The notes under the pieces are model-generated. The model worked only from the letters and a program-made list of their open reading frames with translations. It had not been told where the DNA came from and made no database searches. The translations under genes were made by a program, and so were the position numbers. Shown one piece after another: positions 1-64,000 of a stretch of 64,000 nucleotides of DNA (position 1 is the first letter of the stretch; each line of letters starts with the position of its first letter). The DNA comes from Veillonellales bacterium. Its GTDB lineage: Bacteria; Bacillota; Negativicutes; JAAYSF01. Location of the stretch: the NCBI GenBank assembly GCA_039680175.1, contig JBDKTO010000074.1, forward strand, positions 1 to 64,000, written 5' to 3'.

Positions 1-60
1 CACTTTCTTCTGTGAAGTTTTCAGGGAATATACCTTCGGGATGTTCACCTGAACAAAATA
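1..60 (+). other. 23S-5S rRNA spacer (partial)
   Basis: Sequence lying directly 5' of the 5S gene. No 23S 3' end is recognisable inside the window, so the 23S gene must lie before base 1. It is read as the internal spacer of an rRNA operon because the 5S and tRNA-Asn genes follow at once. No gene is seen in it. Confidence 0.55.
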
Positions 61-176
61 TCCAGTGGCGATAGCTATGGGGTTCCACCTGTTCCCATAC
101 CGAACACAGTAGTTAAGCCCATAAACGTCGAAAGTACTTGGCTGGAAACGGCCTGGGAGGATAGATAGCTGCTGGT
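61..176 (+). rRNA. rrf: 5S ribosomal RNA
   Basis: Contains the near-universal 5S core CCGAACACAGTAGTTAAGC (100-118), and the two ends pair (CCAG near the 5' end with CTGG near the 3' end) to form helix I. Its length of about 116 nt is normal. It lies 4 bp before a tRNA-Asn and is the last rRNA of an operon read on the plus strand. The exact ends are approximate by one or two bases. Confidence 0.93.
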
Positions 177-180
177 TTAT

Positions 181-256
181 TCCTTGATAGCTCAGTTGGT
201 AGAGCAATCGGCTGTTAACCGATCGGTCGTAGGTTCGAGTCCTACTCAAGGAGCCA
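181..256 (+). tRNA. tRNA-Asn (anticodon GTT), CCA encoded
   Basis: Full cloverleaf: acceptor TCCTTGA pairs with TCAAGGA, the anticodon stem ATCGG/CCGAT encloses loop CTGTTAA with GTT at 214-216, and the T arm carries GGTTCGAGTCC. The 3' CCA is encoded at 254-256. It is cotranscribed with the 5S rRNA and ends at the terminator that follows. Confidence 0.97.
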
Positions 257-261
257 CTTTA

Positions 262-300
262 AAACAGCTATTCATTTAATGATGAATAGCTGTTTGTTTT
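262..300 (+). terminator. rRNA operon terminator
   Basis: A 14-bp perfect stem (262-275 with 282-295), six-base loop and then GTTTT. It closes the 5S/tRNA-Asn transcript. The opposite strand has an A/T-rich flank as well, so it could also serve the convergent small gene at 315-539. Confidence 0.9.
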
Positions 301-314
301 ACGTACAGCATGAC

Positions 315-539
315 TTATCGGAACCCAAGCTGTGGATGATGTATTGGCCGCAGATTAAGGCGTGATATGCATCGTACTGCTTGTTCAAGCGTAATGTCCT
401 GGGAGCCGGTTGGCGTTTTTAAAATACACAGGGGAACGGTTGCACCGATTTCACCGGCAGGAAGATAAACATATTCTTCTGACGCCGGATCGCCAAAAAC
501 AATTCCAGCGGTTAAGTGTTCCACAATAATGGTACTCAT
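315..539 (-). CDS. Small hypothetical protein, convergent with rRNA operon
   Basis: A 74-residue protein that I do not recognise. The ATG at 539 is chosen because GGAG sits 8 bases upstream; a TTG four codons earlier lies on top of that ribosome site. The sequence is acidic to neutral with a short N-terminal hydrophobic strand, a Gly/Pro-containing middle and no signal peptide, membrane segment or cysteine cluster. It points toward the rRNA operon and shares the bidirectional terminator at 262-300. Its upstream region is shared divergently with the aminotransferase gene. The case for a real gene is the ribosome site and clean reading frame only; no function can be given. Confidence 0.5.
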   Translation of the reverse strand: MSTIIVEHLTAGIVFGDPASEEYVYLPAGEIGATVPLCILKTPTGSQDITLEQAVRCISRLNLRPIHHPQLGFR

Positions 540-701
540 AACTATCTCCAATCCCTGCTGTTTTTAACCTATTATAGCACTTATTCTTACAGGAATGATA
601 GTTAGATGTTTTTATTTTACCATAGTGCATAAAAGAGGAATTTCATAGTTATAAATAGAAGAGAATACTTGATAAAGAAAAAGCTACTGGGGGGTGCTTT
701 T

Positions 702-1955
702 GTGGAAACGAAACAGATCATTGGTGAAACAATTGATAAATATGAGCAATATGTGAATCCGTCGGTTGCAAAATTATTCCGGCTTATGGGCTTGTCTACG
801 ATAGAATGGGAAGCCGACGGCAATATAATTCGTGACATTGAGGGTAGGGAATATATTGACTGTTTAGGCGGATATGGTGTTTTTGCTTTAGGCCATCGTC
901 ATCCTAAAGTTATAGAAGCAGTTAAAAAGCAATTGGATTTTATGCCGTTATCCAGTAAAGTGCTGTTTGATAAACCAATGGCTGATTTATCTGCGTTATT
1001 GGCTGAAATTACACCAGGCGATCTGCAATACAGTTTTATTGTGAATAGTGGAACGGAGGCTGTTGAGGGGGCTCTCAAGCTGGCACGGCTGCATACCGGA
1101 AAAACCAAAATTATTTCAACCGTAAATTCTTTTCATGGTAAAACCCTGGGCTCCCTCAGCGCTACCGGCCGTGATTTATTTCGTGACCCGTTCAAGCCAC
1201 TGATTCCCGGCTTTAGCCATGTACCGTTTAACAATGCTGCGGCTATCGAAGCGGCCATAGATGAAGATACGGCAGCCGTAATCGTTGAACCGATACAGGG
1301 GGAAGGCGGAATTATTGTGCCGGACGATAACTATTTGCCGGCAGTGAGACAAATTTGCGATGAGCATGGTGTATTGCTGATTTGTGATGAGGTTCAAACT
1401 GGTTTGGGACGAACCGGGAAAATGTTTGCTGTGGATCATTACGGGATAACTCCGGATATTTTGACAACCGCTAAAGCTTTGGGCGGCGGTGTTATGCCGA
1501 TTGGCGCGTTTATTGCCCGGCCTCATATTTGGGATAAGTATATTACCAGTCCGTTTTTGCATACATCAACTTTTGGGGGGAATCCCCTCGCTTGCGCCGC
1601 CGGTATTGCGGCGATCGGCGTCTTGCAGCAAGAAAGCTTGATTGAGAATGCGGCAACATTGGGAACGTATTTTCTTGGCGAGCTGCGAAAGTTACAGCAG
1701 TCCTTCCCGCTGGTGATCAAGGAAGTACGGGGAAAAGGGCTGATGATTGGTATTGAGCTGACAAAAGAGGGGATCGGCGGATTATTAATGTCGGAATTAA
1801 TTGCAGACGGGGTTTTAGCAGCCTATACGCTAAACAACCCGAAAGTAATTCGAATGGAACCGCCGCTGATAATTGATAGAAAGTTAATTGATAAAGTGCT
1901 TACCTGTTTGGGCAAGGCGATTCGTAAAGCCAATGAAATGATTGAAGATTTATAG
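702..1955 (+). CDS. Class III PLP-dependent aminotransferase (putrescine/ornithine type)
   Basis: Fold-type I, class III aminotransferase of 417 residues. It carries the SGTEAVEGALKLAR substrate/cofactor segment (about 117-130), the SFHG motif, ICDEVQTGLGRTG with the PLP-binding Asp near 229, and the Schiff-base Lys in TTAKALGGG near 258. The family transfers the terminal amine of putrescine, acetylornithine, 4-aminobutyrate or similar donors to a 2-oxo acid; the best-fitting subgroup by overall look is putrescine/ornithine aminotransferase, but substrate cannot be read from sequence. The start is the GTG at 702, 8 bases after a GGGGGG ribosome site; a TTG at 669 has no such site. No arginine or polyamine genes adjoin it; an SRPBCC gene follows 11 bp later. 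Confidence 0.88.
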   Translation: METKQIIGETIDKYEQYVNPSVAKLFRLMGLSTIEWEADGNIIRDIEGREYIDCLGGYGVFALGHRHPKVIEAVKKQLDFMPLSSKVLFDKPMADLSALLAEITPGDLQYSFIVNSGTEAVEGALKLARLHTGKTKIISTVNSFHGKTLGSLSATGRDLFRDPFKPLIPGFSHVPFNNAAAIEAAIDEDTAAVIVEPIQGEGGIIVPDDNYLPAVRQICDEHGVLLICDEVQTGLGRTGKMFAVDHYGITPDILTTAKALGGGVMPIGAFIARPHIWDKYITSPFLHTSTFGGNPLACAAGIAAIGVLQQESLIENAATLGTYFLGELRKLQQSFPLVIKEVRGKGLMIGIELTKEGIGGLLMSELIADGVLAAYTLNNPKVIRMEPPLIIDRKLIDKVLTCLGKAIRKANEMIEDL

Positions 1956-1966
1956 GAGGGATTATT

Positions 1967-2416
1967 TTGCCTTATGTAGAAGTGACTATGCCGGTTTTAT
2001 GTGAAGGGGATAAGATTTATCCGATTTTAAAGAATATGGAGAAATATCCGGAATTTATGACCGATTTAGTTAGTGTGCAAGTTGTGGAGCGTAAAGCAAA
2101 TACAACTGTTAGTAAATGGGTATCGAATGTAGACGGTCGAATTATTAAATGGACGGAGTTAGATACTTTTGATGATAGCAATCTGCATATAGCTTATGAG
2201 CAGATTGAAGGTGATTTAAAAAAGTTTTCCGGAGAATGGATACTAACGCCTATAGAGGGAGGAACACAAATCAAGTTAACGGTTGATTTTGAATTTGGTG
2301 TTCCCATGATTGCCGGTCTGCTGAATCCAATCTTAAAGAAAAAAGTGAAAGATAATAGCATGAATATGTTAAAAGCAGTAAAAAAGCGGATGGAAGAGAA
2401 CGGTACGGTAGTATAG
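1967..2416 (+). CDS. SRPBCC (START-like, COQ10/cyclase type) family protein
   Basis: A 149-residue single-domain protein with the helix-grip pattern of polyketide cyclase/COQ10-type SRPBCC proteins: an early helix with YPILKNMEKYPEFM, alternating strands (VSKWVSNVDGRIIKWTE) and a long C-terminal helix ending in KAVKKRMEENG. This family binds hydrophobic ligands in a cavity; no substrate is predictable. It starts with TTG at 1967, six bases after AGGAGGG. The 11-bp gap to the aminotransferase suggests cotranscription, and htpX follows 45 bp later. No signal peptide or membrane segment. Confidence 0.75.
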   Translation: MPYVEVTMPVLCEGDKIYPILKNMEKYPEFMTDLVSVQVVERKANTTVSKWVSNVDGRIIKWTELDTFDDSNLHIAYEQIEGDLKKFSGEWILTPIEGGTQIKLTVDFEFGVPMIAGLLNPILKKKVKDNSMNMLKAVKKRMEENGTVV

Positions 2417-2461
2417 CGATTACTTTCTACGCTTATGCTGCGAAGGAGGACGTTAGATAAG

Positions 2462-3319
2462 ATGAATACCTTAAAGACAACTGCTTTATTGGCTGCCTTA
2501 ACAGGCTTGCTTTTGGCGGTAGGAAATTTTTTCGGCGGTACCAAGGGTATGACTGTTATGTTTGTTATATCTATCGTGATGAACTTTGTCAGTTACTGGT
2601 ATAGCGATAAAATTGTTTTGAATATGTATGGGGCGCGGGAAGTGAATCCCCAGGATGCTCCTGACTTGATTCGTATGATATCCGGGTTGGCACAAAAGGC
2701 GAAATTGCCAATGCCGAAAGTATATATTCTTGCGACGGATCTGCCCAATGCTTTTGCCACCGGGCGTGATCCCGAACATGCTGCTGTGGCGGTAACAACC
2801 GGCATTATGCGAACATTGAGTTATGAAGAATTAGAAGGCGTAGTTTCCCATGAACTGGCTCATGTAAGAAACCGCGATACCCTGATTAGTACAGTAGTTG
2901 CCACTCTTGCCGGGGTAATCACTATGATTGCGAATATTGCTCAATGGGCTGCCATTTTTGGCCGCGGCGATGATGAAGGGGATGGAATCGGCGGAATTGT
3001 CGGGTTTGTCTTTTTAGTCGTTCTTGCTCCCTTGGCGGCAACGCTTATTCAATTAGGTATTTCCCGTTCCCGGGAATTTCAAGCTGATGAAACCGGTGGA
3101 AGGGTTTCCGGTAATCCGTTGGCTTTGGCCAATGCATTGGAAAAAATTGAATATTTTGCTAAGCATCAATCCATGCCGGAAGCGACCCCAGCTACTTCCC
3201 ATATGTTTATTGTGAATCCCTTAAGCGGTGCAGGAAGCTGGCTGACGAGTTTATTCAGTACTCATCCGCCGACTGAGCAGCGGGCTGCACGGCTGCGTGA
3301 ATTGGCCAAACGGATGTAG
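2462..3319 (+). CDS. htpX: HtpX-family membrane zinc metalloprotease
   Basis: Peptidase family M48B, an integral membrane endopeptidase that degrades misfolded membrane proteins. The 285-residue form starting [15 protein letters not shown] matches the family's normal N terminus (two membrane helices in the first 55 residues). The zinc motif HELAH lies at about 130-134 and the third ligand is the Glu of SREFQADE; two further membrane segments lie between them. An upstream in-frame ATG (2435) precedes the AGGAGG ribosome site, so the ATG at 2462 is preferred even though its spacing (12) is long. The gene ends just before a terminator and closes the aminotransferase-SRPBCC-htpX group. Confidence 0.92.
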
Positions 3320-3325
3320 ACAGAC

Positions 3326-3370
3326 AATGTCGCTTTTTGGAAAGAATATCTTCCAGGGAGCGACATTTTT
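3326..3370 (+). terminator. Terminator after htpX
   Basis: AATGTCGCT (3326-3334) pairs with AGCGACATT (3359-3367), with a partial inner stem TGGAA/TTCCA, followed by a short T run. Placed directly behind the htpX stop. Confidence 0.75.
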
Positions 3371-3440
3371 ACAGCAGAGGGAACTATAAGGAGTCCGGCT
3401 ATCTTTAGCGATGCCTAATACAAGGAGGATATTACAGCTA

Positions 3441-3968
3441 GTGGCGATAAAAGATAATAGTATAGCCTATAAAAACTTAATCCCTAAGATACATGATAGT
3501 GTATATATTTCTGAAGGCGCATTTGTAATTGGCGATGTGTTGATTGCGTCTCAGGCCAGTATCTGGTTTAATACGGTAATCCGGGGGGATGTTCACCCGG
3601 TTAGCATAGGGGAGTGCACAAATATTCAGGACAACTGCACCGTTCATGTTATGCACGATCATCCGACGATTATCGGGTCGCATGTTACCGTTGGTCATGG
3701 AGCTATTATTCACGGATGTGAGGTGGGTGATAACTGTTTAATCGGCATGGGCGCTATCCTGTTAAGCTACTCAAAAATCGGGAAAAACTGTATCATCGCT
3801 GCCGGTTCACTCATTCCGGAACGGAAAGAAATTCCACCGAACTCTTTGGTAATGGGATCACCGGGGAAAATTGTGCGACAGTTAACCGACGAGGATATTC
3901 ATAATATCCGTGCGTTGGCACTGCACTACGTTGAATTTGCTCAGACATATAAGCAGCAGTCGGTTTAA
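3441..3968 (+). CDS. Gamma-class carbonic anhydrase-like hexapeptide-repeat protein
   Basis: Left-handed beta-helix protein of the gamma-carbonic anhydrase/YrdA family, about 175 residues. Hexapeptide turns are visible throughout, and the metal-binding histidines fall in HVMHDHP, VTVGHGA and IIHGC, with the conserved RGD (NTVIRGDVHPVSIG) that caps the fold. Family members are zinc or iron enzymes or assembly factors; catalytic activity is not guaranteed. The start is unclear: AAGGAGGA precedes a GTG at 3441 by about 12 bases, while an ATG at 3411 lies ahead of that site, so GTG is used here. It sits between the htpX terminator and the cobalamin adenosyltransferase gene, with no clear operon partner. 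Confidence 0.85.
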   Translation: MAIKDNSIAYKNLIPKIHDSVYISEGAFVIGDVLIASQASIWFNTVIRGDVHPVSIGECTNIQDNCTVHVMHDHPTIIGSHVTVGHGAIIHGCEVGDNCLIGMGAILLSYSKIGKNCIIAAGSLIPERKEIPPNSLVMGSPGKIVRQLTDEDIHNIRALALHYVEFAQTYKQQSV

Positions 3969-4024
3969 AAGTTGATTCAGACAGCAGGAACTTTAAAAAA
4001 TTATTTACATAACGAGGTGAATTT

Positions 4025-4525
4025 ATGAAGGTATATACAAAAACCGGAGATAAGGGAACGACCGGATTATTAACCGGTGAAAGGATTGCTAAAGACAGTG
4101 TGCGGGTAGATGCTTATGGTACGGTGGATGAAATCAATTCAGCACTAGGCTTAGCTCGGGCATGGTGCAAAAAAGAGGCTGTCGGGGAGACGATTTTTAA
4201 ACTGCAAAAATTGCTTATGCTGCTAATGGCTGATTTAGCCAGTATTAATAGTGAACCAGCATACATAACCGCCGAACATATTGTTGTTTTGGAGCAGACG
4301 ATTGATCACTATGCTGCCGGATTGCCAGAGCTACGGGGGTTTGTTACACCGGGTGAGAATGCGGGTTCGGCAGCATTGGATTTAGCCCGTACCGTGACTC
4401 GCAGGGCAGAGCGCCGTGTATTGGAGCTGGCCCGTACGGAAAGAATAAATGAAAATTTATTGATTGTGTTAAACCGGTTATCTGATTTGTGCTTTGTACT
4501 GGCACGCGCCGAAGACCAATTGTAG
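4025..4525 (+). CDS. Cob(I)alamin adenosyltransferase, PduO type
   Basis: Transfers the 5'-deoxyadenosyl group of ATP to cob(I)alamin, making coenzyme B12. The 166-residue protein has the N-terminal ATP-binding signature YTKTGDKGTTGLLTGER, the VDEINSALGLAR segment, and the C-terminal RRAERRVLEL...LNRLSDLCFVLAR block that forms the active site at the trimer interface. Length is typical for a single-domain ATR. ATG is preceded by CGAGGTGA. No other cobalamin gene lies in the window; adenosylcobalamin-dependent metabolism is common in Negativicutes, but the specific client is not visible here. Confidence 0.93.
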   Translation: MKVYTKTGDKGTTGLLTGERIAKDSVRVDAYGTVDEINSALGLARAWCKKEAVGETIFKLQKLLMLLMADLASINSEPAYITAEHIVVLEQTIDHYAAGLPELRGFVTPGENAGSAALDLARTVTRRAERRVLELARTERINENLLIVLNRLSDLCFVLARAEDQL

Positions 4526-4545
4526 CACAAATTTTCCCTGCCTTA

Positions 4546-4553
4546 CATACATT
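4546..4553 (+). promoter_or_regulatory. Possible sigma-E-type -10 element
   Basis: CATACATT matches the sigma-E -10 consensus CATACAnT and lies 41 bases before the small GTG-started peptide gene at 4594. No convincing GHATA-type -35 box is found 16-18 bases upstream, so this is weak evidence on its own. Confidence 0.25.
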
Positions 4554-4593
4554 ATACCAAGTCTTGTATTGTAACAACGAGGGGGCAGACACG

Positions 4594-4674
4594 GTGAAAT
4601 TATTAAGAATTTATTTGATGTCGGTACCAAAGCCATTGCGTAAAATGATACGTGTCTTTAGTAAAAAATGTTAA
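4594..4674 (+). CDS. 26-residue cationic amphipathic peptide, SpoVM-like candidate
   Basis: GTG start 8 bases after GAGGGGG, followed by 26 codons and a TAA. The product begins MKLLRIYLMSVPKP when translated with fMet and ends in a basic helix (RKMIRVFSKK). It has eight Lys/Arg and no Asp or Glu, and prolines at 12 and 14. Bacillus SpoVM is also exactly 26 residues: a cationic amphipathic helix with an N-terminal MK and a Pro-containing kink that binds the curved forespore membrane and recruits SpoIVA. Resemblance is in size, charge and pattern, not in strong residue identity. A CATACATT sigma-E-like -10 upstream and a hairpin downstream support a separate transcript. It could instead be an unrelated short membrane-active peptide. 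Confidence 0.45.
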   Translation: MKLLRIYLMSVPKPLRKMIRVFSKKC

Positions 4675-4681
4675 ACTTGGT

Positions 4682-4717
4682 AATAATAATAACCGCCTGC
4701 AGGCGGTTATTATTATT
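4682..4717. repeat. Perfect 36-bp palindrome, likely terminator
   Basis: A flawless inverted repeat centred on CCTGCAGG with A/T-rich arms (AATAATAATAACC and its complement). As RNA it would form a stem of about 16 bp with a 4-nt loop. The 3' arm is U-rich but no extended T run follows. It lies 7 bp after the small peptide gene, so termination is the simplest role; a dimeric protein binding site is an alternative. Confidence 0.7.
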
Positions 4718-4839
4718 TAAAGAATAAACTGAAAAGAAGGAAAATTTCTATTTAACAGAGAATGAACAATTTATAACAATGCACATTATGTGGTGCGAAG
4801 CAACTGTGTGGCAGTAACAATACCAAGGGGGGATATAAT

Positions 4840-6924
4840 TTGAAAGAGTACAAAAGTGACAAGCTAAGAAATGTTGGCATTGTAGCTCATGGGGGAGCTG
4901 GAAAAACATCACTCGCTGAAGCGCTATTGTATACTACCGGTGCAGTAAGTCGGTTAGGTCGCGTTGATGATGGTTCAGCGACTACAGATTTTGAACCCGA
5001 GGAAATTAAACGAAAGGTTACGATTAGCGCGGCCCTGGCGCCCTGCGAATGGCAGGAACATAAAATTAATTTTGTGGATACGCCCGGCTACGCTGATTTT
5101 GTCTCTGAAGTAAAAGGTACCCTGCGCGCTGTAGACAGCGCATTAGTTGTATTATGTGCTGCTTCCGGTGTGGAAGTCGAAACAGAGAAAGTATGGAATT
5201 ATGCCAATGATTTAGGATTGCCCCGTATTGCATTTATCAATAAAATGGATCGTGAAAATGCGGATTTTTATAATGTGGTTGCCAATATGAAAGAGAGGCT
5301 GGCGTCCAATGTTATTCCGCTTCAACTTCCCATTGGTGCCGAAAGCTCATTTGCCGGAATCATTGATCTTATAAAAATGAAGGCTATAGTACCGTCAAAG
5401 ACTCAAGGTATCCAGTATAATGAAATTGAAATTCCTGCCGATCTTGCTGATAAAGCAGAAGAAGCCAGGCTTGCTTTAATCGAAGCGGTGGCAGAAACAG
5501 AGGATGATCTTCTTAATAAGTATCTTGAAGGGGAAGAACTGAGTAATGAGGAAATTATGACGGGGCTCAAAAAAGGGATAGGTTCCGGCCGGATATTTCC
5601 AATACTATGCGGCTCTGCCTATAAAAATATTGGAACGAGTCAGATTATGGATGCGATACTCACCTATTTACCCTCGCCGGAACAGAATGATGTCATCGGC
5701 CAGCGGCCTGCAACCCAAGAACCGGTTGAAAGAAAAGTATCGGATCCTTTTTCCGCTTTGGTATTTAAAACAACCGCTGATCCCTTTGTCGGGCGTCTTA
5801 GCTATCTGCGTATTTTTTCCGGTTCAATGAAACCGGACAGTGTCTTATATAACGCCTCCAAGGGAAAGTCGGAGCGTATTGGCAGTATATTTACTATGCG
5901 CGGTAAAAAGCAGGAAGTTCTTAATAATGTTTATGCGGGTGATATTGCTGTTGTTGCCAAATTGCAGGAGACGTCGACGGGAGATTCCCTGTGCGACAAA
6001 GATAATCCTGTCGTGTTTGAACCGATTGATTATCCGAAGCCGATGTTTACCATGTGTATTGAAGCCAAAAACAAGGGGGACGAAGATAAAATCGGCAATG
6101 CCTTAGCCCGGTTAATGGATGAAGATTCTACATTTAAAGTGAGAAAAGATGTAGAAACAGGACAATTACTGATTAGTGGTATGGGTGAACTGCATACGGA
6201 TATTATGGCCGAGCGAATGAAACGCAAGTTCGGCGTTGATGTTGTGCTGCATAATCCGAAAGTCCCTTATCGGGAAACCATTCGGACTGCAGTTAAAGTG
6301 GAGGGAAAGCACAAGAAGCAAAGTGGCGGGCATGGACAATATGGTCATGTTTGGCTGCAACTTGATCCGTTGTCTCCTGGCGGTAAGTTTGAATTTGTCG
6401 ATTCCATATTTGGCGGTGCAGTTCCCCGTCAGTATATTCCGGCAGTAGAAAAAGGTGTCCGCGAAGCCTTAAACGCTGGCGTATTAGCCGGATATCCCAT
6501 GGTGGATATAAAAGTAACACTATATGACGGTTCCTATCATACGGTTGATTCTTCCGAAATGGCTTTTAAAATTGCCAGTATTATGGCTCTCAGGAAAGGC
6601 GCTTTGCAAGCCAAACCGGTACTGCTTGAACCCATTTATGATGTTGAAGTCATTGTACCGGAATCTTTCATGGGAGACGTTATCGGCGATATGAACGGCA
6701 AGCGGGGGCGCATTCAGGGCATGGAGCCTCTTGGCAAGGGAATGGGCATAGTCAGAGCTCAGGCTCCCGTGTCAGAGTTGTTCCGCTACAGCATTGATTT
6801 ACGTTCCATTACTCAGGGACGAGGCAGGTTTGATATGAAGTTTTCCCACTATGATGAAGTTCCTCAGCGGATTGCGGAAACGATTATTGCTAATTCCAAG
6901 AAAGATAAAACCGACGAGACATAA
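4840..6924 (+). CDS. Elongation factor G-like translational GTPase (paralogue)
   Basis: A 694-residue five-domain EF-G homologue: GTPase domain (1-280), a domain II (about 300-390), and EF-G domains III-V to the end. G1 reads AHGGAGKTSL instead of the AHIDAGKTT of canonical EF-G, G3 is DTPGYADF and G4 is NKMD. This variant P loop and its standalone position, away from rpsL-rpsG-tuf, mark it as the EF-G-like paralogue common in Firmicutes rather than the housekeeping fusA. Such paralogues have been linked to ribosome recycling or stress, but the role here is unknown. Starts with TTG at 4840 after AAGGGGGGAT. Followed by a terminator, so monocistronic. Confidence 0.88.
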   Translation: MKEYKSDKLRNVGIVAHGGAGKTSLAEALLYTTGAVSRLGRVDDGSATTDFEPEEIKRKVTISAALAPCEWQEHKINFVDTPGYADFVSEVKGTLRAVDSALVVLCAASGVEVETEKVWNYANDLGLPRIAFINKMDRENADFYNVVANMKERLASNVIPLQLPIGAESSFAGIIDLIKMKAIVPSKTQGIQYNEIEIPADLADKAEEARLALIEAVAETEDDLLNKYLEGEELSNEEIMTGLKKGIGSGRIFPILCGSAYKNIGTSQIMDAILTYLPSPEQNDVIGQRPATQEPVERKVSDPFSALVFKTTADPFVGRLSYLRIFSGSMKPDSVLYNASKGKSERIGSIFTMRGKKQEVLNNVYAGDIAVVAKLQETSTGDSLCDKDNPVVFEPIDYPKPMFTMCIEAKNKGDEDKIGNALARLMDEDSTFKVRKDVETGQLLISGMGELHTDIMAERMKRKFGVDVVLHNPKVPYRETIRTAVKVEGKHKKQSGGHGQYGHVWLQLDPLSPGGKFEFVDSIFGGAVPRQYIPAVEKGVREALNAGVLAGYPMVDIKVTLYDGSYHTVDSSEMAFKIASIMALRKGALQAKPVLLEPIYDVEVIVPESFMGDVIGDMNGKRGRIQGMEPLGKGMGIVRAQAPVSELFRYSIDLRSITQGRGRFDMKFSHYDEVPQRIAETIIANSKKDKTDET

Positions 6925-6936
6925 AGAAGTAAATAG

Positions 6937-6977
6937 AAAAGTAAGGGTTGTTGCATTAGCGGCACCCCTTACTTTTT
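6937..6977 (+). terminator. Terminator after the EF-G paralogue
   Basis: AAAAGTAAGGG (6937-6947) pairs with the complementary arm ending CCCTTACTTTT, followed by Ts to 6977; loop of about 17 bases. Confidence 0.85.
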
Positions 6978-6999
6978 GGCAATTTGTCGGATTTACAGC

Positions 7000-7028
7000 T
7001 TGCAAAAACATTGCTTATTCTATATCAT
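7000..7028 (+). promoter_or_regulatory. Probable sigma-A promoter for metY
   Basis: TTGCAA (7000-7005), 17-bp spacer, TATCAT (7023-7028). It lies between the preceding terminator and the sulfhydrylase start. No SAM riboswitch or S-box-like structure fits in the leader of about 70 bases. Confidence 0.5.
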
Positions 7029-7104
7029 GAAATGTAAATGATGAGTAGTAGCTTGGAATAAAAATATTTTGACTGCGAGTTTATGACGATGGGAGATTTG
7101 TCTG

Positions 7105-8367
7105 ATGAGAGATGAAACAAAATGTCTGCATTCCGGCTATCAGCCGAAGAATGGGGAACCGAGTGTTATTCCAATTGTCCAGAGTACTACATATCGGTTC
7201 GATTCTACGGAACATATCGGAAAGCTCTTTGATATGCCGATGGAGTGCATGTATTCCCGTTTTGCCAATCCGACCGTGAATGCAGTTGAGAAGAAGATTG
7301 CGGACCTCGAAGGCGGCGTAGGCGCGATGTGTACGTCGGCAGGACAGGCTGCATCCTTGATTTCCGTACTGAATCTCTGCAGCGCAGGTGACAGCCTTAT
7401 TTGTTCCGCCGGGGTCTATGGCGGTACGCTGAATCTGTTCGCTGTTACGCTGAAAAAATTTGGCATTGAATGCATTTTTGTCGACAATGATGCAAGTGAA
7501 GAAGAAATTGCTGCCAAATTCAAATCGAATACGAAGGCTGTTTTTTCCGAAACACTGGCGAATCCGGCGCTTTGCGTCTGCGATATTGAAAAATTCGCCA
7601 AGGCTGCGCATAAAAATGGGGTGCCGCTTATCATTGATAATACATTTGCGACGCCGATTCTTTGCAAGCCGTTTGAATTTGGCGCGGATATCGTCGTTCA
7701 TTCCACATCGAAGTACATGGATGGTCATGCACTTCAGGTTGGCGGCGTTATTGTCGACAGCGGAAATTTTGATTGGACAAGCGGGAAATTTCCTGATTTC
7801 ACGGAACCGGATGAATCCTATCATGGTGTCGTTTATACGAAAGATTTCGCCAGGATGGCATATATCATTAAGGCACGTATGCAGCTTATGCGTGATTTTG
7901 GCGCATATCCGGCGGCAAATTCAGCATTCTTGTTGAATCTTGGGCTGGAAACATTGGCTGTGCGCATGGAACGCTACTGTCAGAATGCACAGAAAGTCGC
8001 CGAGTATTTTGCCGCTTCCGCTAAAATTGAATCAGTTACATATCCTGGGCTTAAGACGGATAAATACTATGAAATGGCAAAAAAATACCTCAAAGGCGCA
8101 AGCGGTGTAGTTACGATTGTTATCAAGGGCGGTAAGGCGAATGCGGTGAAATTCATGGACGGGCTTAAACTCGCTTCAAATGAAGTGCATGTAGCGGATA
8201 TTCGCACCTGCGTGCTGCATCCGGCAAGTGAAACACATCGCCAGCTCACAGATAAACAGCTTTTGGCCGCGGGTATCAATCCAGGCATGATTCGTTTCTC
8301 CGTTGGATTGGAAAATGTGGCTGATATCCTCGAAGATATCGAACAAAGTTTGGCGGCTATTGACTGA
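7105..8367 (+). CDS. metY: O-acetylhomoserine sulfhydrylase-type Cys/Met metabolism enzyme
   Basis: A 420-residue PLP enzyme of the Cys/Met metabolism family. Recognisable are YSRFANPTVNAVEKKIADLEGG at the N terminus (cofactor phosphate region), IIDNTFATP with the PLP-contacting Asp near 178, and the Schiff-base Lys near 203 in HSTSKYMDGH. The best fit is O-acetylhomoserine aminocarboxypropyltransferase (homocysteine from O-acetylhomoserine and sulfide); methionine gamma-lyase is a close alternative that sequence alone does not exclude. ATG at 7105 follows GGGAGA by 8 bases. Arg codons are mostly CGC/CGT and Thr is often ACG, unlike neighbours rich in CGG, and it is followed by a foreign-looking repeat array, suggesting transfer. 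It is monocistronic. Confidence 0.88.
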   Translation: MRDETKCLHSGYQPKNGEPSVIPIVQSTTYRFDSTEHIGKLFDMPMECMYSRFANPTVNAVEKKIADLEGGVGAMCTSAGQAASLISVLNLCSAGDSLICSAGVYGGTLNLFAVTLKKFGIECIFVDNDASEEEIAAKFKSNTKAVFSETLANPALCVCDIEKFAKAAHKNGVPLIIDNTFATPILCKPFEFGADIVVHSTSKYMDGHALQVGGVIVDSGNFDWTSGKFPDFTEPDESYHGVVYTKDFARMAYIIKARMQLMRDFGAYPAANSAFLLNLGLETLAVRMERYCQNAQKVAEYFAASAKIESVTYPGLKTDKYYEMAKKYLKGASGVVTIVIKGGKANAVKFMDGLKLASNEVHVADIRTCVLHPASETHRQLTDKQLLAAGINPGMIRFSVGLENVADILEDIEQSLAAID

Positions 8368-8431
8368 ATTGGGATTTTTTACAAGGTATTTCAATATCGT
8401 TTTTAGAGATAATAATTAGCGTAAGGGATTC

Positions 8432-8733
8432 GTAATGGTTGAGCCAAGATTATTGTTGGGTCTCGCAAGGGGCTTGATAGTAGTCGGTCAAAGATTATTG
8501 TCGGCTCTGAAAAGGGTCGGCAGTAGTCGGCGAGAAGATTGTTATATGTCTTGAAAGGCTGTGCGGTAGCCCAACTGTTATCGTATGGTCCCAAGGGATG
8601 TATGGCAGTCGAGCTAAGACTATCATGGGTTGTGAATTATATGGGTCGTTTGTAGTCGGGAGATTGCAGGCGGTTTAGTAACTATCTGTGGTAGTCGAGC
8701 AAAGGTCAGTGTCAGTTGTGTAATGCTTGTGCG
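8432..8733 (+). repeat. Degenerate tandem array, about 43-bp unit, about seven copies
   Basis: Units begin near 8432, 8480, 8523, 8566, 8608, 8652 and 8691, most starting GTAGTCG or GTCGAGC and followed in the best copies by AAGATTATTGT. Units two and three are exactly 43 bp; the others are 39-48 bp. Copies are strongly diverged, purine/T-rich and free of open frames. This is not a CRISPR: there is no constant repeat/variable spacer division. It lies between metY and a terminator-like hairpin, and its composition differs from the rest of the window. Confidence 0.7.
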
Positions 8734-8806
8734 TAGGCGAAAGTTTGCGTATAGGTATGTAATGATTGGTATTGGCTGCAGCGTAAATCATTACGGGTTC
8801 CTTTTT

Positions 8807-8832
8807 AAAGCCAGCGGTTATTCGCTGGCTTT
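8807..8832 (+). terminator. Hairpin after the repeat array
   Basis: AAAGCCAGCG (8807-8816) pairs perfectly with CGCTGGCTTT (8823-8832), six-base loop, short T run. It may be the delayed terminator of the metY transcript. Confidence 0.7.
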
Positions 8833-9079
8833 TAACTTTTACCTGATTTTTCACATCCCGGCAGCAGAGGGCATAGGATTTTTTTATGCTGGTCCTTGGT
8901 TATACATTCAAGCTGGGTACGCATTGTTTGCACTGGCTGCCAACAGGGAATATTCAATGTATGTAGAAGTAGTAGAACAAGAGAAATAAAGAAACTCCGG
9001 TACGTCTTTACGCAGATACTTATGTAATCAGTTTTCTAGCGGATTTATTAGTATATCAGATCAAGCTTCCGGAGATAAG
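8833..9079. other. Intergenic region without recognisable gene
   Basis: An open frame crosses it (8723-8989) but it begins in the repeat array and runs through the hairpin at 8807-8832, so it is not called. CTCCGG near 8995 and CCGGAG near 9068 could pair at long range. Nothing else is seen before the ribosome site of the next gene. Confidence 0.4.
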
Positions 9080-9661
9080 GTGAACAACGTGAAGAACATA
9101 AAAATAGCCGCTATTGGCGACTCAATAACCTTCGGTTATCCATATACGCCGGGGCAATCCTGGTTTAATCGTGCTGCCGGGAGGTTAAACATTTCCCATG
9201 TGAACAGTGGCGTTAACGGTGATACCACTGAGGGAATGGCTAGCCGTTTTGGCCGCGATGTTTTGCGGCATCAGCCGACGCACGTTATCATCATGGGAGG
9301 CACTAATGATGCATATTTGGGGAGTGACGTTGCCAGTGTAATGGATAACATTCGCTATATGTCAGAGCGGGCTTTAGAGGACAGCATCGTGCCGATTATT
9401 GGCCTTCCTATTCCCTGCAATGATTTAGCAGAAGAACTGCTGCTTGGGAAATATCGCAAGGAGATACGAAGCTATGCTGCCGGAGGAGGGCTTGATGTCA
9501 TTGATTTTCATGCTGCAATGACAGACTCAAATGGCACAAAAATTAAAGCAGGGCTTCATTGTGATGGCATACATCCCAACGAAGATGGGTACAGCGTTAT
9601 GACCGATGCCGCTGTTAAATTTCTCGTTGAGAAATTAATGATGCGCGAGTCGAATATTTAG
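9080..9661 (+). CDS. SGNH/GDSL-family hydrolase
   Basis: A 193-residue serine esterase-type protein of the SGNH fold. Block I is IGDSITFGYP with the nucleophilic Ser, block II is SGVNGDTTEG with the oxyanion Gly, block III is GGTNDAYLG with the Asn, and block V is CDGIHPNEDGY with the catalytic Asp and His. No signal peptide, so it is probably cytoplasmic; related enzymes deacylate lipids, sugars or peptidoglycan-linked esters, and substrate cannot be inferred. GTG start at 9080 closely follows CCGGAGATAAG. It is followed 26 bp later by a PLD-like lipoprotein gene, which may be cotranscribed. Confidence 0.87.
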   Translation: MNNVKNIKIAAIGDSITFGYPYTPGQSWFNRAAGRLNISHVNSGVNGDTTEGMASRFGRDVLRHQPTHVIIMGGTNDAYLGSDVASVMDNIRYMSERALEDSIVPIIGLPIPCNDLAEELLLGKYRKEIRSYAAGGGLDVIDFHAAMTDSNGTKIKAGLHCDGIHPNEDGYSVMTDAAVKFLVEKLMMRESNI

Positions 9662-9687
9662 TGCGTTAGCTTGGAGGAGGGCTTATA

Positions 9688-10350
9688 ATGCGAAAAAAAA
9701 TGACCAAGTATGCTGCTACAACTTTTGTAATCTTGATTGCTTTGCTGGTCGGCTTCGTTGCCGGATGTACGACTAAAAATCCGCTAATCTCTGCTGAAAA
9801 TAAGAATACGCCACGGGCTGCGGTTGTTATGCCGGACAACATAAAGGGAGTTCACAACATTCAATTTGCGGGCACAATCGACGTAGCCTTCAGCCCCGGG
9901 GGGGGAATCACCGGTATGGTAACCAATGAAATTGCAAATGCGAAAAAAAGCATTCAAGTGCAAGCATATAGTTTTACCTCGACTGAAATAATTCAGGCTC
10001 TCATAAGTGCAAAGAAGCGCGGCGTTGATGTCCGGATCATCATTGACAAAAGCAACGTAACCGGTGATGATAAAGACAATCCCAAGGAGCAAAAAGAAAA
10101 GAAACTCCTAGCTTCTATTGTTGATAGCGGAATATTAATGAAAGTTGATTCTGACTTTCAAATCGCACATAGCAAAGTTATGATAATTGATGGGCTTGAT
10201 GTTATAACCGGTTCCTTTAATTTTACCTATTCGGCAGAACATAATAATGCTGAAAACTGTTTGATACTCCATGGGAATAAGCAACTTGCCGATGAATACG
10301 TAAAAAATTGGCAGTGGAGATGGGACGCTACGAAACCATATACAAAATAG
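9688..10350 (+). CDS. PLD-like phosphodiesterase/nuclease, predicted lipoprotein
   Basis: A 220-residue protein with a basic N terminus, a hydrophobic segment (about 9-25) and a lipobox-like FVAGC, so the mature protein probably begins at Cys27 and is anchored to a membrane. The rest is one phospholipase-D domain: IQVQAYSFTS, IIQALISAKKRGVDVRIIIDKS, and a single HKD motif in AHSKVMIIDG followed by TGSFNFT. One HKD copy and about 190 mature residues match the Nuc-type endonucleases, which act as dimers, rather than two-HKD phospholipases. ATG follows GGAGGAGGG. Function outside the cell (nucleic acid degradation or lipid hydrolysis) is not decided by sequence. A strong terminator follows after about 90 bp. 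Confidence 0.83.
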   Translation: MRKKMTKYAATTFVILIALLVGFVAGCTTKNPLISAENKNTPRAAVVMPDNIKGVHNIQFAGTIDVAFSPGGGITGMVTNEIANAKKSIQVQAYSFTSTEIIQALISAKKRGVDVRIIIDKSNVTGDDKDNPKEQKEKKLLASIVDSGILMKVDSDFQIAHSKVMIIDGLDVITGSFNFTYSAEHNNAENCLILHGNKQLADEYVKNWQWRWDATKPYTK

Positions 10351-10443
10351 TACCAGTCAGGCTAACATGCCAAAGCTCAGACTGCCTGAAGGTTATACGA
10401 ATTATAGGCGGTCCTGCCTGATTATGCGTAGTAATAATAGTAT

Positions 10444-10482
10444 AAAAGAGCTAATCTTCTCTACTAGAAGATTAGCTCTTTT
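10444..10482. terminator. Bidirectional 17-bp terminator
   Basis: Perfect 17-bp stem (10444-10460 with 10466-10482), five-base loop CTACT, A run on one side and T run on the other. It can stop both the plus-strand PLD transcript and the minus-strand tRNA transcript. Confidence 0.9.
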
Positions 10483-10501
10483 GTGTACGCTATATCATTA
10501 G

Positions 10502-10577
10502 TGGCTGGGGCAACCAGACTCGATCCAACGCCTGCAGGCGTCAAAGGCTTGTAATTTACCGGCTTGGCAATACCCTA
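10502..10577 (-). pseudogene. Decayed tRNA-Gln (TTG) relic
   Basis: Read on the minus strand, 76 nt keep tRNA-Gln landmarks in order: GCCAAGC in the D arm, an anticodon loop CTTTGAC with TTG, GCGTTGG before the T loop, and an encoded 3' GCCA. The structure has decayed: an A-C mismatch in the acceptor stem, two non-pairs in the three-bp D stem, an A-C mismatch in the anticodon stem, four G-T wobbles in the T stem and T54 replaced by A. It lies 16 bp after tRNA-Pro in the same direction and before a shared terminator, so it looks like the second gene of an old tRNA pair. Confidence 0.7.
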
Positions 10578-10593
10578 AGCAAAATCTCTGTGA

Positions 10594-10670
10594 TGGTCGG
10601 GGCGGCGGGATTCGAACCCACGGCCTCTTAGTCCCGAACCAAGCGCGCTACCAAACTGCGCTACGCCCCG
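10594..10670 (-). tRNA. tRNA-Pro (anticodon CGG), CCA encoded
   Basis: Minus strand: acceptor CGGGGCG pairs with CGCCCCG, the D arm is GCGCAGTTTGGTAGCGC, the anticodon loop TTCGGGA has CGG (plus-strand 10634-10636), and the T arm is GTGGGTTCGAATCCCGC. The anticodon stem CTTGG/CTAAG contains one G-T wobble. CCA is encoded. A consensus promoter lies about 20 bp upstream. Confidence 0.96.
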
Positions 10671-10689
10671 AATGTTTTCACAGTTATTA

Positions 10690-10718
10690 AGTATATACAT
10701 TCAACCGCTGGTTGTCAA
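10690..10718 (-). promoter_or_regulatory. Consensus sigma-A promoter for tRNA-Pro
   Basis: On the minus strand TTGACA, 17-bp spacer, TATACT, with the predicted start about 13 bp before the tRNA 5' end. Near-perfect match to consensus. Confidence 0.88.
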
Positions 10719-10834
10719 TATAAATTATTATAATATGTTTTAATTGCATTATGTGTCTGATTTAAAAGGATTTGCCATTATTTTGGCGAACTATTCCTAA
10801 AAATTATTAGAAATTCCTAAAATGGGGGATAAAT

Positions 10835-11539
10835 ATGCAGCGCCGATGTTTAGTGATTTGCCTATTCATAAGCTTGCTCTGCTTTTCTACTGCATACGCT
10901 GCGTCAATTACGGAAAATACAGTATTACGACAGGGAATGCATGGTGATGAAGTTTATATGGTACAAAATAAGCTGCATGAACTTGGTTATTTTAAAGGAA
11001 ATCCCGACGGCACCTTCGGAGTGACTACCCGTACTGCTGTGGTTAAGTTTCAGCGGGCTTCCGGCCTTGAGCCTGACGGTATCGCGGGATACCATACGCT
11101 GCAAGCGCTTCATGTGATTCAGAGCAATACGGCATTGAGTCGAAACTTCAGCGGTAAACGTTCGTCGGGAGAATTTGTCGTGAGTACCGCAAAACAATAT
11201 TTAGGAGTGCCTTATGTATGGGGAGGGAACAGCCCGAAGGGATTCGATTGTTCCGGATTTGTAATGTATGTATTTAATCAGGCAGGATTTAATCTTCCCC
11301 GTATGGCGGATGCTCAGTTTAAAGTCGGCCTGCCAATCCAGCAAAAAGCTTTGCGGGGCGGCGATCTGGTTTTCTTTAGTACCTATGAACCTGGCCCGTC
11401 CCATGTCGGCATCTATACCGGCAACGGAGAGTTTATTCACGCCAGTTCCGGAGCCGGGCATGTTATCATCACATCATTGTATCAGCCTTACTTTATAAAA
11501 AGATATCTGGGGGCCCGCCGTTTGACTGGAGAAATTTAA
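10835..11539 (+). CDS. Secreted peptidoglycan endopeptidase: PG_binding_1 + NlpC/P60
   Basis: A 234-residue cell-wall hydrolase. Residues 1-22 are a Sec signal peptide ending AYA, about 30-92 form a peptidoglycan-binding domain (LRQGMHGDEVYMVQNKL, DGTFGVTTRTAVVKFQ), and about 113-230 form an NlpC/P60 cysteine peptidase with the catalytic Cys in FDCSGFV, His in SHVGIY and a third polar residue in FIHAS. The family cleaves D-Glu-to-diamino-acid bonds in stem peptides; roles include growth, separation, sporulation or germination. ATG follows GGGGGAT. Upstream, ATTCCTAAAA occurs twice 20 bp apart (10793, 10813). The 3' end overlaps the convergent DUF4127 gene by 4 bp with no terminator between them. 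Confidence 0.92.
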   Translation: MQRRCLVICLFISLLCFSTAYAASITENTVLRQGMHGDEVYMVQNKLHELGYFKGNPDGTFGVTTRTAVVKFQRASGLEPDGIAGYHTLQALHVIQSNTALSRNFSGKRSSGEFVVSTAKQYLGVPYVWGGNSPKGFDCSGFVMYVFNQAGFNLPRMADAQFKVGLPIQQKALRGGDLVFFSTYEPGPSHVGIYTGNGEFIHASSGAGHVIITSLYQPYFIKRYLGARRLTGEI

Positions 11540-13224
11540 TCCGCCGCCTGATCCGCATAGCCTAAGTCAATGGAAGGTTCTACCAAAATTTCAAATGTTC
11601 TTTCCCAGGGAAGCAATGTTTTTACTTTTAGGCTGGTAATCACAATGGAATAGCTTCCTTGGCTGGAATTCAGCTGTAAAGGATGATTCGCCAGATGATT
11701 TTTTAATAATTGGTCTCCCCGGTTGCTCATCAATTTTTTTATTATAGTATCAACGTATTGATAGTGAGGGCCCAGGTTGTATGGATCAATGCGCAGCCAT
11801 TTCAACCGTTTGTTAACATAAGGCTGAACGTCTTTTTCAAAGAACCAGTCATCAAGCAGGCGACCGGTTAAAAAGACTAGATTGCTGTGGTAGGTTTGCA
11901 GCAATTCCTGGATATCCTGCTCGTTACGGACTGACGCAGTGAATAAGGCTGCCTGGGTAACGGCAGTGCCAACTGAGTTGCTGGTAGTATTCCAACCGGC
12001 ATAGGCGCTGAGCTTCGTTATATCCGCATTTGCCTGCATTAATTCGGGCAGCAATGTTTCCGAAGCGTAGAAATTTTCCGCCAGATCAACTAAAGCTACG
12101 TTATAGCCTTGCTGAATAAAAGATTGTACTTGCTGTACTTCGAAAGGTTTATTTTTTGAATTTTTCTGGGTGCCAATATGTACGTACAATATAAAATCCG
12201 CTTCATCCGGCTGTGATACTATTGTGCCGCCAAGTATTTGGATTTTTTCCTGTACTGTGGTACCGACAGAATGCGGCATAAAGGGCATAACGATTCGCGG
12301 GGCGTCTTCATCCGAATAGGCGACAAATATGCGGGGCGAGGAAGAAGCATGTTTCATCGCAATCTGTCCTAACAAGGTCAGAGCGACTTCATCAGTGCCC
12401 CGCGTAATCTGTACCTTATCGGCGATTGACGGTTTATTTGCCAGATAACGCTGAAGCTTTTGTTTGTTTACATTTGGCAAGCCAAAAGGCTGACCGTCAT
12501 CCTGCCCAATGACGAGTCCGGATAAGATACCTGTCTCAACCAAATCCGCCAATTTTTCATTGACGGCGTTATTTTGTGCGTACATCGTTCTATAGTGATC
12601 AATCATTGCCGGCGGCAGCTGTTTTTCCAATTCGGTGAGCTTTTGTAAATCAGCAGGATTTTCAAATGTACGAAATTGATCTTTTAGAACCGAATATGTA
12701 AGCATATTTTTTTTAAACATTTCGTTTTCTTTGCTGTCGGCAAGCAGAAGGCGGGGGATAATATTAAAAGCGTATAATTTAATAGCCGGGTTATGCTGAT
12801 GAATGACGTTCAACATATCGAGTGCGTTCTGACTGTCGGCGGGGGTTCCCTGAGAAAGGCGGGAGGCCAGTAAGCTTCCATGTGTCAGCATATCAATGGA
12901 TATTATGGCGGCATCGGCATGTTCACTCTGCTGGTAAAGCCAATTGAGCAATTGCTGCTTGTCCGCCGGAGTTTTATAATGATCAAGCAATTCCGCCGGC
13001 GGGCTGATTACCTCTATGCCGGCGATTTCCGCCAGCTGATGGACAAATTGGGTACAGGGCGGCCGGCTGTCTAAGGGTAATAAAACAATTCGATATTGAT
13101 ACTGGGGAGTTTTCAGACTCACAGGTGGATAGGAAATAGTTTTGTAATGACCCAGCAGTATAGCAGCAGCCAGCATAACAAGAAAGGTAAAGATACAATA
13201 TTTAGCTGAACGATTTAGCATCAT
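11536..13224 (-). CDS. DUF4127 family protein, membrane-anchored or exported
   Basis: About 562 residues, matching the length of DUF4127 proteins and their signature LLPLDSRPPCTQFVHQLAEIAG near the N terminus. An N-terminal uncleaved anchor or signal sequence (IFTFLVMLAAAILLG) places the protein at or outside the cytoplasmic membrane. Patches such as SIDMLTHGSLLASR, VIGQDDGQPFG and AYAGWNTTSNSVGTA are conserved-looking and rich in polar residues as in hydrolases, but no activity has been established for the family to my knowledge. The start is one of two adjacent ATGs at 13224/13221 behind GAGGTG; a longer frame from 13251 lies over that site. Convergent with the NlpC/P60 gene (4-bp overlap). 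Confidence 0.82.
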   Translation of the reverse strand: MMLNRSAKYCIFTFLVMLAAAILLGHYKTISYPPVSLKTPQYQYRIVLLPLDSRPPCTQFVHQLAEIAGIEVISPPAELLDHYKTPADKQQLLNWLYQQSEHADAAIISIDMLTHGSLLASRLSQGTPADSQNALDMLNVIHQHNPAIKLYAFNIIPRLLLADSKENEMFKKNMLTYSVLKDQFRTFENPADLQKLTELEKQLPPAMIDHYRTMYAQNNAVNEKLADLVETGILSGLVIGQDDGQPFGLPNVNKQKLQRYLANKPSIADKVQITRGTDEVALTLLGQIAMKHASSSPRIFVAYSDEDAPRIVMPFMPHSVGTTVQEKIQILGGTIVSQPDEADFILYVHIGTQKNSKNKPFEVQQVQSFIQQGYNVALVDLAENFYASETLLPELMQANADITKLSAYAGWNTTSNSVGTAVTQAALFTASVRNEQDIQELLQTYHSNLVFLTGRLLDDWFFEKDVQPYVNKRLKWLRIDPYNLGPHYQYVDTIIKKLMSNRGDQLLKNHLANHPLQLNSSQGSYSIVITSLKVKTLLPWERTFEILVEPSIDLGYADQAAD

Positions 13225-13257
13225 GGGCACCTCGGAATAATAGTTAAACAATATACA

Positions 13258-13287
13258 ATTCTATTTGTCTGTTTAAAATCCTGTAAA
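13258..13287 (-). promoter_or_regulatory. Possible sigma-A promoter for the DUF4127 gene
   Basis: Minus strand TTTACA, 18-bp spacer, TAGAAT, about 35 bases before the start codon. Both boxes are one base from consensus but the spacer is one base long. Confidence 0.4.
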
Positions 13288-13435
13288 ATTCCGTTTTGCT
13301 GCAAGGTTTTTTATTCCCAATGGGGAAGATACACACAGAACAGCAGTAAGCGACAATTTAAAATAACCCGTTTCGTATCACTATATTCGCTGCCTAAAAT
13401 ATGGTACTATATAGCATGTAAGATGTGAGGTTTTT

Positions 13436-13990
13436 ATGAGAATTATTACCGGTAGTGCAAAAGGAACTAAATTAAAAACTCCCCGTGGACTTGATACCAG
13501 ACCGACTGCGGATCGGGTAAAGGAATCGATTTTTAACATTCTCAGCGAAAAAATAATGGATGCGGTTGTATTGGATCTTTTTTCCGGTACGGGCAATTTG
13601 GCACTGGAAGCCCTTAGCCGTGGCGCCAGCCGAGCAGTTTTGGTTGATCAAAGTTTGACAAGCATTGCAGTTATTAAACAGAATGTCCTGCAAACAAAAT
13701 GTAAGGCCCGAGTTGAAATTTTAAAATGTGAGGCGCTAAAAGCATTGCAGAAGATGATTCAGATCGGCTGGAAGTTTGATTTGATTTTTTGTGATCCGCC
13801 TTATAACAAAGGGCTTAATGACTTAGTATTGCAGACGCTCGACCGTTCACAACTGCTTGCTCCTCGCGGCGTAATTGTGATCGAGCATTCACAACATGAA
13901 TTACTCGTTCCGGGATGGAACAAGTTGGAGATCAGACGGGTTGAAAAATACGGCGAAACCGCAGTCAGTTTTTTACAATATAATAATTAG
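13436..13990 (+). CDS. rsmD: 16S rRNA (guanine966-N2)-methyltransferase
   Basis: Rossmann-fold SAM methyltransferase of 184 residues. The N terminus [16 protein letters not shown] and [16 protein letters not shown] are the RsmD signature, motif I is [16 protein letters not shown], and the catalytic motif IV is FCDPPYNKG. It methylates G966 (E. coli numbering) in helix 31 of the 30S subunit. ATG follows GTGAGG. It is 17 bp upstream of coaD, the usual pairing in Firmicutes (ylbH-coaD). Confidence 0.94.
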
Positions 13991-14007
13991 ATGCAGGAGG
14001 GTTAAAT

Positions 14008-14484
14008 GTGCGTATTGCAGTATGTCCGGGCAGCTTTGATCCCGTAACCAATGGACACATTGACGTGATTGAACGTACCAGTAAAATGTTTGAGCAGGTG
14101 ATCGTTGCAGTATTTCACAACCCCAACAAAACCCCGCTGTTTGATATGAATGAACGGGTGAAAATGCTTTCGGATGCTACCCGGCATCTTCCTAATGTTC
14201 AGATTGATTCCTTTTCCGGTTTGTTAAATGAATATGTTCGACAGCAAAATGCGAATGTCGTTGTCCGTGGCTTGAGAGCCTTAAGCGATTTTGAATATGA
14301 ATTTCAGCGGGCACTGCTGCTTAAAAAAATTGACCCGGTGATTGAGACGGTTTTTATGATGACCAGTAGTGAATATTCTTTTTTAAGTTCCAGCGGTGTG
14401 AAAGAATTGGCTAAATTTGGGGGATGCATTACCGGCCTTGTTCCCCAGTGTGTCGAAGAAAAAATTATTGAACGCATGAAATAG
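14008..14484 (+). CDS. coaD: Phosphopantetheine adenylyltransferase
   Basis: Penultimate step of coenzyme A synthesis: 4'-phosphopantetheine + ATP to dephospho-CoA. The 158-residue nucleotidyltransferase shows [17 protein letters not shown] (the T/HxGH-type motif), [16 protein letters not shown], and the second ATP motif [19 protein letters not shown] start at 14008, 7 bases after AGGAGG. It is 17 bp behind rsmD and followed 35 bp later by a coiled-coil gene, so these three are likely one transcript. Confidence 0.96.
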
Positions 14485-14519
14485 CAATATGATTTTTATT
14501 TGAGGTGGGAGAGGGTAAT

Positions 14520-14972
14520 ATGACGATCGAAGAGGTTTTAGAAGAAATAGAAAATTTGGTGCTTGACGCCGCAAGAGTACCTTTTACCAATAAGCGGGTG
14601 TTAGAGGAAGATGACATAGCTCGTTTGCTGGATGATTTACGGGACGTGATGCCTACTGAACTGATGGAAGCAAAACGGATACTCAGTGAACGCAGTCATA
14701 TTATGGAAGAGGCGAATAAAGAAGCCCAGAATATTGTTGATCAGGCTAAAATTTATGTTGCTAAATTGACGGATGAGAATGTTGTTACGAAGCAAGCCCA
14801 GGAACAAGCCAATGAAATTGTTGCTACAGCACAGCAAGCGGCACGCAATTTACAAAATGACGCTATCTGCTATGCGGATGACGTATTTAACCATTTAGAA
14901 GCAAATGTGCAAAAAGTGCTGGAAGTGGTTCAGTCCGGGCATAAGGAGCTTCGTCAAAACAATCAGGATTGA
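14520..14972 (+). CDS. Coiled-coil protein resembling ATP synthase subunit b
   Basis: A 150-residue acidic protein, nearly all alpha-helix, with a long heptad-rich region from about 40 to 130 (EAKRILSERSHIMEEANKEA, QAQEQANEIVATAQQAARN). The pattern resembles the stalk of F-type subunit b or DivIVA-like proteins but there is no N-terminal membrane segment. Genes of this look occur next to coaD/ylbJ in some Negativicutes and clostridia; I do not know a function. ATG at 14520 follows GAGAGGG; a GTG five codons earlier overlaps that site. It converges on ylbJ with 13 bp between stops. Confidence 0.72.
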   Translation: MTIEEVLEEIENLVLDAARVPFTNKRVLEEDDIARLLDDLRDVMPTELMEAKRILSERSHIMEEANKEAQNIVDQAKIYVAKLTDENVVTKQAQEQANEIVATAQQAARNLQNDAICYADDVFNHLEANVQKVLEVVQSGHKELRQNNQD

Positions 14973-14985
14973 ATTTGCGCTATCC

Positions 14986-16236
14986 TTAGCGTCTGACGTT
15001 AGTATATATTTCTTTTACAATGTGGAACGAAATGGAGAGCAGCAGGAGAAAGCCAATTAGCAGGGTGAACTGAAGGGCTGCTTGTTCAATTCGCGTTAGC
15101 CAGGATGCGAATGTGTTTGCTGCTCCCGGATACAGCATCACCGGTACGCTGCCTATCTGGGCGAATTTTTGTGCCGGCCCCAAAAGCAGCATAGTAAGGA
15201 CTGCGGCAAGGGTGCCGTGCAACAGTCGGGCAATCATATACGGACTCATGCGAATTCCCGATTCGATTACAATGCTGGCAACCTGCCCGTGTACACATAG
15301 GCCGCTCCAGGCAATGATTGCACTGGCGATGGCTGCTTTTTCAATCAGCGGCGCATCCGCCTGACTGGCAGCCAGCGCACCTAAGTCGAGTTCGAAGAAA
15401 CCGCTGACCATTGCTGCTGCCAAATTGCTGTTAAAGCCAATAAAATTTAAAAAAGTAGCAAATACTGTATTTAACGAATCGGTAATGCCGGCTACCGAAA
15501 GGATTCGCAGGAATACGGAAAATATGATTATAAAGCCGCCAATAAGCAATATCGTATTGACTGAGTTTTTAACCGACTCTCCTAATAACTGTCCGATAGA
15601 ACGATTATCTTCTTTTCGTGCAGCATACAGGGAGTGGAAGGCGCGAAATACAATATTGCCGGTTTGTTTTTTTGAATTATCGCTATGGGTATCACGATTA
15701 CAGCCATGAAAGCGGAAGATAAGTCCGACGAGAAAACTGGAGAGGTAATGAGCTAAGGCAATAACCGCACCTAATTCCGGCATACCGAACATACCAACGG
15801 CTACGGCGCCAAACATAAATAAGGGATCCGCCGTATTGGTAAAGGAAAGCAATCGTTCTGCTTCGATTGAACTGCATAGCTTGTTTTTACGAAATTTACA
15901 GGTAATTACCGCATCCATCGGATAACCGGAGGCTAATCCCATAGACAGGGCGAAGGCACCGACACCGGGAACGTTGAACAGCGGCCGCATCAGCGGTTCC
16001 AATAACACGCCAATAAAATGAACTACTCCCAGTCCCATAAGAATTTCCGATAAGATAAAAAAAGGCAGCAGGGCAGGAAAAACCACCGTCCACCATAAAT
16101 TAAGTCCCATTATAGCCGAGTCAAATGCTTCTTTGGGATATTGAACCATTGCTATTGTTATCAATACGGTACTAAATGCTAGAAAATAAGTAATCATTTG
16201 TGAGCGATACTGCTTGCCTCTGCCCCAAATCCTCAT
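14986..16236 (-). CDS. ylbJ: Sporulation integral membrane protein YlbJ
   Basis: A 416-residue polytopic membrane protein of the nucleoside-recognition (Gate) family, with about eight to ten hydrophobic helices and the conserved FPALLPFFILSEILMGLG, SMGLASGYPMDAV and FTNTADPLFMFGAVAVG blocks. In Bacillus, YlbJ is made in the mother cell under sigma-E and is needed for spore coat/cortex integrity; its transported substrate is unknown. ATG follows AGGAGGAGG. A sigma-E-like promoter lies 83 bases upstream of the start. The neighbours coaD and the patatin gene (ylbK position) and tmcAL (ylbM position) match the Bacillus ylb order, with strand changes. Confidence 0.92.
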   Translation of the reverse strand: MRIWGRGKQYRSQMITYFLAFSTVLITIAMVQYPKEAFDSAIMGLNLWWTVVFPALLPFFILSEILMGLGVVHFIGVLLEPLMRPLFNVPGVGAFALSMGLASGYPMDAVITCKFRKNKLCSSIEAERLLSFTNTADPLFMFGAVAVGMFGMPELGAVIALAHYLSSFLVGLIFRFHGCNRDTHSDNSKKQTGNIVFRAFHSLYAARKEDNRSIGQLLGESVKNSVNTILLIGGFIIIFSVFLRILSVAGITDSLNTVFATFLNFIGFNSNLAAAMVSGFFELDLGALAASQADAPLIEKAAIASAIIAWSGLCVHGQVASIVIESGIRMSPYMIARLLHGTLAAVLTMLLLGPAQKFAQIGSVPVMLYPGAANTFASWLTRIEQAALQFTLLIGFLLLLSISFHIVKEIYTNVRR

Positions 16237-16318
16237 AGAATACCTCCTCCTCTATCGGCGGTTAAAAAGTGTGCTGATGGCATAGTAACGTTAATTGGGG
16301 ACGATCAGAGAATCATGT

Positions 16319-16351
16319 TACGTATGACTCATAAACAGGTTCATTTTATGC
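16319..16351 (-). promoter_or_regulatory. Sigma-E-like promoter of ylbJ
   Basis: On the minus strand GCATAAAA, 17-bp spacer, CATACGTA, compared with the sigma-E consensus GHATAnnT / CATACAnT. The predicted start is about 75 bases before the ylbJ ATG. It fits the known mother-cell expression of ylbJ in Bacillus. One mismatch in the -35 and one in the -10. Confidence 0.5.
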
Positions 16352-16432
16352 CGCAAGCATTATATATATATGAAAGGAGAAAGGTATTATAACTAAAAAC
16401 ATATCGGTCATATTGAACAAGGGAGTGGTGGT

Positions 16433-17263
16433 GTGCGTCTCCAAATAGGTTTAGCGCTTGGTTCCGGTGGATTGAGAGGGCTAGCCCATGTTGGTGTGCT
16501 TAAGGTCCTGGAAAGAGAAAAAATCAATATCGACTGTATTGCCGGCTGCAGCATTGGCAGTATGATTGGAGCGTTGTATTGCTCCGGACAGAAGCCGGAA
16601 ACAATTATAAAATTGGCAAAGCATTTAAAACCACGGTATTGGCTGGATTTTGTCATTCCTAAAATGGGAGTTGTTTCCGGGGAAAAAGTATTGAACACGG
16701 TTCGATTGTTAACGCAGAAAAAGAATTTTGCCGATCTGGACATTCCTCTGGCAGTTGTTGCTACGGAAATCAACCATGGCCGGGAAATCGTATTTACCGA
16801 AGGCGATCTTGCCCAGGCGGTACGAGCCAGTATTTCTGTACCCGGTATATTTGTACCCTGCCAGATTGATGACATGCTGCTGGTTGACGGGGCAGTGCTT
16901 GATCCCACGCCGATTGATGTGGCGCGCCGTATGGGAGCGGATATCGTGATTGCCGTTGATTTGGCCCACGCCGGTACTGTGTGCAGTATAACAAATATGT
17001 TTGATGTAATGATTCAATCCATTGATATTATGGAGCGTGAATTGTTTAAACATCATCAGTATCCGTGCGATGTATTGATTCGGCCGGAGGTGGCGCATAT
17101 ATCGCCAAGTTCTTTTCAATCCATTGATGAGTGCGTTGCTTTGGGGGAAAAAGCAGCGGAGGCAATGCTGCCGGAAATCAAACGTTTGATTGCGCTGGAA
17201 GCGACGGAATGTAGCGGGGCGAATGACGGAAATCCCACCCGCCTGCGGCCCAACGAGCCGTAG
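16433..17263 (+). CDS. Patatin-like phospholipase (RssA/YlbK type)
   Basis: A 276-residue serine acyl hydrolase. The oxyanion motif GSGGLRGLAHVGVL opens the protein, the nucleophile elbow is GCSIGS (Ser near 41), and the second dyad residue is the Asp in LLVDGAVLDPTP. No signal peptide, so it is a cytoplasmic or peripheral enzyme acting on lipids; substrate unknown. GTG start at 16433 after GGGAGTGGT. The gene occupies the ylbK position between ylbJ and tmcAL. Its last 86 bases overlap, tail to tail, the coding end of tmcAL, so the two mRNAs are complementary there. Confidence 0.88.
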   Translation: MRLQIGLALGSGGLRGLAHVGVLKVLEREKINIDCIAGCSIGSMIGALYCSGQKPETIIKLAKHLKPRYWLDFVIPKMGVVSGEKVLNTVRLLTQKKNFADLDIPLAVVATEINHGREIVFTEGDLAQAVRASISVPGIFVPCQIDDMLLVDGAVLDPTPIDVARRMGADIVIAVDLAHAGTVCSITNMFDVMIQSIDIMERELFKHHQYPCDVLIRPEVAHISPSSFQSIDECVALGEKAAEAMLPEIKRLIALEATECSGANDGNPTRLRPNEP

Positions 17264-18455
17264 GCAGTCCCAAAGCATAAACGTCACTGGCGAATATGTC
17301 TGCAGCCAGCATGCGCTGCAGCGGCGGCAGACTTTCACGGCAGCCGCGGAGCTGCTTACTGGTTAAGAAGGCTGCTGTTTTATTTATGATGGGAATGCTG
17401 GCCGTATCGTTTAGTGCTTTCAGTATGTGTCGGCCTTGTTGATTGAACGCCAATACGCGGGCATATAACGGGCCATTTTTATCGGCCAGACCGGCGTCCG
17501 TTTTCGTTAATCCCAGTAAAACGTGAATTACGCTGCGCTGCAGGCGAGTCATGGTGTAGCGCCTGCTTTTTAATAAGTAATAAAATTCCTGAATATTGCC
17601 GGCTTGCAGGGCACAATCGCGGATCCTATTTTCGAGACCTTCGCTGACATCAGGCAGCCGCCGTAAATCTTCCGGGGATAAGCTGCGCAATTTGTATAAA
17701 GCCATTTGCGAAAATAAATCGATAGTAACCGGGCCCCGCTGCTCTTTCAGTCGGGAGAGGATAAGTTCAAAACTGGTTTTAGGCAGTGCTGCCTGAAGCT
17801 TTTTATTCCCCGCAGGGCCGTTGGCGAGAAGCGCCTGCCGGATAGCGGCAGCACTGGCAAAAGGACTCGTAATTTCCTGATCGTGATAGCCTGACTGATG
17901 GCGGTCAATCATAATCGGCAGCAGATTCGGCGCATATTTTCGTATGGCCAGAAGATATTCAAAGGCCAAAATATTATTGGGAGAGCTTACTACAGCGGAG
18001 TCGACACCACATGATTTCTCAATGGTCCTTCCCAATGCTGCCGCATAGGGAGAGCCTGCTCGAAGCTGCCGGCGCAGTGCTGTATTGAATTGTGGGTGTT
18101 CTCTTGCCATGGTAATCTTTTCAAATTGTGCCTGATTTGCATTTTCGGCCCCAAAGCAGATCTTTTCTACAACTCCTAAAGAATTTAACAAGCGAACGGC
18201 TCCGGCCGCAAAAAACTGGGCACTGCGGACAGCAAACATTACCGGCAGTTCCAAGACTAAATCCACGCCGCCTTGTATGGCCATTTCGGCTCTGGTCCAT
18301 TTGTCGAGGATGGCCGGTTCGCCGCGTTGGACAAAGTTTCCGCTCATTACGCCGACGGCTGCCGAACAACCGGAGCGCTTTTTTGCTTGCTGTACATGCC
18401 ATTGATGCCCGTTGTGAAAAGGATTATATTCTACGATTAATCCCACAGCCTGCAT
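17178..18455 (-). CDS. tmcAL: tRNA(Met) cytidine acetate ligase
   Basis: ATP-dependent enzyme that activates acetate and acetylates C34 of elongator tRNA-Met (YlbM family). The 425-residue protein starts MQAVGLIVEYNPFHNGHQWH with the nucleotidyltransferase HxGH motif, followed by GVMSGNFVQRGEPAI and DLVLELPVMFAVRSAQFFA, both typical. Length is near the usual 400-415. It lies divergent from ackA, whose acetyl metabolism supplies acetate, though a functional link is only suggestive. The C-terminal 28 codons overlap the patatin gene on the other strand. Confidence 0.92.
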   Translation of the reverse strand: MQAVGLIVEYNPFHNGHQWHVQQAKKRSGCSAAVGVMSGNFVQRGEPAILDKWTRAEMAIQGGVDLVLELPVMFAVRSAQFFAAGAVRLLNSLGVVEKICFGAENANQAQFEKITMAREHPQFNTALRRQLRAGSPYAAALGRTIEKSCGVDSAVVSSPNNILAFEYLLAIRKYAPNLLPIMIDRHQSGYHDQEITSPFASAAAIRQALLANGPAGNKKLQAALPKTSFELILSRLKEQRGPVTIDLFSQMALYKLRSLSPEDLRRLPDVSEGLENRIRDCALQAGNIQEFYYLLKSRRYTMTRLQRSVIHVLLGLTKTDAGLADKNGPLYARVLAFNQQGRHILKALNDTASIPIINKTAAFLTSKQLRGCRESLPPLQRMLAADIFASDVYALGLPTARWAAGGWDFRHSPRYIPSLPAQSNV

Positions 18456-18676
18456 GCTTGATCTCCTTTGCTAATAAATTTTTGTAAACTCTGGCAGTAA
18501 TTTCGGGGAAAATATTGTTTATCCTGCATAATTACCGCCGAACAGTATTTTTTAAATAATAGTTCTGCTGAATTGCAGGGAATACAGTATTGGTGTTGAA
18601 TAATAAACAAAATGTATGGTCCAAGGACTGTAAAATATAAATACATAATAACAGGTTAGGTTAAGGAGGATTTAGG

Positions 18677-19873
18677 GTGAAGGTTTTAGTGGTAAATTGT
18701 GGCAGCTCGTCTCTTAAGTATCAACTGTTTGACATGACAGATGAATCTGTGTTAGCGAAAGGACTCGTGGAACGAATTGGCATTGAGGGTTCAGTTTTAA
18801 CCCATCAGCCCAGTGGCAAAGAAAAAACCGTAGTTAAAGCGGATATCAAAAATCATAGTATCGCTATTAAACTCGTGGTAGACGCCTTAATGGACGCCAA
18901 GCACGGTGTGATTAGCAGCATGAAAGAAATTGCCGCCGTTGGTCACCGTGTAGTTCACGGAGCCGAAGAATTTGCTGATTCTGTTCTTATTACGCCGGCA
19001 GTTATGGCCGCTTTGGAAAAATGCATTGAGATGGCTCCATTACATAATCCGCCTAATATTCTTGGCGTGAATGCTTGTGCAGAACTTATGCCCGGAGTTC
19101 CTCAGGTTGGAGTTTTTGATACTGCTTTCCATCAAACTATGCCGCCAAAAGCGTATATTTATGGCTTGCCTTACGAAGTTTATGAAAAATATGGGATAAG
19201 ACGCTACGGATTCCATGGCACATCCCATCGCTTTGTCTCTCAGTCTGTGGCGAAAATGATGGGGCGGGATATTTCTAATTTGAAGATCATTACCTGTCAT
19301 CTTGGTAACGGCTCCAGTATTGCGGCTGTCAAAAATGGTAAGTGCATTGATACCAGCATGGGACTTACTCCGCTGGAAGGCTTGGTAATGGGTACTCGCT
19401 GCGGTGATTTAGATCCGGCCATTCTGCCGCTGTTGATGAAAAAAGAAAATATGACGGCCGCTCAAATTGATTCCTATATAAATAAAAAGTCCGGTGTTCT
19501 GGGGGTATCCGGAGTATCCAGTGATTTCCGCGATATCGAAGCTGCCGCTGATAAAGGTAATAAAAGGGCGCAGCTGGCGTTAGACGTGTTTGCTTATAGA
19601 GTATTAAAATATATAGGAAGCTATGCTGCCGCGATGAATGGTGTGGATGCTATTGTATTTACTGCCGGGCTGGGTGAAAATTCAATCAGTATGCGGGCAA
19701 AAATTTGTGAAGGGCTGGACTACCTCGGTACCAAAATAGATGACCAAAAGAATAATATCCGGGGAAAAGCTCAGGAAATTAGTGTTGACGGGGCAAAAGT
19801 TAAATTGTTTGTCATTCCAACGAATGAAGAACTGATGATTGCCCGCGACACGAAAATGATTTGTCATCTGTAA
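18677..19873 (+). CDS. ackA: Acetate kinase
   Basis: Acetyl phosphate + ADP to acetate + ATP, the substrate-level phosphorylation step of anaerobic fermentation or acetogenesis. The 398-residue ASKHA-fold protein shows [16 protein letters not shown] at the N terminus, [56 protein letters not shown] and [10 protein letters not shown], all family signatures with catalytic Arg/His/Glu positions present. GTG start at 18677 after AGGAGGATT. No pta adjoins. About 220 bp separate it from tmcAL; I see no convincing promoter there. Confidence 0.97.
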
Positions 19874-19923
19874 GCCTGCCGCTTACAACCATAGTAAAGA
19901 GTATGCTTCTATCACCGGATTTC

Positions 19924-19952
19924 TTGACAAAGCTTAATAGTGCCGCTATAAT
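19924..19952 (+). promoter_or_regulatory. Perfect sigma-A promoter for the yceD-rpmF unit
   Basis: TTGACA (19924-19929), exactly 17 bp, TATAAT (19947-19952); 22 bases further is the ATG of the DUF177 gene. Confidence 0.92.
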
Positions 19953-19973
19953 AGATGAAGGCTGAGGTGGAAA

Positions 19974-20480
19974 ATGATGATAATTAATGTTTTTGAGGCT
20001 CAAAATGCTGCGGGTACCTTGAGAACCTTTCATTTCATTACTTCTACTAAAGAATTGGCTTTAGATGACGACCAACCGGGAGTCAATACCCCTGTTTCCG
20101 TTTCGGGAACAGTTATGGCTAACGGTAGTGGATTAGAGATTTCCGGTGTTATTGAAACCATCGGCGCATATCAGTGTGACCGCTGTCTGGAGAATTATAC
20201 TGTGCCGCTGAAGATTCCTTTTGCGGAAACGTATCGGGAAGGCGATAAAGCCGAGGCGGATACTTCGGATAGTAGTTATTTTCAGGGGGACGAAATTGAT
20301 ATTAGCGAACTTGTACGTGAAAGTATATTGTTGGCCCAACCGTTAAAAAAACTTTGCAGCGAAAACTGTAAGGGGTTGTGTCCCCAGTGCGGTACGAATT
20401 TGAACCTTGCGAAATGCACGTGCGAGCGGAGTGTTATTGATCCGCGACTTGCGGCATTACAGCAGCTTTTGCCTAAATAG
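19974..20480 (+). CDS. yceD: DUF177/YceD family protein
   Basis: A 168-residue cytoplasmic protein of the DUF177 family, almost always encoded just before rpmF. It has paired cysteine motifs: CDRC in the middle and CSENCKGLCPQCGTNL...CTC at the C terminus, consistent with a metal-binding knuckle. In plants and bacteria the family has been tied to 23S rRNA accumulation, so a role in 50S assembly is likely but unproven here. Either of two adjacent ATGs (19974, 19977) may be used after GAGGTGG. Transcribed from the consensus promoter just upstream, with rpmF 43 bp behind. Confidence 0.9.
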   Translation: MMIINVFEAQNAAGTLRTFHFITSTKELALDDDQPGVNTPVSVSGTVMANGSGLEISGVIETIGAYQCDRCLENYTVPLKIPFAETYREGDKAEADTSDSSYFQGDEIDISELVRESILLAQPLKKLCSENCKGLCPQCGTNLNLAKCTCERSVIDPRLAALQQLLPK

Positions 20481-20523
20481 GTATATGTATTTTTGTATTT
20501 GTTTTTAAGGAGGTGTGTACTAT

Positions 20524-20700
20524 ATGGCAGTACCAAAGCGTAAAATGTCTAAGGCTCGTCGTGACAAGCGTCGGGCAAATTGGAAATTAACGGTACCCGG
20601 TTTTATTGTCTGTCCTCAATGTCACGAGTTAAAAATGCCGCACCGCGTATGTCCGGAATGTGGTTATTATAACGGCAAGGAAGTTGTAAAAGCAGAATAA
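20524..20700 (+). CDS. rpmF: 50S ribosomal protein L32
   Basis: 58 residues with the canonical opening [22 protein letters not shown] cut here as a basic N-terminal tail of about 25 residues, then a zinc ribbon CPQC...CPECGYY with all four cysteines. ATG at 20524 is preceded by AAGGAGGTG; the frame is open three codons further upstream but over that site. The four-Cys form (zinc-binding) is kept. Followed by a terminator. Confidence 0.97.
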
Positions 20701-20713
20701 TATACAAAAGTGT

Positions 20714-20760
20714 GAGCAAGATAAGAGTCGATAAACTTTTATTTTGCTCCTTTTGTTTTT
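20714..20760 (+). terminator. Terminator after rpmF
   Basis: GAGCAAGATAAGAG (20714-20727) pairs with CTTTTATTTTGCTC (20736-20749) through 14 pairs including two G-T, followed by TTTTGTTTTTT. Confidence 0.85.
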
Positions 20761-20762
20761 TC

Positions 20763-20791
20763 TTGTGTTTTTAGTTGCGACTGGTTATAAT
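20763..20791 (+). promoter_or_regulatory. Sigma-A promoter of the fapR-plsX-fab operon
   Basis: TTGTGT (20763-20768), 17-bp spacer, TATAAT (20786-20791). Directly after the rpmF terminator and about 50 bp before fapR. Confidence 0.75.
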
Positions 20792-20808
20792 AAATACTAT
20801 CAACTGAT

Positions 20809-20830
20809 ATTAGTACTAGCTGATAAAACT
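20809..20830 (+). promoter_or_regulatory. Candidate FapR operator
   Basis: TATTAGTACTAGCTGATAAA resembles the FapR box (TTAGTACCNNNTACTAA type): the left half TTAGTA is exact and the right half is weaker. It overlaps the predicted transcription start (about 20798 onward), where bound FapR would block its own operon, and malonyl-CoA would release it. Confidence 0.5.
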
Positions 20831-20840
20831 AGGTGATGGT

Positions 20841-21398
20841 ATGGTACGCGTTCACAAAAAAATAAGACAGGATATTTTAAAGGAGAAACTGCGCAGCAGT
20901 CCGTTCCTGCGGGATGAGGAACTTGCTGTACAGCTCCATGTCAGCGTTCAAACCATCCGCCTGGATCGTTTAGAGCTTGGAATACCCGAATTGCGGGAAC
21001 GGACTAAGCAAATGGCGGAGAATGCGCAAACAAAGTTGAAAGCCATTGCCGGTGGCGATGTAATTGGTGAATTAATTGATTTGGAATTAGGTAAAACAGG
21101 GATTTCAATTATGACGATTACACCCGATATGGTCTTTGAAAAGACGCAGGTAGCACGCGGGCATTATGTTTTTTCCCAAGCCAATTCTTTGGCCGTTGCG
21201 GTGATCGATGCTCCGATAGCCGTAACCGGTGTGGCTAATATTAAATATAAAATTCCGGTGTGTATTGGCGATAAACTCGTTGCGAAAGCGGAAATAGTGA
21301 AAAAAAGAGGCAATAAATATTTTATTTGGGTTAAAACTAGAAATGATCGGCAAGAGGTTTTTCGTGCTAAATTTATAATGGTTTCGTTGGAACAATGA
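20841..21398 (+). CDS. fapR: Transcription factor FapR (fatty-acid and phospholipid repressor)
   Basis: A 185-residue repressor with an N-terminal winged-type HTH (about 1-60; [23 protein letters not shown]) and a C-terminal hotdog domain (about 75-180) that binds malonyl-CoA. The start [10 protein letters not shown] and the linker helix are typical. It controls fab and pls genes in Firmicutes. It heads a run of plsX, fabH, fabK, fabD, fabG, acpP, and a candidate operator lies just downstream of its promoter, so autoregulation is likely. Confidence 0.94.
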
Positions 21399-21411
21399 GG
21401 GGAGATATTTG

Positions 21412-22428
21412 ATGAAGGTTGCCGTTGATGCCATGGGTGGGGACTATGCACCGCTGGAAGTGGTTTTGGGAGCAATCGAAGCTGCTGCAAAGTATCAATG
21501 TGAAATCGTTTTAGTAGGTGACCAGGAGAAAATTGCACAGGTTCTTATGCGATATGGAGAAGCTAAGAATTCTAAAATCAGTATTCACCATGCCAGTGAA
21601 GTCATTGAAATGCATGAGCATCCCGGTGCGGCAGTTCGTAAAAAGAAAGACGCATCCGTTGTTGTGGCCACTAAATTAGTAAAAGAAGGCAGCTGTGATG
21701 CCGTTGTTTCAGCCGGCAGTACAGGAGCAGCTGCAGCTGCGGCTTTGTTCGGTTTAGGACGCATTAAAGGAATTGAAAGGCCGACAATTGCTACGCCGAT
21801 TCCCAATCTTACCGGCACGACGGTAGTGCTGGATTCCGGCGCAAATGTGGATAGCAAGCCGAAACATTTGGTGCAGAGTGCGATCATGGGTTCAATATAT
21901 GCGGAATATGTGCTGGGTATACATAATCCCCGGATGGGATTATTAAATATTGGCGAAGAAGAAACAAAAGGCAATGAACAAGCATTAAATACTTTTCCTT
22001 TGCTACAGCAATTAAAAACTGTTCACTTTATTGGGAACGTAGAAGGACGGGATATTCCTAAGGGATCTGTCGATGTCGTTGTTTGCGACGGTTTTGTTGG
22101 CAATGTGGTATTGAAATTCGGTGAAGGCCTTGCCAGTGCAATTATGCAGTTAGTAAAAACCGAGATCAAAAGCAGCGGTTTCTTTACCAAGCTGGCTTCG
22201 ATGATGGTTCTGCCTGCATTGCGGCGACTGAAAAAGAAGCTGGATCCGGCGGAATATGGCGGCGCTCCTTTGCTGGGAGTTGATGGCGGATTTATTATTT
22301 GCCACGGCAGTTCCAAGGCAAAAGCAATTAAAAATGCTATACGGGTTGCAAATGAGTTTACTGAAAAAAGAGTTGTTGCACATATTCGGGAAAATATAGC
22401 AAAGGAGGATGTCCTCAATAATGAATGA
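21412..22428 (+). CDS. plsX: Phosphate acyltransferase PlsX
   Basis: Converts acyl-ACP and phosphate to acyl-phosphate for phospholipid synthesis by PlsY. The 338-residue protein starts MKVAVDAMGGDYAPLEVV, with SAGSTGAAAAAAL, LDSGANVDSKP and VVVCDGFVGNVVLKFGEG, all family marks. ATG at 21412 after GAGGGGAGA; a TTG directly before it is less likely. Its stop overlaps the fabH start region by 8 bp, indicating translational coupling. Confidence 0.96.
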   Translation: MKVAVDAMGGDYAPLEVVLGAIEAAAKYQCEIVLVGDQEKIAQVLMRYGEAKNSKISIHHASEVIEMHEHPGAAVRKKKDASVVVATKLVKEGSCDAVVSAGSTGAAAAAALFGLGRIKGIERPTIATPIPNLTGTTVVLDSGANVDSKPKHLVQSAIMGSIYAEYVLGIHNPRMGLLNIGEEETKGNEQALNTFPLLQQLKTVHFIGNVEGRDIPKGSVDVVVCDGFVGNVVLKFGEGLASAIMQLVKTEIKSSGFFTKLASMMVLPALRRLKKKLDPAEYGGAPLLGVDGGFIICHGSSKAKAIKNAIRVANEFTEKRVVAHIRENIAKEDVLNNE

Positions 22429-23434
22429 GAATAAAGCAGTCGGTATTATCGGGCTAGGATATTGCGTACCGGAAAAGGTAGTGACAAATCAGGATTTAGA
22501 AAAAATGGTGGATACATCCGACCAATGGATTGTTGATCGTACAGGAATTAAAGAACGCCGTATTGCCGGACCGGAAACAGCAACTTCCGACCTGGCAGTA
22601 TGCGCTGCGCAAAAAGCGCTGGAAGATGCGGGAGTTACAGCCGATGAACTTGATCTTATCATTGTAGGCACTGCTACGCCGGATATGGCTTTCCCCTCGG
22701 TCGCCTGTATTATTCAAGATAAAATAAAGGCTTCCCATGCGGCGGCTTTTGACTTAACGGCCGGCTGTTCCGGATTTGTTTATAGTCTGGTGGTCGGCGG
22801 CCAATTTGTTCAAACAGGACTTTATCAGAAGGTATTAGTAATCGGGGCTGAAACTATTTCTAAAATTATCGACTGGACCGACCGTAATACCTGCGTACTG
22901 TTTGGTGATGGCGCGGGGGCGGCAGTGATAGGCATTGTCGAATCCGGTTATGGTATTTTAGGGATAGAATTGGGGGCCGAAGGTGCCGGTGGTGAGTTTT
23001 TAAAACTTCCGGCCGGCGGCTCCAGACTGCCTGCTTCTGATCAAACGGTTTCCCAAAAGAAGCATTTTGTCCATATGGCAGGGAACGAAGTGTTTAAATT
23101 TGCCATTAGGGTCATGGGCGAGGCTGCTTTAAAAGCATTGAAAAATGCCGGTTTAAGCCACAAAGACATTGATTGCTTAATTCCCCATCAGGCCAATATT
23201 CGAATTATCCAATCGGCGGCTAAACGATTAAAGCTTTCTATGGAAAAAGTATTTGTTAACGTAGAAAAATACGGAAATACTTCCGCTGCATCCATTCCTA
23301 TTGCATTAAAAGAAGCAGTTGATGCCGGAAAAATTAAAAAAGGAGATATTGTAGAACTTGTGGGATTTGGCGCAGGCTTAACTTGGGCCGCCTGCGTTAT
23401 AAAATGGAGCAGGGAGGATAAAACTATTGTTTAA
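22421..23434 (+). CDS. fabH: 3-oxoacyl-ACP synthase III (KAS III)
   Basis: Initiates fatty-acid synthesis by condensing acyl-CoA with malonyl-ACP. The 337-residue thiolase-fold enzyme has the Cys-His-Asn triad: Cys116 in LTAGCSGFV, His in LIPHQANIRI (about 247) and Asn in KYGNTSAASIP (about 277). The ATG at 22421 is preferred because AAAGGAGG precedes it by about 11 bases; an earlier ATG at 22409 abuts that site. It overlaps plsX by 8 bp and fabK by 8 bp. Confidence 0.96.
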   Translation: MNENKAVGIIGLGYCVPEKVVTNQDLEKMVDTSDQWIVDRTGIKERRIAGPETATSDLAVCAAQKALEDAGVTADELDLIIVGTATPDMAFPSVACIIQDKIKASHAAAFDLTAGCSGFVYSLVVGGQFVQTGLYQKVLVIGAETISKIIDWTDRNTCVLFGDGAGAAVIGIVESGYGILGIELGAEGAGGEFLKLPAGGSRLPASDQTVSQKKHFVHMAGNEVFKFAIRVMGEAALKALKNAGLSHKDIDCLIPHQANIRIIQSAAKRLKLSMEKVFVNVEKYGNTSAASIPIALKEAVDAGKIKKGDIVELVGFGAGLTWAACVIKWSREDKTIV

Positions 23435-24374
23435 CAGTAAACTATGCCAGATTTTTAATATTAAATATCCGATTCTTCAAGGTGGCATGGCGTGGGTGGC
23501 TACTGCAGAATTGGCGGCTGCTGTTTCCAATGCCGGCGGCTTGGGCGTGATTGGTGCAGGCCATATGCCCCCGGACGCGTTACGCCAGGAAATTCAAAAA
23601 ACAAAAACTTTGACAACTCATACTTTTGGCGTTAATATCATGCTGATGTCGCCTTTTGTCAAAGAGGTTATGCAGGTTGTTATTGATGAACATGTTCCTG
23701 TTATTACTACCGGAGCCGGTAATCCCGGAGAATATATTCCGGCGCTGAAAGAAATCGGCAGCAAAGTGATTCCGGTAGTAGCATCAGTCGCTTTAGCGAA
23801 ACGGCTGGAACGCGTTGGGGTTGATGCGGTTATTGCCGAAGGTATGGAAAGCGGCGGTCATGTCGGTGAGGTTACGACCATGGCTTTGGTGCCCCAAGTT
23901 GTGGATGCGGTGAATATACCGGTTATTGCCGCCGGCGGTATAGCTGACGGCCGCGGAATTATGGCCTCATTTGCGTTAGGGGCCCAGGGCGTGCAAATAG
24001 GAACCCGCTTCGTCGCTTCCCAGGAGTGTATGGTTCACCCGAATTACAAACAGGCCGTTATACATTCAAAAGAACGTTCTACGGTGCTTAGCGGGGTTTC
24101 GACAGGACATCCGGTACGCGTGATTGCCAATAAATTAACCAGAGAGTACGCGGAATTGGAAAAGCAGGGAGTATCGCCGGAAAAATTAGAAAAGCTGGGA
24201 GCAGGAAAACTTCGCGCCGCAGCCCAAGACGGCGATATGGAATATGGTTCTGTCATGATCGGACAAATTGCCGGTATGGTGAATGAAGTAAAATCGGTGA
24301 ATGCGATCATTCAGGACATGATTCGAGAAATTCCTCAGGTAATGGCTAGTTTGAATTCAATTGTCAAATTATAA
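23427..24374 (+). CDS. fabK: Enoyl-ACP reductase II (FMN-dependent)
   Basis: TIM-barrel flavoprotein of 315 residues, reducing trans-2-enoyl-ACP with NAD(P)H, the last step of each elongation cycle; it replaces FabI and is triclosan-resistant in known cases. Visible: YPILQGGMAWVATAELAAAVS, GVNIMLMSPFV, the catalytic-His loop AEGMESGGHVGEVTTM and the phosphate-binding IPVIAAGGIADGRG...GAQGVQIGTRF. TTG start at 23427 behind GGGAGG, overlapping fabH by 8 bp. Operon position between fabH and fabD supports FabK rather than nitronate monooxygenase. Confidence 0.94.
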   Translation: MFNSKLCQIFNIKYPILQGGMAWVATAELAAAVSNAGGLGVIGAGHMPPDALRQEIQKTKTLTTHTFGVNIMLMSPFVKEVMQVVIDEHVPVITTGAGNPGEYIPALKEIGSKVIPVVASVALAKRLERVGVDAVIAEGMESGGHVGEVTTMALVPQVVDAVNIPVIAAGGIADGRGIMASFALGAQGVQIGTRFVASQECMVHPNYKQAVIHSKERSTVLSGVSTGHPVRVIANKLTREYAELEKQGVSPEKLEKLGAGKLRAAAQDGDMEYGSVMIGQIAGMVNEVKSVNAIIQDMIREIPQVMASLNSIVKL

Positions 24375-24391
24375 TAGGGGAGAGTTAACAT

Positions 24392-25336
24392 ATGACTAAA
24401 TTAGCCTTTGTTTTTCCCGGGCAGGGTTCTCAAACTGTGGGAATGGGAAAGGATCTTTACGATAGTTTTGCCGTGGCGAAAGCTGTATTTGAAGCTGCTG
24501 ATCAGGCTTTAGGATTTTCTATTACCGCTTTATGTTTTGACGGTCCGGAAGAAGAACTGCGCAAGACCTTTAACACACAGCCGGCGATTTTAACCGTGAG
24601 TATCGCCTGTTATGAAATATTAAAACAACATGGCCTATTGCCGGATATTGTTGCCGGCCATAGTCTGGGGGAATATTCTGCACTCGTTGCCGCCGGTTCA
24701 TTATCCTTCCGTGATGCCGTTCAACTGGTCCGTAAACGGGGGCAATTCATGCAGGAGGCAGTTCCCCTGGGACAGGGAAGCATGGCCGCTATTCTGGGAA
24801 TGGACCGTGCAGCCGTCGTTGCTGTATGTAAAGCCACACAGGAGCAATACGGGCCGGTTCAAGCCGTTAATTTCAATTGCCCCGGTCAGGTTGTCATAGC
24901 CGGTAAAACAGCTGCCGTTTCCCGGGCGGTTGAAGCTTTAAAAGCGGCAGGCGCCAAACGGGCTATTCTGCTGCCGGTTAGTGCTCCTTTTCATAGCACG
25001 TTAATGCAGCCGGCGGCAGAAAAATTGGCAGCTGAATTAAATAAAGTACAAATTCGGGATGCAGTCATTCCTGTCGTAGCGAATGTAACCGGTAAGGTTC
25101 TTGTACAGGAAAGTTTGATTAAAGAATCACTGGTTTCGCAGGCCGCCAATCCGGTGCATTGGGAGGACTGTATTGACGAAATTATGCGTTTCGGCGCCAC
25201 AACCATGGTTGAGGTTGGTCCAGGCAAAGTATTAACAGGATTTAATAAAAAGATTAGTAAAGAAATTCGGACGCTGAACGTTGAAAATGTAGACTCTTTG
25301 GAAAAAAGCCTTGATTATTTCAAGGAGGTTCGTTAA
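24392..25336 (+). CDS. fabD: Malonyl-CoA:ACP transacylase
   Basis: 314 residues. It loads malonyl units on ACP. FVFPGQGSQTVGMGKDLY at the N terminus, nucleophile Ser91 in AGHSLGEYSAL, Arg in LVRKRGQFMQ, and catalytic His in SAPFHSTLM (about 200). ATG follows GGGGAGAG. Lies 17 bp after fabK; fabG begins 1 bp after its stop, with the fabG ribosome site inside its end. Confidence 0.96.
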   Translation: MTKLAFVFPGQGSQTVGMGKDLYDSFAVAKAVFEAADQALGFSITALCFDGPEEELRKTFNTQPAILTVSIACYEILKQHGLLPDIVAGHSLGEYSALVAAGSLSFRDAVQLVRKRGQFMQEAVPLGQGSMAAILGMDRAAVVAVCKATQEQYGPVQAVNFNCPGQVVIAGKTAAVSRAVEALKAAGAKRAILLPVSAPFHSTLMQPAAEKLAAELNKVQIRDAVIPVVANVTGKVLVQESLIKESLVSQAANPVHWEDCIDEIMRFGATTMVEVGPGKVLTGFNKKISKEIRTLNVENVDSLEKSLDYFKEVR

Positions 25337-25337
25337 A

Positions 25338-26081
25338 ATGCTTTTAGACGGTAAAGTGGCAATTGTTACTGGCGCATCCCGGGGAATTGGCCGCGGGATT
25401 GCACTGGAATTAGCAAAAGCGGGAGCTAAAGTAGTCATTAATTATGCCGGTAATGTGGTTGCGGCACAAGAAGTACAAAGTGTAATTACGGCAAAAGGTG
25501 GTCAAGCATTACTGATACAGGCAGATGTTGCCAACTCAGAAGCCGTGGAGGGTATGATCAAACAAGCGATGGAAGAGTTTGGCCGGATTGATATTTTAGT
25601 CAATAATGCTGGGATTACCCGTGATAATCTTCTAATGCGGCTGAAAAAAGAAGATTGGGAAGCCGTGCTGAATACTAATTTAACCGGCGTTTTTCATTGT
25701 ACTAAGGCAGTATCCCGCATTATGATGAAACAAAGAAGCGGCAAAATCGTTAACATGGCATCGGTCGTTGGCATTATGGGCAATGCCGGGCAGTCTAATT
25801 ATGCGGCAGCCAAAGCCGGTGTTATCGGCTTTACCAAGGCTGCGGCCAAAGAACTGGCTCCCCGGGGAATTACTGTTAATGCTGTTGCGCCCGGATTTAT
25901 TGCCACAGATATGACAGCAGTTCTATCTGAACAGGTTAAAACGGAGCTGGCGGCCAAGATTCCTTTGGCTAGGTTAGGTACTCCCGAAGATGTTGCTGCT
26001 GCCGTCATGTTTTTTGTATCTGACGGTGCCGGTTATATCACTGGTCAGATTTTGAATGTTGATGGTGGTATGGTAATGTAA
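25338..26081 (+). CDS. fabG: 3-oxoacyl-ACP reductase
   Basis: Short-chain dehydrogenase of 247 residues. NADP-binding TGASRGIGRG (11-20), NNAG at 89-92, and the catalytic Ser142, Tyr155 and Lys159 (NYAAAKAG). Reduces 3-oxoacyl-ACP to 3-hydroxyacyl-ACP. The ATG at 25338 follows AAGGAGG by 8 bases; the frame is open for nine more codons upstream inside fabD. The C terminus GQILNVDGGMVM is typical. Confidence 0.96.
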   Translation: MLLDGKVAIVTGASRGIGRGIALELAKAGAKVVINYAGNVVAAQEVQSVITAKGGQALLIQADVANSEAVEGMIKQAMEEFGRIDILVNNAGITRDNLLMRLKKEDWEAVLNTNLTGVFHCTKAVSRIMMKQRSGKIVNMASVVGIMGNAGQSNYAAAKAGVIGFTKAAAKELAPRGITVNAVAPGFIATDMTAVLSEQVKTELAAKIPLARLGTPEDVAAAVMFFVSDGAGYITGQILNVDGGMVM

Positions 26082-26119
26082 GTAAAGTAAAGTAAAAACC
26101 TTGGAAGGAGGTGAATTTC

Positions 26120-26356
26120 ATGACAACTTTTGATAAAGTAAAAGAAATCGTTGTAGAACAACTCGGTGTTGAAGCAGCCGATGTTGCCATCGATTCCACT
26201 TTTATTGATGATCTGGGCGCCGATTCGCTTGATATTGTTGAGTTAATTATGGCATTTGAAGAGGAATTTAATATTGAGATTCCTGACGAAGTGGCAGAAA
26301 AAATCAAAACTGTTAAAGACGCTGTGACCTACATAGATCAGGAAAAGCAAGGGTAA
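26120..26356 (+). CDS. acpP: Acyl carrier protein
   Basis: 78 residues, acidic four-helix protein with the 4'-phosphopantetheine attachment Ser36 in [21 protein letters not shown] at 26120 after AAGGAGGTG. Carrier of all acyl intermediates for the surrounding Fab enzymes and for PlsX. A hairpin directly downstream may reduce read-through into the next gene. Confidence 0.97.
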
Positions 26357-26371
26357 GGTAGTACCTGTAAA

Positions 26372-26415
26372 AAGAAGGTCCCCGTGAAATATGTTTTGTT
26401 TCGCGGGGCTTTCTT
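26372..26415 (+). terminator. Hairpin after acpP, possible attenuator
   Basis: A long stem with one bulge: AAGAAGG-T-CCCCGTGAAA against TTTCGCGGGGCTTTCTT, with three G-T pairs. No T run follows, so it may be an mRNA-stabilising or partial termination element that keeps acpP transcript high relative to the downstream gene. Confidence 0.5.
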
Positions 26416-26449
26416 AAAGGTGATGTCTACTGAATGGAGGAGTTATTGC

Positions 26450-27394
26450 TTGAAACTTCCAGAACTGAGAATAGGCCATCTTGTGGCCAAAGTACCTATT
26501 GTACAAGGAGGCATGGCCATTCGTTTATCTACTGCCCGTTTGGCGGCGGCGGTTGCCGAGCAAGGCGGGATTGGCTTAATCGCTGCTTCCGGCATGAGCT
26601 TTGATGAATTGCGGTATGAAATTCGTCTGGCACGTTCACTTACTACAGGAATTATTGGTATCAACGCTATGGTAGCCGCGCGAGAATTCGCCGGTCTCCT
26701 GAGAACAGCGATTGAAGAGGGTATAGATCTCATTGTAGCGGGCGCCGGGTTCTCCCGGGATATGTTTGGGATGGGAAAAGCGTCCGGTACGCCAATTGTC
26801 CCGATTGTTTCGTCAGTTAAGCTTGCTAAAATTTCACAGACACTGGGTGCTTCAGCCGTTGTTGTGGAAGGAAAAGAAGCCGGCGGTCATTTAGGCACCG
26901 ATCAATCTATGCGCGTATTAATCCCCGATATTAGAAAGGCTGTTGCAATTCCGATTATCGCCGCCGGCGGGGTTATGGCGGGAAGGGATATTGTTGAAAC
27001 GTTGAAATTAGGCGCCGATGGCGTTCAAATGGGCACAAGGTTTGCCGCCAGTGAAGAATCAAATGCTGCTCCAGCCTTAAAGGAATTTTATTTGAAAGCC
27101 AAGCCGGAGGATGTAGTATTGATTAAAAGTCCGGTAGGACTTCCCGGGAGGGCGATTAAAAATCCGTTTGTTGCGAAAATTCTTGAAGATGCTGCGCCAA
27201 TTCCCACCGATTGTGATGCCTGTCTCAAACATTGTGCCCGAAACTTCTGTATTATTAAAGCATTGATTCGGGCGCAGCAGGGAGACTTGGAAACAGGATT
27301 GGTATTTACTGGCGAGTACATTCATAAAATAGATGAAATATTATCGGTTCGAGAAATATTTGCACGTATCATAGCCGAGGTTGAACAACTTTAG
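26450..27394 (+). CDS. FabK/nitronate monooxygenase-like flavoprotein with Cys cluster
   Basis: A 314-residue FMN TIM-barrel protein, a paralogue of the FabK encoded 3 kb upstream: IVQGGMAIRLSTARLAAAVAEQGG, VVEGKEAGGHLGTDQ and IPIIAAGGVMAGRD...GADGVQMGTRF. It differs by a C-terminal cysteine cluster CDACLKHCARNFC (about 250-262) absent from FabK, which suggests metal or Fe-S binding, or redox sensing. Substrate is unknown: nitronate monooxygenase, another enoyl-thioester reductase or a flavin oxidoreductase are possible. TTG start at 26450 follows GGAGGAG. Its place between acpP and fabF hints at a lipid role. Confidence 0.8.
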   Translation: MKLPELRIGHLVAKVPIVQGGMAIRLSTARLAAAVAEQGGIGLIAASGMSFDELRYEIRLARSLTTGIIGINAMVAAREFAGLLRTAIEEGIDLIVAGAGFSRDMFGMGKASGTPIVPIVSSVKLAKISQTLGASAVVVEGKEAGGHLGTDQSMRVLIPDIRKAVAIPIIAAGGVMAGRDIVETLKLGADGVQMGTRFAASEESNAAPALKEFYLKAKPEDVVLIKSPVGLPGRAIKNPFVAKILEDAAPIPTDCDACLKHCARNFCIIKALIRAQQGDLETGLVFTGEYIHKIDEILSVREIFARIIAEVEQL

Positions 27395-27419
27395 TGCCTG
27401 ACAAGCATTTTATAAGGAG

Positions 27420-27449
27420 TTGCTGTTTCGACTCTGCAATTGGTATACA
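27420..27449 (+). promoter_or_regulatory. Possible sigma-A promoter for fabF-rnc
   Basis: TTGCTG, 18-bp spacer, TATACA, ending 22 bp before the fabF start. Moderate match only. Confidence 0.4.
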
Positions 27450-27470
27450 ATTTAGTGTGAGGTGAAAGGT

Positions 27471-28712
27471 TTGAAAAAACGCGTTGTAATTACAGGTTTG
27501 GGCGCTATCACTCCTGTGGGAATCGGCAGGAATGAATTCTGGCAATCGCTTATTGCCGGGAAATCGGGCATAGGTCGTACTACCCGGTTTGATCCCAGCG
27601 ATTATTCGACCCAAATCGCCGGTGAAGTCAAAGACTTTGAACCGGCAAACTATATAGATAAAAAAGAAGCGAAGCGGATGGATCGCTTTACGCAATTTGC
27701 CGTTGCCGCTACGAAGATGGCTTTTGAAGACGCAAACATCGACTTAGAAAAGGAAGATCGTAAACGGATCGGCACGGTAATCGGAACCGGCATTGGCGGG
27801 ATCGAAACCTTAAATGACCAGTTTAAGGTGCTGTTTGACAAGGGACCTGGCCGGATTAGTCCTTTCTTTGTACCGATGATGATTGCCAATATGGCAGCAG
27901 GCCAGACTTCCATTACGTTTGGCCTGCAGGGCCCCAGCAGCTGTGTCATTACGGCTTGTGCCACAGGAACCAATTCGATTGGCGATGCTTTTAAAATCAT
28001 TCAGCGGGGTGATGCGGATGTAATGGTAGCCGGCGGAACGGAAGCTTCTATTTCTCCGGCGGCTGTAGCTGGTTTTTGTTCGATGAAGGCCTTGTCTACC
28101 CGCAACGAAGAGCCGGAAAAAGCCTCGCGTCCTTTTGATAAAGACCGTAACGGCTTTGTTATGGGCGAAGGTGCCGGTATAGTTGTGTTAGAATCTTTGG
28201 AACATGCTTTAGCCAGAGATGCTCATATTTATGCGGAAATGGCAGGCTATGGATTTAATGCGGACGCATTTCACATTACTGCGCCGGCACCTGAAGGAGC
28301 CCAGGCGGCGCAATGTATGGCGCTGGCAATTCGTGATGCCGGGATGGAAGTTACCGACATAGATTATATTAACGCCCACGGTACGTCTACCCCGCTCAAC
28401 GATAAAAATGAAACCCTGGCGATTAAGTCTCTGTTTGGTGATCATGCTTACAAATTGGCAGTCAGCTCGATCAAATCCATGACGGGACATCTTTTAGGTG
28501 CAGCCGGCGGTATTGAATGTATTGCCAGTGTGCTTACTATAGCAGAAGGAATCATACCGCCAACTATTAATTATCAGACTCCGGATGTAGATCTGGATTT
28601 AGATTATGTGCCGAATCAGGCACGCCGACAGGCAGTCAATGTGGCTATATCCAATTCTTTTGGCTTTGGTGGGCATAATGCAACGATAGTAGTAAAAAAA
28701 TATCCATCTTAG
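27471..28712 (+). CDS. fabF: 3-oxoacyl-ACP synthase II (KAS II)
   Basis: Elongating condensing enzyme of 413 residues with a Cys-His-His triad: Cys163 in [15 protein letters not shown], His in [12 protein letters not shown] (about 303) and His in [11 protein letters not shown] (about 339). The TTG at 27471 lies six bases after GAGGTG; a GTG three codons earlier is part of that site. Followed 7 bp later by rnc, a common Firmicutes arrangement. With fabH, fabK, fabD, fabG and acpP it nearly completes type II synthesis; no fabZ or acc genes are in the window. Confidence 0.96.
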
Positions 28713-28719
28713 CTTCAAT

Positions 28720-29448
28720 ATGAAGAATAGTCAGCGGAATCGCCAGCGTGTTCAGGCATTGGATGCATTATGCAAAACCTTGGATATTACCTTTACAGAT
28801 TCTAAAATTCTGCATCAGGCGCTTACTCATACTTCGTATGCAAATGAATCAAAGAATTCCGGAGTTGTGCATAACGAACGTTTAGAGTTTTTAGGGGATG
28901 CAGTATTGGATTTAATTATTAGTGACTACCTGTTTCGTCGCTTTCCTGATCTTCCCGAAGGAGAACTAACCAAATCCAGAGCTATTATCGTCTGCGAACA
29001 TACTTTGTCTTGCCGGGCGGCAGCCCTTGGGCTGGGTGAATATTTGTTGTTAGGCAAGGGTGAGATGGCTTCCGGCGGTCGTGAGCGGATTTCTATTCTG
29101 GCAGATTCTTTTGAAGCGATCATTGGCGCTATTTATGTGGATCAAGGTCTTCAACATGCCAGTCAGTTTGTCTTAAAACAACTTCATGATGATATTTTGT
29201 TAGCAGAGCGCGGTGAATCGGTTCAGGATTATAAAACTTTGCTGCAGGAAGTGGTACAGAAGAACAGTGACAGCAGAATTGTTTATGAAATCACCCGTGA
29301 AAGCGGTCCTGATCATGACAAAACTTTTGAAGTTGCAGTCATTATAAACTCCAGCCGCCTTGGCTGCGGCATTGGCAGAAGCAAGAAGGAAGCTGAGCAG
29401 CAGGCGGCTAAACAAGCTTTGATTCAGTTAAAAGTACGTGAAAGATAA
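28720..29448 (+). CDS. rnc: Ribonuclease III
   Basis: Double-strand-specific endoribonuclease that processes rRNA precursors and structured mRNAs. 242 residues: RNase III domain with signature ERLEFLGDAVLDLIISDYL (about 47-65) and the metal-binding DSFEAIIGAIYVD, then a dsRNA-binding domain (about 168-240; DYKTLLQEVVQK, GIGRSKKEAEQQAAKQAL). The ATG lies 7 bp after fabF, with no strong ribosome site, so it is probably translationally coupled. Confidence 0.96.
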   Translation: MKNSQRNRQRVQALDALCKTLDITFTDSKILHQALTHTSYANESKNSGVVHNERLEFLGDAVLDLIISDYLFRRFPDLPEGELTKSRAIIVCEHTLSCRAAALGLGEYLLLGKGEMASGGRERISILADSFEAIIGAIYVDQGLQHASQFVLKQLHDDILLAERGESVQDYKTLLQEVVQKNSDSRIVYEITRESGPDHDKTFEVAVIINSSRLGCGIGRSKKEAEQQAAKQALIQLKVRER

Positions 29449-29450
29449 AA

Positions 29451-29475
29451 ATGGGCGGCCAATCAGGCTGCCCAT
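29451..29475 (+). terminator. Hairpin after rnc
   Basis: ATGGGCGGCC pairs with GGCTGCCCAT (one G-T), five-base loop. No T run, so a weak terminator or an RNase III-type processing hairpin immediately behind the rnc stop. Confidence 0.45.
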
Positions 29476-29496
29476 TCGGTATATGGGGGATCGTAT

Positions 29497-30549
29497 GTGA
29501 AACATTTTATTATTCCTATCTTTATTCCTCATTACGGCTGCAGCCATCAGTGCGTATTTTGCAATCAACAAAAAATTACCGGGGCAGCTACTCCGGTTAC
29601 AGCCGGTGAAGTTACAGGCATTATTGAAAAATATTTGGCCAGACTGACTGAAAAGCGCCATGTAGAAGTAGCTTATTATGGAGGAAGCTTTACCGCATTA
29701 CCCCTGGATATACAGCGTAATTTGCTGCTACCGGCCTTCAAGCTGCTGCAAGCCGGCACGATTCACGCCATTCGCCTTTCCACCCGTCCCGACTGTATTT
29801 CTGTAGAAATTGTGAATCACTTGCTGGCGTTGGGCGTTTCCGTTATCGAAATAGGGGCTCAATCGCTGGATGATCAAGTGCTGCAGGCTGTTTGCCGGGG
29901 CCATACTTATAACGATATCGTAAATGCGGTAGCCATTTTGCAATCATTTGACATTCAATATGGCCTTCAGTTCATGGTAGGGCTGCCAAAGGAGGACAAG
30001 ACCGTTTTGGCGATTACCACCCAAAAAGCGATTGAGCTTAAACCGCATTTTGTGCGAATCTATCCGACCGTAGTAATTGCCGATACTCCTTTAGCCCAAC
30101 TCTATCAGCAGCGGAAATATCAGCCATTGTCGCTGCAAACGGCAGTTGTCCGCTCAGCCTTTATGAAATTTTCTTTTGAACGTGCGGGCATACCGGTTAT
30201 TCGCACCGGACTTCAGGCGACTCAAGCGCTGGCCGATCCCCAGGTTGTTCTTGGCGGACCGTTTCATCCCGCTTTCGGTGAACTGGTAGATGCTTATCTT
30301 TTTAATCAAATGCTTGCCGGATTTCTGGAACAGTTTCCGGTGATTTATGGCAGTGTGGTTGTTCATCATCATTCTAAGGACACCTCCAAATTACGCGGCC
30401 TTGCTAATGGAAATGTACGGCAATGGAGAGAAAGGTATCCGCGAATGGTTTTGCGTCTGACTGCTGACAGTGACAGCAGCGGGCAATTAGCGATTGAGTA
30501 TCAAAATACTACTTATCTTATCGACCCTAATATGCTTACTCAGTGCTAA
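29497..30549 (+). CDS. Radical SAM protein, Elp3-like core without acetyltransferase domain
   Basis: 350 residues. The Fe-S motif is CSHQCVFCNQ (CxxxCxxC, about 15-22), followed by AYYGGSFTALP, RLSTRPDCIS and IEIGAQSLDDQVL, which match the Elp3/MiaB-like radical SAM barrel. Elp3 proper carries a C-terminal GNAT domain; this protein lacks one. Such proteins sit between rnc and smc in many clostridia and Negativicutes, and a tRNA- or cofactor-modifying role is plausible but not shown. GTG at 29497 after GGGGGAT. Confidence 0.85.
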   Translation: MKHFIIPIFIPHYGCSHQCVFCNQQKITGAATPVTAGEVTGIIEKYLARLTEKRHVEVAYYGGSFTALPLDIQRNLLLPAFKLLQAGTIHAIRLSTRPDCISVEIVNHLLALGVSVIEIGAQSLDDQVLQAVCRGHTYNDIVNAVAILQSFDIQYGLQFMVGLPKEDKTVLAITTQKAIELKPHFVRIYPTVVIADTPLAQLYQQRKYQPLSLQTAVVRSAFMKFSFERAGIPVIRTGLQATQALADPQVVLGGPFHPAFGELVDAYLFNQMLAGFLEQFPVIYGSVVVHHHSKDTSKLRGLANGNVRQWRERYPRMVLRLTADSDSSGQLAIEYQNTTYLIDPNMLTQC

Positions 30550-30581
30550 ATGGTGCAGGATTTAAGGATAAATATCCGAAT

Positions 30582-30611
30582 ACAGGAATTTTTAGGAAAT
30601 GTGTAGAATAC
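30582..30611 (+). promoter_or_regulatory. Sigma-H-like promoter of spoVS
   Basis: ACAGGAATT (30582-30590), 12-bp spacer, GTAGAATAC (30603-30611), against the sigma-H consensus RnAGGAwww / RnnGAATww. In Bacillus spoVS is a sigma-H gene, and this element lies 42 bp before the spoVS ATG. Confidence 0.6.
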
Positions 30612-30652
30612 TTTTATTAGTAGGACCCCGCATACTAAAAGGAGGTTACGTA

Positions 30653-30913
30653 ATGGAAGTTCTTAAAGTATCTGCACAATCGAACCCCAAATCTGTAGCA
30701 GGTGCCCTCGCCGCCGTGCTTAGGGAACACGGCTCTGCCGAATTACAGGCAGTTGGTGCCGGAGCCGTAAATCAGTCGATTAAAGCAATTGCTATTGCCC
30801 GGGGATTTATCGCCCCTAACGGAATTGATCTAATTACCATACCTGCCTTTGCCGAAATATCGATTGACGGGGAAGAGCGTACCGCTATACGCTTTATCGT
30901 AGAGCCTCGCTAA
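30653..30913 (+). CDS. spoVS: Stage V sporulation protein S
   Basis: 86 residues of the highly conserved Alba-like SpoVS family: MEVLKVSAQSNPKSVAGALA, GAGAVNQSIKAIAIARGFIAP and the C terminus FVEP-like IRFIVEPR. It is needed for coat assembly and proper septation in Bacillus and is also kept in some non-sporulating relatives. ATG at 30653 follows AAAGGAGG. It has its own sigma-H-like promoter and terminator, so it is monocistronic. Confidence 0.96.
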   Translation: MEVLKVSAQSNPKSVAGALAAVLREHGSAELQAVGAGAVNQSIKAIAIARGFIAPNGIDLITIPAFAEISIDGEERTAIRFIVEPR

Positions 30914-30920
30914 ATTGATA

Positions 30921-30955
30921 AAAAACCTGTTTTGCTGCCGCAAACAGGTTTTTTT
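30921..30955 (+). terminator. Terminator after spoVS
   Basis: AAAAACCTGTTT pairs with AAACAGGTTTTT, loop of about nine bases, T7 tail. Confidence 0.92.
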
Positions 30956-30963
30956 CGCAATTC

Positions 30964-30992
30964 TTGTGTAAATAGCGGCCACGTGGTAAAAT
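30964..30992 (+). promoter_or_regulatory. Sigma-A promoter of smc-ftsY
   Basis: TTGTGT (30964-30969), 17 bp, TAAAAT (30987-30992), between the spoVS terminator and smc. Confidence 0.65.
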
Positions 30993-31029
30993 TTATGAAT
31001 AGATGCTGAAAATGTGTGGTGATGGATAC

Positions 31030-34000
31030 TTGCTGTTGCGAAAGCTGGAAGCTTACGGATTCAAATCGTTCGCGGACAAAACAGAAGTAGAATTTGGTCG
31101 TGGGGTAACCGCTATTGTAGGTCCTAACGGCAGTGGCAAAAGCAATATTTCAGATGCCATTCGCTGGGCATTAGGCGAGCAAAGCATCCGGAATTTGCGG
31201 GGCGCTAAAATGGAAGACGTAATCTTTGCCGGCAGCTCCGGGCGCCGGCCGATGGGAGTTGCGGAAGTAACTCTGACTTTTGATAATAGCGACGGGTCTC
31301 TGCCTTTGGATTTTAATGAAGTGACTATCACCCGTCGAGTATTCCGTTCCGGTGACAGTGAATATTTTATTAATAAAGCCCATTGTCGGTTAAAAGATAT
31401 TCATGATTTATTGTCCAATACGGGATTAGGCCGGGATTCCATGACGATCATCGGTCAAAATAAAATTGATGAAATATTAAATAGTAAGGCAGAAGACCGC
31501 CGTCTCTTATTTGAGGATGCTGCCGGCATAACAAAATATAAGCAGCGCAAGAAAGAGGCCTTGCGCAAACTTGAGGATACCCGCCAAAATCTCGTCAGGG
31601 TTGGCGACATTACCACTGAAATTGAAACTCAGCTTGTTCCTTTATCCCAAAGTGCGGCGCGAACTCAAAAATATAATAAACTTCATAATGAACTGATTAC
31701 CTGCCAAGTGACGGTGTTACTAGAAAAATTAAGTAAAGCGGAAAAAATGCTGGAAAGTGCTTCGTTGCAAAAGCAGACACTTGCTGATTCTGCAATCACG
31801 ACGAGTACCCGATTAACCTTAAAGGAAACGGATAAAGAACGTTTATCGACCGAATTAGAGCAAACGGATGAAGCGATTGCACAAGTAGCGACTGCAATTA
31901 GTCAGACTGCGGCGGAATTAGAACGAATGGATGGACAGATCGGTATTTCGAATGAACGTGTTAACCAAAGTAAGCAGATACAAAAACGGCTAACCGAGGA
32001 TGAGTTCCGCAATCAAAAACAACAGCAAGAGCTGCAAAGGCAGAGCAGCTGCCTGAAAGACAAAATAACGCAAAAACAGCTGCAGGAACAGCAGCTGACA
32101 GAGAATTTAACTGTAAAAACAACACAACGGGAACAAATTATCCAGAGTATGAATAAGCATGAACAGCAAATGGAAGCCGGCAAAGAACAGGCCTTGGGCT
32201 ATTTACAAGCGCTGATGAACGAACGGAACGCGATTGCTACCGCGGAACGCGATTTAATCAGGATTCAACAGCGTCATGTCAATTACGCACATGAGCGTAA
32301 CGAACACAATACACAGCTTACTGCAGCCCGGCAGCTGGAAACAAAGATTTGTCAAGACCAGCAGGCGGCGGCGATATTGCAGCAGCAGCTTAAGGCTCAG
32401 CAGGAACAACTTGCCAGCCGGAAAGCAGACTTGCAGTGTTCGTTACAACAATCAGCCGGGCAGGAAACCAGCTTGCAGAGCCAATTGAATGAATTCATTT
32501 CCCGCCGGCGGATCCTGGTCGGCATGCAGGAAGAATATGAAGGATTCGGCCGGGGAATTAAAAGTGTGTTGAACAGCAACGAAGACTGGCGTGTCGGGAT
32601 TTGTGGCGCAGTCGGTCAAATTTTAACTGTTCCGGATCCTTATGTCACCGCAATTGAAATTGCCCTTGGCGGTGCTGTACAGCATATCGTTACAGAAAAT
32701 GATGAAATTGCGAAACAGGCGATAACTTTTTTAAAAAACCATAAATTGGGACGAGCCACCTTTCTGCCCCTTACTACTGTTCACCCCCAATTGCCGCAGG
32801 AAATGGAAATCAGCGCTTCCCATGCAGTCGGGGCGATTGGCTTGGCGGCCGATCTTGTTACGTATGACAGACGTTACCAAAAAATCGCTGCCTATCTCCT
32901 GGGACGCATTATCATTGTGGATCACATTGATATTGCCTTGCGCATTGCCAAACAAAGCTCTTTTCGCTTGAAAGTAGTAACGCTGGAAGGCGAATTGCTG
33001 AATCCCGGCGGATCAATGACCGGGGGCAGTATCCGTCGGCGGGAAACCAGCTTTCTCAGCCGCAGCAATGAAATTGAAAAATGTAAAGAAAAAATTAATG
33101 ATACAAAAACAAAGTTAGCTGCTGCGGAGCGGAACAGAAAAAGCGATCAAAGAACATTATCTGAACTTGAGGCACAACTGCAGTCTGTCACTGACGAATA
33201 TCAGAAAGGCGAGCTGCGTCAGGCTGAATTGGAAATTCGCCGGGAAAAAGTCCATGATGACAGTACCCGGATTAGTTTGGCGATTTCCGCCATAACGGCT
33301 GAAATTGAAGACTGTCGGCAAGAACACCAGCAACTGGATTTGAATCTGGTGCAAAGTAAAGCCCGGGTAAAAAAACTGGAAAGCGACGATGTAAAACAGC
33401 AGCAGTCAGTGCAGCAATGGCAGACAACGCTGAAGGAAATGCAGTTATCCCGTGAGCAGCTAAATGCCGGGATTACGGACGACAAAGTCATGCTTTCAGC
33501 CTTGCAGCAAGAATTATCTTCGTTAATCAATACCTTAAACCAGTATCGCGAGGATAACGCTGTGATTCAGGCTCAACTCCAGAGTCTGATGGAAGAAAAA
33601 TCAGCTCTGGAGAAGCAGATAGCCGAATTGGGACAGGAAATGTCAATTATTACGGCCAAACGGACGGAACTTGCCAACCAAAAAATACAACGGGAGCAGG
33701 AATATCAGCAGCTGTATGCAAAAAAAGCAGCCACTCTTGGCGCCATGCAGCGGTCGGAACAAGAATTGAAGGAGCTGCGCCGCGCCGCTAGCGATCTGCA
33801 AAACAGATTGCATGAAGTAGAGCTGCTTGATACAAAATATAATTATGCGGTTACACATTGCATCAGTGAATTAAGCGAGCAATATTCACTGACAGTGGCA
33901 GAGGCTCATTCTTTACGCCGTTCTGAGACAAATATTCAATTGACAGCTATGATCCGGGATTTAGAAGGGGAAATAACCGAACTGGGACCGGTTAATCCGG

Positions 34001-34587
34001 CTGCGATTGAAGAGTATCAGCGCTTGCGGGAACGTTACCAATTTTTGCAAAAGCAATGTCAGGATCTTGTAGCTGCCCAAGATTATTTGTCATCCCTGCT
34101 TCACGACATTGATTCAACCATGGCGAAACAATTTTCTGCGGCCTTACGCAAGATTAATGAGTACTTTGGCGACATATTTGTGAAATTATTTGGCGGCGGC
34201 AAAGCGCATTTGGTATTAACAGACCCCAAGAACATGCTGGAAACAGGAATTGAAATCTTTGTTCAGCCCCCCGGGAAAAAGCAGCAAAATCTGGTTTCCC
34301 TATCGGGCGGCGAACGTGCCTTAACGGTAATTGCGCTGTTATTTGCCTTTTTAACGTACCGTCCGGCCCCCTTTAGCGTAGTTGACGAAATTGATGCTCC
34401 TTTGGATGAGGCTAATTTACAGCGATTCAGTAATTTTTTGCGAGAGTACTCGCAGCATACTCAGTTTATTGTAGTAACCCATCGTAAGGGAACCATGGAG
34501 GCAGCGGATGTTATGCATGGCGTTACTATTGAAGAAGCAGGCGTTTCTCGGCTTGTATCCGTCAAATTTACCGAAAAAGCCGGGTAA
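31030..34587 (+). CDS. smc: Chromosome segregation ATPase SMC
   Basis: About 1185 residues, the standard length. N-terminal ATPase half: KLEAYGFKSFADK and Walker A GPNGSGKSN; coiled coil to about 500; hinge about 505-665 with the Gly pair region GGSMTGGS at its end; second coiled coil; C-terminal half with signature LSGGERALT and Walker B FSVVDEIDAPLD. It compacts and segregates chromosomes with ScpA and ScpB. The start is uncertain: TTG at 31030 or 31036 gives the usual short N terminus, with a weak GGTGAT site; an ATG at 31003 would add nine residues. ftsY follows 30 bp later. Confidence 0.95.
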   Translation: MLLRKLEAYGFKSFADKTEVEFGRGVTAIVGPNGSGKSNISDAIRWALGEQSIRNLRGAKMEDVIFAGSSGRRPMGVAEVTLTFDNSDGSLPLDFNEVTITRRVFRSGDSEYFINKAHCRLKDIHDLLSNTGLGRDSMTIIGQNKIDEILNSKAEDRRLLFEDAAGITKYKQRKKEALRKLEDTRQNLVRVGDITTEIETQLVPLSQSAARTQKYNKLHNELITCQVTVLLEKLSKAEKMLESASLQKQTLADSAITTSTRLTLKETDKERLSTELEQTDEAIAQVATAISQTAAELERMDGQIGISNERVNQSKQIQKRLTEDEFRNQKQQQELQRQSSCLKDKITQKQLQEQQLTENLTVKTTQREQIIQSMNKHEQQMEAGKEQALGYLQALMNERNAIATAERDLIRIQQRHVNYAHERNEHNTQLTAARQLETKICQDQQAAAILQQQLKAQQEQLASRKADLQCSLQQSAGQETSLQSQLNEFISRRRILVGMQEEYEGFGRGIKSVLNSNEDWRVGICGAVGQILTVPDPYVTAIEIALGGAVQHIVTENDEIAKQAITFLKNHKLGRATFLPLTTVHPQLPQEMEISASHAVGAIGLAADLVTYDRRYQKIAAYLLGRIIIVDHIDIALRIAKQSSFRLKVVTLEGELLNPGGSMTGGSIRRRETSFLSRSNEIEKCKEKINDTKTKLAAAERNRKSDQRTLSELEAQLQSVTDEYQKGELRQAELEIRREKVHDDSTRISLAISAITAEIEDCRQEHQQLDLNLVQSKARVKKLESDDVKQQQSVQQWQTTLKEMQLSREQLNAGITDDKVMLSALQQELSSLINTLNQYREDNAVIQAQLQSLMEEKSALEKQIAELGQEMSIITAKRTELANQKIQREQEYQQLYAKKAATLGAMQRSEQELKELRRAASDLQNRLHEVELLDTKYNYAVTHCISELSEQYSLTVAEAHSLRRSETNIQLTAMIRDLEGEITELGPVNPAAIEEYQRLRERYQFLQKQCQDLVAAQDYLSSLLHDIDSTMAKQFSAALRKINEYFGDIFVKLFGGGKAHLVLTDPKNMLETGIEIFVQPPGKKQQNLVSLSGGERALTVIALLFAFLTYRPAPFSVVDEIDAPLDEANLQRFSNFLREYSQHTQFIVVTHRKGTMEAADVMHGVTIEEAGVSRLVSVKFTEKAG

Positions 34588-34617
34588 TTCGCTATCGAAC
34601 AACGGAGGTTTTTTATA

Positions 34618-35535
34618 ATGGGTTTCTTTGATAAATTAAAATCGGGTTTAGAAAAAACCAGGAAAGGTTTTACGGAAAAAATCGAGCAGCTGGTTATTGG
34701 CTATGCCCAAATTGATGATGAATTTCTTGATGATTTAGAAGCAGTACTGCTCTGTGCTGACGTGGGGGTGCAAACTACCGCTAAATTGATGGCTGCTGTG
34801 AGAGCGGGCATAAAGGCCAAAGAGATTCAATCGCCGGAGCAGTTAAAACCTTTCTTAGAAGAAAAGATCAGCGCTATCTTAGCCCAAGCTTCACCTGCTA
34901 CCCAATTGGCGGTAAATCCGCCCACCGTGATAGTGGTAGTCGGGGTAAACGGGGTAGGAAAAACCACCACGATTGGCAAGCTGGGGAATTTTTATCATCA
35001 GCAAGGCTGCAAGGTCATGCTGGCCGCCGGCGACACATTTCGGGCGGCCGCTATTGACCAATTGGAAATCTGGGGCAAACGGATCAAAGCCGACGTAATC
35101 AAGCAGACGGAAGGCTCGGATCCGGCGGCGGTCGCTTTTGATGCCGTACAATCGGCAAAAGCCAAAAAAGCCGATATTTTGCTTATCGATACGGCAGGAC
35201 GCCTTCATACGAAAGCCAATTTAATGGAAGAACTGAAAAAAATCAACCGGGTTATTGCCCGCGAGCTGCCGGGAGCGCCGCACGAAACCTTGCTGGTGCT
35301 TGACGCTACTACCGGTCAAAATGCGGTGAATCAGGCTAAAATTTTTGCTGAAACAGCCGACGTGTCCGGTGTGGTACTGACCAAATTGGACGGTACGGCT
35401 AAAGGCGGCGTGGTCGTAGCCATTAACGCTGAACTGCATATACCGGTAAAATGGATTGGCGTTGGTGAAGGTGTTAACGATTTGCGGCCATTTGTGCCCG
35501 GGGATTTTGCCAAGGCATTATTCGGTGACAAGTAA
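34618..35535 (+). CDS. ftsY: Signal recognition particle receptor FtsY
   Basis: 305-residue SRP GTPase. A short N domain without the acidic A region is followed by the G domain: G1 GVNGVGKTTTIGKL (about 106-119), DTAGRLHTK, VLDATTGQNAV and TKLDGTAKGG. It docks Ffh-ribosome complexes to SecYEG. ATG after GGAGGTT. The short form (about 300 residues) is typical of Firmicutes. Confidence 0.96.
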   Translation: MGFFDKLKSGLEKTRKGFTEKIEQLVIGYAQIDDEFLDDLEAVLLCADVGVQTTAKLMAAVRAGIKAKEIQSPEQLKPFLEEKISAILAQASPATQLAVNPPTVIVVVGVNGVGKTTTIGKLGNFYHQQGCKVMLAAGDTFRAAAIDQLEIWGKRIKADVIKQTEGSDPAAVAFDAVQSAKAKKADILLIDTAGRLHTKANLMEELKKINRVIARELPGAPHETLLVLDATTGQNAVNQAKIFAETADVSGVVLTKLDGTAKGGVVVAINAELHIPVKWIGVGEGVNDLRPFVPGDFAKALFGDK

Positions 35536-35541
35536 AAATAC

Positions 35542-35570
35542 TTGACAGCAGCTGCGGTATTCTTTATAAT
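35542..35570 (+). promoter_or_regulatory. Consensus sigma-A promoter for the ylxM-ffh-rpsP operon
   Basis: TTGACA (35542-35547), 17 bp, TATAAT (35565-35570), beginning 6 bp behind the ftsY stop. Perfect consensus. Confidence 0.92.
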
Positions 35571-35616
35571 TAATTTTTGTAAAGTGTTTCCTTGTTAGTA
35601 AATAGGTGATGTTACC

Positions 35617-35976
35617 GTGTTGGATAAAATTTTACGTATGGGCCTGTTGTTTGATTTTTACAGTGCTTTACTTACGGATAAGCAGCAGCAGTGTATCAAA
35701 ATGCATTATTTGAATGACTATTCCCTTGCGGAAATCGCCGATGACTTCCATGTTTCCCGTCAGGCCGTTTATGATATACTGCGGCGGGCGGAACAAACAT
35801 TGGAAGAATATGAGCAGAAGCTGCGGCTGGTGGAACGTTACCAGCGGGAGCAGCTGATCATCCGAAAAATTTACGATTTGTTAGCCGGTGTACCGGAAGA
35901 CAGCCGGCAGCATTCGGCAATCAATCAGGCGTTAGAACAATTAGTCAAATTGCTGGATTCCCCCAGGGAGGTGTAA
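35617..35976 (+). CDS. ylxM: YlxM family DNA-binding protein
   Basis: 119 residues with a sigma70-region-4-like helix-turn-helix: [32 protein letters not shown] (split here as helices at about 30-60). YlxM is encoded before ffh in most Firmicutes and in Streptococcus has been reported to bind SRP RNA/Ffh. GTG at 35617 after TAGGTGATG. One base separates it from the ffh start context, so they are coupled. Confidence 0.92.
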
Positions 35977-35977
35977 C

Positions 35978-37324
35978 ATGGTATTTGAAGGATTAGCCGA
36001 CAAACTGCAGCAAACTTTTAAAAAATTGCGCGGGCGCGGTAAATTATCCGAAGCAGATGTTAATGAGGCCATGCGGGAAGTGCGAATGGCACTTTTGGAA
36101 GCCGATGTCAACTTCAAAGTAGTGAAAGACTTTATTGCCAAAATAAAAGCGCGGGCTGTGGGACAAGATGTTATGCAGAGCCTGACCCCGGCCCAGCATG
36201 TGATAAAAATTGTTAATGATGAACTGACAGAATTGATGGGCGGCGCACAAAGCCGGATTACGATTGCCTCACGTCCGCCGACGATTGTGATGCTGGTTGG
36301 CTTGCAGGGAGCCGGTAAGACAACTACTGCCGGTAAGCTGGCACATTTATTGAAAAAGCAAAGCAAACAGCCCCTGCTGGTGGCAGCCGATATTTACCGG
36401 CCGGCTGCAATTAAACAGCTGCAGGTATTGGGCGAACAGGTAGATTGTCCGGTATTTTCCCTGCCGGATAGCCGCAATGCTGTCGATATCGCTCAAAAGG
36501 CAATTGAATATGCCTTGTCCCATGCCCGGGATATGGTAATTATTGATACTGCCGGCCGACTGCATATCAATGAAGAGCTGATGCAGGAATTAAAGTCGAT
36601 TAAGCAGGCTGTTCAGCCCCACGAGATACTGCTGGTTGTCGATGCCATGACAGGTCAGGATGCCGTCACTGTTGCCGAAAGTTTTAATAATGATTTAGGC
36701 GTGGACGGCGTAATTCTGACAAAACTGGACGGCGATGCCCGGGGCGGCGCAGCTTTGTCGGTTAAAGCAGTAACCGGCCGGCCAATTAAATTTGCCGGTA
36801 TGGGTGAGAAATTAGATGCATTAGAACCGTTTCATCCGGATCGCATGGCTTCGCGAATCCTGGGAATGGGCGACGTGCTTAGCTTGATTGAGAAGGCTGA
36901 GTCAGCCATTGATCTTGAGCAAGCCAAGGCGATGGAAAAGAAGTTTCGTAAAGAAAGCTTTACCCTGGAAGATTTCTTAGATCAAATGCAGCAAGTGCGT
37001 AAATTAGGACCCCTTGATCAAATACTGGGCATGCTGCCGGGAATGGGTAATCTGAAAAAGCTGCAGGATGTCAAGATTGATGAAAAAGAACTCAGCCAGA
37101 TTGAAGCCATTATTCGTTCCATGACCATCAAAGAACGCCGGGATCCGGCTATTATTAACGGCAGCCGGCGCAAGCGCATTGCCTTGGGCAGCGGTACCCG
37201 CGTTCAAGCCGTTAATAAGCTGCTGAAACAGTTTGCGGAGGCTAAAAAGATGATGAAGCGGCTTCAGGGAATGCAAAAAGGGAAAAAGGGGCTGGGAGGA
37301 TTTAACTTGCCATTCATGCGCTGA
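35978..37324 (+). CDS. ffh: Signal recognition particle protein Ffh
   Basis: 448 residues: N domain (1-90), G domain with [15 protein letters not shown] (about 107-121), [26 protein letters not shown], then the Met-rich M domain (about 300-448; [28 protein letters not shown]) that binds signal sequences and 4.5S RNA. ATG after GGGAGGTG, one base behind the ylxM stop. Confidence 0.97.
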
Positions 37325-37391
37325 TGCATTATCAGCGGGCAGCTTGGATAATAGTATTTTCACTGGATATTCTATGAAGGAGGTGATTTTT

Positions 37392-37673
37392 GTGGCAGTT
37401 AAAATTCGTTTAAACCGTATGGGAGCTAAGAAGAACCCTTTTTATCGCGTAGTTGTGGCTGATTCCCGTTTCCCTCGCGATGGCCGATTTATTGAAATTC
37501 TGGGACACTACGATTCCACGCAAGACCCGGCAATCATCAAAATCGATGAAGATAAAGTAATTGATTGGCTGAAAAAAGGCGCTCAGCCCACGGATACTGT
37601 AAAGGCATTGTTAAGCCAGATCGGTATTATGAAAAAATGGGATGAACTGAAGCGTACGAAGAAAGAGGCGTAA
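37392..37673 (+). CDS. rpsP: 30S ribosomal protein S16
   Basis: 93 residues: [24 protein letters not shown] cut to its recognisable core [16 protein letters not shown], and [15 protein letters not shown] at 37392 after AAGGAGGTGA; the frame runs upstream for 16 codons but without a site. First gene of the rpsP-khpA-ylqD-rimM-trmD run. Confidence 0.97.
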
Positions 37674-37678
37674 TAACA

Positions 37679-37906
37679 ATGAAAGAGCTTATTGAAATTA
37701 TCGCCAAAGCATTAGTTAAAAATCCGGAGCAAGTCAATGTTACGGAAGCGCTGGATTCCCATGCTGACGTATATGAATTGCGGGTAGCCCCGGATGATAT
37801 GGGAAAGATTATCGGCAAACAAGGCCGTATTGCCAAAGCATTGCGAACGGTAGTAAAAGCTGCCGCCACTCGTGAAAACAAGAAGGTTATGATCGAAATT
37901 ATCTAA
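37679..37906 (+). CDS. khpA: KH-domain RNA-binding protein (KhpA/YlqC)
   Basis: 75-residue single type II KH domain with the GxxG loop in IIGKQGRIAKALRTVV. In other Firmicutes it pairs with KhpB and binds many RNAs, affecting cell division and length. Located between rpsP and ylqD as usual; ATG 5 bp behind the rpsP stop. Confidence 0.94.
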   Translation: MKELIEIIAKALVKNPEQVNVTEALDSHADVYELRVAPDDMGKIIGKQGRIAKALRTVVKAAATRENKKVMIEII

Positions 37907-37921
37907 AAAGGCGGTTAGGAC

Positions 37922-38329
37922 ATGGATAAGATATCGTTAAAATGTCCGGTGACCATTAAAGCAAAAGTTACCGAAGACCTGAAAAAACAATTAGCTGTTG
38001 AGATTCAGGATGCCATAAAGAAAGTGGATATTGAATTGCAGCAAATTGATTTTCACGCCAAAAGAATGATGACCGAACAAGCGAAGCAGGACGCTCAGGG
38101 CCTTATTGCCATTAGACAGCAAATTGATCTGGAAAAGCAAAAACGGCTGGAATTTAAAAATAATATGTTGGAAAAGCTAAAGGAAACAGCCCAATTGGAG
38201 CAGGGAGCGGAAATTGTTCAAGGTACGCTGGAGCGGATAGTGGAAGTCAGCATAGGCGATAATTTGCCTAAAATTATGAACACTGAGATTTTGCTGGAAG
38301 ACGGTAAAATCATTGCCTTTCGCAGTTAG
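37922..38329 (+). CDS. ylqD: YlqD family protein
   Basis: 135 residues: N-terminal strand (MDKISLKCPVTIKAKV), a charged coiled-coil middle (about 40-95; QIDLEKQKRLEFKNNMLEKL) and a C-terminal beta segment (VEVSIGDNLPKIMNTEILLEDGKIIAFRS). A conserved but uncharacterised gene of the rpsP-trmD region. ATG after AGGCGGTTAGG. Confidence 0.88.
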   Translation: MDKISLKCPVTIKAKVTEDLKKQLAVEIQDAIKKVDIELQQIDFHAKRMMTEQAKQDAQGLIAIRQQIDLEKQKRLEFKNNMLEKLKETAQLEQGAEIVQGTLERIVEVSIGDNLPKIMNTEILLEDGKIIAFRS

Positions 38330-38337
38330 TCGATCTT

Positions 38338-38838
38338 ATGGCCGAACAGTTAATTGCAGTGGGAAAAATTGTTGCCCCGCACGGTGTGCGGGGTGACGTT
38401 CGTGTTATTCCGCTTACCGACTTTCCGCAGCGATTTCAAAAATCAAAAAATATCTTATTAGAAGATAGAACCTGCTTGACCATTGAGCAAGTAAAATATC
38501 ACAATCGGTTTGTTTTGTTAAAATTCCGCACCTTTAATACGATAAATGAGGTAGAAAGCCTAAAGGGCAAAATACTTTATGTAGAGGAAAAAGATGTTGT
38601 TCCCCTGCCGGTAGGACAGTATTATCATTTCCAAATTGTTGGGTTACAGGTTTATACTGATCAGGGCAAATATATCGGGACTATCACCGATATCCTGGAA
38701 ACCGGCAGCAATGATGTTTACGTAGTTGAGCAAGAAGGAAGCAAACCTGTATTAATACCGGCTTTAAAAAAAGTGGTGCAGAAAGTCGATGTGGCCAATG
38801 GACAGATGATGGTAAAACTCCAGGAAGAATGGGAATAG
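38338..38838 (+). CDS. rimM: Ribosome maturation factor RimM
   Basis: 166 residues: N-terminal beta-barrel (IAVGKIVAPHGVRGDVRVIPLTDFPQRF, split as GKIVAPHGVRGDVRV) and a C-terminal PRC-barrel domain (YYHFQIVGLQVY...VLIPALKKVVQKVDV). It binds S19 and assists 30S head maturation. ATG 8 bp behind ylqD, 3 bp before trmD. Confidence 0.96.
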   Translation: MAEQLIAVGKIVAPHGVRGDVRVIPLTDFPQRFQKSKNILLEDRTCLTIEQVKYHNRFVLLKFRTFNTINEVESLKGKILYVEEKDVVPLPVGQYYHFQIVGLQVYTDQGKYIGTITDILETGSNDVYVVEQEGSKPVLIPALKKVVQKVDVANGQMMVKLQEEWE

Positions 38839-38841
38839 ATT

Positions 38842-39588
38842 ATGCGGATTGATATTGTTTCATTATTTCCCGAAATGTTCGAGGGCCCCTTGGGGCACAG
38901 CATCCTTAAGCGAGCCCAGGATGCTGATTTATTGCAGATTCATGTTACTAATCCCAGAAAATTCACCGATGATAAGCATCACATAACGGATGACTGTCCT
39001 TTTGGCGGCGGTGCGGGAATGGTCATGAAACCGGAGCCGATTTATCGGGCGGTACAAGACATTGTTGCCGCTGCTAATATTGCCAACCGGCGGATTATTT
39101 TGCTGTGCCCCGGCGGCTATCCCTTAGATCAGCGGAAAACACAGCAATTATCCCAGTATGAGCAGCTTATCTTTGTGTGCGGCCATTATGAAGGAATTGA
39201 CGACCGGATTCGGCAGCATGTCGCTGATGAAGCTGTTTCTATTGGCGACTATGTTTTGACAGGCGGCGAATTACCGGCTATGGTGGTAATTGATGCAGTG
39301 GCACGGTTAGTGCCGGGGGTGCTTGGCTCCAGTGAGTCCGCCCCAGCGGATTCTTTTTACAACGGACTATTAGAATATCCCCAGTATACCCGGCCCCAGG
39401 AATTTAATGGCTGGTCGGTGCCGGAAATTTTATTGTCCGGTAATCATGCAAAAATTGAACGCTGGCGAAGGAAGCAATCCATTCTTAACACCCTGGAACG
39501 GCGGCCGGACTTATTGAAGCAGTTTCAACTGAGTCAGGAAGATGTTAAACTGTTGTCGGAAATTCTTGCGGAGCGAGAGGAAGGCTAA
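38842..39588 (+). CDS. trmD: tRNA (guanine37-N1)-methyltransferase
   Basis: 248-residue SPOUT methyltransferase. [20 protein letters not shown] at the N terminus, [13 protein letters not shown], the trefoil-knot SAM site [11 protein letters not shown]...[12 protein letters not shown] and [15 protein letters not shown] with the catalytic Asp region. It methylates G37 next to G36 to prevent frameshifting. Coupled to rimM (3 bp). Confidence 0.97.
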
Positions 39589-39589
39589 T

Positions 39590-40177
39590 ATGAGAGCGCC
39601 GATTTATCTTGGCCTGGTGCATTATCCTATTTATAATAGAAATGGTCAGGTGATTACCACCGCCATTACTAATTTTGATATCCATGACATTGCCCGTACC
39701 TCGCGGACTTATAATATAAAAAAATATTTCATCATTCATCCCTTAGAAAGCCAGGCGGCGCTTGCCAAAGATATTATCCATTATTGGCAGGACGGTTTTG
39801 GCAGCCGCTATAATCCGGATCGGCGGGAAGCGTTCAGCATAGTGGATATTATCCCCGATATTGAGAAGGCTGTCGCGCGGATAGAAGATGCGGAAGGGGT
39901 AAAGCCAATTCTGGTTGCTACGGATGCCCGGACATTTTCCCATGCTGTTTCTTACAGGGAGCTGCGAACCAAGCTGGAAACGGGCAGCAGTCCCGTCTTA
40001 CTGTTATTTGGCACAGGGTGGGGCATGGAGAAACAGATTATGGCCCGGTTTGATTATATTTTGGATCCAATTTATGGCCCGGGAGATTATAATCATTTAC
40101 CGGTGCGAGCGGCAGCGGCTATTATTTTAGACAGACTTTTAGGCGAACCCTGGTGGCAGGGTCCAAAAATTTCTTGA
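39590..40177 (+). CDS. SPOUT-like RNA methyltransferase (PF09936-type)
   Basis: 195 residues: IYLGLVHYPIYNRNGQVITTAITNFD at the N terminus, then HDIARTSRTYNIKKYFIIHP, and LLLFGTGWGMEKQIM near the C terminus, which match the RNA_Me_trans family found directly after trmD in many clostridia, Negativicutes and Thermotogae. A SAM-dependent RNA target is assumed from the fold; the substrate is unknown. ATG at 39590 follows GAGGAAGG, one base after the trmD stop; the longer frame upstream is inside trmD. Confidence 0.87.
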   Translation: MRAPIYLGLVHYPIYNRNGQVITTAITNFDIHDIARTSRTYNIKKYFIIHPLESQAALAKDIIHYWQDGFGSRYNPDRREAFSIVDIIPDIEKAVARIEDAEGVKPILVATDARTFSHAVSYRELRTKLETGSSPVLLLFGTGWGMEKQIMARFDYILDPIYGPGDYNHLPVRAAAAIILDRLLGEPWWQGPKIS

Positions 40178-40202
40178 GTTTCCGCTGCGTATATGATACA
40201 AT
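40174..40202 (+). promoter_or_regulatory. Sigma-A promoter of rplS
   Basis: TTGAGT (40174-40179), 17 bp, TACAAT (40197-40202). It starts inside the stop of the preceding gene and gives a leader of about 75 nt before rplS; the leader may hold an L19 autoregulatory site, but no specific structure is claimed. Confidence 0.75.
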
Positions 40203-40286
40203 TTTAAACGTGTAAACGGATGGTCCTCTGCTTTTATGCTGTTGTGCTAAGGGTACGAACGTCTAGTATTAAGGAGGAATTTAGTA

Positions 40287-40628
40287 ATGAATATGATTCA
40301 GGCACTTGAACAGGAACAACTTCGAAAGGATATTCCTTCATTTAAACCAGGCGATACCGTCCGTGTCCATGTAAAAGTCGTCGAAGGCAATCGTGAACGG
40401 ATTCAGGTATTCGAAGGCGTGGTCATTAATCGCAAAAGCGGCGGCGTACGTGAAACCTTCACCGTTCGGCGGATATCCTACGGCGTAGGGGTTGAACGTA
40501 CTTTCCCAGTGCATTCACCGCGAGTTGATAAAATTGAAGTGATGCGCCGCGGCATTGTCCGTCGGGCGAAGCTGTACTATTTGCGCAATCTTACCGGTAA
40601 AGCGGCGCGTATTAAAGAAAGACGCTAG
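40287..40628 (+). CDS. rplS: 50S ribosomal protein L19
   Basis: 113 residues with [26 protein letters not shown] cut to [13 protein letters not shown], the [16 protein letters not shown] block and C-terminal [21 protein letters not shown]. It lies at the 30S-50S interface. ATG after AAGGAGG. Own promoter and terminator, so it can be expressed apart from trmD. Confidence 0.97.
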
Positions 40629-40640
40629 GATGGTAGTGAT

Positions 40641-40674
40641 AGGGACTGTATCTTCAGTCCCTTTCTTCATTTTG
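40641..40674 (+). terminator. Terminator between rplS and lepB
   Basis: AGGGACTG (40641-40648) pairs with CAGTCCCT (40655-40662), six-base loop, then TTCTTCATTTT. Confidence 0.75.
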
Positions 40675-40689
40675 CAAGGAGGAATGATG

Positions 40690-41217
40690 GTGAGCAATAC
40701 AAATTTAGGGGAAGAGATTAAGGACTGGATTATTTCGATTCTGATTGCGGTGGTATTAGCGTTTTTTATTCGTTATTTTATTGTGGAATTATATATGGTA
40801 GAAGGTCCCTCCATGCGTCCTACCCTGCAAAATAGTGAGCGGCTGGTAGTCAATAAATTTATTTACCGCTTTAAGGCGCCGGAGCGTGGCGATGTCCTGG
40901 TATTTCGTTATCCTCGGGATCCCAGTCGAGATTTTATTAAACGGGTTATCGCCGTGGCCGGTGATTCTATAGAAGTTAAGGACGGGCGAGTATTTGTAAA
41001 CAGCCAGCTCATGAATGAGCCTTACATATTGGAAAAAACCCGGGGTTCCTATTCTTTGACGACAGTACCGGAAGGCCGTATTTTTGTCATGGGAGATAAT
41101 CGCAATAACTCCGAAGACAGCCGGTTCCGTGATGTGGGGTTTGTCCCGCTGGAGTTAGTAAAAGGGAAAGCAGTCATGGTTTTTTGGCCCTTGGATCACA
41201 TAAAAGCGCTGCCTTAA
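40690..41217 (+). CDS. lepB: Signal peptidase I
   Basis: About 175 residues. One N-terminal membrane helix (WIISILIAVVLAFFIRYF), catalytic Ser in VEGPSMRPTL (about 37), catalytic Lys in RDFIKRVIAVAGD (about 78), and box E MGDNRNNSEDSR. It removes Sec and Tat signal peptides at the outer face of the membrane. Three start codons in a row (ATG 40684, ATG 40687, GTG 40690) follow AAGGAGG; the GTG has the best spacing (7). Confidence 0.95.
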   Translation: MSNTNLGEEIKDWIISILIAVVLAFFIRYFIVELYMVEGPSMRPTLQNSERLVVNKFIYRFKAPERGDVLVFRYPRDPSRDFIKRVIAVAGDSIEVKDGRVFVNSQLMNEPYILEKTRGSYSLTTVPEGRIFVMGDNRNNSEDSRFRDVGFVPLELVKGKAVMVFWPLDHIKALP

Positions 41218-41270
41218 TATCAAACTACTAGCAAGACTTAGATTATGGCTTGACAGAGAGTGAGATCATC

Positions 41271-42149
41271 ATGGAAGACATACAGATTAACTGGTTCCCC
41301 GGACATATGGCGAAAGCCCAGCGGATGATCCGGGAAAACTTGAAGTTAGTGGATGTTGTCATTGAACTGCTGGACGCTCGTATTCCCGTGAGCAGTGGGA
41401 ATCCGGTAATGAATGAAATCATTGGCAATAAACCGCGGGTGGTAGCGTTGAATAAAGCGGATCTGGCGGAAGAATTCTGGACGAAGTGCTGGACTGCCCA
41501 TTTTAGGAGCAAGGGTCTGCAAGTCGTTGCCCTGGATGCAGTCAGCGGCAAAGGAACAAAGCTTTTAGTCAACAAGGTGGAACAGGCAGCCGGGGCAAAG
41601 ATAGCAGCGCTGGCAGCTAAGGGAATTAAAAACCGCGCTGTGCGAGCCATGATTTTAGGTATTCCCAACGTGGGCAAATCTTCGCTGATTAATCGCCTAT
41701 TAGGCAGCGCTGCCTTGCGCACTGCCGATAAACCGGGGGTTACAAGGGGAAAACAGTGGATTAAAATTGGTAAGAATATGGAATTACTGGATACTCCCGG
41801 CGTATTATGGCCCAAACTCCAGGATATGGATGTTGCATTTAAGCTTGCCGTTACCGGAGCGATTAATGACGAAGTCTATGATTTGGAGAAAGTCATGTTT
41901 AAATTTCTCGCTCTGTTGCGTAATGACTATCCGGAACGGCTCATCGACCGCTTTAAGCTAAACTCCCCCTTGCCGGAAGACCCCCTTGAGCTGCTGACGG
42001 TAATTGGTGCCAAACGCGGCTGTCTGAAAAGCGGCGGCAGAGTTGATGCCGATAAAGCCCGGCGAATCATTTTGAACGAATTTCGCGGCGGGAAATTAGG
42101 GCCGATTACCCTCGACTATCTGGATAGTCCGGATATGGCAAGAAAATGA
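41271..42149 (+). CDS. rbgA: Ribosome biogenesis GTPase RbgA
   Basis: 292-residue circularly permuted GTPase (YlqF/YawG): G4 LNKADL comes first (about 60), then G1 GIPNVGKSSLINRL (about 125) and G3 DTPGVLWPK. N terminus INWFPGHMAKAQRMI is the family signature. It acts in late 50S assembly (L16 incorporation in Bacillus). The ATG at 41271 is used because the preceding GTG/ATG context has the GAG-rich site; seven extra codons are possible. Confidence 0.95.
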   Translation: MEDIQINWFPGHMAKAQRMIRENLKLVDVVIELLDARIPVSSGNPVMNEIIGNKPRVVALNKADLAEEFWTKCWTAHFRSKGLQVVALDAVSGKGTKLLVNKVEQAAGAKIAALAAKGIKNRAVRAMILGIPNVGKSSLINRLLGSAALRTADKPGVTRGKQWIKIGKNMELLDTPGVLWPKLQDMDVAFKLAVTGAINDEVYDLEKVMFKFLALLRNDYPERLIDRFKLNSPLPEDPLELLTVIGAKRGCLKSGGRVDADKARRIILNEFRGGKLGPITLDYLDSPDMARK

Positions 42150-42185
42150 GAGAGCTTCACTATCGTCCCTAATGACAAAGAGAAT

Positions 42186-42226
42186 AAAAAATAGGAATAG
42201 CTGTCAGCTATTCCTATTTTTTATTT
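42186..42226 (+). terminator. Terminator after rbgA
   Basis: AAAAAATAGGAATAGCT (42186-42202) pairs perfectly with AGCTATTCCTATTTTTT, three-base loop, T-rich tail. Confidence 0.93.
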
Positions 42227-42296
42227 TCATAACAGGGATTTGCCGGGTGTATCCAGAATACTATGTTAATCGTATCATGGCTGTGAGGGGATATTG

Positions 42297-43079
42297 TTGG
42301 AAATAAACAAAATGACAGTGTCACAAATCGCCCGGCTGTTAGAGGAAAAATCAATTGAGAAAGCGGTTTTGGCGCAGCTGCAGTTGGATTCACGCATCTC
42401 TGTGACGCGGTTAGTACAGAAATGGATTCGGCAGCAGGCAGCGGAGAGTTTGGAAAAGCAGCGGGTGCATAATTTATATCAGCAGGAACGAAGCTTGACT
42501 CAGCAAGGCTATTCCCTTATCACCGGTGTTGATGAAGCCGGCAGGGGTCCTTTGGCTGGTCCTGTTGTGATTGCTGCCGTCATACTGCCGCTCAATCATT
42601 ATCTGCCTTGCTTAAATGATTCTAAAAAGCTTTCCCCTAAACAACGGGAGAAACTTTATATCGCCATTAAGCAGGCTGCTGTGGCGGTAAATCATATTGT
42701 TGTTGATATTGATAAAATTGATTCGCTGAATATATATCAAGCTACTATCGGCGGCATGTATCAGGCAATTGCCGGGCTAAAGCCTTTTCCCCAGGTTGCC
42801 TTAATCGATGCGGTTCCCTTGCCGGAACTTGCTATTCCATCCGCATCATTAATTGGCGGCGACGCAATTAGCGCCTCGATTGCCGCAGCATCCATTATTG
42901 CCAAAGTGGAAAGAGATCATCTGATGGACAAAATGGACCAAAAGTATCCCCAATATGGTTTTGCCAAGCATAAAGGCTACGGAACAGCTGAGCATCTTCG
43001 TGCCCTGCGGGAATATGGGCCCTGTCCGATTCACCGGCGAAGTTTCGAACCGGTAAAATCGTGGGGGGATCTATTGTGA
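42297..43079 (+). CDS. rnhB: Ribonuclease HII
   Basis: 260 residues. Removes RNA from RNA-DNA hybrids and single ribonucleotides. An N-terminal extension of about 75 residues typical of Firmicutes RNase HII precedes the catalytic domain with GVDEAGRGPLAGPVV (first acidic DE), LNDSKKLSPKQRE, LIDAVPLPEL and AAASIIAKVERD. TTG at 42297 (or 42294) follows GAGGGG; the next ATG at 42312 is too far from the site. Its stop overlaps the start of the next gene (GTGA). Confidence 0.95.
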   Translation: MEINKMTVSQIARLLEEKSIEKAVLAQLQLDSRISVTRLVQKWIRQQAAESLEKQRVHNLYQQERSLTQQGYSLITGVDEAGRGPLAGPVVIAAVILPLNHYLPCLNDSKKLSPKQREKLYIAIKQAAVAVNHIVVDIDKIDSLNIYQATIGGMYQAIAGLKPFPQVALIDAVPLPELAIPSASLIGGDAISASIAAASIIAKVERDHLMDKMDQKYPQYGFAKHKGYGTAEHLRALREYGPCPIHRRSFEPVKSWGDLL

Positions 43080-44248
43080 AAATCGGTAATATGCCAGTCG
43101 GAATGCCTGCCCAAAATGGGAATGTTCAGGCTGAACCGCAGCTGGAAGTCGAACAGACCGGGCAAAAGGTGACGGATTCCGCTAAATTGGTACTAAATAA
43201 TCTAGTTAAAACTCTGATGTCCGAAGCGGCGGGACTATTGCAGCAGCGGGATACGATTCTTTTGTCGCTGCCGACGGAAATTCAACCGACAGTAGAAAAT
43301 ATTATCCAAAAGAACATGCCCGGGCTGGAAGATTTATCCCAAGGGGCCGCTTCGCTGGCTGCATTGCAAAAAAAGACGACAGATCAATTGCAGCAGTTAC
43401 TGACGCTGCTGGCTGATTTTACCGGCATGACCGACCAGCTTAAACCGCAGCTGACGGATTCGTTGCAGCAAGCACTCCGTACCTATACTCCACTGAAGGA
43501 GATGAGTACAGAGCTGCTTACTGTCGATGATCTTATCTCAATGGCAAAACAGCTGCTGGCGAATCCGTCGTCTGACATTGGAATTGTCGTCGCGGAGCGC
43601 AGCCGCCAGCTGTGGCAGCAGTCGCCGCTGGCGGCCGCCGCTGCACTGCCGGAAGCCAGCCAAAAAGCGTTAAGCCAATTTATCGCTTTACTATCGCAGC
43701 ATGTACCGGAACCATTAAAGACAGCTGCCGCACAATACAAATTGAAAGAGCTGCCTGATTTATGGGCGTTGCTGCAAGCGAAGGATGTTTTAAAATGGTG
43801 GGATATGACTCCGGATAAATTGAGCGCGTCGCTGCAATCCTTGCGAAAATTGGTCATGTTATTGCAAAAACCGGAGACCGTGCAGGGGGAAACGATTGCC
43901 AATACTACTATTTTAAGTATGAATACGCCGCTTTATCTGGGCGATGGCACACAGCCCTACCCGGCATATATTCATATTTTTCATGAATCGCCGTCCCCAA
44001 GCGGCTCTTCCGAAAGCAGACAGTATGAAACCTGGATTCATATTTGCCTGCAAACCGAATATGCCGGCACAGTGGATGTTGTTTTCCGCCTGTATCAGCA
44101 AGATCAATTGGATGTGCGGGTTTCATTTTCGGCTCCCCAGGCAGCTCGGCTGTTTAACGAGTGCCTGCCTGACATTAAAGCCGGTTTTCGCGATTTTGCT
44201 CTGCATCTGAGTCAGATTAGTGTAAAGACTGAGGCGGATGAACCATGA
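43076..44248 (+). CDS. FliK C-domain-like protein of the ylqG position
   Basis: 390 residues, Gln/Leu/Ala-rich, mostly helical with no signal peptide. The first 280 residues are low-complexity helices; the last 100 (WIHICLQTEYAGTVDVVFRL, DVRVSFSAPQAARLFNECLPDIK, FALHLSQISVK) resemble the C-terminal domain of flagellar hook-length protein FliK. It overlaps rnhB by 4 bp (GTGA) and the FlhB-C-like gene by 4 bp (ATGA). In Bacillus the same position holds ylqG next to ylqH. FliK contacts the FlhB C domain in flagellar export switching, so the pairing is meaningful, but no flagellar gene is near and function is unknown. Confidence 0.7.
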   Translation: MKIGNMPVGMPAQNGNVQAEPQLEVEQTGQKVTDSAKLVLNNLVKTLMSEAAGLLQQRDTILLSLPTEIQPTVENIIQKNMPGLEDLSQGAASLAALQKKTTDQLQQLLTLLADFTGMTDQLKPQLTDSLQQALRTYTPLKEMSTELLTVDDLISMAKQLLANPSSDIGIVVAERSRQLWQQSPLAAAAALPEASQKALSQFIALLSQHVPEPLKTAAAQYKLKELPDLWALLQAKDVLKWWDMTPDKLSASLQSLRKLVMLLQKPETVQGETIANTTILSMNTPLYLGDGTQPYPAYIHIFHESPSPSGSSESRQYETWIHICLQTEYAGTVDVVFRLYQQDQLDVRVSFSAPQAARLFNECLPDIKAGFRDFALHLSQISVKTEADEP

Positions 44249-44532
44249 GCAATGAACAGGAAAAAACCAAGCGGGCGATTGCCCTGCGTTATAAACAAGC
44301 CCAGGACATGGCTCCCAAAGTTGTAGCTAAAGGCTCGGGGTTTATTGCCGAACAGATTCTAAAGGCTGCAAAAAAAAATGGTGTGCCGGTTTATCAAAAT
44401 AAAACGCTAACTACATTGTTAATGGCAGTCGATTTAGACCGTGAAATCCCTCCCGAATTGTATCAAGCCGTTGCCGAAGTGTTAGCTTACATTTATCGTG
44501 TTGATCAAGGTATAGGCAGAGGGAAAAGGTAG
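44245..44532 (+). CDS. FlhB C-terminal domain homologue (YlqH type)
   Basis: 95 residues, matching only the cytoplasmic C domain of FlhB/SctU export proteins: AIALRYKQAQDMAPKVVAKG, ILKAAKKNGVPVYQNKTL and LYQAVAEVLAYIYRV. It lacks the membrane part and the NPTH autocleavage motif, beginning just after where that cleavage would be, so it mimics the cleaved FlhB-CC fragment. Such stand-alone proteins can substitute for FlhB-CC in some flagellates. Coupled by 4-bp overlap to the FliK-like gene. Confidence 0.88.
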   Translation: MSNEQEKTKRAIALRYKQAQDMAPKVVAKGSGFIAEQILKAAKKNGVPVYQNKTLTTLLMAVDLDREIPPELYQAVAEVLAYIYRVDQGIGRGKR

Positions 44533-44541
44533 GAGGTCTCC

Positions 44542-45606
44542 ATGCGTCGCATATTGTTAGAAAATGTTTCCGCCGGCATGAAACTGGCTAAACCGCTGTA
44601 TAACGCGGACGGTATGGTTCTTTTAAATGCCGGTATTGAGCTGAAAAACCGCTTTATTGGCCGTTTAAAAGACTTGGATGTAACTTACGTATATGTTGAG
44701 GATGCCTTAACCCAGGATATTGATGTTCCGGATGTAATAAGCGAAAAAACACGGCTGGAATCTATTGCCAGTATTAAGAACATTACCGAACAAGTAAAAC
44801 TAGGCAAAGGAGTGGAAGCCGAAAAAGCCAAAAAAGTGGCCAATAACCTGGTCGATGAATTATGTTTGAATCATGATGTACTGTTGAATTTTATCGACAT
44901 GCGCACCCGTAGCGATTATTTGTTTGGTCATGCGGTCAATGTTTGTGTATTATCGATTATGACCGGCATCGGGCTGGGATACGATGAATTACGGCTGCGG
45001 GATTTAGGTGTTGGCGCTCTGCTGCACGATGTGGGTAAGACACGGATTGCACCTGAAATTTTGGCTAAGACGGATCGCTTAACCCGGAGTGAGGTTGAAG
45101 AAATAAAAAAACACCCTTTGCTTGGCTTTGAAATTTTACGGAAAAATCCGGACATCAGTCTGGTTTCGGCTCATTGCGCCTTTCAGCATCACGAGCGGAA
45201 TGATGGCAGCGGCTATCCCCGGGGTCTGAAAAACTCGGAGATCCATCAATTTGCCCAAATCGTTTCCATTGCGGATGTCTATGACGCTCTGACAGCGGAC
45301 GTTACTTATCGCCGGGCGGTGCCCGTATATGAAGCTCTGGCTATTATCACCAAAGCGGGCGGTACTTATTTTGACTTGGATTTAGTGAATCAGTTCGCCG
45401 ACAATATTGCAATCTATCCCATTGGGACGGTGGTACGGCTCAACGACAACCGGATTGGTGTGGTAGTTGATATTTCCCGCGATTACAAAAGTCAGCCGGT
45501 GGTTAGAGTTATTCAGGATAAAAATCGGAAGCCGGTTCGTACCTTGGTCGAATTGGATTTATCGAAAAAAACACGTTTATATATTGCCGATGTCGTAGAA
45601 CGATAA
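44542..45606 (+). CDS. HD-GYP domain protein, predicted c-di-GMP phosphodiesterase
   Basis: 354 residues, no membrane segment. N-terminal region (about 1-100; ENVSAGMKLAKPLYNADGMVLLNAG) is the usual extension; the HD-GYP domain runs about 125-300 with HDVGK in LLHDVGKTRIAP, the paired His in CAFQHHERNDGSGYP and DVYDALTADVTYR. The full HHExxxGxGYP signature supports hydrolysis of cyclic di-GMP; activity is inferred. C-terminal 60 residues (IYPIGTVVRLNDNRIGVVVD) form a conserved beta tail. ATG after AGGAGGTC, 9 bp behind the FlhB-like gene, and 5 kb upstream of the pilus operon that carries c-di-GMP-binding features. Confidence 0.92.
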   Translation: MRRILLENVSAGMKLAKPLYNADGMVLLNAGIELKNRFIGRLKDLDVTYVYVEDALTQDIDVPDVISEKTRLESIASIKNITEQVKLGKGVEAEKAKKVANNLVDELCLNHDVLLNFIDMRTRSDYLFGHAVNVCVLSIMTGIGLGYDELRLRDLGVGALLHDVGKTRIAPEILAKTDRLTRSEVEEIKKHPLLGFEILRKNPDISLVSAHCAFQHHERNDGSGYPRGLKNSEIHQFAQIVSIADVYDALTADVTYRRAVPVYEALAIITKAGGTYFDLDLVNQFADNIAIYPIGTVVRLNDNRIGVVVDISRDYKSQPVVRVIQDKNRKPVRTLVELDLSKKTRLYIADVVER

Positions 45607-45677
45607 CTTGTGATACAACAGCGGGTAAACCGGCAGAATGCGGTTGTATCAGGTGAATATACTAAAGAGGTGTTGGC

Positions 45678-46040
45678 GTGAATCATATACAAGTAGGAGA
45701 ACTGGGCGAGGCCGCCGCTGCCGACTATTTACAAGCAAAGGGATACCGTCTGCTTGACCGGCGATACCGCAGCCGGACCGGCGAAATCGACATCGTTGCT
45801 GTCAGTGAGGCCGGAGTCCTGGTTTTTGTGGAAGTAAAAACCAGGCGCAGTACTGCTTATGGTTTTCCGGCAGAAGCAGTAACATATCAAAAACAGCAAA
45901 AAATCATTAAAACGGCTTTGTGTTTTTTGCAGCAGCATAACCAAGGCAATGTTCCCTGCCGCTTTGATGTCATTGAAGTCCAGATCGATGCCGGCAACAC
46001 ACTAAAATATAATCATATCATAAATGCGTTTGGCCGGTAA
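45678..46040 (+). CDS. yraN: YraN/UPF0102 family nuclease-fold protein
   Basis: 120 residues with the Holliday-junction-resolvase-like fold: GELGEAAAADYLQAKGYRLLDRRYR, GEIDIVAV and VFVEVKTRR, which supply the Asp/Glu/Lys metal site (GEID...EVKTR). Commonly encoded between rnhB and comM. Function is unproven; a nucleic-acid repair or recombination role is likely. GTG after GAGGTGTTG. Confidence 0.9.
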   Translation: MNHIQVGELGEAAAADYLQAKGYRLLDRRYRSRTGEIDIVAVSEAGVLVFVEVKTRRSTAYGFPAEAVTYQKQQKIIKTALCFLQQHNQGNVPCRFDVIEVQIDAGNTLKYNHIINAFGR

Positions 46041-46064
46041 CCGGTCAGAAAAGTGGTGTATATT

Positions 46065-46622
46065 TTGCGAATTATAGTGGGAATTACCGGAGCCAGCGGA
46101 GCAATCTACGGGCTGCGTTTCATTGAAGTATTAAAAGAAGCCGGCTGTGAAATCCATGCCGTCATATCCGAGCATGGCAGGCAAGTATTAGAATATGAAT
46201 GCGGCTCTGCGGCGAAAGCGGTTATTAACACAGTCGATTTTCTGCATGATGTAAACAATGTTTCGGCTTGCATTGCCAGCGGTTCGTTTAAAAGCGATGC
46301 CATGGTAGTTGTACCTTGTTCCATGCGGACGGTGGCCGGCATTGCAAATGGCATTGCCGACAATCTGCTGCTGCGGGCGGCTGACGTCACGCTTAAAGAA
46401 GGACGCACGCTGGTACTGGTGCCGCGGGAAACACCCTTCAGCGCAATTCATCTGGGGAATATGCTGAAATTAGCCCAGCTGGGAGTGAGAATATTGCCGG
46501 CATCTCCGGGATTTTATCACCGGCCCAAGGATTTACAGGCGTTGGTTGATATGATGGTGGGAAAAATTTGTGATTCGATCGGCATGGAGCACAATCTGTT
46601 TGAACGCTGGACCGGTCAGTAA
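46065..46622 (+). CDS. ubiX: Flavin prenyltransferase UbiX
   Basis: About 185 residues. IIVGITGASGAIYGLRF at the N terminus, VVPCSMRTVAGIANGIADNLLLRAADV (split as VVPCSMRTVAGIA) and LVLVPRETPFSAIHLGNML are UbiX/Pad signatures. It makes prenylated FMN for UbiD-type decarboxylases; no ubiD is in the window. TTG at 46065 is used; a GTG at 46053 without a better site would add four residues. Confidence 0.93.
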   Translation: MRIIVGITGASGAIYGLRFIEVLKEAGCEIHAVISEHGRQVLEYECGSAAKAVINTVDFLHDVNNVSACIASGSFKSDAMVVVPCSMRTVAGIANGIADNLLLRAADVTLKEGRTLVLVPRETPFSAIHLGNMLKLAQLGVRILPASPGFYHRPKDLQALVDMMVGKICDSIGMEHNLFERWTGQ

Positions 46623-46639
46623 ATCCGGGAGGTTATCAC

Positions 46640-48160
46640 TTGTTTGCCAAAACGTTAGGTTCTACCACGCTCGGGCTGAACGGCGTACTCATTACAGTGG
46701 AAGTCGATATCACTAATGGCTTACCGGGGTGGGAGATCGTCGGCTTACCGGATACTGCCGTGCGGGAATCACGAGAACGGGTGAGGGCTGCCATCAAAAA
46801 TGCCGGCTTTGAGTTCCCTGCCCGCCGCATTACCGTCAATCTTGCACCGGCAGACTTAAAAAAGGACAGTTCCGGCTTGGATCTGCCGATTGCTGTGGGA
46901 ATGTTAGCAGCTCTCGGACACATTACCGTGGACAGCTGTCAGCAGTATTTGTTTGTCAGCGAACTTTCGCTGGATGGGAAGCTGCGGGGAATTTCCGGTA
47001 TATTGCCCATGGCGATTCACAGTCTGGAACAGGGAATCAGCGAAATATTCGTCGCCGCGGAAAATGTGCAGGAAGCGCTGTTAGTGAGCGGCCTGACAGT
47101 GTATTCTCCCCGCACATTGGCACAGCTGGCGGCGCATTTGCGCGGCGACTGTCTTTTATTGCCGGAAAGCAAACAAGCAGTTGGTTCACAAGTACAATCA
47201 GCGGAAGATTTTGCTGATGTGCAGGGACAGGTAGTAGCGAAACGGGCGCTGGAGATTGCCGCAGCCGGTGGTCATAATGTTTTAATGGCCGGGCCTCCCG
47301 GGTCCGGTAAAACCATGCTGGCCCAGCGGATTCCCTCCATATTGCCGGTTATGTCGGACCAGGAAGCTTTGGAAGTCACTAAAATTTACAGCGTCGCCGG
47401 GTTATTGACAAATACCAGCGGCTTAATCCGCACCCGTCCCTTTCGCAATCCCCATCATACCATCTCCGCGGCGGGCATGATCGGGGGAGGCCGGATTCCC
47501 CGTCCGGGAGAAGTGACATTAAGCCATAACGGCGTGCTGTTTTTAGATGAACTTCCCGAGTTTCCCCGTCAGGTTATGGAAGTACTGCGTCAGCCGCTGG
47601 AGGACGGTCATGTTACTATATCGCGGGTAAACGCTTCCTTATCCTATCCGGCTAAATCTATGCTGATTGCGGCGATGAATCCTTGTCCGTGCGGCTTTTT
47701 AACAGATCCATCTCACCCGTGCAGCTGCAGTCCGGGAGACATACACCGATATACGAAAAAAATTTCCGGCCCGCTGCTGGATCGAATTGATATCCATATT
47801 CATGTACCACGGCTGGAATATAATGAAATGACCGGGACGAATCCGTCTGAATCGTCAGTGCAGATTCGCCGGCGGGTGGAAGCGGCGCGGCAGCTTCAGC
47901 AGCAGCGTCTGGAGAAGTTCGGCTTGCACTGCAATGCCCAAATGAGCCATAAGCATTTGAAAAATTTATGTCCGCTGACCGCCGGGGCGCAAAGCTTGTT
48001 AAAGCAGGCTTTTGCCAAAATGAGTCTAAGCGCCAGAGGCTATGACCGCATCATCAAAGTAGGCCGCACCATTGCCGATTTAGCCAATTCTTCAGCTATC
48101 TCCGATGTTCACATTGCCGAGGCAATTCACTTGCGGGACAGTCTGAAAGAGATTCTCTGA
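46640..48160 (+). CDS. comM: ComM/YifB Mg-chelatase-like AAA+ helicase
   Basis: 506 residues: N-terminal ChlI-like domain (VEVDITNGLPGWEIVGLPDTAVRESRERV, split as GLPGWEIVGLPD), AAA+ core with Walker A GPPGSGKTMLAQRIPS (about 220), Walker B VLFLDELPEF, and a C-terminal Mg_chelatase_C region with the zinc-like CPCGF...CSC. ComM drives branch migration during natural transformation in Gram-negative bacteria. Here it sits 1.6 kb before type IV pilus genes and near comFB. TTG start after GGGAGG. Confidence 0.94.
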   Translation: MFAKTLGSTTLGLNGVLITVEVDITNGLPGWEIVGLPDTAVRESRERVRAAIKNAGFEFPARRITVNLAPADLKKDSSGLDLPIAVGMLAALGHITVDSCQQYLFVSELSLDGKLRGISGILPMAIHSLEQGISEIFVAAENVQEALLVSGLTVYSPRTLAQLAAHLRGDCLLLPESKQAVGSQVQSAEDFADVQGQVVAKRALEIAAAGGHNVLMAGPPGSGKTMLAQRIPSILPVMSDQEALEVTKIYSVAGLLTNTSGLIRTRPFRNPHHTISAAGMIGGGRIPRPGEVTLSHNGVLFLDELPEFPRQVMEVLRQPLEDGHVTISRVNASLSYPAKSMLIAAMNPCPCGFLTDPSHPCSCSPGDIHRYTKKISGPLLDRIDIHIHVPRLEYNEMTGTNPSESSVQIRRRVEAARQLQQQRLEKFGLHCNAQMSHKHLKNLCPLTAGAQSLLKQAFAKMSLSARGYDRIIKVGRTIADLANSSAISDVHIAEAIHLRDSLKEIL

Positions 48161-48192
48161 ATCACTTAGGCTCGGTATTGGGAGGTGAATTT

Positions 48193-48720
48193 TTGTATAA
48201 ACTGTTATGTCCGCAGCTGGTTTTGAATGCTTTATCCGACATTAATTTGGAAGAATTAGAAAAATTAGGGATAAAAGGAATTATTTTTGATTTGGACAAT
48301 ACGATCATTCCCTGGGATCAGCCGGCCATGCAGCCTGATATTATTCAATGGCTGAAGGGTTTAGCGGCACGGGGCTTCAAAATAGGATTGGTGTCCAATA
48401 ACCGGCGGCAGAGGGTAAAAGAAATTGCCGCTCAGTTTGCTATTCCCTTTGCGGCTCGCGCGTATAAACCGGCCAAAACCGGGTTTCGCCAGGTAGCGTC
48501 ACAAATGCGGTTAACGTCCGATCAGGTAGCCGTGGTCGGCGATCAGCTGTTTACCGATATATTGGGGGGCAACCGTTTGGGCTTATACACTATTTGGGTG
48601 GCACCGTTAAGTTCAAAAGAATTTATCGGCACAAAAATCACCCGGCAGCTGGAAAAACTGACGGTTCGCATTTTGCGCTCAAAAGGGATGTTGAAAACTC
48701 ACCAGCCACGCTGCCGGTGA
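48193..48720 (+). CDS. yqeG: YqeG family HAD-IIIA phosphatase
   Basis: 175 residues. HAD motif I is FDLDNTIIPW (GIIFDLDNTII), motif II VSNNRRQR, motif III KPAKTGFRQV and motif IV VVGDQLFTDILGGN. Substrate unknown; the gene commonly precedes aroE in Firmicutes. TTG at 48193 after GGGAGGTGA; an earlier TTG/ATG at 48178 overlaps that site. Its end overlaps nothing, and aroE begins 29 bp later. Confidence 0.92.
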   Translation: MYKLLCPQLVLNALSDINLEELEKLGIKGIIFDLDNTIIPWDQPAMQPDIIQWLKGLAARGFKIGLVSNNRRQRVKEIAAQFAIPFAARAYKPAKTGFRQVASQMRLTSDQVAVVGDQLFTDILGGNRLGLYTIWVAPLSSKEFIGTKITRQLEKLTVRILRSKGMLKTHQPRCR

Positions 48721-48749
48721 GAATTAAAATATTGAATGAGGGAGTATCA

Positions 48750-49589
48750 ATGAGGATAAACGGCAAGACAAAAATAATCGGGGTAATGGGATGGCCCATT
48801 GAGCATTCACTGTCGCCACGTATGCATAATGCGGCTTTTGCTGCCGCCGGATTGGATTACGTCTATCTGCCGCTGCCGGTGCAGCCGGATCAATCGGCAG
48901 CGGCGATCACCGGGCTGAAAGCGTTAGGCTTTGTCGGTGCGAATGTAACCATCCCCCATAAAGTGGCAGTTATGCAGTATTTGGACGATATTGATCGCAG
49001 TGCGCAAATGGTAGGAGCTGTGAATACCATCGTCATTCAACAGGGAAGAGCGATCGGCTATAATACAGACGCGGCAGGCTTTATTCGTTCCCTGCAGAAT
49101 CGGCAGATTACTTTCGCCGGGGGAAAAGCAGTTATTCTGGGGGCAGGCGGGGCAGCCCGGGCCCTGGTCTGCGGTCTGATTGACCATGCTGTCGATACAG
49201 TTATTATCGGTGCCCGGGATAGGGTAAAAGCGGCTGGCTTGGCTCATTTATTCCGCGATTATTGTAATATTTATGCCTATGACTGGCAGCAGGAAGCCTT
49301 CAATCGTGAAATGGAGAATTGCGACTTATTGATTCATTGCACCCCACTGGGGATGTTTCCCAATATAGCGGCTGAACCGCCGGTTAACTGGCCCCACGTC
49401 AATCCCAGTGCAGCGGTGTGCGATATCATCTACAATCCGTCTCGGACGCGGTTTTTAGAGCAGGCAGCGGCAAGGGGACATGTCGTTATCAATGGGCAGG
49501 GGATGCTGGTTGAACAAGGGGCTGCTGCCTTTGAACTTTGGACCGGTCAGCCTGCACCCCGGGAAATTATGTACAGCGTTTTTACTTGA
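48750..49589 (+). CDS. aroE: Shikimate dehydrogenase
   Basis: 279 residues. Reduces 3-dehydroshikimate with NADPH. Substrate site GWPIEHSLSPRMHNAAFA, NVTIPHK with the catalytic Lys (about 73), Rossmann motif ILGAGGAARALV, NTDAAGF and the C-terminal NGQGMLVEQGAAAFELWTG. ATG at 48750 after GAGGGAGT. It is separated from aroK and aroB by the whole pilus operon, and its end carries a terminator. Confidence 0.95.
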   Translation: MRINGKTKIIGVMGWPIEHSLSPRMHNAAFAAAGLDYVYLPLPVQPDQSAAAITGLKALGFVGANVTIPHKVAVMQYLDDIDRSAQMVGAVNTIVIQQGRAIGYNTDAAGFIRSLQNRQITFAGGKAVILGAGGAARALVCGLIDHAVDTVIIGARDRVKAAGLAHLFRDYCNIYAYDWQQEAFNREMENCDLLIHCTPLGMFPNIAAEPPVNWPHVNPSAAVCDIIYNPSRTRFLEQAAARGHVVINGQGMLVEQGAAAFELWTGQPAPREIMYSVFT

Positions 49590-49604
49590 ACGCTGTATTT
49601 TTTG
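49572..49604 (+). terminator. Terminator overlapping the aroE stop
   Basis: TACAGCGTT (49572-49580) pairs with AACGCTGTA (49589-49597), eight-base loop, T6. The left arm is inside aroE. Confidence 0.82.
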
Positions 49605-49743
49605 TCTGTTATCAGTACTTTAGTTTATTGCTTTGCAGCATTTGTAAATTTTTTATTGTTTTTCAATTTTTTTGGCAGGAAAAAAAAGGGGTATTGCGAA
49701 TATGTATGGTACATAACAAAGTAATAAACATGGATGCGAAGAA

Positions 49744-49790
49744 TTTAAGGCCACAGGTGGGCACTTTAGCCTTAAAGGAGCAGCTAGTGC
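49744..49790 (+). promoter_or_regulatory. Structured leader of the pilus operon, alternative hairpins
   Basis: Two exclusive hairpins can form: TTTAAGGC (49744-49751) with GCCTTAAA (49769-49776), or GCACTTTAGC (49761-49770) with GCTAGTGC (49783-49790), which touches the foot of the terminator that follows. AAAGGAG plus an in-frame GTG (49787) also lies here, so translation could start upstream of the pilB ATG. The layout fits a conditional terminator, but no known riboswitch class (including both c-di-GMP classes) fits by eye. Confidence 0.4.
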
Positions 49791-49842
49791 AACCGGCCAT
49801 TTTGTATAGAATTTTGTACAAATGCCGGTTGCTTTTATTTTT
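49789..49842 (+). terminator. Intrinsic terminator in the pilB leader
   Basis: GCAACCGGC (49789-49797) pairs with GCCGGTTGC (49824-49832), extended by CATTT-GTA against TACAAATG with a bulge, followed by TTTTATTTTTATTA. It lies 17 bp before the pilB ATG and behind the aroE terminator, so any transcript started between them must pass it. Confidence 0.85.
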
Positions 49843-49858
49843 ATTAGGTGGTGCAGAA

Positions 49859-51544
49859 ATGTCCAGCAAACATAAACGGTTAGGCGACATATTAATGGAA
49901 ACCGGCTTGTTAAGCGAAGACCAGTTGAAAAAGGCCCTGGTCGTACAAAAAAAGACCGGAGAACGATTGGGAAAAGTACTTATTAATTTAGATTATATTA
50001 CGGAAGAAAGCATGATTGAAGTACTGGAATTCCAGCTGGGTATTCCTCACGTCAATTTGTCCGATACGGTAGTAAAAGAAGAAGTCGCCGCCCTTATTCC
50101 TGTCTCCTTGGCGGAACGGTATCAGATTATCCCCATTAAGCAGGCAGGGAAAAAGCTTACCCTCGCCATGGTCGATCCCACTAATTTTTTTGCTATTGAC
50201 GATGTGCGCATGATCACCGGCTGCGACGTGGAAGCCGTTATTGCTGCCGAGGGGGAAGTGAAGCGGGCCATTAATCAGTCTTACGGCGTAAGTCAGCTGG
50301 TAGAAAAGGCTGTTCATAAGCTGCAGTCCGAGGAATCTGCCGGAACGGTGGAAATTCAGGCGAAGGATGATGCTCCGATTGTCAGCATCGTGAATTCATT
50401 GATCCATCAGGCAATCAAAGAACGAGCCAGCGATATTCATATTGAACCGCAGGATAAATCGGTGCGGGTTCGGTTTCGCGTTGACGGCATGCTGCGGGAA
50501 GTGGCTGCCTTTCCCCGGCATACCCTTGCGGCATTAATTTCCCGCATTAAGATTATGAGTCAGATGGACATTGCCGAAAGACGGCTGCCTCAGGACGGCC
50601 GGATCAAGTTTACCGAGGCCGGCCGCGAAATTGACATCAGGACGTCCACTCTGCCGACGATTTTAGGTGAAAAGGTGGTAATGCGGATTCTGGATAAAAA
50701 ATCTGTTATTCTGGATATTAAAGCTCTCGGCATGTCGGCGGCTAATTTAAATAAATATCACCATTTATATACTCGTTCCCACGGCATGATTCTGGTCACA
50801 GGCCCTACCGGCTCCGGTAAAACGACGACTTTGTATTCCACATTAACCGACATCAATTCGCCCAGCAAAAATATTATTACGGTGGAGGACCCGGTAGAAT
50901 ACCGGCTGGAAGGGGTAAACCAGGTACAAGTCAACTATAAAGCCGGACTGAATTTTGCCGATGGGTTGAAATCCATTTTACGTCAGGACCCCAATATTAT
51001 TATGGTAGGTGAAATCCGGGACGGTGAGACTGCCGATATTGCCATTCGGGCGGCACTGACCGGTCATCTGGTGCTGAGCACTCTGCATACCAATGATGCT
51101 CCCGGTGCCATTGCCCGGCTGATTGATATGGGAATTGAACCGTTTCTTGTCGCTTCCTCCGTATTGGGGGTCATGGCCCAGCGGCTGGTACGGGTGATTT
51201 GCCCGGATTGCAAGCAGAAATATATACCGTCGCCTGATTCGCCGGAACGGCTGTTTTTACAGCTGACGCCGGCAGCGGATATTACCCTTTACCGGGGAGC
51301 AGGCTGTCCCCGCTGCAATAATACCGGCTATCGCGGTCGGATGGCGATCCATGAACTGATGCCGGTCAGTCTGGCAATCCGGGATTTGATCAACTGCCGG
51401 GCAGGCGGCGACCAGCTGGCGGCGGCTGCGGTGAAGGAAGGGATGCTGACCATGGGACAGGATGGTATCCGTAAAGCGCTGGATGGGTTGACGACAATCG
51501 AAGAAGTGATGCGGGTCGCCTATTCGGACATAGCAGCAATCTAA
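49859..51544 (+). CDS. pilB: Type IV pilus extension ATPase PilB with MshEN c-di-GMP domain
   Basis: 561 residues. Residues 7-30 and 36-59 are two 24-residue MshEN motifs (RLGDILMETG..., RLGKVLINLD...) separated by exactly five residues, the architecture known to bind c-di-GMP in MshE; the second has Asp in place of Gly at the turn. The ATPase core has Walker A GPTGSGKTTT (about 315-324), an Asp box, Walker B LRQDPNIIMVGEIRD, a His box LVLSTLHTNDAPG and the tetracysteine CPDC...CPRC. It powers pilus assembly at the inner membrane. The ATG at 49859 follows AGGTGG; a longer frame exists upstream through the terminator. Confidence 0.94.
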   Translation: MSSKHKRLGDILMETGLLSEDQLKKALVVQKKTGERLGKVLINLDYITEESMIEVLEFQLGIPHVNLSDTVVKEEVAALIPVSLAERYQIIPIKQAGKKLTLAMVDPTNFFAIDDVRMITGCDVEAVIAAEGEVKRAINQSYGVSQLVEKAVHKLQSEESAGTVEIQAKDDAPIVSIVNSLIHQAIKERASDIHIEPQDKSVRVRFRVDGMLREVAAFPRHTLAALISRIKIMSQMDIAERRLPQDGRIKFTEAGREIDIRTSTLPTILGEKVVMRILDKKSVILDIKALGMSAANLNKYHHLYTRSHGMILVTGPTGSGKTTTLYSTLTDINSPSKNIITVEDPVEYRLEGVNQVQVNYKAGLNFADGLKSILRQDPNIIMVGEIRDGETADIAIRAALTGHLVLSTLHTNDAPGAIARLIDMGIEPFLVASSVLGVMAQRLVRVICPDCKQKYIPSPDSPERLFLQLTPAADITLYRGAGCPRCNNTGYRGRMAIHELMPVSLAIRDLINCRAGGDQLAAAAVKEGMLTMGQDGIRKALDGLTTIEEVMRVAYSDIAAI

Positions 51545-51604
51545 CTATTGTTGATAAAAGCAAAATAATAATCAACCAAACGCAACGACGGGGGTTTAAC
51601 GGCT

Positions 51605-52663
51605 ATGATGAAACAATTATTGCGGGAAGCAGTTGAAAGAAAAGCATCGGATTTGCATATTACCGTCGGCGTACCGCCGGTTTTGCGGCTTAACGGAAAT
51701 TTGATTCACTTAGATTACCCTAAGCTGCTGGTAGATGACACGGAAGCATTACTGGAGGAAATTACCACGGAAGAACAGCGTCATCGTTTTCAAGCACAGG
51801 GCGAGCTGGATTTTTCTTTTGCCATTACCGGGTTAAGCCGGTTCCGGGTCAACGCCTTCAAGCAGCGGGGCTCGGTCGCCATTGTTACCCGGGTGGTAAG
51901 TGAAACAGTGCCGACATTGGATCAACTGGGACACCCGGAAGTTTTGAAAACACTGGCCCGCAAGTCCCGGGGGCTGGTATTGGTAACCGGACCTACCGGC
52001 AGCGGTAAATCAACGACGCTGGCGGCGATGATCCATCTGATCAATCAGGAACGGGACTGCCACATCATCACGCTGGAAGACCCGATTGAATATTTGCACC
52101 GGCACAATCGCAGCATCGTAAATCAGCGGGAGATACATGCTGATACGCAGTCTTTTGCCAACGCCCTGCGGGCCGCGCTGCGAGAGGACCCGGATGTCAT
52201 CCTGGTGGGCGAAATGCGGGACGCCGAAACGATCGGCACCGCTATTACCGCAGCCGAAACCGGCCATCTGGTGCTGACCACACTCCATACCGGCGATGCC
52301 GCTCAGACAATCGACCGGATCATCGATGTATTCCCGCCTTATCAGCAGCAGCAGATCCGGCTCCAGCTCTCTATGACGCTGCAGGGCATTGTCGCCCAGC
52401 AGCTTTTGCCCCGCTTGGATGGGACAGGCCGGGTCGCGTCCATGGAAATTCTGGTGGCCACACCGGCTATCCGTAATCTTATCCGGGAAGGCAAAAGCCA
52501 TCAAATACCATCAGTGATTCAAACCGGCGCCAAATTCGGCATGCAGGCCATGGACAATTCCCTGCGGGATTTATACCGTCGCGGGCTGGTATCGCAGGAA
52601 GAAGCACTGGTTCGGGCTCTGGATCCGGAAAACTTTTTGCGGCTTACTAATGGATTGGCCTAA
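51605..52663 (+). CDS. pilT: Type IV pilus retraction ATPase PilT
   Basis: 352 residues. Walker A GPTGSGKSTTLAAMI (about 127), Asp box, Walker B LREDPDVILVGEMRDAET, His box LVLTTLHTGDAAQTIDRIID and the PilT-specific C-terminal AIRNLIREGKSHQIPS (AIRNLIRE motif) needed for retraction. N-terminal ASDLHITVGVPPVLRLNG is typical. ATG pair at 51605/51608 after GGGGG. Retraction ATPase implies dynamic pili (twitching, DNA uptake). Confidence 0.96.
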   Translation: MMKQLLREAVERKASDLHITVGVPPVLRLNGNLIHLDYPKLLVDDTEALLEEITTEEQRHRFQAQGELDFSFAITGLSRFRVNAFKQRGSVAIVTRVVSETVPTLDQLGHPEVLKTLARKSRGLVLVTGPTGSGKSTTLAAMIHLINQERDCHIITLEDPIEYLHRHNRSIVNQREIHADTQSFANALRAALREDPDVILVGEMRDAETIGTAITAAETGHLVLTTLHTGDAAQTIDRIIDVFPPYQQQQIRLQLSMTLQGIVAQQLLPRLDGTGRVASMEILVATPAIRNLIREGKSHQIPSVIQTGAKFGMQAMDNSLRDLYRRGLVSQEEALVRALDPENFLRLTNGLA

Positions 52664-52689
52664 AGTTTAGCATACAGGAGGAAATGATC

Positions 52690-53907
52690 TTGGCAAAAAC
52701 CTTTGCCTACCGGGCTAAAGACGCCACCGGACAGCTGCTGACAGGGACGATAGTGGCCGACAGCCATTCGGCGGTAGCCGCCTTTATCCGGGGAAAGGGC
52801 TATTACGTTACCAATATCCGGGAGCACAAAGAAAATATTTCCCTGAAAGCTTATTGCGACCGTTTCCGCCGGGTCAGTCAGAAAGAGCTGGCCATTTTTT
52901 GCCGGCAGTTTGCGACGATGGCCGAAGCCGGACTGTCTTTTGTAACCTGTATCCATGTTCTTTATCAGCAGACTACCAATGCCAAACTGAAAATGGCGCT
53001 GCAGGATGTGGACCGGAAGATCCAGGAAGGGGAAAGTCTGGCGCAATCCATGGCAGTCCATCCTGACGTATTTCCCGAGATTATGGTGGGGATGATCGAA
53101 GCCGGGGAATTAGGCGGCGTTCTCGACACCGTACTGGACCGGTTGGCCCTGCATTTTGAAAAAGAATATAAAATGAATGAAAAAGTCAAGTCCGCCATGG
53201 CCTATCCGGCAGTCGTCATGACGATGGCCGGGCTGGTAGTTGTCTTTGTTTTGACCTTTGTCCTGCCCACCTTTATGAAGATGTTTGACAATATGAAGGT
53301 TCAGCTGCCGCTGCCGACCCGGATACTGTTATCCGTAAGCGGTTTCATTCAGGACTTTTGGCCGTTTATTCTGCTGTTTTTAGGCGCAGCCGCCGCCGGC
53401 TTTATGGTGTTGTATAAAAAGCCATCGGTGAAAATGCAGCTGGACCGGTTCGTATTGCAGCTACCGGTTTTCGGCCTGCTGACTCGCAAGGTGATCATTG
53501 CCCGCTTTTCCCGGACCATGGGGACGCTGCTCCGGGGCGGCATGCCTATCCTTAAAGCTCTGGAGGTGGTAAAGAAAACTACCGGCAATACCGGTATGAC
53601 GAAAGCCCTGATGTCCGCTCAAAACAGCGTGCGGGAAGGGCAGGGGCTGTCCACACCCTTAAGCTCCAGCAGTCTGTTTACCCCCATGGTAGTGCAAATG
53701 GTGGCTATCGGCGAAGAATCCGGGGAATTGGACAAGATGCTGGACAAAATCGCCGACTTCTATGAAAGTGATGTGGACGATATGGTCTCCCGGCTGAGCA
53801 GTCTCATCGAGCCGGTGTTGATCGGCGTGCTGGGGGTGATCGTCGGCGGAATTATTATCTCAATTGCTTTGCCGATGTTTGATGCGATTACCAGTGTTGG
53901 ACAATAG
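52690..53907 (+). CDS. pilC: Type IV pilus inner-membrane platform protein PilC
   Basis: 405 residues with two T2SSF domains: first about 65-190 (FCRQFATMAEAGLSFVTCIHVL, GMIEAGELGGVLDTVLDRLA), three membrane segments (about 165-190, 220-245, 370-395), second domain about 268-390 (FSRTMGTLLRGGMPILKALEVV, MVAIGEESGELDKML). It is the platform rotated by PilB/PilT. TTG at 52690 is preferred: AGGAGG lies 8 bases upstream, while the ATG at 52684 is only 2 bases from it. Confidence 0.95.
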   Translation: MAKTFAYRAKDATGQLLTGTIVADSHSAVAAFIRGKGYYVTNIREHKENISLKAYCDRFRRVSQKELAIFCRQFATMAEAGLSFVTCIHVLYQQTTNAKLKMALQDVDRKIQEGESLAQSMAVHPDVFPEIMVGMIEAGELGGVLDTVLDRLALHFEKEYKMNEKVKSAMAYPAVVMTMAGLVVVFVLTFVLPTFMKMFDNMKVQLPLPTRILLSVSGFIQDFWPFILLFLGAAAAGFMVLYKKPSVKMQLDRFVLQLPVFGLLTRKVIIARFSRTMGTLLRGGMPILKALEVVKKTTGNTGMTKALMSAQNSVREGQGLSTPLSSSSLFTPMVVQMVAIGEESGELDKMLDKIADFYESDVDDMVSRLSSLIEPVLIGVLGVIVGGIIISIALPMFDAITSVGQ

Positions 53908-53991
53908 TTTCGAAAAAAATCGTGGCTTAACTGACCGCGTTAATATAAATTCTAAATTTAAAACGTTAGAACAAAGAAAGGGGATGTTGAT

Positions 53992-54435
53992 ATGATTATT
54001 AATTTAAGAGAGAAAATGAAAAACCAAAAAGGATTTACGCTGGTTGAATTAATGGTGGTTATTGCTATTATCGGAATATTGGCGGCTATTGCGATTCCAA
54101 AGTTTACTAGTGCAAATGAGACTGCCAGAGGGGCAAAAATGCAGGCAGACTTGAGAACAATCGACAGTGCTGCGATGTTGGCTATTGCTCAAGCTAATCA
54201 TCCAGTAGCTGCCACCGCTAACATTAATGATGGTGCAAATTTCTCCAACGATGTAATTGCTAACTTAAACAGTCCCGCTAACCTTGCCCCCCCTGTGGGC
54301 ACATGGAGAACGACGATCCACCCAGCCTCACAACCAACACCAAGTGTTGCTACTTATGGACTTAACGCCAATGGAAGAGGGATACTGAATGCTGGTGGTG
54401 ATGCAGCTTCAACATATACTGCTGAAACATTGTAA
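53992..54435 (+). CDS. pilA: Type IV major pilin (prepilin)
   Basis: 147 residues. A 14-residue basic leader ends KNQKG, then F+1TLVE+5 and the hydrophobic helix VVIAIIGILAAIAIPKF, the class III/IVa signature for cleavage and methylation by PilD. The mature protein of about 133 residues has an A/N/T-rich globular domain without cysteines, so no disulfide D-loop. ATG at 53992 after GGGGATG. A strong terminator directly follows, allowing a major-pilin transcript distinct from the rest. Confidence 0.93.
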   Translation: MIINLREKMKNQKGFTLVELMVVIAIIGILAAIAIPKFTSANETARGAKMQADLRTIDSAAMLAIAQANHPVAATANINDGANFSNDVIANLNSPANLAPPVGTWRTTIHPASQPTPSVATYGLNANGRGILNAGGDAASTYTAETL

Positions 54436-54506
54436 TTGTTTGACGATTAGTATTACAATAAATCAAGTTTATAGCTAGAAATTATCTGAATTTCGGTCAA
54501 ATAAAG

Positions 54507-54562
54507 GGAATGGTAGGGTACAAATATAATTGTTTTTATCAATTACCCTACCAATTCCTTTT
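54507..54562 (+). terminator. Terminator after the major pilin
   Basis: GGAATGGTAGGGTA (54507-54520) pairs with TACCCTACCAATTCC (54544-54558) with one bulged base, then TTTT. It would make the pilA message more abundant than the downstream genes. Confidence 0.85.
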
Positions 54563-54603
54563 GATCTTATTCTATGTATCATGTAGAGAAAGGCTAGATC
54601 TGA

Positions 54604-55401
54604 TTGATTAATTTTATATTCTTTTTATTCGGTTCAATTATTGGCAGCTTTCTCAATGTCTGCATCTACCGCCTCCCACAAGGCGAATCCATTGTTACCC
54701 CGCCGTCTCACTGTACTGTCTGCGGCAAGCAGCTAAAGCCCTGGGATATGATTCCCATTTTAAGCTGGCTGTTGCTGAAAGGCCGCTGCCGCTATTGCGG
54801 TACGGCGATTTCTGTTCGCTATGGGGTGATTGAACTTTTAACCGGAATTTTATTTGTCTGGTGCCTGGAGATCCTGGGCTTAGGCCCGGCACTGTTCAAG
54901 GCTTTGTTGTTGTTTTCCTTTTTGCTGGTTATCACTTTCATTGACTATGATCATCAACTGATTCTGGACAAGGTTCTGCTCTGGTTCGCTCCGGTTGGTG
55001 TGGCGATAAATTTGTTGATTAATCATATTAATTTTTTTGCCAAGGCAGCGGGTTACCCGGAAGGATTCGTTGCTTTACAAACCGGTTTGCCGGACATGCT
55101 GATCGGAGCCCTGCTGGGCGGCGGAGCTTTTCTGCTCATTGCCGTCGTCAGCCGGGGCGGCATGGGTGGGGGCGACATTAAATTTGCCGCCGCACTCGGC
55201 CTGTGGCTGGGCGGGAGATTCACCTTGCTGGCTGTTTTTTTATCTTTTCTCTTCGGCGGCCTTGCCGGTATTCTTTTGCTATTGCTGAAACGAAAGGGAC
55301 GCCGGGATATGATCCCTTTCGGCCCGTTTATTGCTCTTGGCGCGGTTGTGACTATACTGTACGGGGTGGATATCCTGAAATGGTATTTGCAAAGGATGTG
55401 A
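54604..55401 (+). CDS. pilD: Prepilin peptidase / N-methyltransferase PilD
   Basis: 265 residues, polytopic aspartic peptidase. N-terminal domain has GSIIGSFLNVCIYRLP and the zinc-binding CTVCGKQLKPWD...CRYCG, present in bifunctional enzymes that also methylate residue 1. The catalytic aspartates are in FIDYDHQLILD and GMGGGDIKFAAALG. About eight membrane helices. TTG start at 54604 with an AAAGG site about 10 bases before. Confidence 0.94.
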   Translation: MINFIFFLFGSIIGSFLNVCIYRLPQGESIVTPPSHCTVCGKQLKPWDMIPILSWLLLKGRCRYCGTAISVRYGVIELLTGILFVWCLEILGLGPALFKALLLFSFLLVITFIDYDHQLILDKVLLWFAPVGVAINLLINHINFFAKAAGYPEGFVALQTGLPDMLIGALLGGGAFLLIAVVSRGGMGGGDIKFAAALGLWLGGRFTLLAVFLSFLFGGLAGILLLLLKRKGRRDMIPFGPFIALGAVVTILYGVDILKWYLQRM

Positions 55402-55405
55402 CCGG

Positions 55406-55870
55406 ATGTTGTCGCTGAATCAGCGGGGCTTTACCCTGATCGAATTGCTGATGGTGATTGGGATTCTGGGGATCGTGGCGGCGATTGCTTTGCCCAGAAT
55501 GGGAACAGCATCAGATGAGCGGAATGTCGATCTTGCCGCCAGAGAACTAGCCGCCGATTTGCGCTGGATGCAGCAGCTGTCCGTCAATTCAGTCGCCGGT
55601 TCCGGCGAGCCATTTGTTCCAGCCGGTTCGCGGCCATTTTTATATTTTAACAATGCTGCTCCTTTAGGCTACACGATTACGCTTGCTGCGCAAACCATCA
55701 AAACAGTTACCTTTCCGGCAGGTGTACGGGTGAATACGCCGCCTTCCTCGGTTGACTTCAGCATTAACGGCATGCCTAGCAGCAATCAGACGATTTCCTT
55801 GCAAAGCGGTACGGTTTTTCGCAATGTTTATATTGATTCGCCGGGCAGAGTGCGGGTAAACACTCAGTAA
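55406..55870 (+). CDS. Minor pilin, FimT/GspH-like
   Basis: 154 residues. Short leader MLSLNQRG, then FTLIELLMVIGILGIVAAIALPRM. The GspH/FimT pattern continues with ERNVDLAARELAADLRWMQQLSV and a beta-rich C terminus. Minor pilins of this kind help start or tip the filament, and FimT can bind DNA in some transformable bacteria; that property is not shown here. The ATG lies 4 bp behind pilD. Confidence 0.85.
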   Translation: MLSLNQRGFTLIELLMVIGILGIVAAIALPRMGTASDERNVDLAARELAADLRWMQQLSVNSVAGSGEPFVPAGSRPFLYFNNAAPLGYTITLAAQTIKTVTFPAGVRVNTPPSSVDFSINGMPSSNQTISLQSGTVFRNVYIDSPGRVRVNTQ

Positions 55871-55897
55871 CGAATCGAGCCGGAAGAGGATGGATTT

Positions 55898-56311
55898 ATG
55901 CAAAAAGGACAGCAAGGTTTCCTTATGCTGGAGGTAGTAATTGCCACTGTAATCATCAGCCTGGCTCTGGTCGCGGCTGCCGGGATGTTCATCCAATCCA
56001 CCAAAGCCAACAGCAGCGCCGCCGACTATACGGTGGCCGCCAATCTGGCGCAGAAACAGCTGGAACTGCTGAAAAACAAGGATGTTTCTTACTGGACGAT
56101 TCATGCCAGCGAGCCGAATATTCCCTGGCAGGATACCGGGGAAACGCTGCCGCTTACAATCAATCAAATCCGCTATAATATAACAACTCAGTCCACGGTT
56201 TCGCCGGAAAATAGTTATTTAGTCCAGGTTGTCGTTACCGTATCCTGGACAGACCCGGGGAAAAATTCGCAGCGGACTGTCCAAATGACTGCCTTTTACC
56301 CGCTGATTTAA
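55898..56311 (+). CDS. Minor pilin, PilV-like
   Basis: 137 residues. Leader MQKGQQG, then FLMLEVVIATVIISLALVAAAGMF with Glu at +5, then AANLAQKQLELLKNKD and a short beta domain. The PilV/GspI pattern (LMLEVVIA) and location between FimT- and PilW-like genes support a priming-complex minor pilin. ATG after GAGGATGG. Confidence 0.83.
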   Translation: MQKGQQGFLMLEVVIATVIISLALVAAAGMFIQSTKANSSAADYTVAANLAQKQLELLKNKDVSYWTIHASEPNIPWQDTGETLPLTINQIRYNITTQSTVSPENSYLVQVVVTVSWTDPGKNSQRTVQMTAFYPLI

Positions 56312-56349
56312 TAAACAGATATTCTTTCCGCCGGGAGGAATAAAATGAT

Positions 56350-56886
56350 ATGAAAAAATTTTTGCCAAGACAGCAGGGATTTACCTTAGTGGAGCTTTTA
56401 ATCGGTATGGCTCTTACTGTGCTGCTGCTGGCAGTAATTTTCGGCTTGCTGTTTACGTCTGTAAGAACCTGGCAGACCGGCAGCAGCCGGGCCGATATTC
56501 AGCAGACCGCCCGCTATGGTGTGGATATTATGGTTCGTGATTTGCAGTATGCCACCAAAATTACCATCAGTAATCCTCCTGCCAGTATTGATTTATGGAC
56601 AAGCAAATATGGTGCAGCTCAGCAGATTACCTATAAGCGAGTACTAGTCGCCGGTCCGGCGATCAGCCGTTATGTACTGACCCGGGATTTGCATAATGGG
56701 GCCGGAGCGCAGCCGGTAACCGGCGGAGGTGAGTTGGCAGTCAGTATCGCTGCGCTGACGTTTACCGATTTGACACCGGCCGGACATTCCGGCACCAAAA
56801 CAGTGGGAATTCTTCTGACGGTACAGGATGATGCTGGCCGCAGCTATACACTGGAAACAGCGGCTGCCGCCATGATGATTCCGTAA
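56350..56886 (+). CDS. Minor pilin, PilW-like
   Basis: 178 residues. Leader MKKFLPRQQG, then FTLVELLIGMALTVLLLAVIFGLLF, ARYGVDIMVRDLQYATKI as in PilW/ComGF/GspJ-type proteins, then a beta domain. ATG 56350, with GGGAGG 11 bases before. Together with the flanking genes it forms the standard FimT-V-W-X minor pilin set. Confidence 0.83.
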   Translation: MKKFLPRQQGFTLVELLIGMALTVLLLAVIFGLLFTSVRTWQTGSSRADIQQTARYGVDIMVRDLQYATKITISNPPASIDLWTSKYGAAQQITYKRVLVAGPAISRYVLTRDLHNGAGAQPVTGGGELAVSIAALTFTDLTPAGHSGTKTVGILLTVQDDAGRSYTLETAAAAMMIP

Positions 56887-56905
56887 AACTATCCGGGAGG
56901 CTGTT

Positions 56906-58093
56906 ATGGTATACAGGGAGAGACGCTATGAGCAACAAGGCTCAGCCGGAATTATGGCGTTGGTTGTACTGCCGCTGCTGCTGGCTTTAGGAGCGGCCTT
57001 AGTCATGCTGACTTCCAGCGAAAGCAATATCTCCGCCAACTTTCGCGACGGAATTGCCGCTCAGTATTTGGCGGAAGCAGGAGTTCAGCATGCTGTTGTC
57101 AAATTGAAAACAGACACCGGCTTTGTAGCTGCCACGCAAGTTCCTGCCGCTGCGACAGCTAACACCCTGAATTCAGCTGCCGCGAAAAACAGCGGGGCGA
57201 CTGCCGGAACGTATACAGTCACAGTGACCGGGTCCGGCAATAGCCGGAAGATCATTTCCACCGGGACGGTCAACAAGGCCAAGCGTCAGGTCGTCGTTAA
57301 TATCACCTTGCCTTCGGGCGGCGGCAATGAGATTTACAGTTACGCTATTTATTCCGGTGATTTATTTACGATTGACAGCGGGGCAACGGTGAATGGCCCG
57401 GTTGGCACCCAACTTAGCCAGTATAGTAAAAATGGGGGCACCATTAATAATAGTAATATAAATCCTGTGGATGTCAGCAAAACAGAAACGCTGCCGGCCA
57501 TACCGGTTTCTTTTGACAGCAATAAGTACAGGGACTGGTCAACGGCTTTATCCAGCAGTCTCAACAGCGGCAATAATGCGGTGTCGGGCAATTATTTCGT
57601 CAACGGGGACTTGAATTTAAACAGCGGAGTCAACTTAGCGGGTCCCGGCGGTACCAGCGATCCGGCGGTAATTTATGTCAAGGGCGGCACCAATATCGGC
57701 GGCAACATTACCGGCAATGTGACCATTATTGCCAATAGCGGGGTTAATATCAACAGTGGGATAACGATTAACGGCAATGTAAAGATTTATGCCAATAGCG
57801 GGGTCAATGTTAGTTCGCCTATGTCAGGCAATATTCTGGTCATGGCAAACGGCGATATTAATTTGAACAGCGGCACGCCAGAAAAGCCCAACGAATTTTT
57901 CAATGCGGTTATGGTAGCAACAACCGGCGATATAAAGGTTGATAATGTTACCTTAACCGGTGTGGTACTGGCAGCGAAAACTTTGACCTTGAACAGCGGG
58001 GCAACGGTAACTTATAACTCGACTGTAGTGCAAAATGTGGGTTTGAGTTCTGCTGCAACACCCTTTACGGTTAATTCATGGGGTAATCAATAA
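56906..58093 (+). CDS. Minor pilin, PilX-like, with long beta-helix-like C domain
   Basis: 395 residues, three times a usual minor pilin. The N terminus is PilX-like: basic leader, QQGSAGIMALVVLPLLLALGAALVM as membrane anchor, then NFRDGIAAQYLAEAGVQHAVV. Residues about 150-395 are Gly/Asn/Ser-rich with seven NSG turns (LNSGVN, ANSGVN, INSG) spaced as in parallel beta-helix rungs, resembling the DUF7305/bactofilin-like bodies of some PilX proteins. No cysteines. The size and the repeat suggest a surface-exposed tip or adhesin module. GTG/ATG context: ATG at 56906 follows GGGAGG. Confidence 0.82.
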   Translation: MVYRERRYEQQGSAGIMALVVLPLLLALGAALVMLTSSESNISANFRDGIAAQYLAEAGVQHAVVKLKTDTGFVAATQVPAAATANTLNSAAAKNSGATAGTYTVTVTGSGNSRKIISTGTVNKAKRQVVVNITLPSGGGNEIYSYAIYSGDLFTIDSGATVNGPVGTQLSQYSKNGGTINNSNINPVDVSKTETLPAIPVSFDSNKYRDWSTALSSSLNSGNNAVSGNYFVNGDLNLNSGVNLAGPGGTSDPAVIYVKGGTNIGGNITGNVTIIANSGVNINSGITINGNVKIYANSGVNVSSPMSGNILVMANGDINLNSGTPEKPNEFFNAVMVATTGDIKVDNVTLTGVVLAAKTLTLNSGATVTYNSTVVQNVGLSSAATPFTVNSWGNQ

Positions 58094-58117
58094 TAAACAA
58101 TCAGGGAGGCCGGATTT

Positions 58118-58390
58118 ATGCATATTAAAAATTATATGGAAGACTTGGTGTGGGATCATTTGGACCGGATTATCGAATCTTCAAACACCTGCAATTGTGA
58201 AAAATGCCGGTACGATATTGCGGCACTGGCTCTAAATTTTTTACCGCCGCGATATGTGGTCACCGATAGAGGGGAAACTTATACCCGGGTCAAAGCCCTG
58301 GAGCAGCAGTTCTATGTGGATGTTATTACTGCCATCAGCAATGCCGTTCAAATTGTCCGCAGCCGGCCTCATCATGAAGACGGAAAGTAA
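58118..58390 (+). CDS. comFB: ComFB-family late competence protein
   Basis: 90 residues: NYMEDLVWDHLDRIIE, CNCEKCRYDIAALALNFLPPRYV and QQFYVDVITAISNAVQIV are the ComFB pattern with its Cys trio. ComFB was named from the Bacillus comF operon; related proteins in cyanobacteria and other bacteria have been reported to bind cyclic dinucleotides, including c-di-GMP, and to affect pili. Here it lies inside the pilus operon between the PilX-like gene and pilM, which supports a regulatory role in pilus function. ATG after GGGAGG. Confidence 0.9.
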   Translation: MHIKNYMEDLVWDHLDRIIESSNTCNCEKCRYDIAALALNFLPPRYVVTDRGETYTRVKALEQQFYVDVITAISNAVQIVRSRPHHEDGK

Positions 58391-58399
58391 AGGAATAGT

Positions 58400-59476
58400 A
58401 TGTTCAATAAGCTGAAAAATTTAATTATGAAGCAAAACCGGGATGCCATTGGTCTGGATATCGGGACAAGTTCGATTAAACTGGCGGAAGTCGTTTGGCA
58501 GAAGGAGCGGCCGCTGCTAAAAAATTTGGGGATCGCTGCCTTGCCGGAAAAACTAATGGGCGAAGGAATTTTTTCCGATGCCGGGCTGTTGACGGAGCTT
58601 ATCCGCAATCTGCTGGCAACCAGCGGTGCTGTCAGCTCCAACGTTGTTGCAGCAATTGGCAGCCGCAGCGTATTTATCCGGGAGGTATTGTTTCCCGCGA
58701 TGTCGGCAGAGGAGTTAAAGGAAGCCGTCAAATGGGATATGGAAAAATACGTTCCCTATGAACCGGACAGCTATTATTACGATTTTGCTGTTGTCGGGCC
58801 CGGGGAAACCGAGTTGGAACTAAAAATATTGCTGACTGCCGCACCGAAAGAAAATGTAAATGAACTAGTAACCGTGCTGAAAAACTGCGGGCTTAAACCG
58901 CGGGCTGTCGATATTGAGCCGCTGGCTTTATTGTCCACGTTATCCGGCGCCGACAACGCAGTTATAGTGGATATCGGCGGCATGTTTTCCCAAGTGATTC
59001 TCTTTCAGCAGGGCAGCCCGGTGGCAGCCAGAGCCATCCCCCTTGGCGGCAATCGCTTTACCGAAGTGATTAGGCAAAGCCTGGAGCTTCCTTTCGCGGA
59101 AGCGGAGCACTTGAAACAGCGGCAGCAGGGTTTGCTGCAGCGAGTTGATGCCGCCGGCAAGGACGCCTCGGAAATTCATCAGCAAATGGAATTGTTAGTC
59201 AATGAACTGGCCAGGGAAGTACAGCGAACAATTGAATACTATAGAATACAACATAAAGCAGCAGCAGTAGAGAAGATTTTTCTCGCCGGCGGGGGAGCAA
59301 GGTTAGCCAATTTAGCGCCTTACTTGGCAGCACAAATGGATATTCCCTTAACCGTACATGATCCCTTCGGGACGGTAGAAACAGCAGCCTCTTTTGACCG
59401 TCAATACTTAACGGAGATTGCGCCCCAGTATGCGGTGGCGTTAGGACTGGCACTGCGGGGAGGTGTTCCTTTATGA
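58400..59476 (+). CDS. pilM: Type IV pilus assembly protein PilM
   Basis: 358 residues, actin-like cytoplasmic ATPase: GLDIGTSSIKLAEV (phosphate 1), VVAAIGSRSVFIREV, AVIVDIGGMFSQVILFQQG (phosphate 2) and IFLAGGGARLANLAPYL (adenosine). It binds the cytoplasmic tail of PilN and connects the inner-membrane complex to PilB. Overlaps pilN by 4 bp. Confidence 0.95.
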   Translation: MFNKLKNLIMKQNRDAIGLDIGTSSIKLAEVVWQKERPLLKNLGIAALPEKLMGEGIFSDAGLLTELIRNLLATSGAVSSNVVAAIGSRSVFIREVLFPAMSAEELKEAVKWDMEKYVPYEPDSYYYDFAVVGPGETELELKILLTAAPKENVNELVTVLKNCGLKPRAVDIEPLALLSTLSGADNAVIVDIGGMFSQVILFQQGSPVAARAIPLGGNRFTEVIRQSLELPFAEAEHLKQRQQGLLQRVDAAGKDASEIHQQMELLVNELAREVQRTIEYYRIQHKAAAVEKIFLAGGGARLANLAPYLAAQMDIPLTVHDPFGTVETAASFDRQYLTEIAPQYAVALGLALRGGVPL

Positions 59477-60003
59477 TCCGCCTCAATTTGCTGCCGCCGG
59501 AAGAACGTCAGTCAAGGCTGCCGCTGCCAAGAATCTTCCTGTTGGTCACCCTGATTGTTTCCTTGTTTATGGTTAGCATTTATTTCTATACGGTATTTTC
59601 TATCTGGAATTTGGAAAAGCAGATTACTGAAACCGAGAATCAGTATGAATTGCTGAAACCGACCCGGGATGCTATGCAAACTGCCGCTGCCAGGCAGCAG
59701 GTGATTTCGGCAAAAAACAGCATCCTGTTGGGGTTGACCAAGGAACGCCAGTCCTGGTATGCTTTAACTACGCACCTTGGCATGGTAACAATCCCGCAGG
59801 TGTGGCTGTCTGAGATTGGCGTGGCCGAAGAAAATACGCTGCATATTAAAGGTGCGTCCTATACATATCCGGATCTGGCAGCTTATTTGAAAGTTTTGGC
59901 GCAGGATGAAATGTTTCAGGAGCCGGTTTTGGTCAATGCCGAGAGGGATGGGGCTACCGGAGCCACCAAGTTTGAAATCACGGTAAAGCTCAAGGGGAGA
60001 TAG
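59473..60003 (+). CDS. pilN: Type IV pilus assembly protein PilN
   Basis: 176 residues. The cytoplasmic N-terminal peptide MIRLNLLPPEER is the PilM-binding INLLP motif, followed by one membrane helix (about 20-42), a coiled coil and a ferredoxin-like domain. Forms a heterodimer with PilO. ATGA overlap with pilM. Confidence 0.94.
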   Translation: MIRLNLLPPEERQSRLPLPRIFLLVTLIVSLFMVSIYFYTVFSIWNLEKQITETENQYELLKPTRDAMQTAAARQQVISAKNSILLGLTKERQSWYALTTHLGMVTIPQVWLSEIGVAEENTLHIKGASYTYPDLAAYLKVLAQDEMFQEPVLVNAERDGATGATKFEITVKLKGR

Positions 60004-60007
60004 CCAG

Positions 60008-60595
60008 ATGAATTTTTTGCTGCAGACGGTTAAAATGAATGAGAAACAAAAGAGTGCTGTTTTTGCCGTTGCGCTGCTGCTGCTGGCGGCACTTTTTTAT
60101 CTTGTCTTTTTTTCGCCCCAGCATCAGCGAATGCTGAATTTGCAAAATCAATATCAGACGGAACGGCAAAAGGTAAAAAGTATCGAAGCCTTTGCGCTGG
60201 TTCATCCTAATATAGATCAATATCTGACAGAATTGGACGGACAGTTTGCTCAGGTTGAAAAGCAGCTGCCGGAATCCCTTGCTATCGGCGATTTTTTAAT
60301 TCAGGCCGAGCAAGTCAGCCAAGACAGCGGCGTTCAGTTAATGCATATAAAACCGCTGCCGGTTATCAATAAAAACGGTTACCGGGAAATACCGCTGGAA
60401 GTAGTAATAAAGGGGAAATTTTCGCAAACGATTGCTTTTTTAAAAAAACTGGAAGAAATTTCGCGGTTTAATGCCGTAACCAATATGTCGGTTCAGTCGA
60501 AACAGGGTATATTAGAAAGTAAGTTAACGGTCATTTTGTACAGCTATGGCAGCACGCCGGCTGCCGGCTCTCCGGCGGCGCCGGCAAAAAAATAG
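60008..60595 (+). CDS. pilO: Type IV pilus assembly protein PilO
   Basis: 195 residues: short cytoplasmic tail, membrane helix (AVFAVALLLLAALFYLVFF, about 19-37), coiled coil (about 40-75; QNQYQTERQKVKSIEAF), then a ferredoxin-like periplasmic domain (PLPVINKNGYREIPLEVVIKG). C terminus is Ala/Pro-rich. Normally joined by PilP and PilQ, which are not encoded here; the next gene is aroK. Confidence 0.92.
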   Translation: MNFLLQTVKMNEKQKSAVFAVALLLLAALFYLVFFSPQHQRMLNLQNQYQTERQKVKSIEAFALVHPNIDQYLTELDGQFAQVEKQLPESLAIGDFLIQAEQVSQDSGVQLMHIKPLPVINKNGYREIPLEVVIKGKFSQTIAFLKKLEEISRFNAVTNMSVQSKQGILESKLTVILYSYGSTPAAGSPAAPAKK

Positions 60596-60633
60596 CGGAA
60601 GGCAGAATATTCAGGCGTGAAATGGGTGAATTA

Positions 60634-61161
60634 ATGAAAAATGTTGTTCTGATTGGGTTTATGGGAACAGGGAAAACCAGTGTCGGACGGCTGCTGGCGG
60701 CTCGGCTGCACCGGCCGTTTATTGATACCGACAGTAAAATCGAACAGGAAAGCGGAATAACTGTCAGTGAAATGTTTAAACAATACGGCGAAGCGTATTT
60801 CCGTGAACAAGAGAAGGCCGTTATTGCCAAAGTGTCCCGCTATACCAATACCGTAATCGCTACCGGCGGCGGGGTGGTTACTTCGGCCGGCAATATGACC
60901 CGTCTAAAGAGGAATGGCATTATTATTGCATTGCAAGCCTCTCTGGAGGTGATCCTGGAGCGAACAGAGCGGTGCAATGTCAGGCCGCTGCTGGACTGTC
61001 CTGATCGGCGGCGGACAGTTGCCGCTTTGCTGCGTGCTCGGGAGCCGCTTTATGGGATTGCCGATTTTACTGTCGATACCAGCAGCCTTTCCCCGCAGCA
61101 AATTACGGATGATATTATGAACTTTTTTCGACAAGGAGGTTATCTGCGTGGCCGGATTTAG
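60634..61161 (+). CDS. aroK: Shikimate kinase
   Basis: 175 residues. Phosphorylates shikimate at O3. Walker A IGFMGTGKTSVGRLLA, shikimate-binding FIDTDSKIEQESG, YFREQEKAVI, ATGGGVV and the lid RPLLDCPDRRRTV. Start is ATG 60634 (after GGGTG) or 60622. It overlaps aroB by 14 bp. Confidence 0.95.
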   Translation: MKNVVLIGFMGTGKTSVGRLLAARLHRPFIDTDSKIEQESGITVSEMFKQYGEAYFREQEKAVIAKVSRYTNTVIATGGGVVTSAGNMTRLKRNGIIIALQASLEVILERTERCNVRPLLDCPDRRRTVAALLRAREPLYGIADFTVDTSSLSPQQITDDIMNFFRQGGYLRGRI

Positions 61162-62242
61162 CGTTGATTTAGGCTTGAATAGTTACGATATTATAATTGG
61201 TACGGATAATATAGCCGATCTTGGCGAGCGGTTGAAGCAAATGGAACTCAGCCGGAAAGCTTTAGTGATCACCGATGAAAATGTAGGCCCTTTATATGGC
61301 GACAGTGTTCTGCAGATGCTGAAAGCGGCCGGTTTTGATGCCGGGATTTACGCGGTGCCGCCTGGTGAGGACTCCAAGTCACTGGCTTGCGCCGCATCTT
61401 TATATACGAAAGCCATTGAAGATAAACTGGACCGGCATTCGCCGCTCATCGCTCTGGGGGGCGGCGTAGTGGGCGATTTGGCAGGATTTATCGCCTCAAC
61501 CTATCTGCGCGGCATTCCGTTTATTCAAATGCCCACATCCCTGCTGGCCCAGGTTGATTCCAGCGTTGGCGGCAAGGTGGCGGTGAATCATCCTCTGGGA
61601 AAGAACTTAATCGGTTCTTTTTATCAGCCTTCGCTGGTGTTGATCAACACCGGCTTTTTGCGTACGCTGCCGGAGCGTGAATTATACACCGGTCTGGCAG
61701 AAATCATTAAACACGGTATTATTGCCGACCGACAATTTTTTGCTGCTCTGAATGAAAACTATCAACAAATCCTGGCAAAAGATCCGTCGGTAATGGCAGC
61801 GGTCATTGAGCGTTCCTGTCAAATAAAAGCAGGAGTTGTCCAAAAAGATGAACGGGAAGCTAATTTGCGGATGATCCTTAATTTTGGCCATACAATCGCC
61901 CATGGAATTGAAACAGCAACCGGCTTTCACGGGTATAATCACGGCGAAGCGGTGGCAATCGGCATGTACGGAGCAGCACTGCTGAGTTGTTCGCTTAAAC
62001 TGTGCCGTCAGCCGGCAGTCGATGCGGTTGCCGCATCGCTTAAGAGATTCCATCTTCCCCTGGCGGCACCGGAATGTACTGTGGAGCAGTTATTTCAACT
62101 GTTGACCAGAGATAAGAAAACAATCGGCGGACGCGTTCACTGGGTGCTGCTGCGGGATATCGGACAGGTTATTATAGCCGATGACGTTCCGGAATCAGCC
62201 GTCCGGGCCGCATTGGGTAAAGTTACGTTAAATAGAATATAA
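61148..62242 (+). CDS. aroB: 3-dehydroquinate synthase
   Basis: 364 residues; NAD- and metal-dependent conversion of DAHP to 3-dehydroquinate. GGGVVGDLAGFIASTYLRGIPFIQMPT (split as GGGVVGDLAGFIA), SLLAQVDSSVGGKVAVNH, and metal ligands in EIIKHG, NFGHTIAHGIE and GYNHGEAVAIGM. GTG at 61148 after AAGGAGG inside the end of aroK, so tightly coupled. aroKB directly follows pilMNO, an order also seen in Gammaproteobacteria. Confidence 0.96.
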   Translation: MAGFSVDLGLNSYDIIIGTDNIADLGERLKQMELSRKALVITDENVGPLYGDSVLQMLKAAGFDAGIYAVPPGEDSKSLACAASLYTKAIEDKLDRHSPLIALGGGVVGDLAGFIASTYLRGIPFIQMPTSLLAQVDSSVGGKVAVNHPLGKNLIGSFYQPSLVLINTGFLRTLPERELYTGLAEIIKHGIIADRQFFAALNENYQQILAKDPSVMAAVIERSCQIKAGVVQKDEREANLRMILNFGHTIAHGIETATGFHGYNHGEAVAIGMYGAALLSCSLKLCRQPAVDAVAASLKRFHLPLAAPECTVEQLFQLLTRDKKTIGGRVHWVLLRDIGQVIIADDVPESAVRAALGKVTLNRI

Positions 62243-62263
62243 ATTATAAATAGGAGTGGTATC

Positions 62264-63679
62264 ATGCTGGATCGTCGCCTGTTAAAAGATGTTTTGGATA
62301 CGGCATTGCAGCACGGCGGAGATTTTGCCGATGTGTTTTTGGAAAACCGGGTTTCTACGGCAATTTCCTGTGAGCAGAATCAGATTGAACGGATAAAATC
62401 CGGTACGGATATCGGTGCCGGGGTCCGGGTAGTGTACGGTAATACTACCGCCTATGCCTATACCAATAAAGTTACCAAACAGGACGTAGTCGCGGCCGCC
62501 GATATTGCCAGCCGGGCGGCGAAAAAAGCGTCCCGGGATATAACCATCAACTTGGAAAAAATCCTGCCGGATACTGATTTGGGGATCAAAGAAATGCCGG
62601 CGTCAGTTTCGATTGACGATAAAGTTGAGGCAGTCGAAGCAGCCAATGCTGCGGCCCGTTCGACCGACGACCGGATTCAACAAGTCATGGTTGGTTATGG
62701 GGATGTGGTGCAAAATGTTACCATCGCCAATTCCCTGGGAATGCTGGTAGAGGATCAGCGGGTTCGTACCCGGTTGTCCGTCAATGCCATTGCCGCCGCC
62801 AACGGTCAAATTCAAACCGGGTTTGAATCTGCCGGCGGTGTGCAGGGCTTTGAACTTTTGCGTCATAATAAGGGAGAAGAAATCGGCTGCGCCGCCGCCA
62901 AACGCGCGCTTACCTTGCTGGCGGCCAAACCTGCTCCGGCCGGAAAGATGCCGGTTGTTATGGCCGGTGAAGCCGGCGGCACGATGGTGCATGAGGCTTG
63001 CGGCCATGGACTGGAAGCCGATTTGGTCCAGAAAGGGCTGTCGGTTTACGGCGGCCAAAAAGATCAGCTCGTGGCTTCTCCCTGCATAACGGTAGTGGAT
63101 GACGGCACTCTGCCTCACCAATATGGCACATTGCGATTTGACGATGAAGGCTTTAAATCGCAAAAAACAACTTTGATTGAAAACGGCGTTTTAAAAAATT
63201 TCATGTATGATTATCTGACTGCCGCCCGGGATGGCGTAACTTCAACCGGCAATGGCAGACGGGAGTCGTTTGAGCATAAACCCATTCCCCGCATGCGCAA
63301 TACATATATCGCTCCGGGGCAGGATGATCCGGGGGAGATTATTCGGTCGATTGAGGATGGCTTATTTGTAAAAAAGATGGGCGGCGGACAGGTAAATACG
63401 GTAAACGGCGATTTTGTTTTTGACGTGGCGGAAGGCTATTTAATCCGTAACGGTGCGGTAGATCATGCGGTACGGGGAGCGACACTAACCGGAAACGGGC
63501 CGGAGATTCTTAAAATGGTGGATATGGTCGGGGATGATCTGGGGTTTACGATAGGAACCTGCGGCAAAGACGGGCAGGCAGCTCCGGTAGCGGACGCTCA
63601 GCCGACGATTCGCATACCGCAAATTGTTGTCGGCGGCACAGCGCCGCAAAGCGGCGGTCAAAAAATACGGCGTATATAG
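62264..63679 (+). CDS. tldD: TldD-family metalloprotease
   Basis: 471 residues. The metal site HEACGH (HExxxH) is at about 243-248, with the third ligand Cys in GTCGKDGQ near 448. MVMAGEAGGTMVHEACGHGLEAD and SFEHKPIPRMRNTYIAPG are TldD signatures. With TldE (PmbA) it forms a proteolytic chamber acting on small peptides, such as microcin precursors. No tldE gene directly follows; pfkA does. ATG after AGGAGTGG. Confidence 0.93.
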   Translation: MLDRRLLKDVLDTALQHGGDFADVFLENRVSTAISCEQNQIERIKSGTDIGAGVRVVYGNTTAYAYTNKVTKQDVVAAADIASRAAKKASRDITINLEKILPDTDLGIKEMPASVSIDDKVEAVEAANAAARSTDDRIQQVMVGYGDVVQNVTIANSLGMLVEDQRVRTRLSVNAIAAANGQIQTGFESAGGVQGFELLRHNKGEEIGCAAAKRALTLLAAKPAPAGKMPVVMAGEAGGTMVHEACGHGLEADLVQKGLSVYGGQKDQLVASPCITVVDDGTLPHQYGTLRFDDEGFKSQKTTLIENGVLKNFMYDYLTAARDGVTSTGNGRRESFEHKPIPRMRNTYIAPGQDDPGEIIRSIEDGLFVKKMGGGQVNTVNGDFVFDVAEGYLIRNGAVDHAVRGATLTGNGPEILKMVDMVGDDLGFTIGTCGKDGQAAPVADAQPTIRIPQIVVGGTAPQSGGQKIRRI

Positions 63680-63777
63680 AACAGCCTGGGTTCAAGCCGC
63701 TATATTATTTTACGCGGCAGTAATTTAATGGAAGGATAGTATGAGGATTAGTCGAATTATAAATAAATTGGCAATGA

Positions 63778-64000
<223 letters not shown>

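Follow-up and report, generated by a model that had tools for sequence, protein, structure and literature searches.

An optional beta-solenoid predicted inside a K/PilX-type minor pilin of Negativicutes

The window, a 64,000-nucleotide stretch of DNA from a Negativicutes bacterium, holds a type IVa pilus cluster in which pilX is the last of four minor pilin genes. The cluster runs in the order PilB, PilT, PilC, major pilin, PilD, GspH-like, PilV-like, PilW-like, pilX, ComFB, PilM, PilN, PilO, aroK, and aroB, and its features, together with those predicted inside PilX, are the following:

49538-55401, plus strand: PilB, PilT, PilC, the major pilin, and PilD (PilB, PilT, PilC, and PilD named from a reading of the sequence and from gene order, not from a family search)
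55406-55870, plus strand: GspH-like minor pilin (family matches, conserved locus)
55898-56311, plus strand: PilV/GspI-like minor pilin (conserved locus)
56350-56886, plus strand: PilW/GspJ-like minor pilin (weak family matches and position)
56906-58093, plus strand: minor pilin of the K/PilX type with an inserted beta-solenoid, 395 amino acids (open reading frame, PilX_N match, AlphaFold, Foldseek)
56906-56941, plus strand: putative prepilin leader, residues 1-12, RYEQQG followed by SAGIMALV, no Glu at mature position +5 (cleavage site placed from the motif)
56909-57112, plus strand: long N-terminal pilin helix, residues 2-69 (AlphaFold model)
57206-57307, plus strand: three pilin beta-strands, residues 101-134 (AlphaFold model; counterparts of strands 94-132 in a short orthologue)
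57347-58012, plus strand: predicted inserted beta-solenoid, residues 148-369 (AlphaFold, Foldseek, VIA-align)
57563-58000, plus strand: seven NSG triplets (residues 220, 239, 277, 283, 297, 321, and 363), predicted solenoid corners (motif positions, AlphaFold model)
58067-58087, plus strand: last pilin strand, residues 388-394 (low model confidence; sequence kept in short orthologues)
58118-60595, plus strand: ComFB (PF10719), then PilM, PilN, and PilO (the last three named from a reading of the sequence and from gene order)

The type IVa machinery is represented by PilB, PilT, PilC, PilD, PilM, PilN, and PilO, and by a secretin, for which there is one match (PF00263) elsewhere in the genome. 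The ComFB gene at 58118-58390 matches PF10719 at 1.4e-27, and the genome also contains one ComEC-type gene (PF03772). PilY1 was found in 0 of 341 genomes by a search that gave no match in control genomes either, so this count has no bearing on the absence of PilY1. A second set occurs in the window's own genome on a 5,018-base contig (L042, G000:C40), where a PilW-like pilin accompanies a 514-residue PilX with DUF7305 matches (1616-3157, minus strand).

The pilX reading frame opens with ATG directly downstream of a GGGAGG-type ribosome site. Its description as PilX-like in the first-pass annotation stands by one search and falls short by another: PilX_N (PF14341) matches residues 12-60 with 27.5 bits in a six-frame search, above the cut-off of 25.5, and with 22.7 bits in hmmscan, below it. 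The length, put there at about three times that of usual minor pilins, is 2.2-2.9 times that of the three neighbors (154, 137, and 178 residues), which approaches the estimate without reaching it. NSG occurs eight times in the protein, at residue 95 and at the seven positions listed above, so the seven copies counted earlier in residues 150-395 are all there; 20,000 residue shuffles of 140-395, which preserve composition only, gave a mean of 0.53 and a maximum of 6, with none reaching seven. The codons for N, S, and G differ by eye between the copies, which argues against a recent tandem repeat of DNA. We rejected the NSG repeat as a defining trait of the group, as the window protein has eight copies and each of the 50 other long PilX proteins in the collection has between 0 and 3.

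The AlphaFold model, built on 13 sequences of which five (including the window's) are long, has a mean pLDDT of 74.9 and a pTM of 0.60. Following the N-terminal helix, it places pilin strands at 101-108, 113-122, and 125-134, and then a succession of short strands, between 148 and 369, that makes up the solenoid. In ten-residue blocks, the pLDDT is 73-80 in the pilin strands, 86-92 at 151-180, 63-73 at 181-220, and 81-93 over 221-370 except for 54 at 321-330; the weakest part of the model is the last strand, with block means of 47 (381-390) and 58 (391-395). Six rungs of 18-24 residues can be read by eye from 251 to 370, and one corner of most of them is formed by NSG or by the substitutes KGG, NGD, and TGD, with further NSG triplets at a second corner. 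Of the seven triplets in the solenoid, all have coil at the middle residue, and five consist entirely of coil, against a background of 0.214 (p 0.006). The stacked beta-helix on a pilin stalk that had been proposed from the sequence is thus borne out as a prediction, with NSG triplets at its corners; the structure prediction that the proposal had called for returned a solenoid, and not the disordered or non-repetitive domain named there as the outcome against it.

What changed is the place of the solenoid, which had been presented as a plain C-terminal body. A short orthologue from Pelosinus propionicus, modeled from nine sequences with a mean pLDDT of 74.0, is predicted to have a helix at 6-67, strands at 94-102, 111-120, 123-132, and 142-146, and no solenoid. 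In alignment with the short forms, the insert lies between two strands: the one downstream of KRQ (AKRQVVVNITLP in the window protein) and the last one, PFEIIWDY in the long Pelosinus forms and FTVNSWGNQ in the window protein. A Trp falls within the last 16 residues of 14 of the 17 long main-locus PilX proteins, 20 of the 24 short ones, and 23 of 34 satellite copies. The last strand is weak in the model, yet the sequence comparison indicates the same insertion point. By the model and by comparison with short orthologues, the solenoid is therefore placed between the penultimate and the last pilin strands, as in the Thermus thermophilus pilin ComZ.

ComZ (PDB 6QVI) is also the nearest known structure. 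In Foldseek against the PDB, the window model gave three matches at E<=0.001, all of them ComZ chains (7.4e-5 to 5.6e-4), and VIA-align placed residues 40-395 on ComZ with a Z of 12.9 over 297 aligned residues (rmsd 9.5). Neither phmmer nor a profile search against PDB sequences detected homology to ComZ at the sequence level. For the solenoid alone, ice-binding or antifreeze proteins take all of the first 25 places in VIA-align, with Z values of 15.6-17.2 over 168-183 residues (2.5-3.5 Å). The short model had no Foldseek match at E<=0.001, ComZ ranking first at E 0.19; VIA-align likewise put ComZ on top, with a Z of 9.8 over 101 residues (rmsd 3.3), aligning model residues 44-147 over ComZ 9-522, that is, across the ComZ solenoid. 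PilA of Streptococcus sanguinis ties with ComZ at a Z of 9.5, and a 295-residue chain of the Xcp pseudopilus model, which we take from its size to be the K subunit, follows at 8.7; no GspK entry as such appeared in the fold lists beyond this Xcp model. Given the near-equal match of the short model to an I-like pilin, the fold alone is no proof of the K type.

According to the ComZ report (PMC6561018), ComZ is a proposed DNA receptor at the pilus tip that binds DNA through lysines (K98 and K233) between its two domains. Its solenoid is described there as having no positive patch and as resembling ice-binding proteins without the conserved ice-binding residues, and the large insert in the sheet is argued to be hard to pack in the pilus shaft; ComZ is also treated in PMC13234629 and PMC9956873. 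The window protein shares with ComZ a pilin N-terminus and fold with a large solenoid before the last pilin strand (predicted here) and a gene beside those of other minor pilins. It differs in that its solenoid spans about 220 residues, compared with about 380 in ComZ, in the lack of detectable sequence similarity, and in that the insert in Negativicutes PilX is optional and, in satellite copies, appears to be exchanged among relatives.

To survey the class, we used a profile of the pilin part, which matched 78 of 341 genomes; the main loci compared below come from 41 of these 78, the window's included, a non-random choice governed mostly by the strength of the match and the availability of flanking sequence. 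A single-protein contig scan of 62 stretches found no relative by tblastn. PilX follows PilW in all 41 loci and is itself followed by ComFB (38 loci), PilM (one), or PilN (two); PilV went undetected in four of the 41 (L126, L132, L135, and L136) and PilM in three (L126, L130, and L131). The main-locus PilX proteins fall into two length classes, 130-173 residues in 24 loci and 322-445 residues in 17, with none between. As the solenoid is missing in 24 of the 41 loci, the pilus as such does not need it. Rung-number variation among strains had been proposed earlier as a check; it is the presence of the whole domain that varies among relatives, and the number of NSG triplets is not a trait they share.

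In a tree built from eight further proteins of the cluster, with supports taken as SH-aLRT values of quick searches, the length class needs nine changes, at least seven of them forced by starred branches, gain and loss being indistinguishable. A second tree under a mixture model (34 rows, with L126, L123, L135, L136, L130, L131, and L118 left out for long or joined branches) needs seven changes, at least six of them forced. The length class is nonetheless partly inherited, since nine changes compare with a shuffled mean of 13.3-13.5 and only 6 and 10 of 500 shuffles were as low. Pelosinus contains both states, long in L100 and L101 and short in L096-L099, each set with an SH-aLRT of 100; the short loci include those of P. 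propionicus, P. fermentans, and Pelosinus sp. (L096, L097, and L099).

Two accounts of the short forms were rejected. They are not frameshifted long ones, as the distance from the end of PilX to the start of the next cluster gene is only -25 to 73 bases in 23 of the 24 short loci; in the 24th, L097, where no ComFB was picked up, it is 289 bases. Nor is there a sign that satellite copies compensate for an empty main PilX, as a further long PilX match (E<=1e-6, DUF7305 matches excluded) occurs in 9 of 24 short and 7 of 17 long genomes. Some genomes carry more than one set: in L036, two PilV-PilW-PilX(long) sets adjoin on opposite strands (404 and 446 residues), and a single genome has two tandem minor-pilin sets (L038 and L137), the first ending in a 524-residue PilX and the second in a 144-residue PilX before ComFB and PilM.

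Among the 51 long proteins (the window's included), the similarities of the pilin and body parts conflict in places, in a table where the two L036 proteins share one label and their rows are mixed. The satellite copies L103 and L109 are 66% identical in the pilin and 32% in the body. The reverse holds for L109 and L139 (pilin 33%, body 58%) and for L103 and L140 (pilin 32%, body 51%). L103 and L109 share the last-strand ending SWxNK in the alignment, which is different in L139 and L140, and the pilin tree joins them at 100/100. In AU tests, the pilin part rejects a forced L109+L139 (p 4e-6) and a forced L103+L140 (p 0.0017), and the body rejects a forced L103+L109 (p 6e-43). Of the 51 long proteins, 12 went into these tests; the pairs were picked once the similarities were known, and the body result is that of the AU test, as none of the nine inner branches of the body tree is starred. 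Judged by these comparisons, one case is clear, in which the pilin and the solenoid of satellites L103 and L109 appear to have different closest kin.

For the window protein we claim no swap, as its pilin and solenoid agree in the near relatives L043 and L044; L110 is its second-nearest relative by pilin and its seventh by solenoid. In a separate group of satellite PilX proteins (L041, L148, L150, L153, and L154), the bodies are closer to each other than to the solenoids; a scan of one member, L041, gave a weak match to DUF1961 (0.025) and none to DUF7305. In these five, the passenger at that position of the gene may have another fold altogether. We lean toward a reading of Negativicutes PilX as a socket: at one fixed point between the final two strands of the pilin, solenoid cassettes would come in, drop out, or be exchanged for others, and the pilin part would go on evolving with its own operon.

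The position of PilX in the fiber is suggested by mature position 5. Scored by a script that misplaced some cleavage sites, Glu or Asp occupies this position in 0 of 41 PilX proteins. The same script gives Glu in 41 of 41 GspH, Glu or Asp in 36 of 37 PilV, and Glu in 35 of 36 PilA proteins; PilW has Glu in 34 of 41, with four more one residue off by eye, one Ala, and two unassigned. A review (PMC10191384) describes minor-pilin tip complexes as capped by a subunit without Glu5. The lack of Glu5, taken with the gene order H-I-J-K, makes the tip the best-supported place for PilX. From this we infer export and tip placement as follows. PilX would be made as a prepilin and cut by PilD after Gly12; it would then join the H-, I-, and J-type pilins of the same operon, start the fiber, and so end at its tip, where the solenoid would be displayed outward and contact a ligand, and extension and retraction (PilB and PilT) would deliver or pull on it. 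In our view, PilX is probably a tip-displayed pilin with the inserted solenoid as its ligand-binding module, and the favored ligand would be a surface or an extracellular polymer, because the pilus machine is constant and the domain on it can be absent or exchanged, as expected of a part that sets binding specificity.

A possible but less probable alternative keeps this architecture and makes DNA the ligand, so that PilX would act as a DNA receptor in competence, the role proposed for ComZ. In the nearest structure, that of ComZ, inter-domain lysines bind DNA even though the solenoid has no positive patch (PMC6561018), and the genome has the ComEC-type gene, with ComFB next door to pilX. ComFB, however, adjoins pilX in 38 of 41 loci, long and short alike, and so does not track the solenoid, and an optional, exchanged domain would better fit variable ligands. 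The solenoid has a net charge of -5 (median -4 over the 51 long proteins, above zero in 3), and this net acidic body does not favor a simple charge-driven binding of DNA, although the ComZ solenoid, too, is without a positive patch.

Repeated changes of state and swapping at one site would also be expected from escape, if the solenoid were a putative shield or decoy whose turnover is driven by phages or predators recognizing pilus tips; we regard this as unlikely. About as unlikely, and slightly lower in our ranking, is that PilX is a minor pilin of the shaft, or a pseudopilin of the secretion type, from which the solenoid branches off sideways. The pilin fold does match PilA, a minor pilin of S. 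sanguinis, and a chain of a pseudopilus model as well, and some minor pilins are spread along the fiber (PMC10191384); the absence of Glu5 in 41 of 41 PilX proteins, the order H-I-J-K, and the presence of PilT, PilM, PilN, and PilO nevertheless point to a type IVa tip, and a large sheet insert would be hard to pack in a shaft, as the ComZ report argues. An ice-binding, DUF3494-like domain on the pilus would agree with the 25 best structural alignments but is very improbable, as the ComZ solenoid is similarly alike without the conserved residues, which indicates a shared fold only, and DUF3494 is not among the matches to E=1 of a Pfam scan that filters out weak ones. The idea of a disordered Asn/Ser/Gly-rich tail of low complexity, suggested by the 47% of N, G, S, or T in the body, deserves as little credence in view of the high pLDDT over 221-370 (apart from 321-330), the solenoid folds as best matches, and the conserved ends.

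The tip-displayed, solenoid-bearing PilX that we favor has partial counterparts in other systems. GspK, the tip pseudopilin of type II secretion, likewise occupies the K position and carries an additional domain inside its pilin sheet, and the short PilX pilin aligns with the 295-residue Xcp chain; in GspK, the extra domain is instead alpha-helical and sits at another insertion point. PilB and PilC of S. sanguinis resemble PilX in that a small pilin displays a functional module, proposed to be at the tip, but their vWA and lectin modules are C-terminal to the pilin, and the solenoid here lies inside it (PMC8179133). Proteins of DUF7305 (PF23981) with an N-terminal pilin part are represented by the relatives L016, L022, and L035, which score above the cut-off; the window protein falls below it, as its weak match, at 57566-58024, scores 23.7 bits where 27 are needed and is not listed by other scans. 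With DUF3494-type ice-binding proteins, the solenoid fold is common (Z up to 17.2) and the context differs.

A solenoid pilin, ComZ, and modular pilins have thus already been published (PMC6561018 and PMC8179133). Among the titles and abstract openings listed from the open-licence literature, we found no description of a solenoid-PilX class in Negativicutes and no report of exchange at one pilin insertion point, and the open-licence literature yielded nothing on DUF7305. Our comparison suggests that ComZ, described as an unusual pilin with an internal solenoid, has many counterparts in Negativicutes.

If the exchange reading is true, tip specificity would evolve by cassette swap at a fixed point, through recombination inside a single gene, and species of one genus would share one pilus but differ at its tip, which could be empty, filled, or filled with another module. 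Pelosinus offers natural within-genus sets in which the operon is conserved and the insert is present or absent, which makes the role of the tip module testable.
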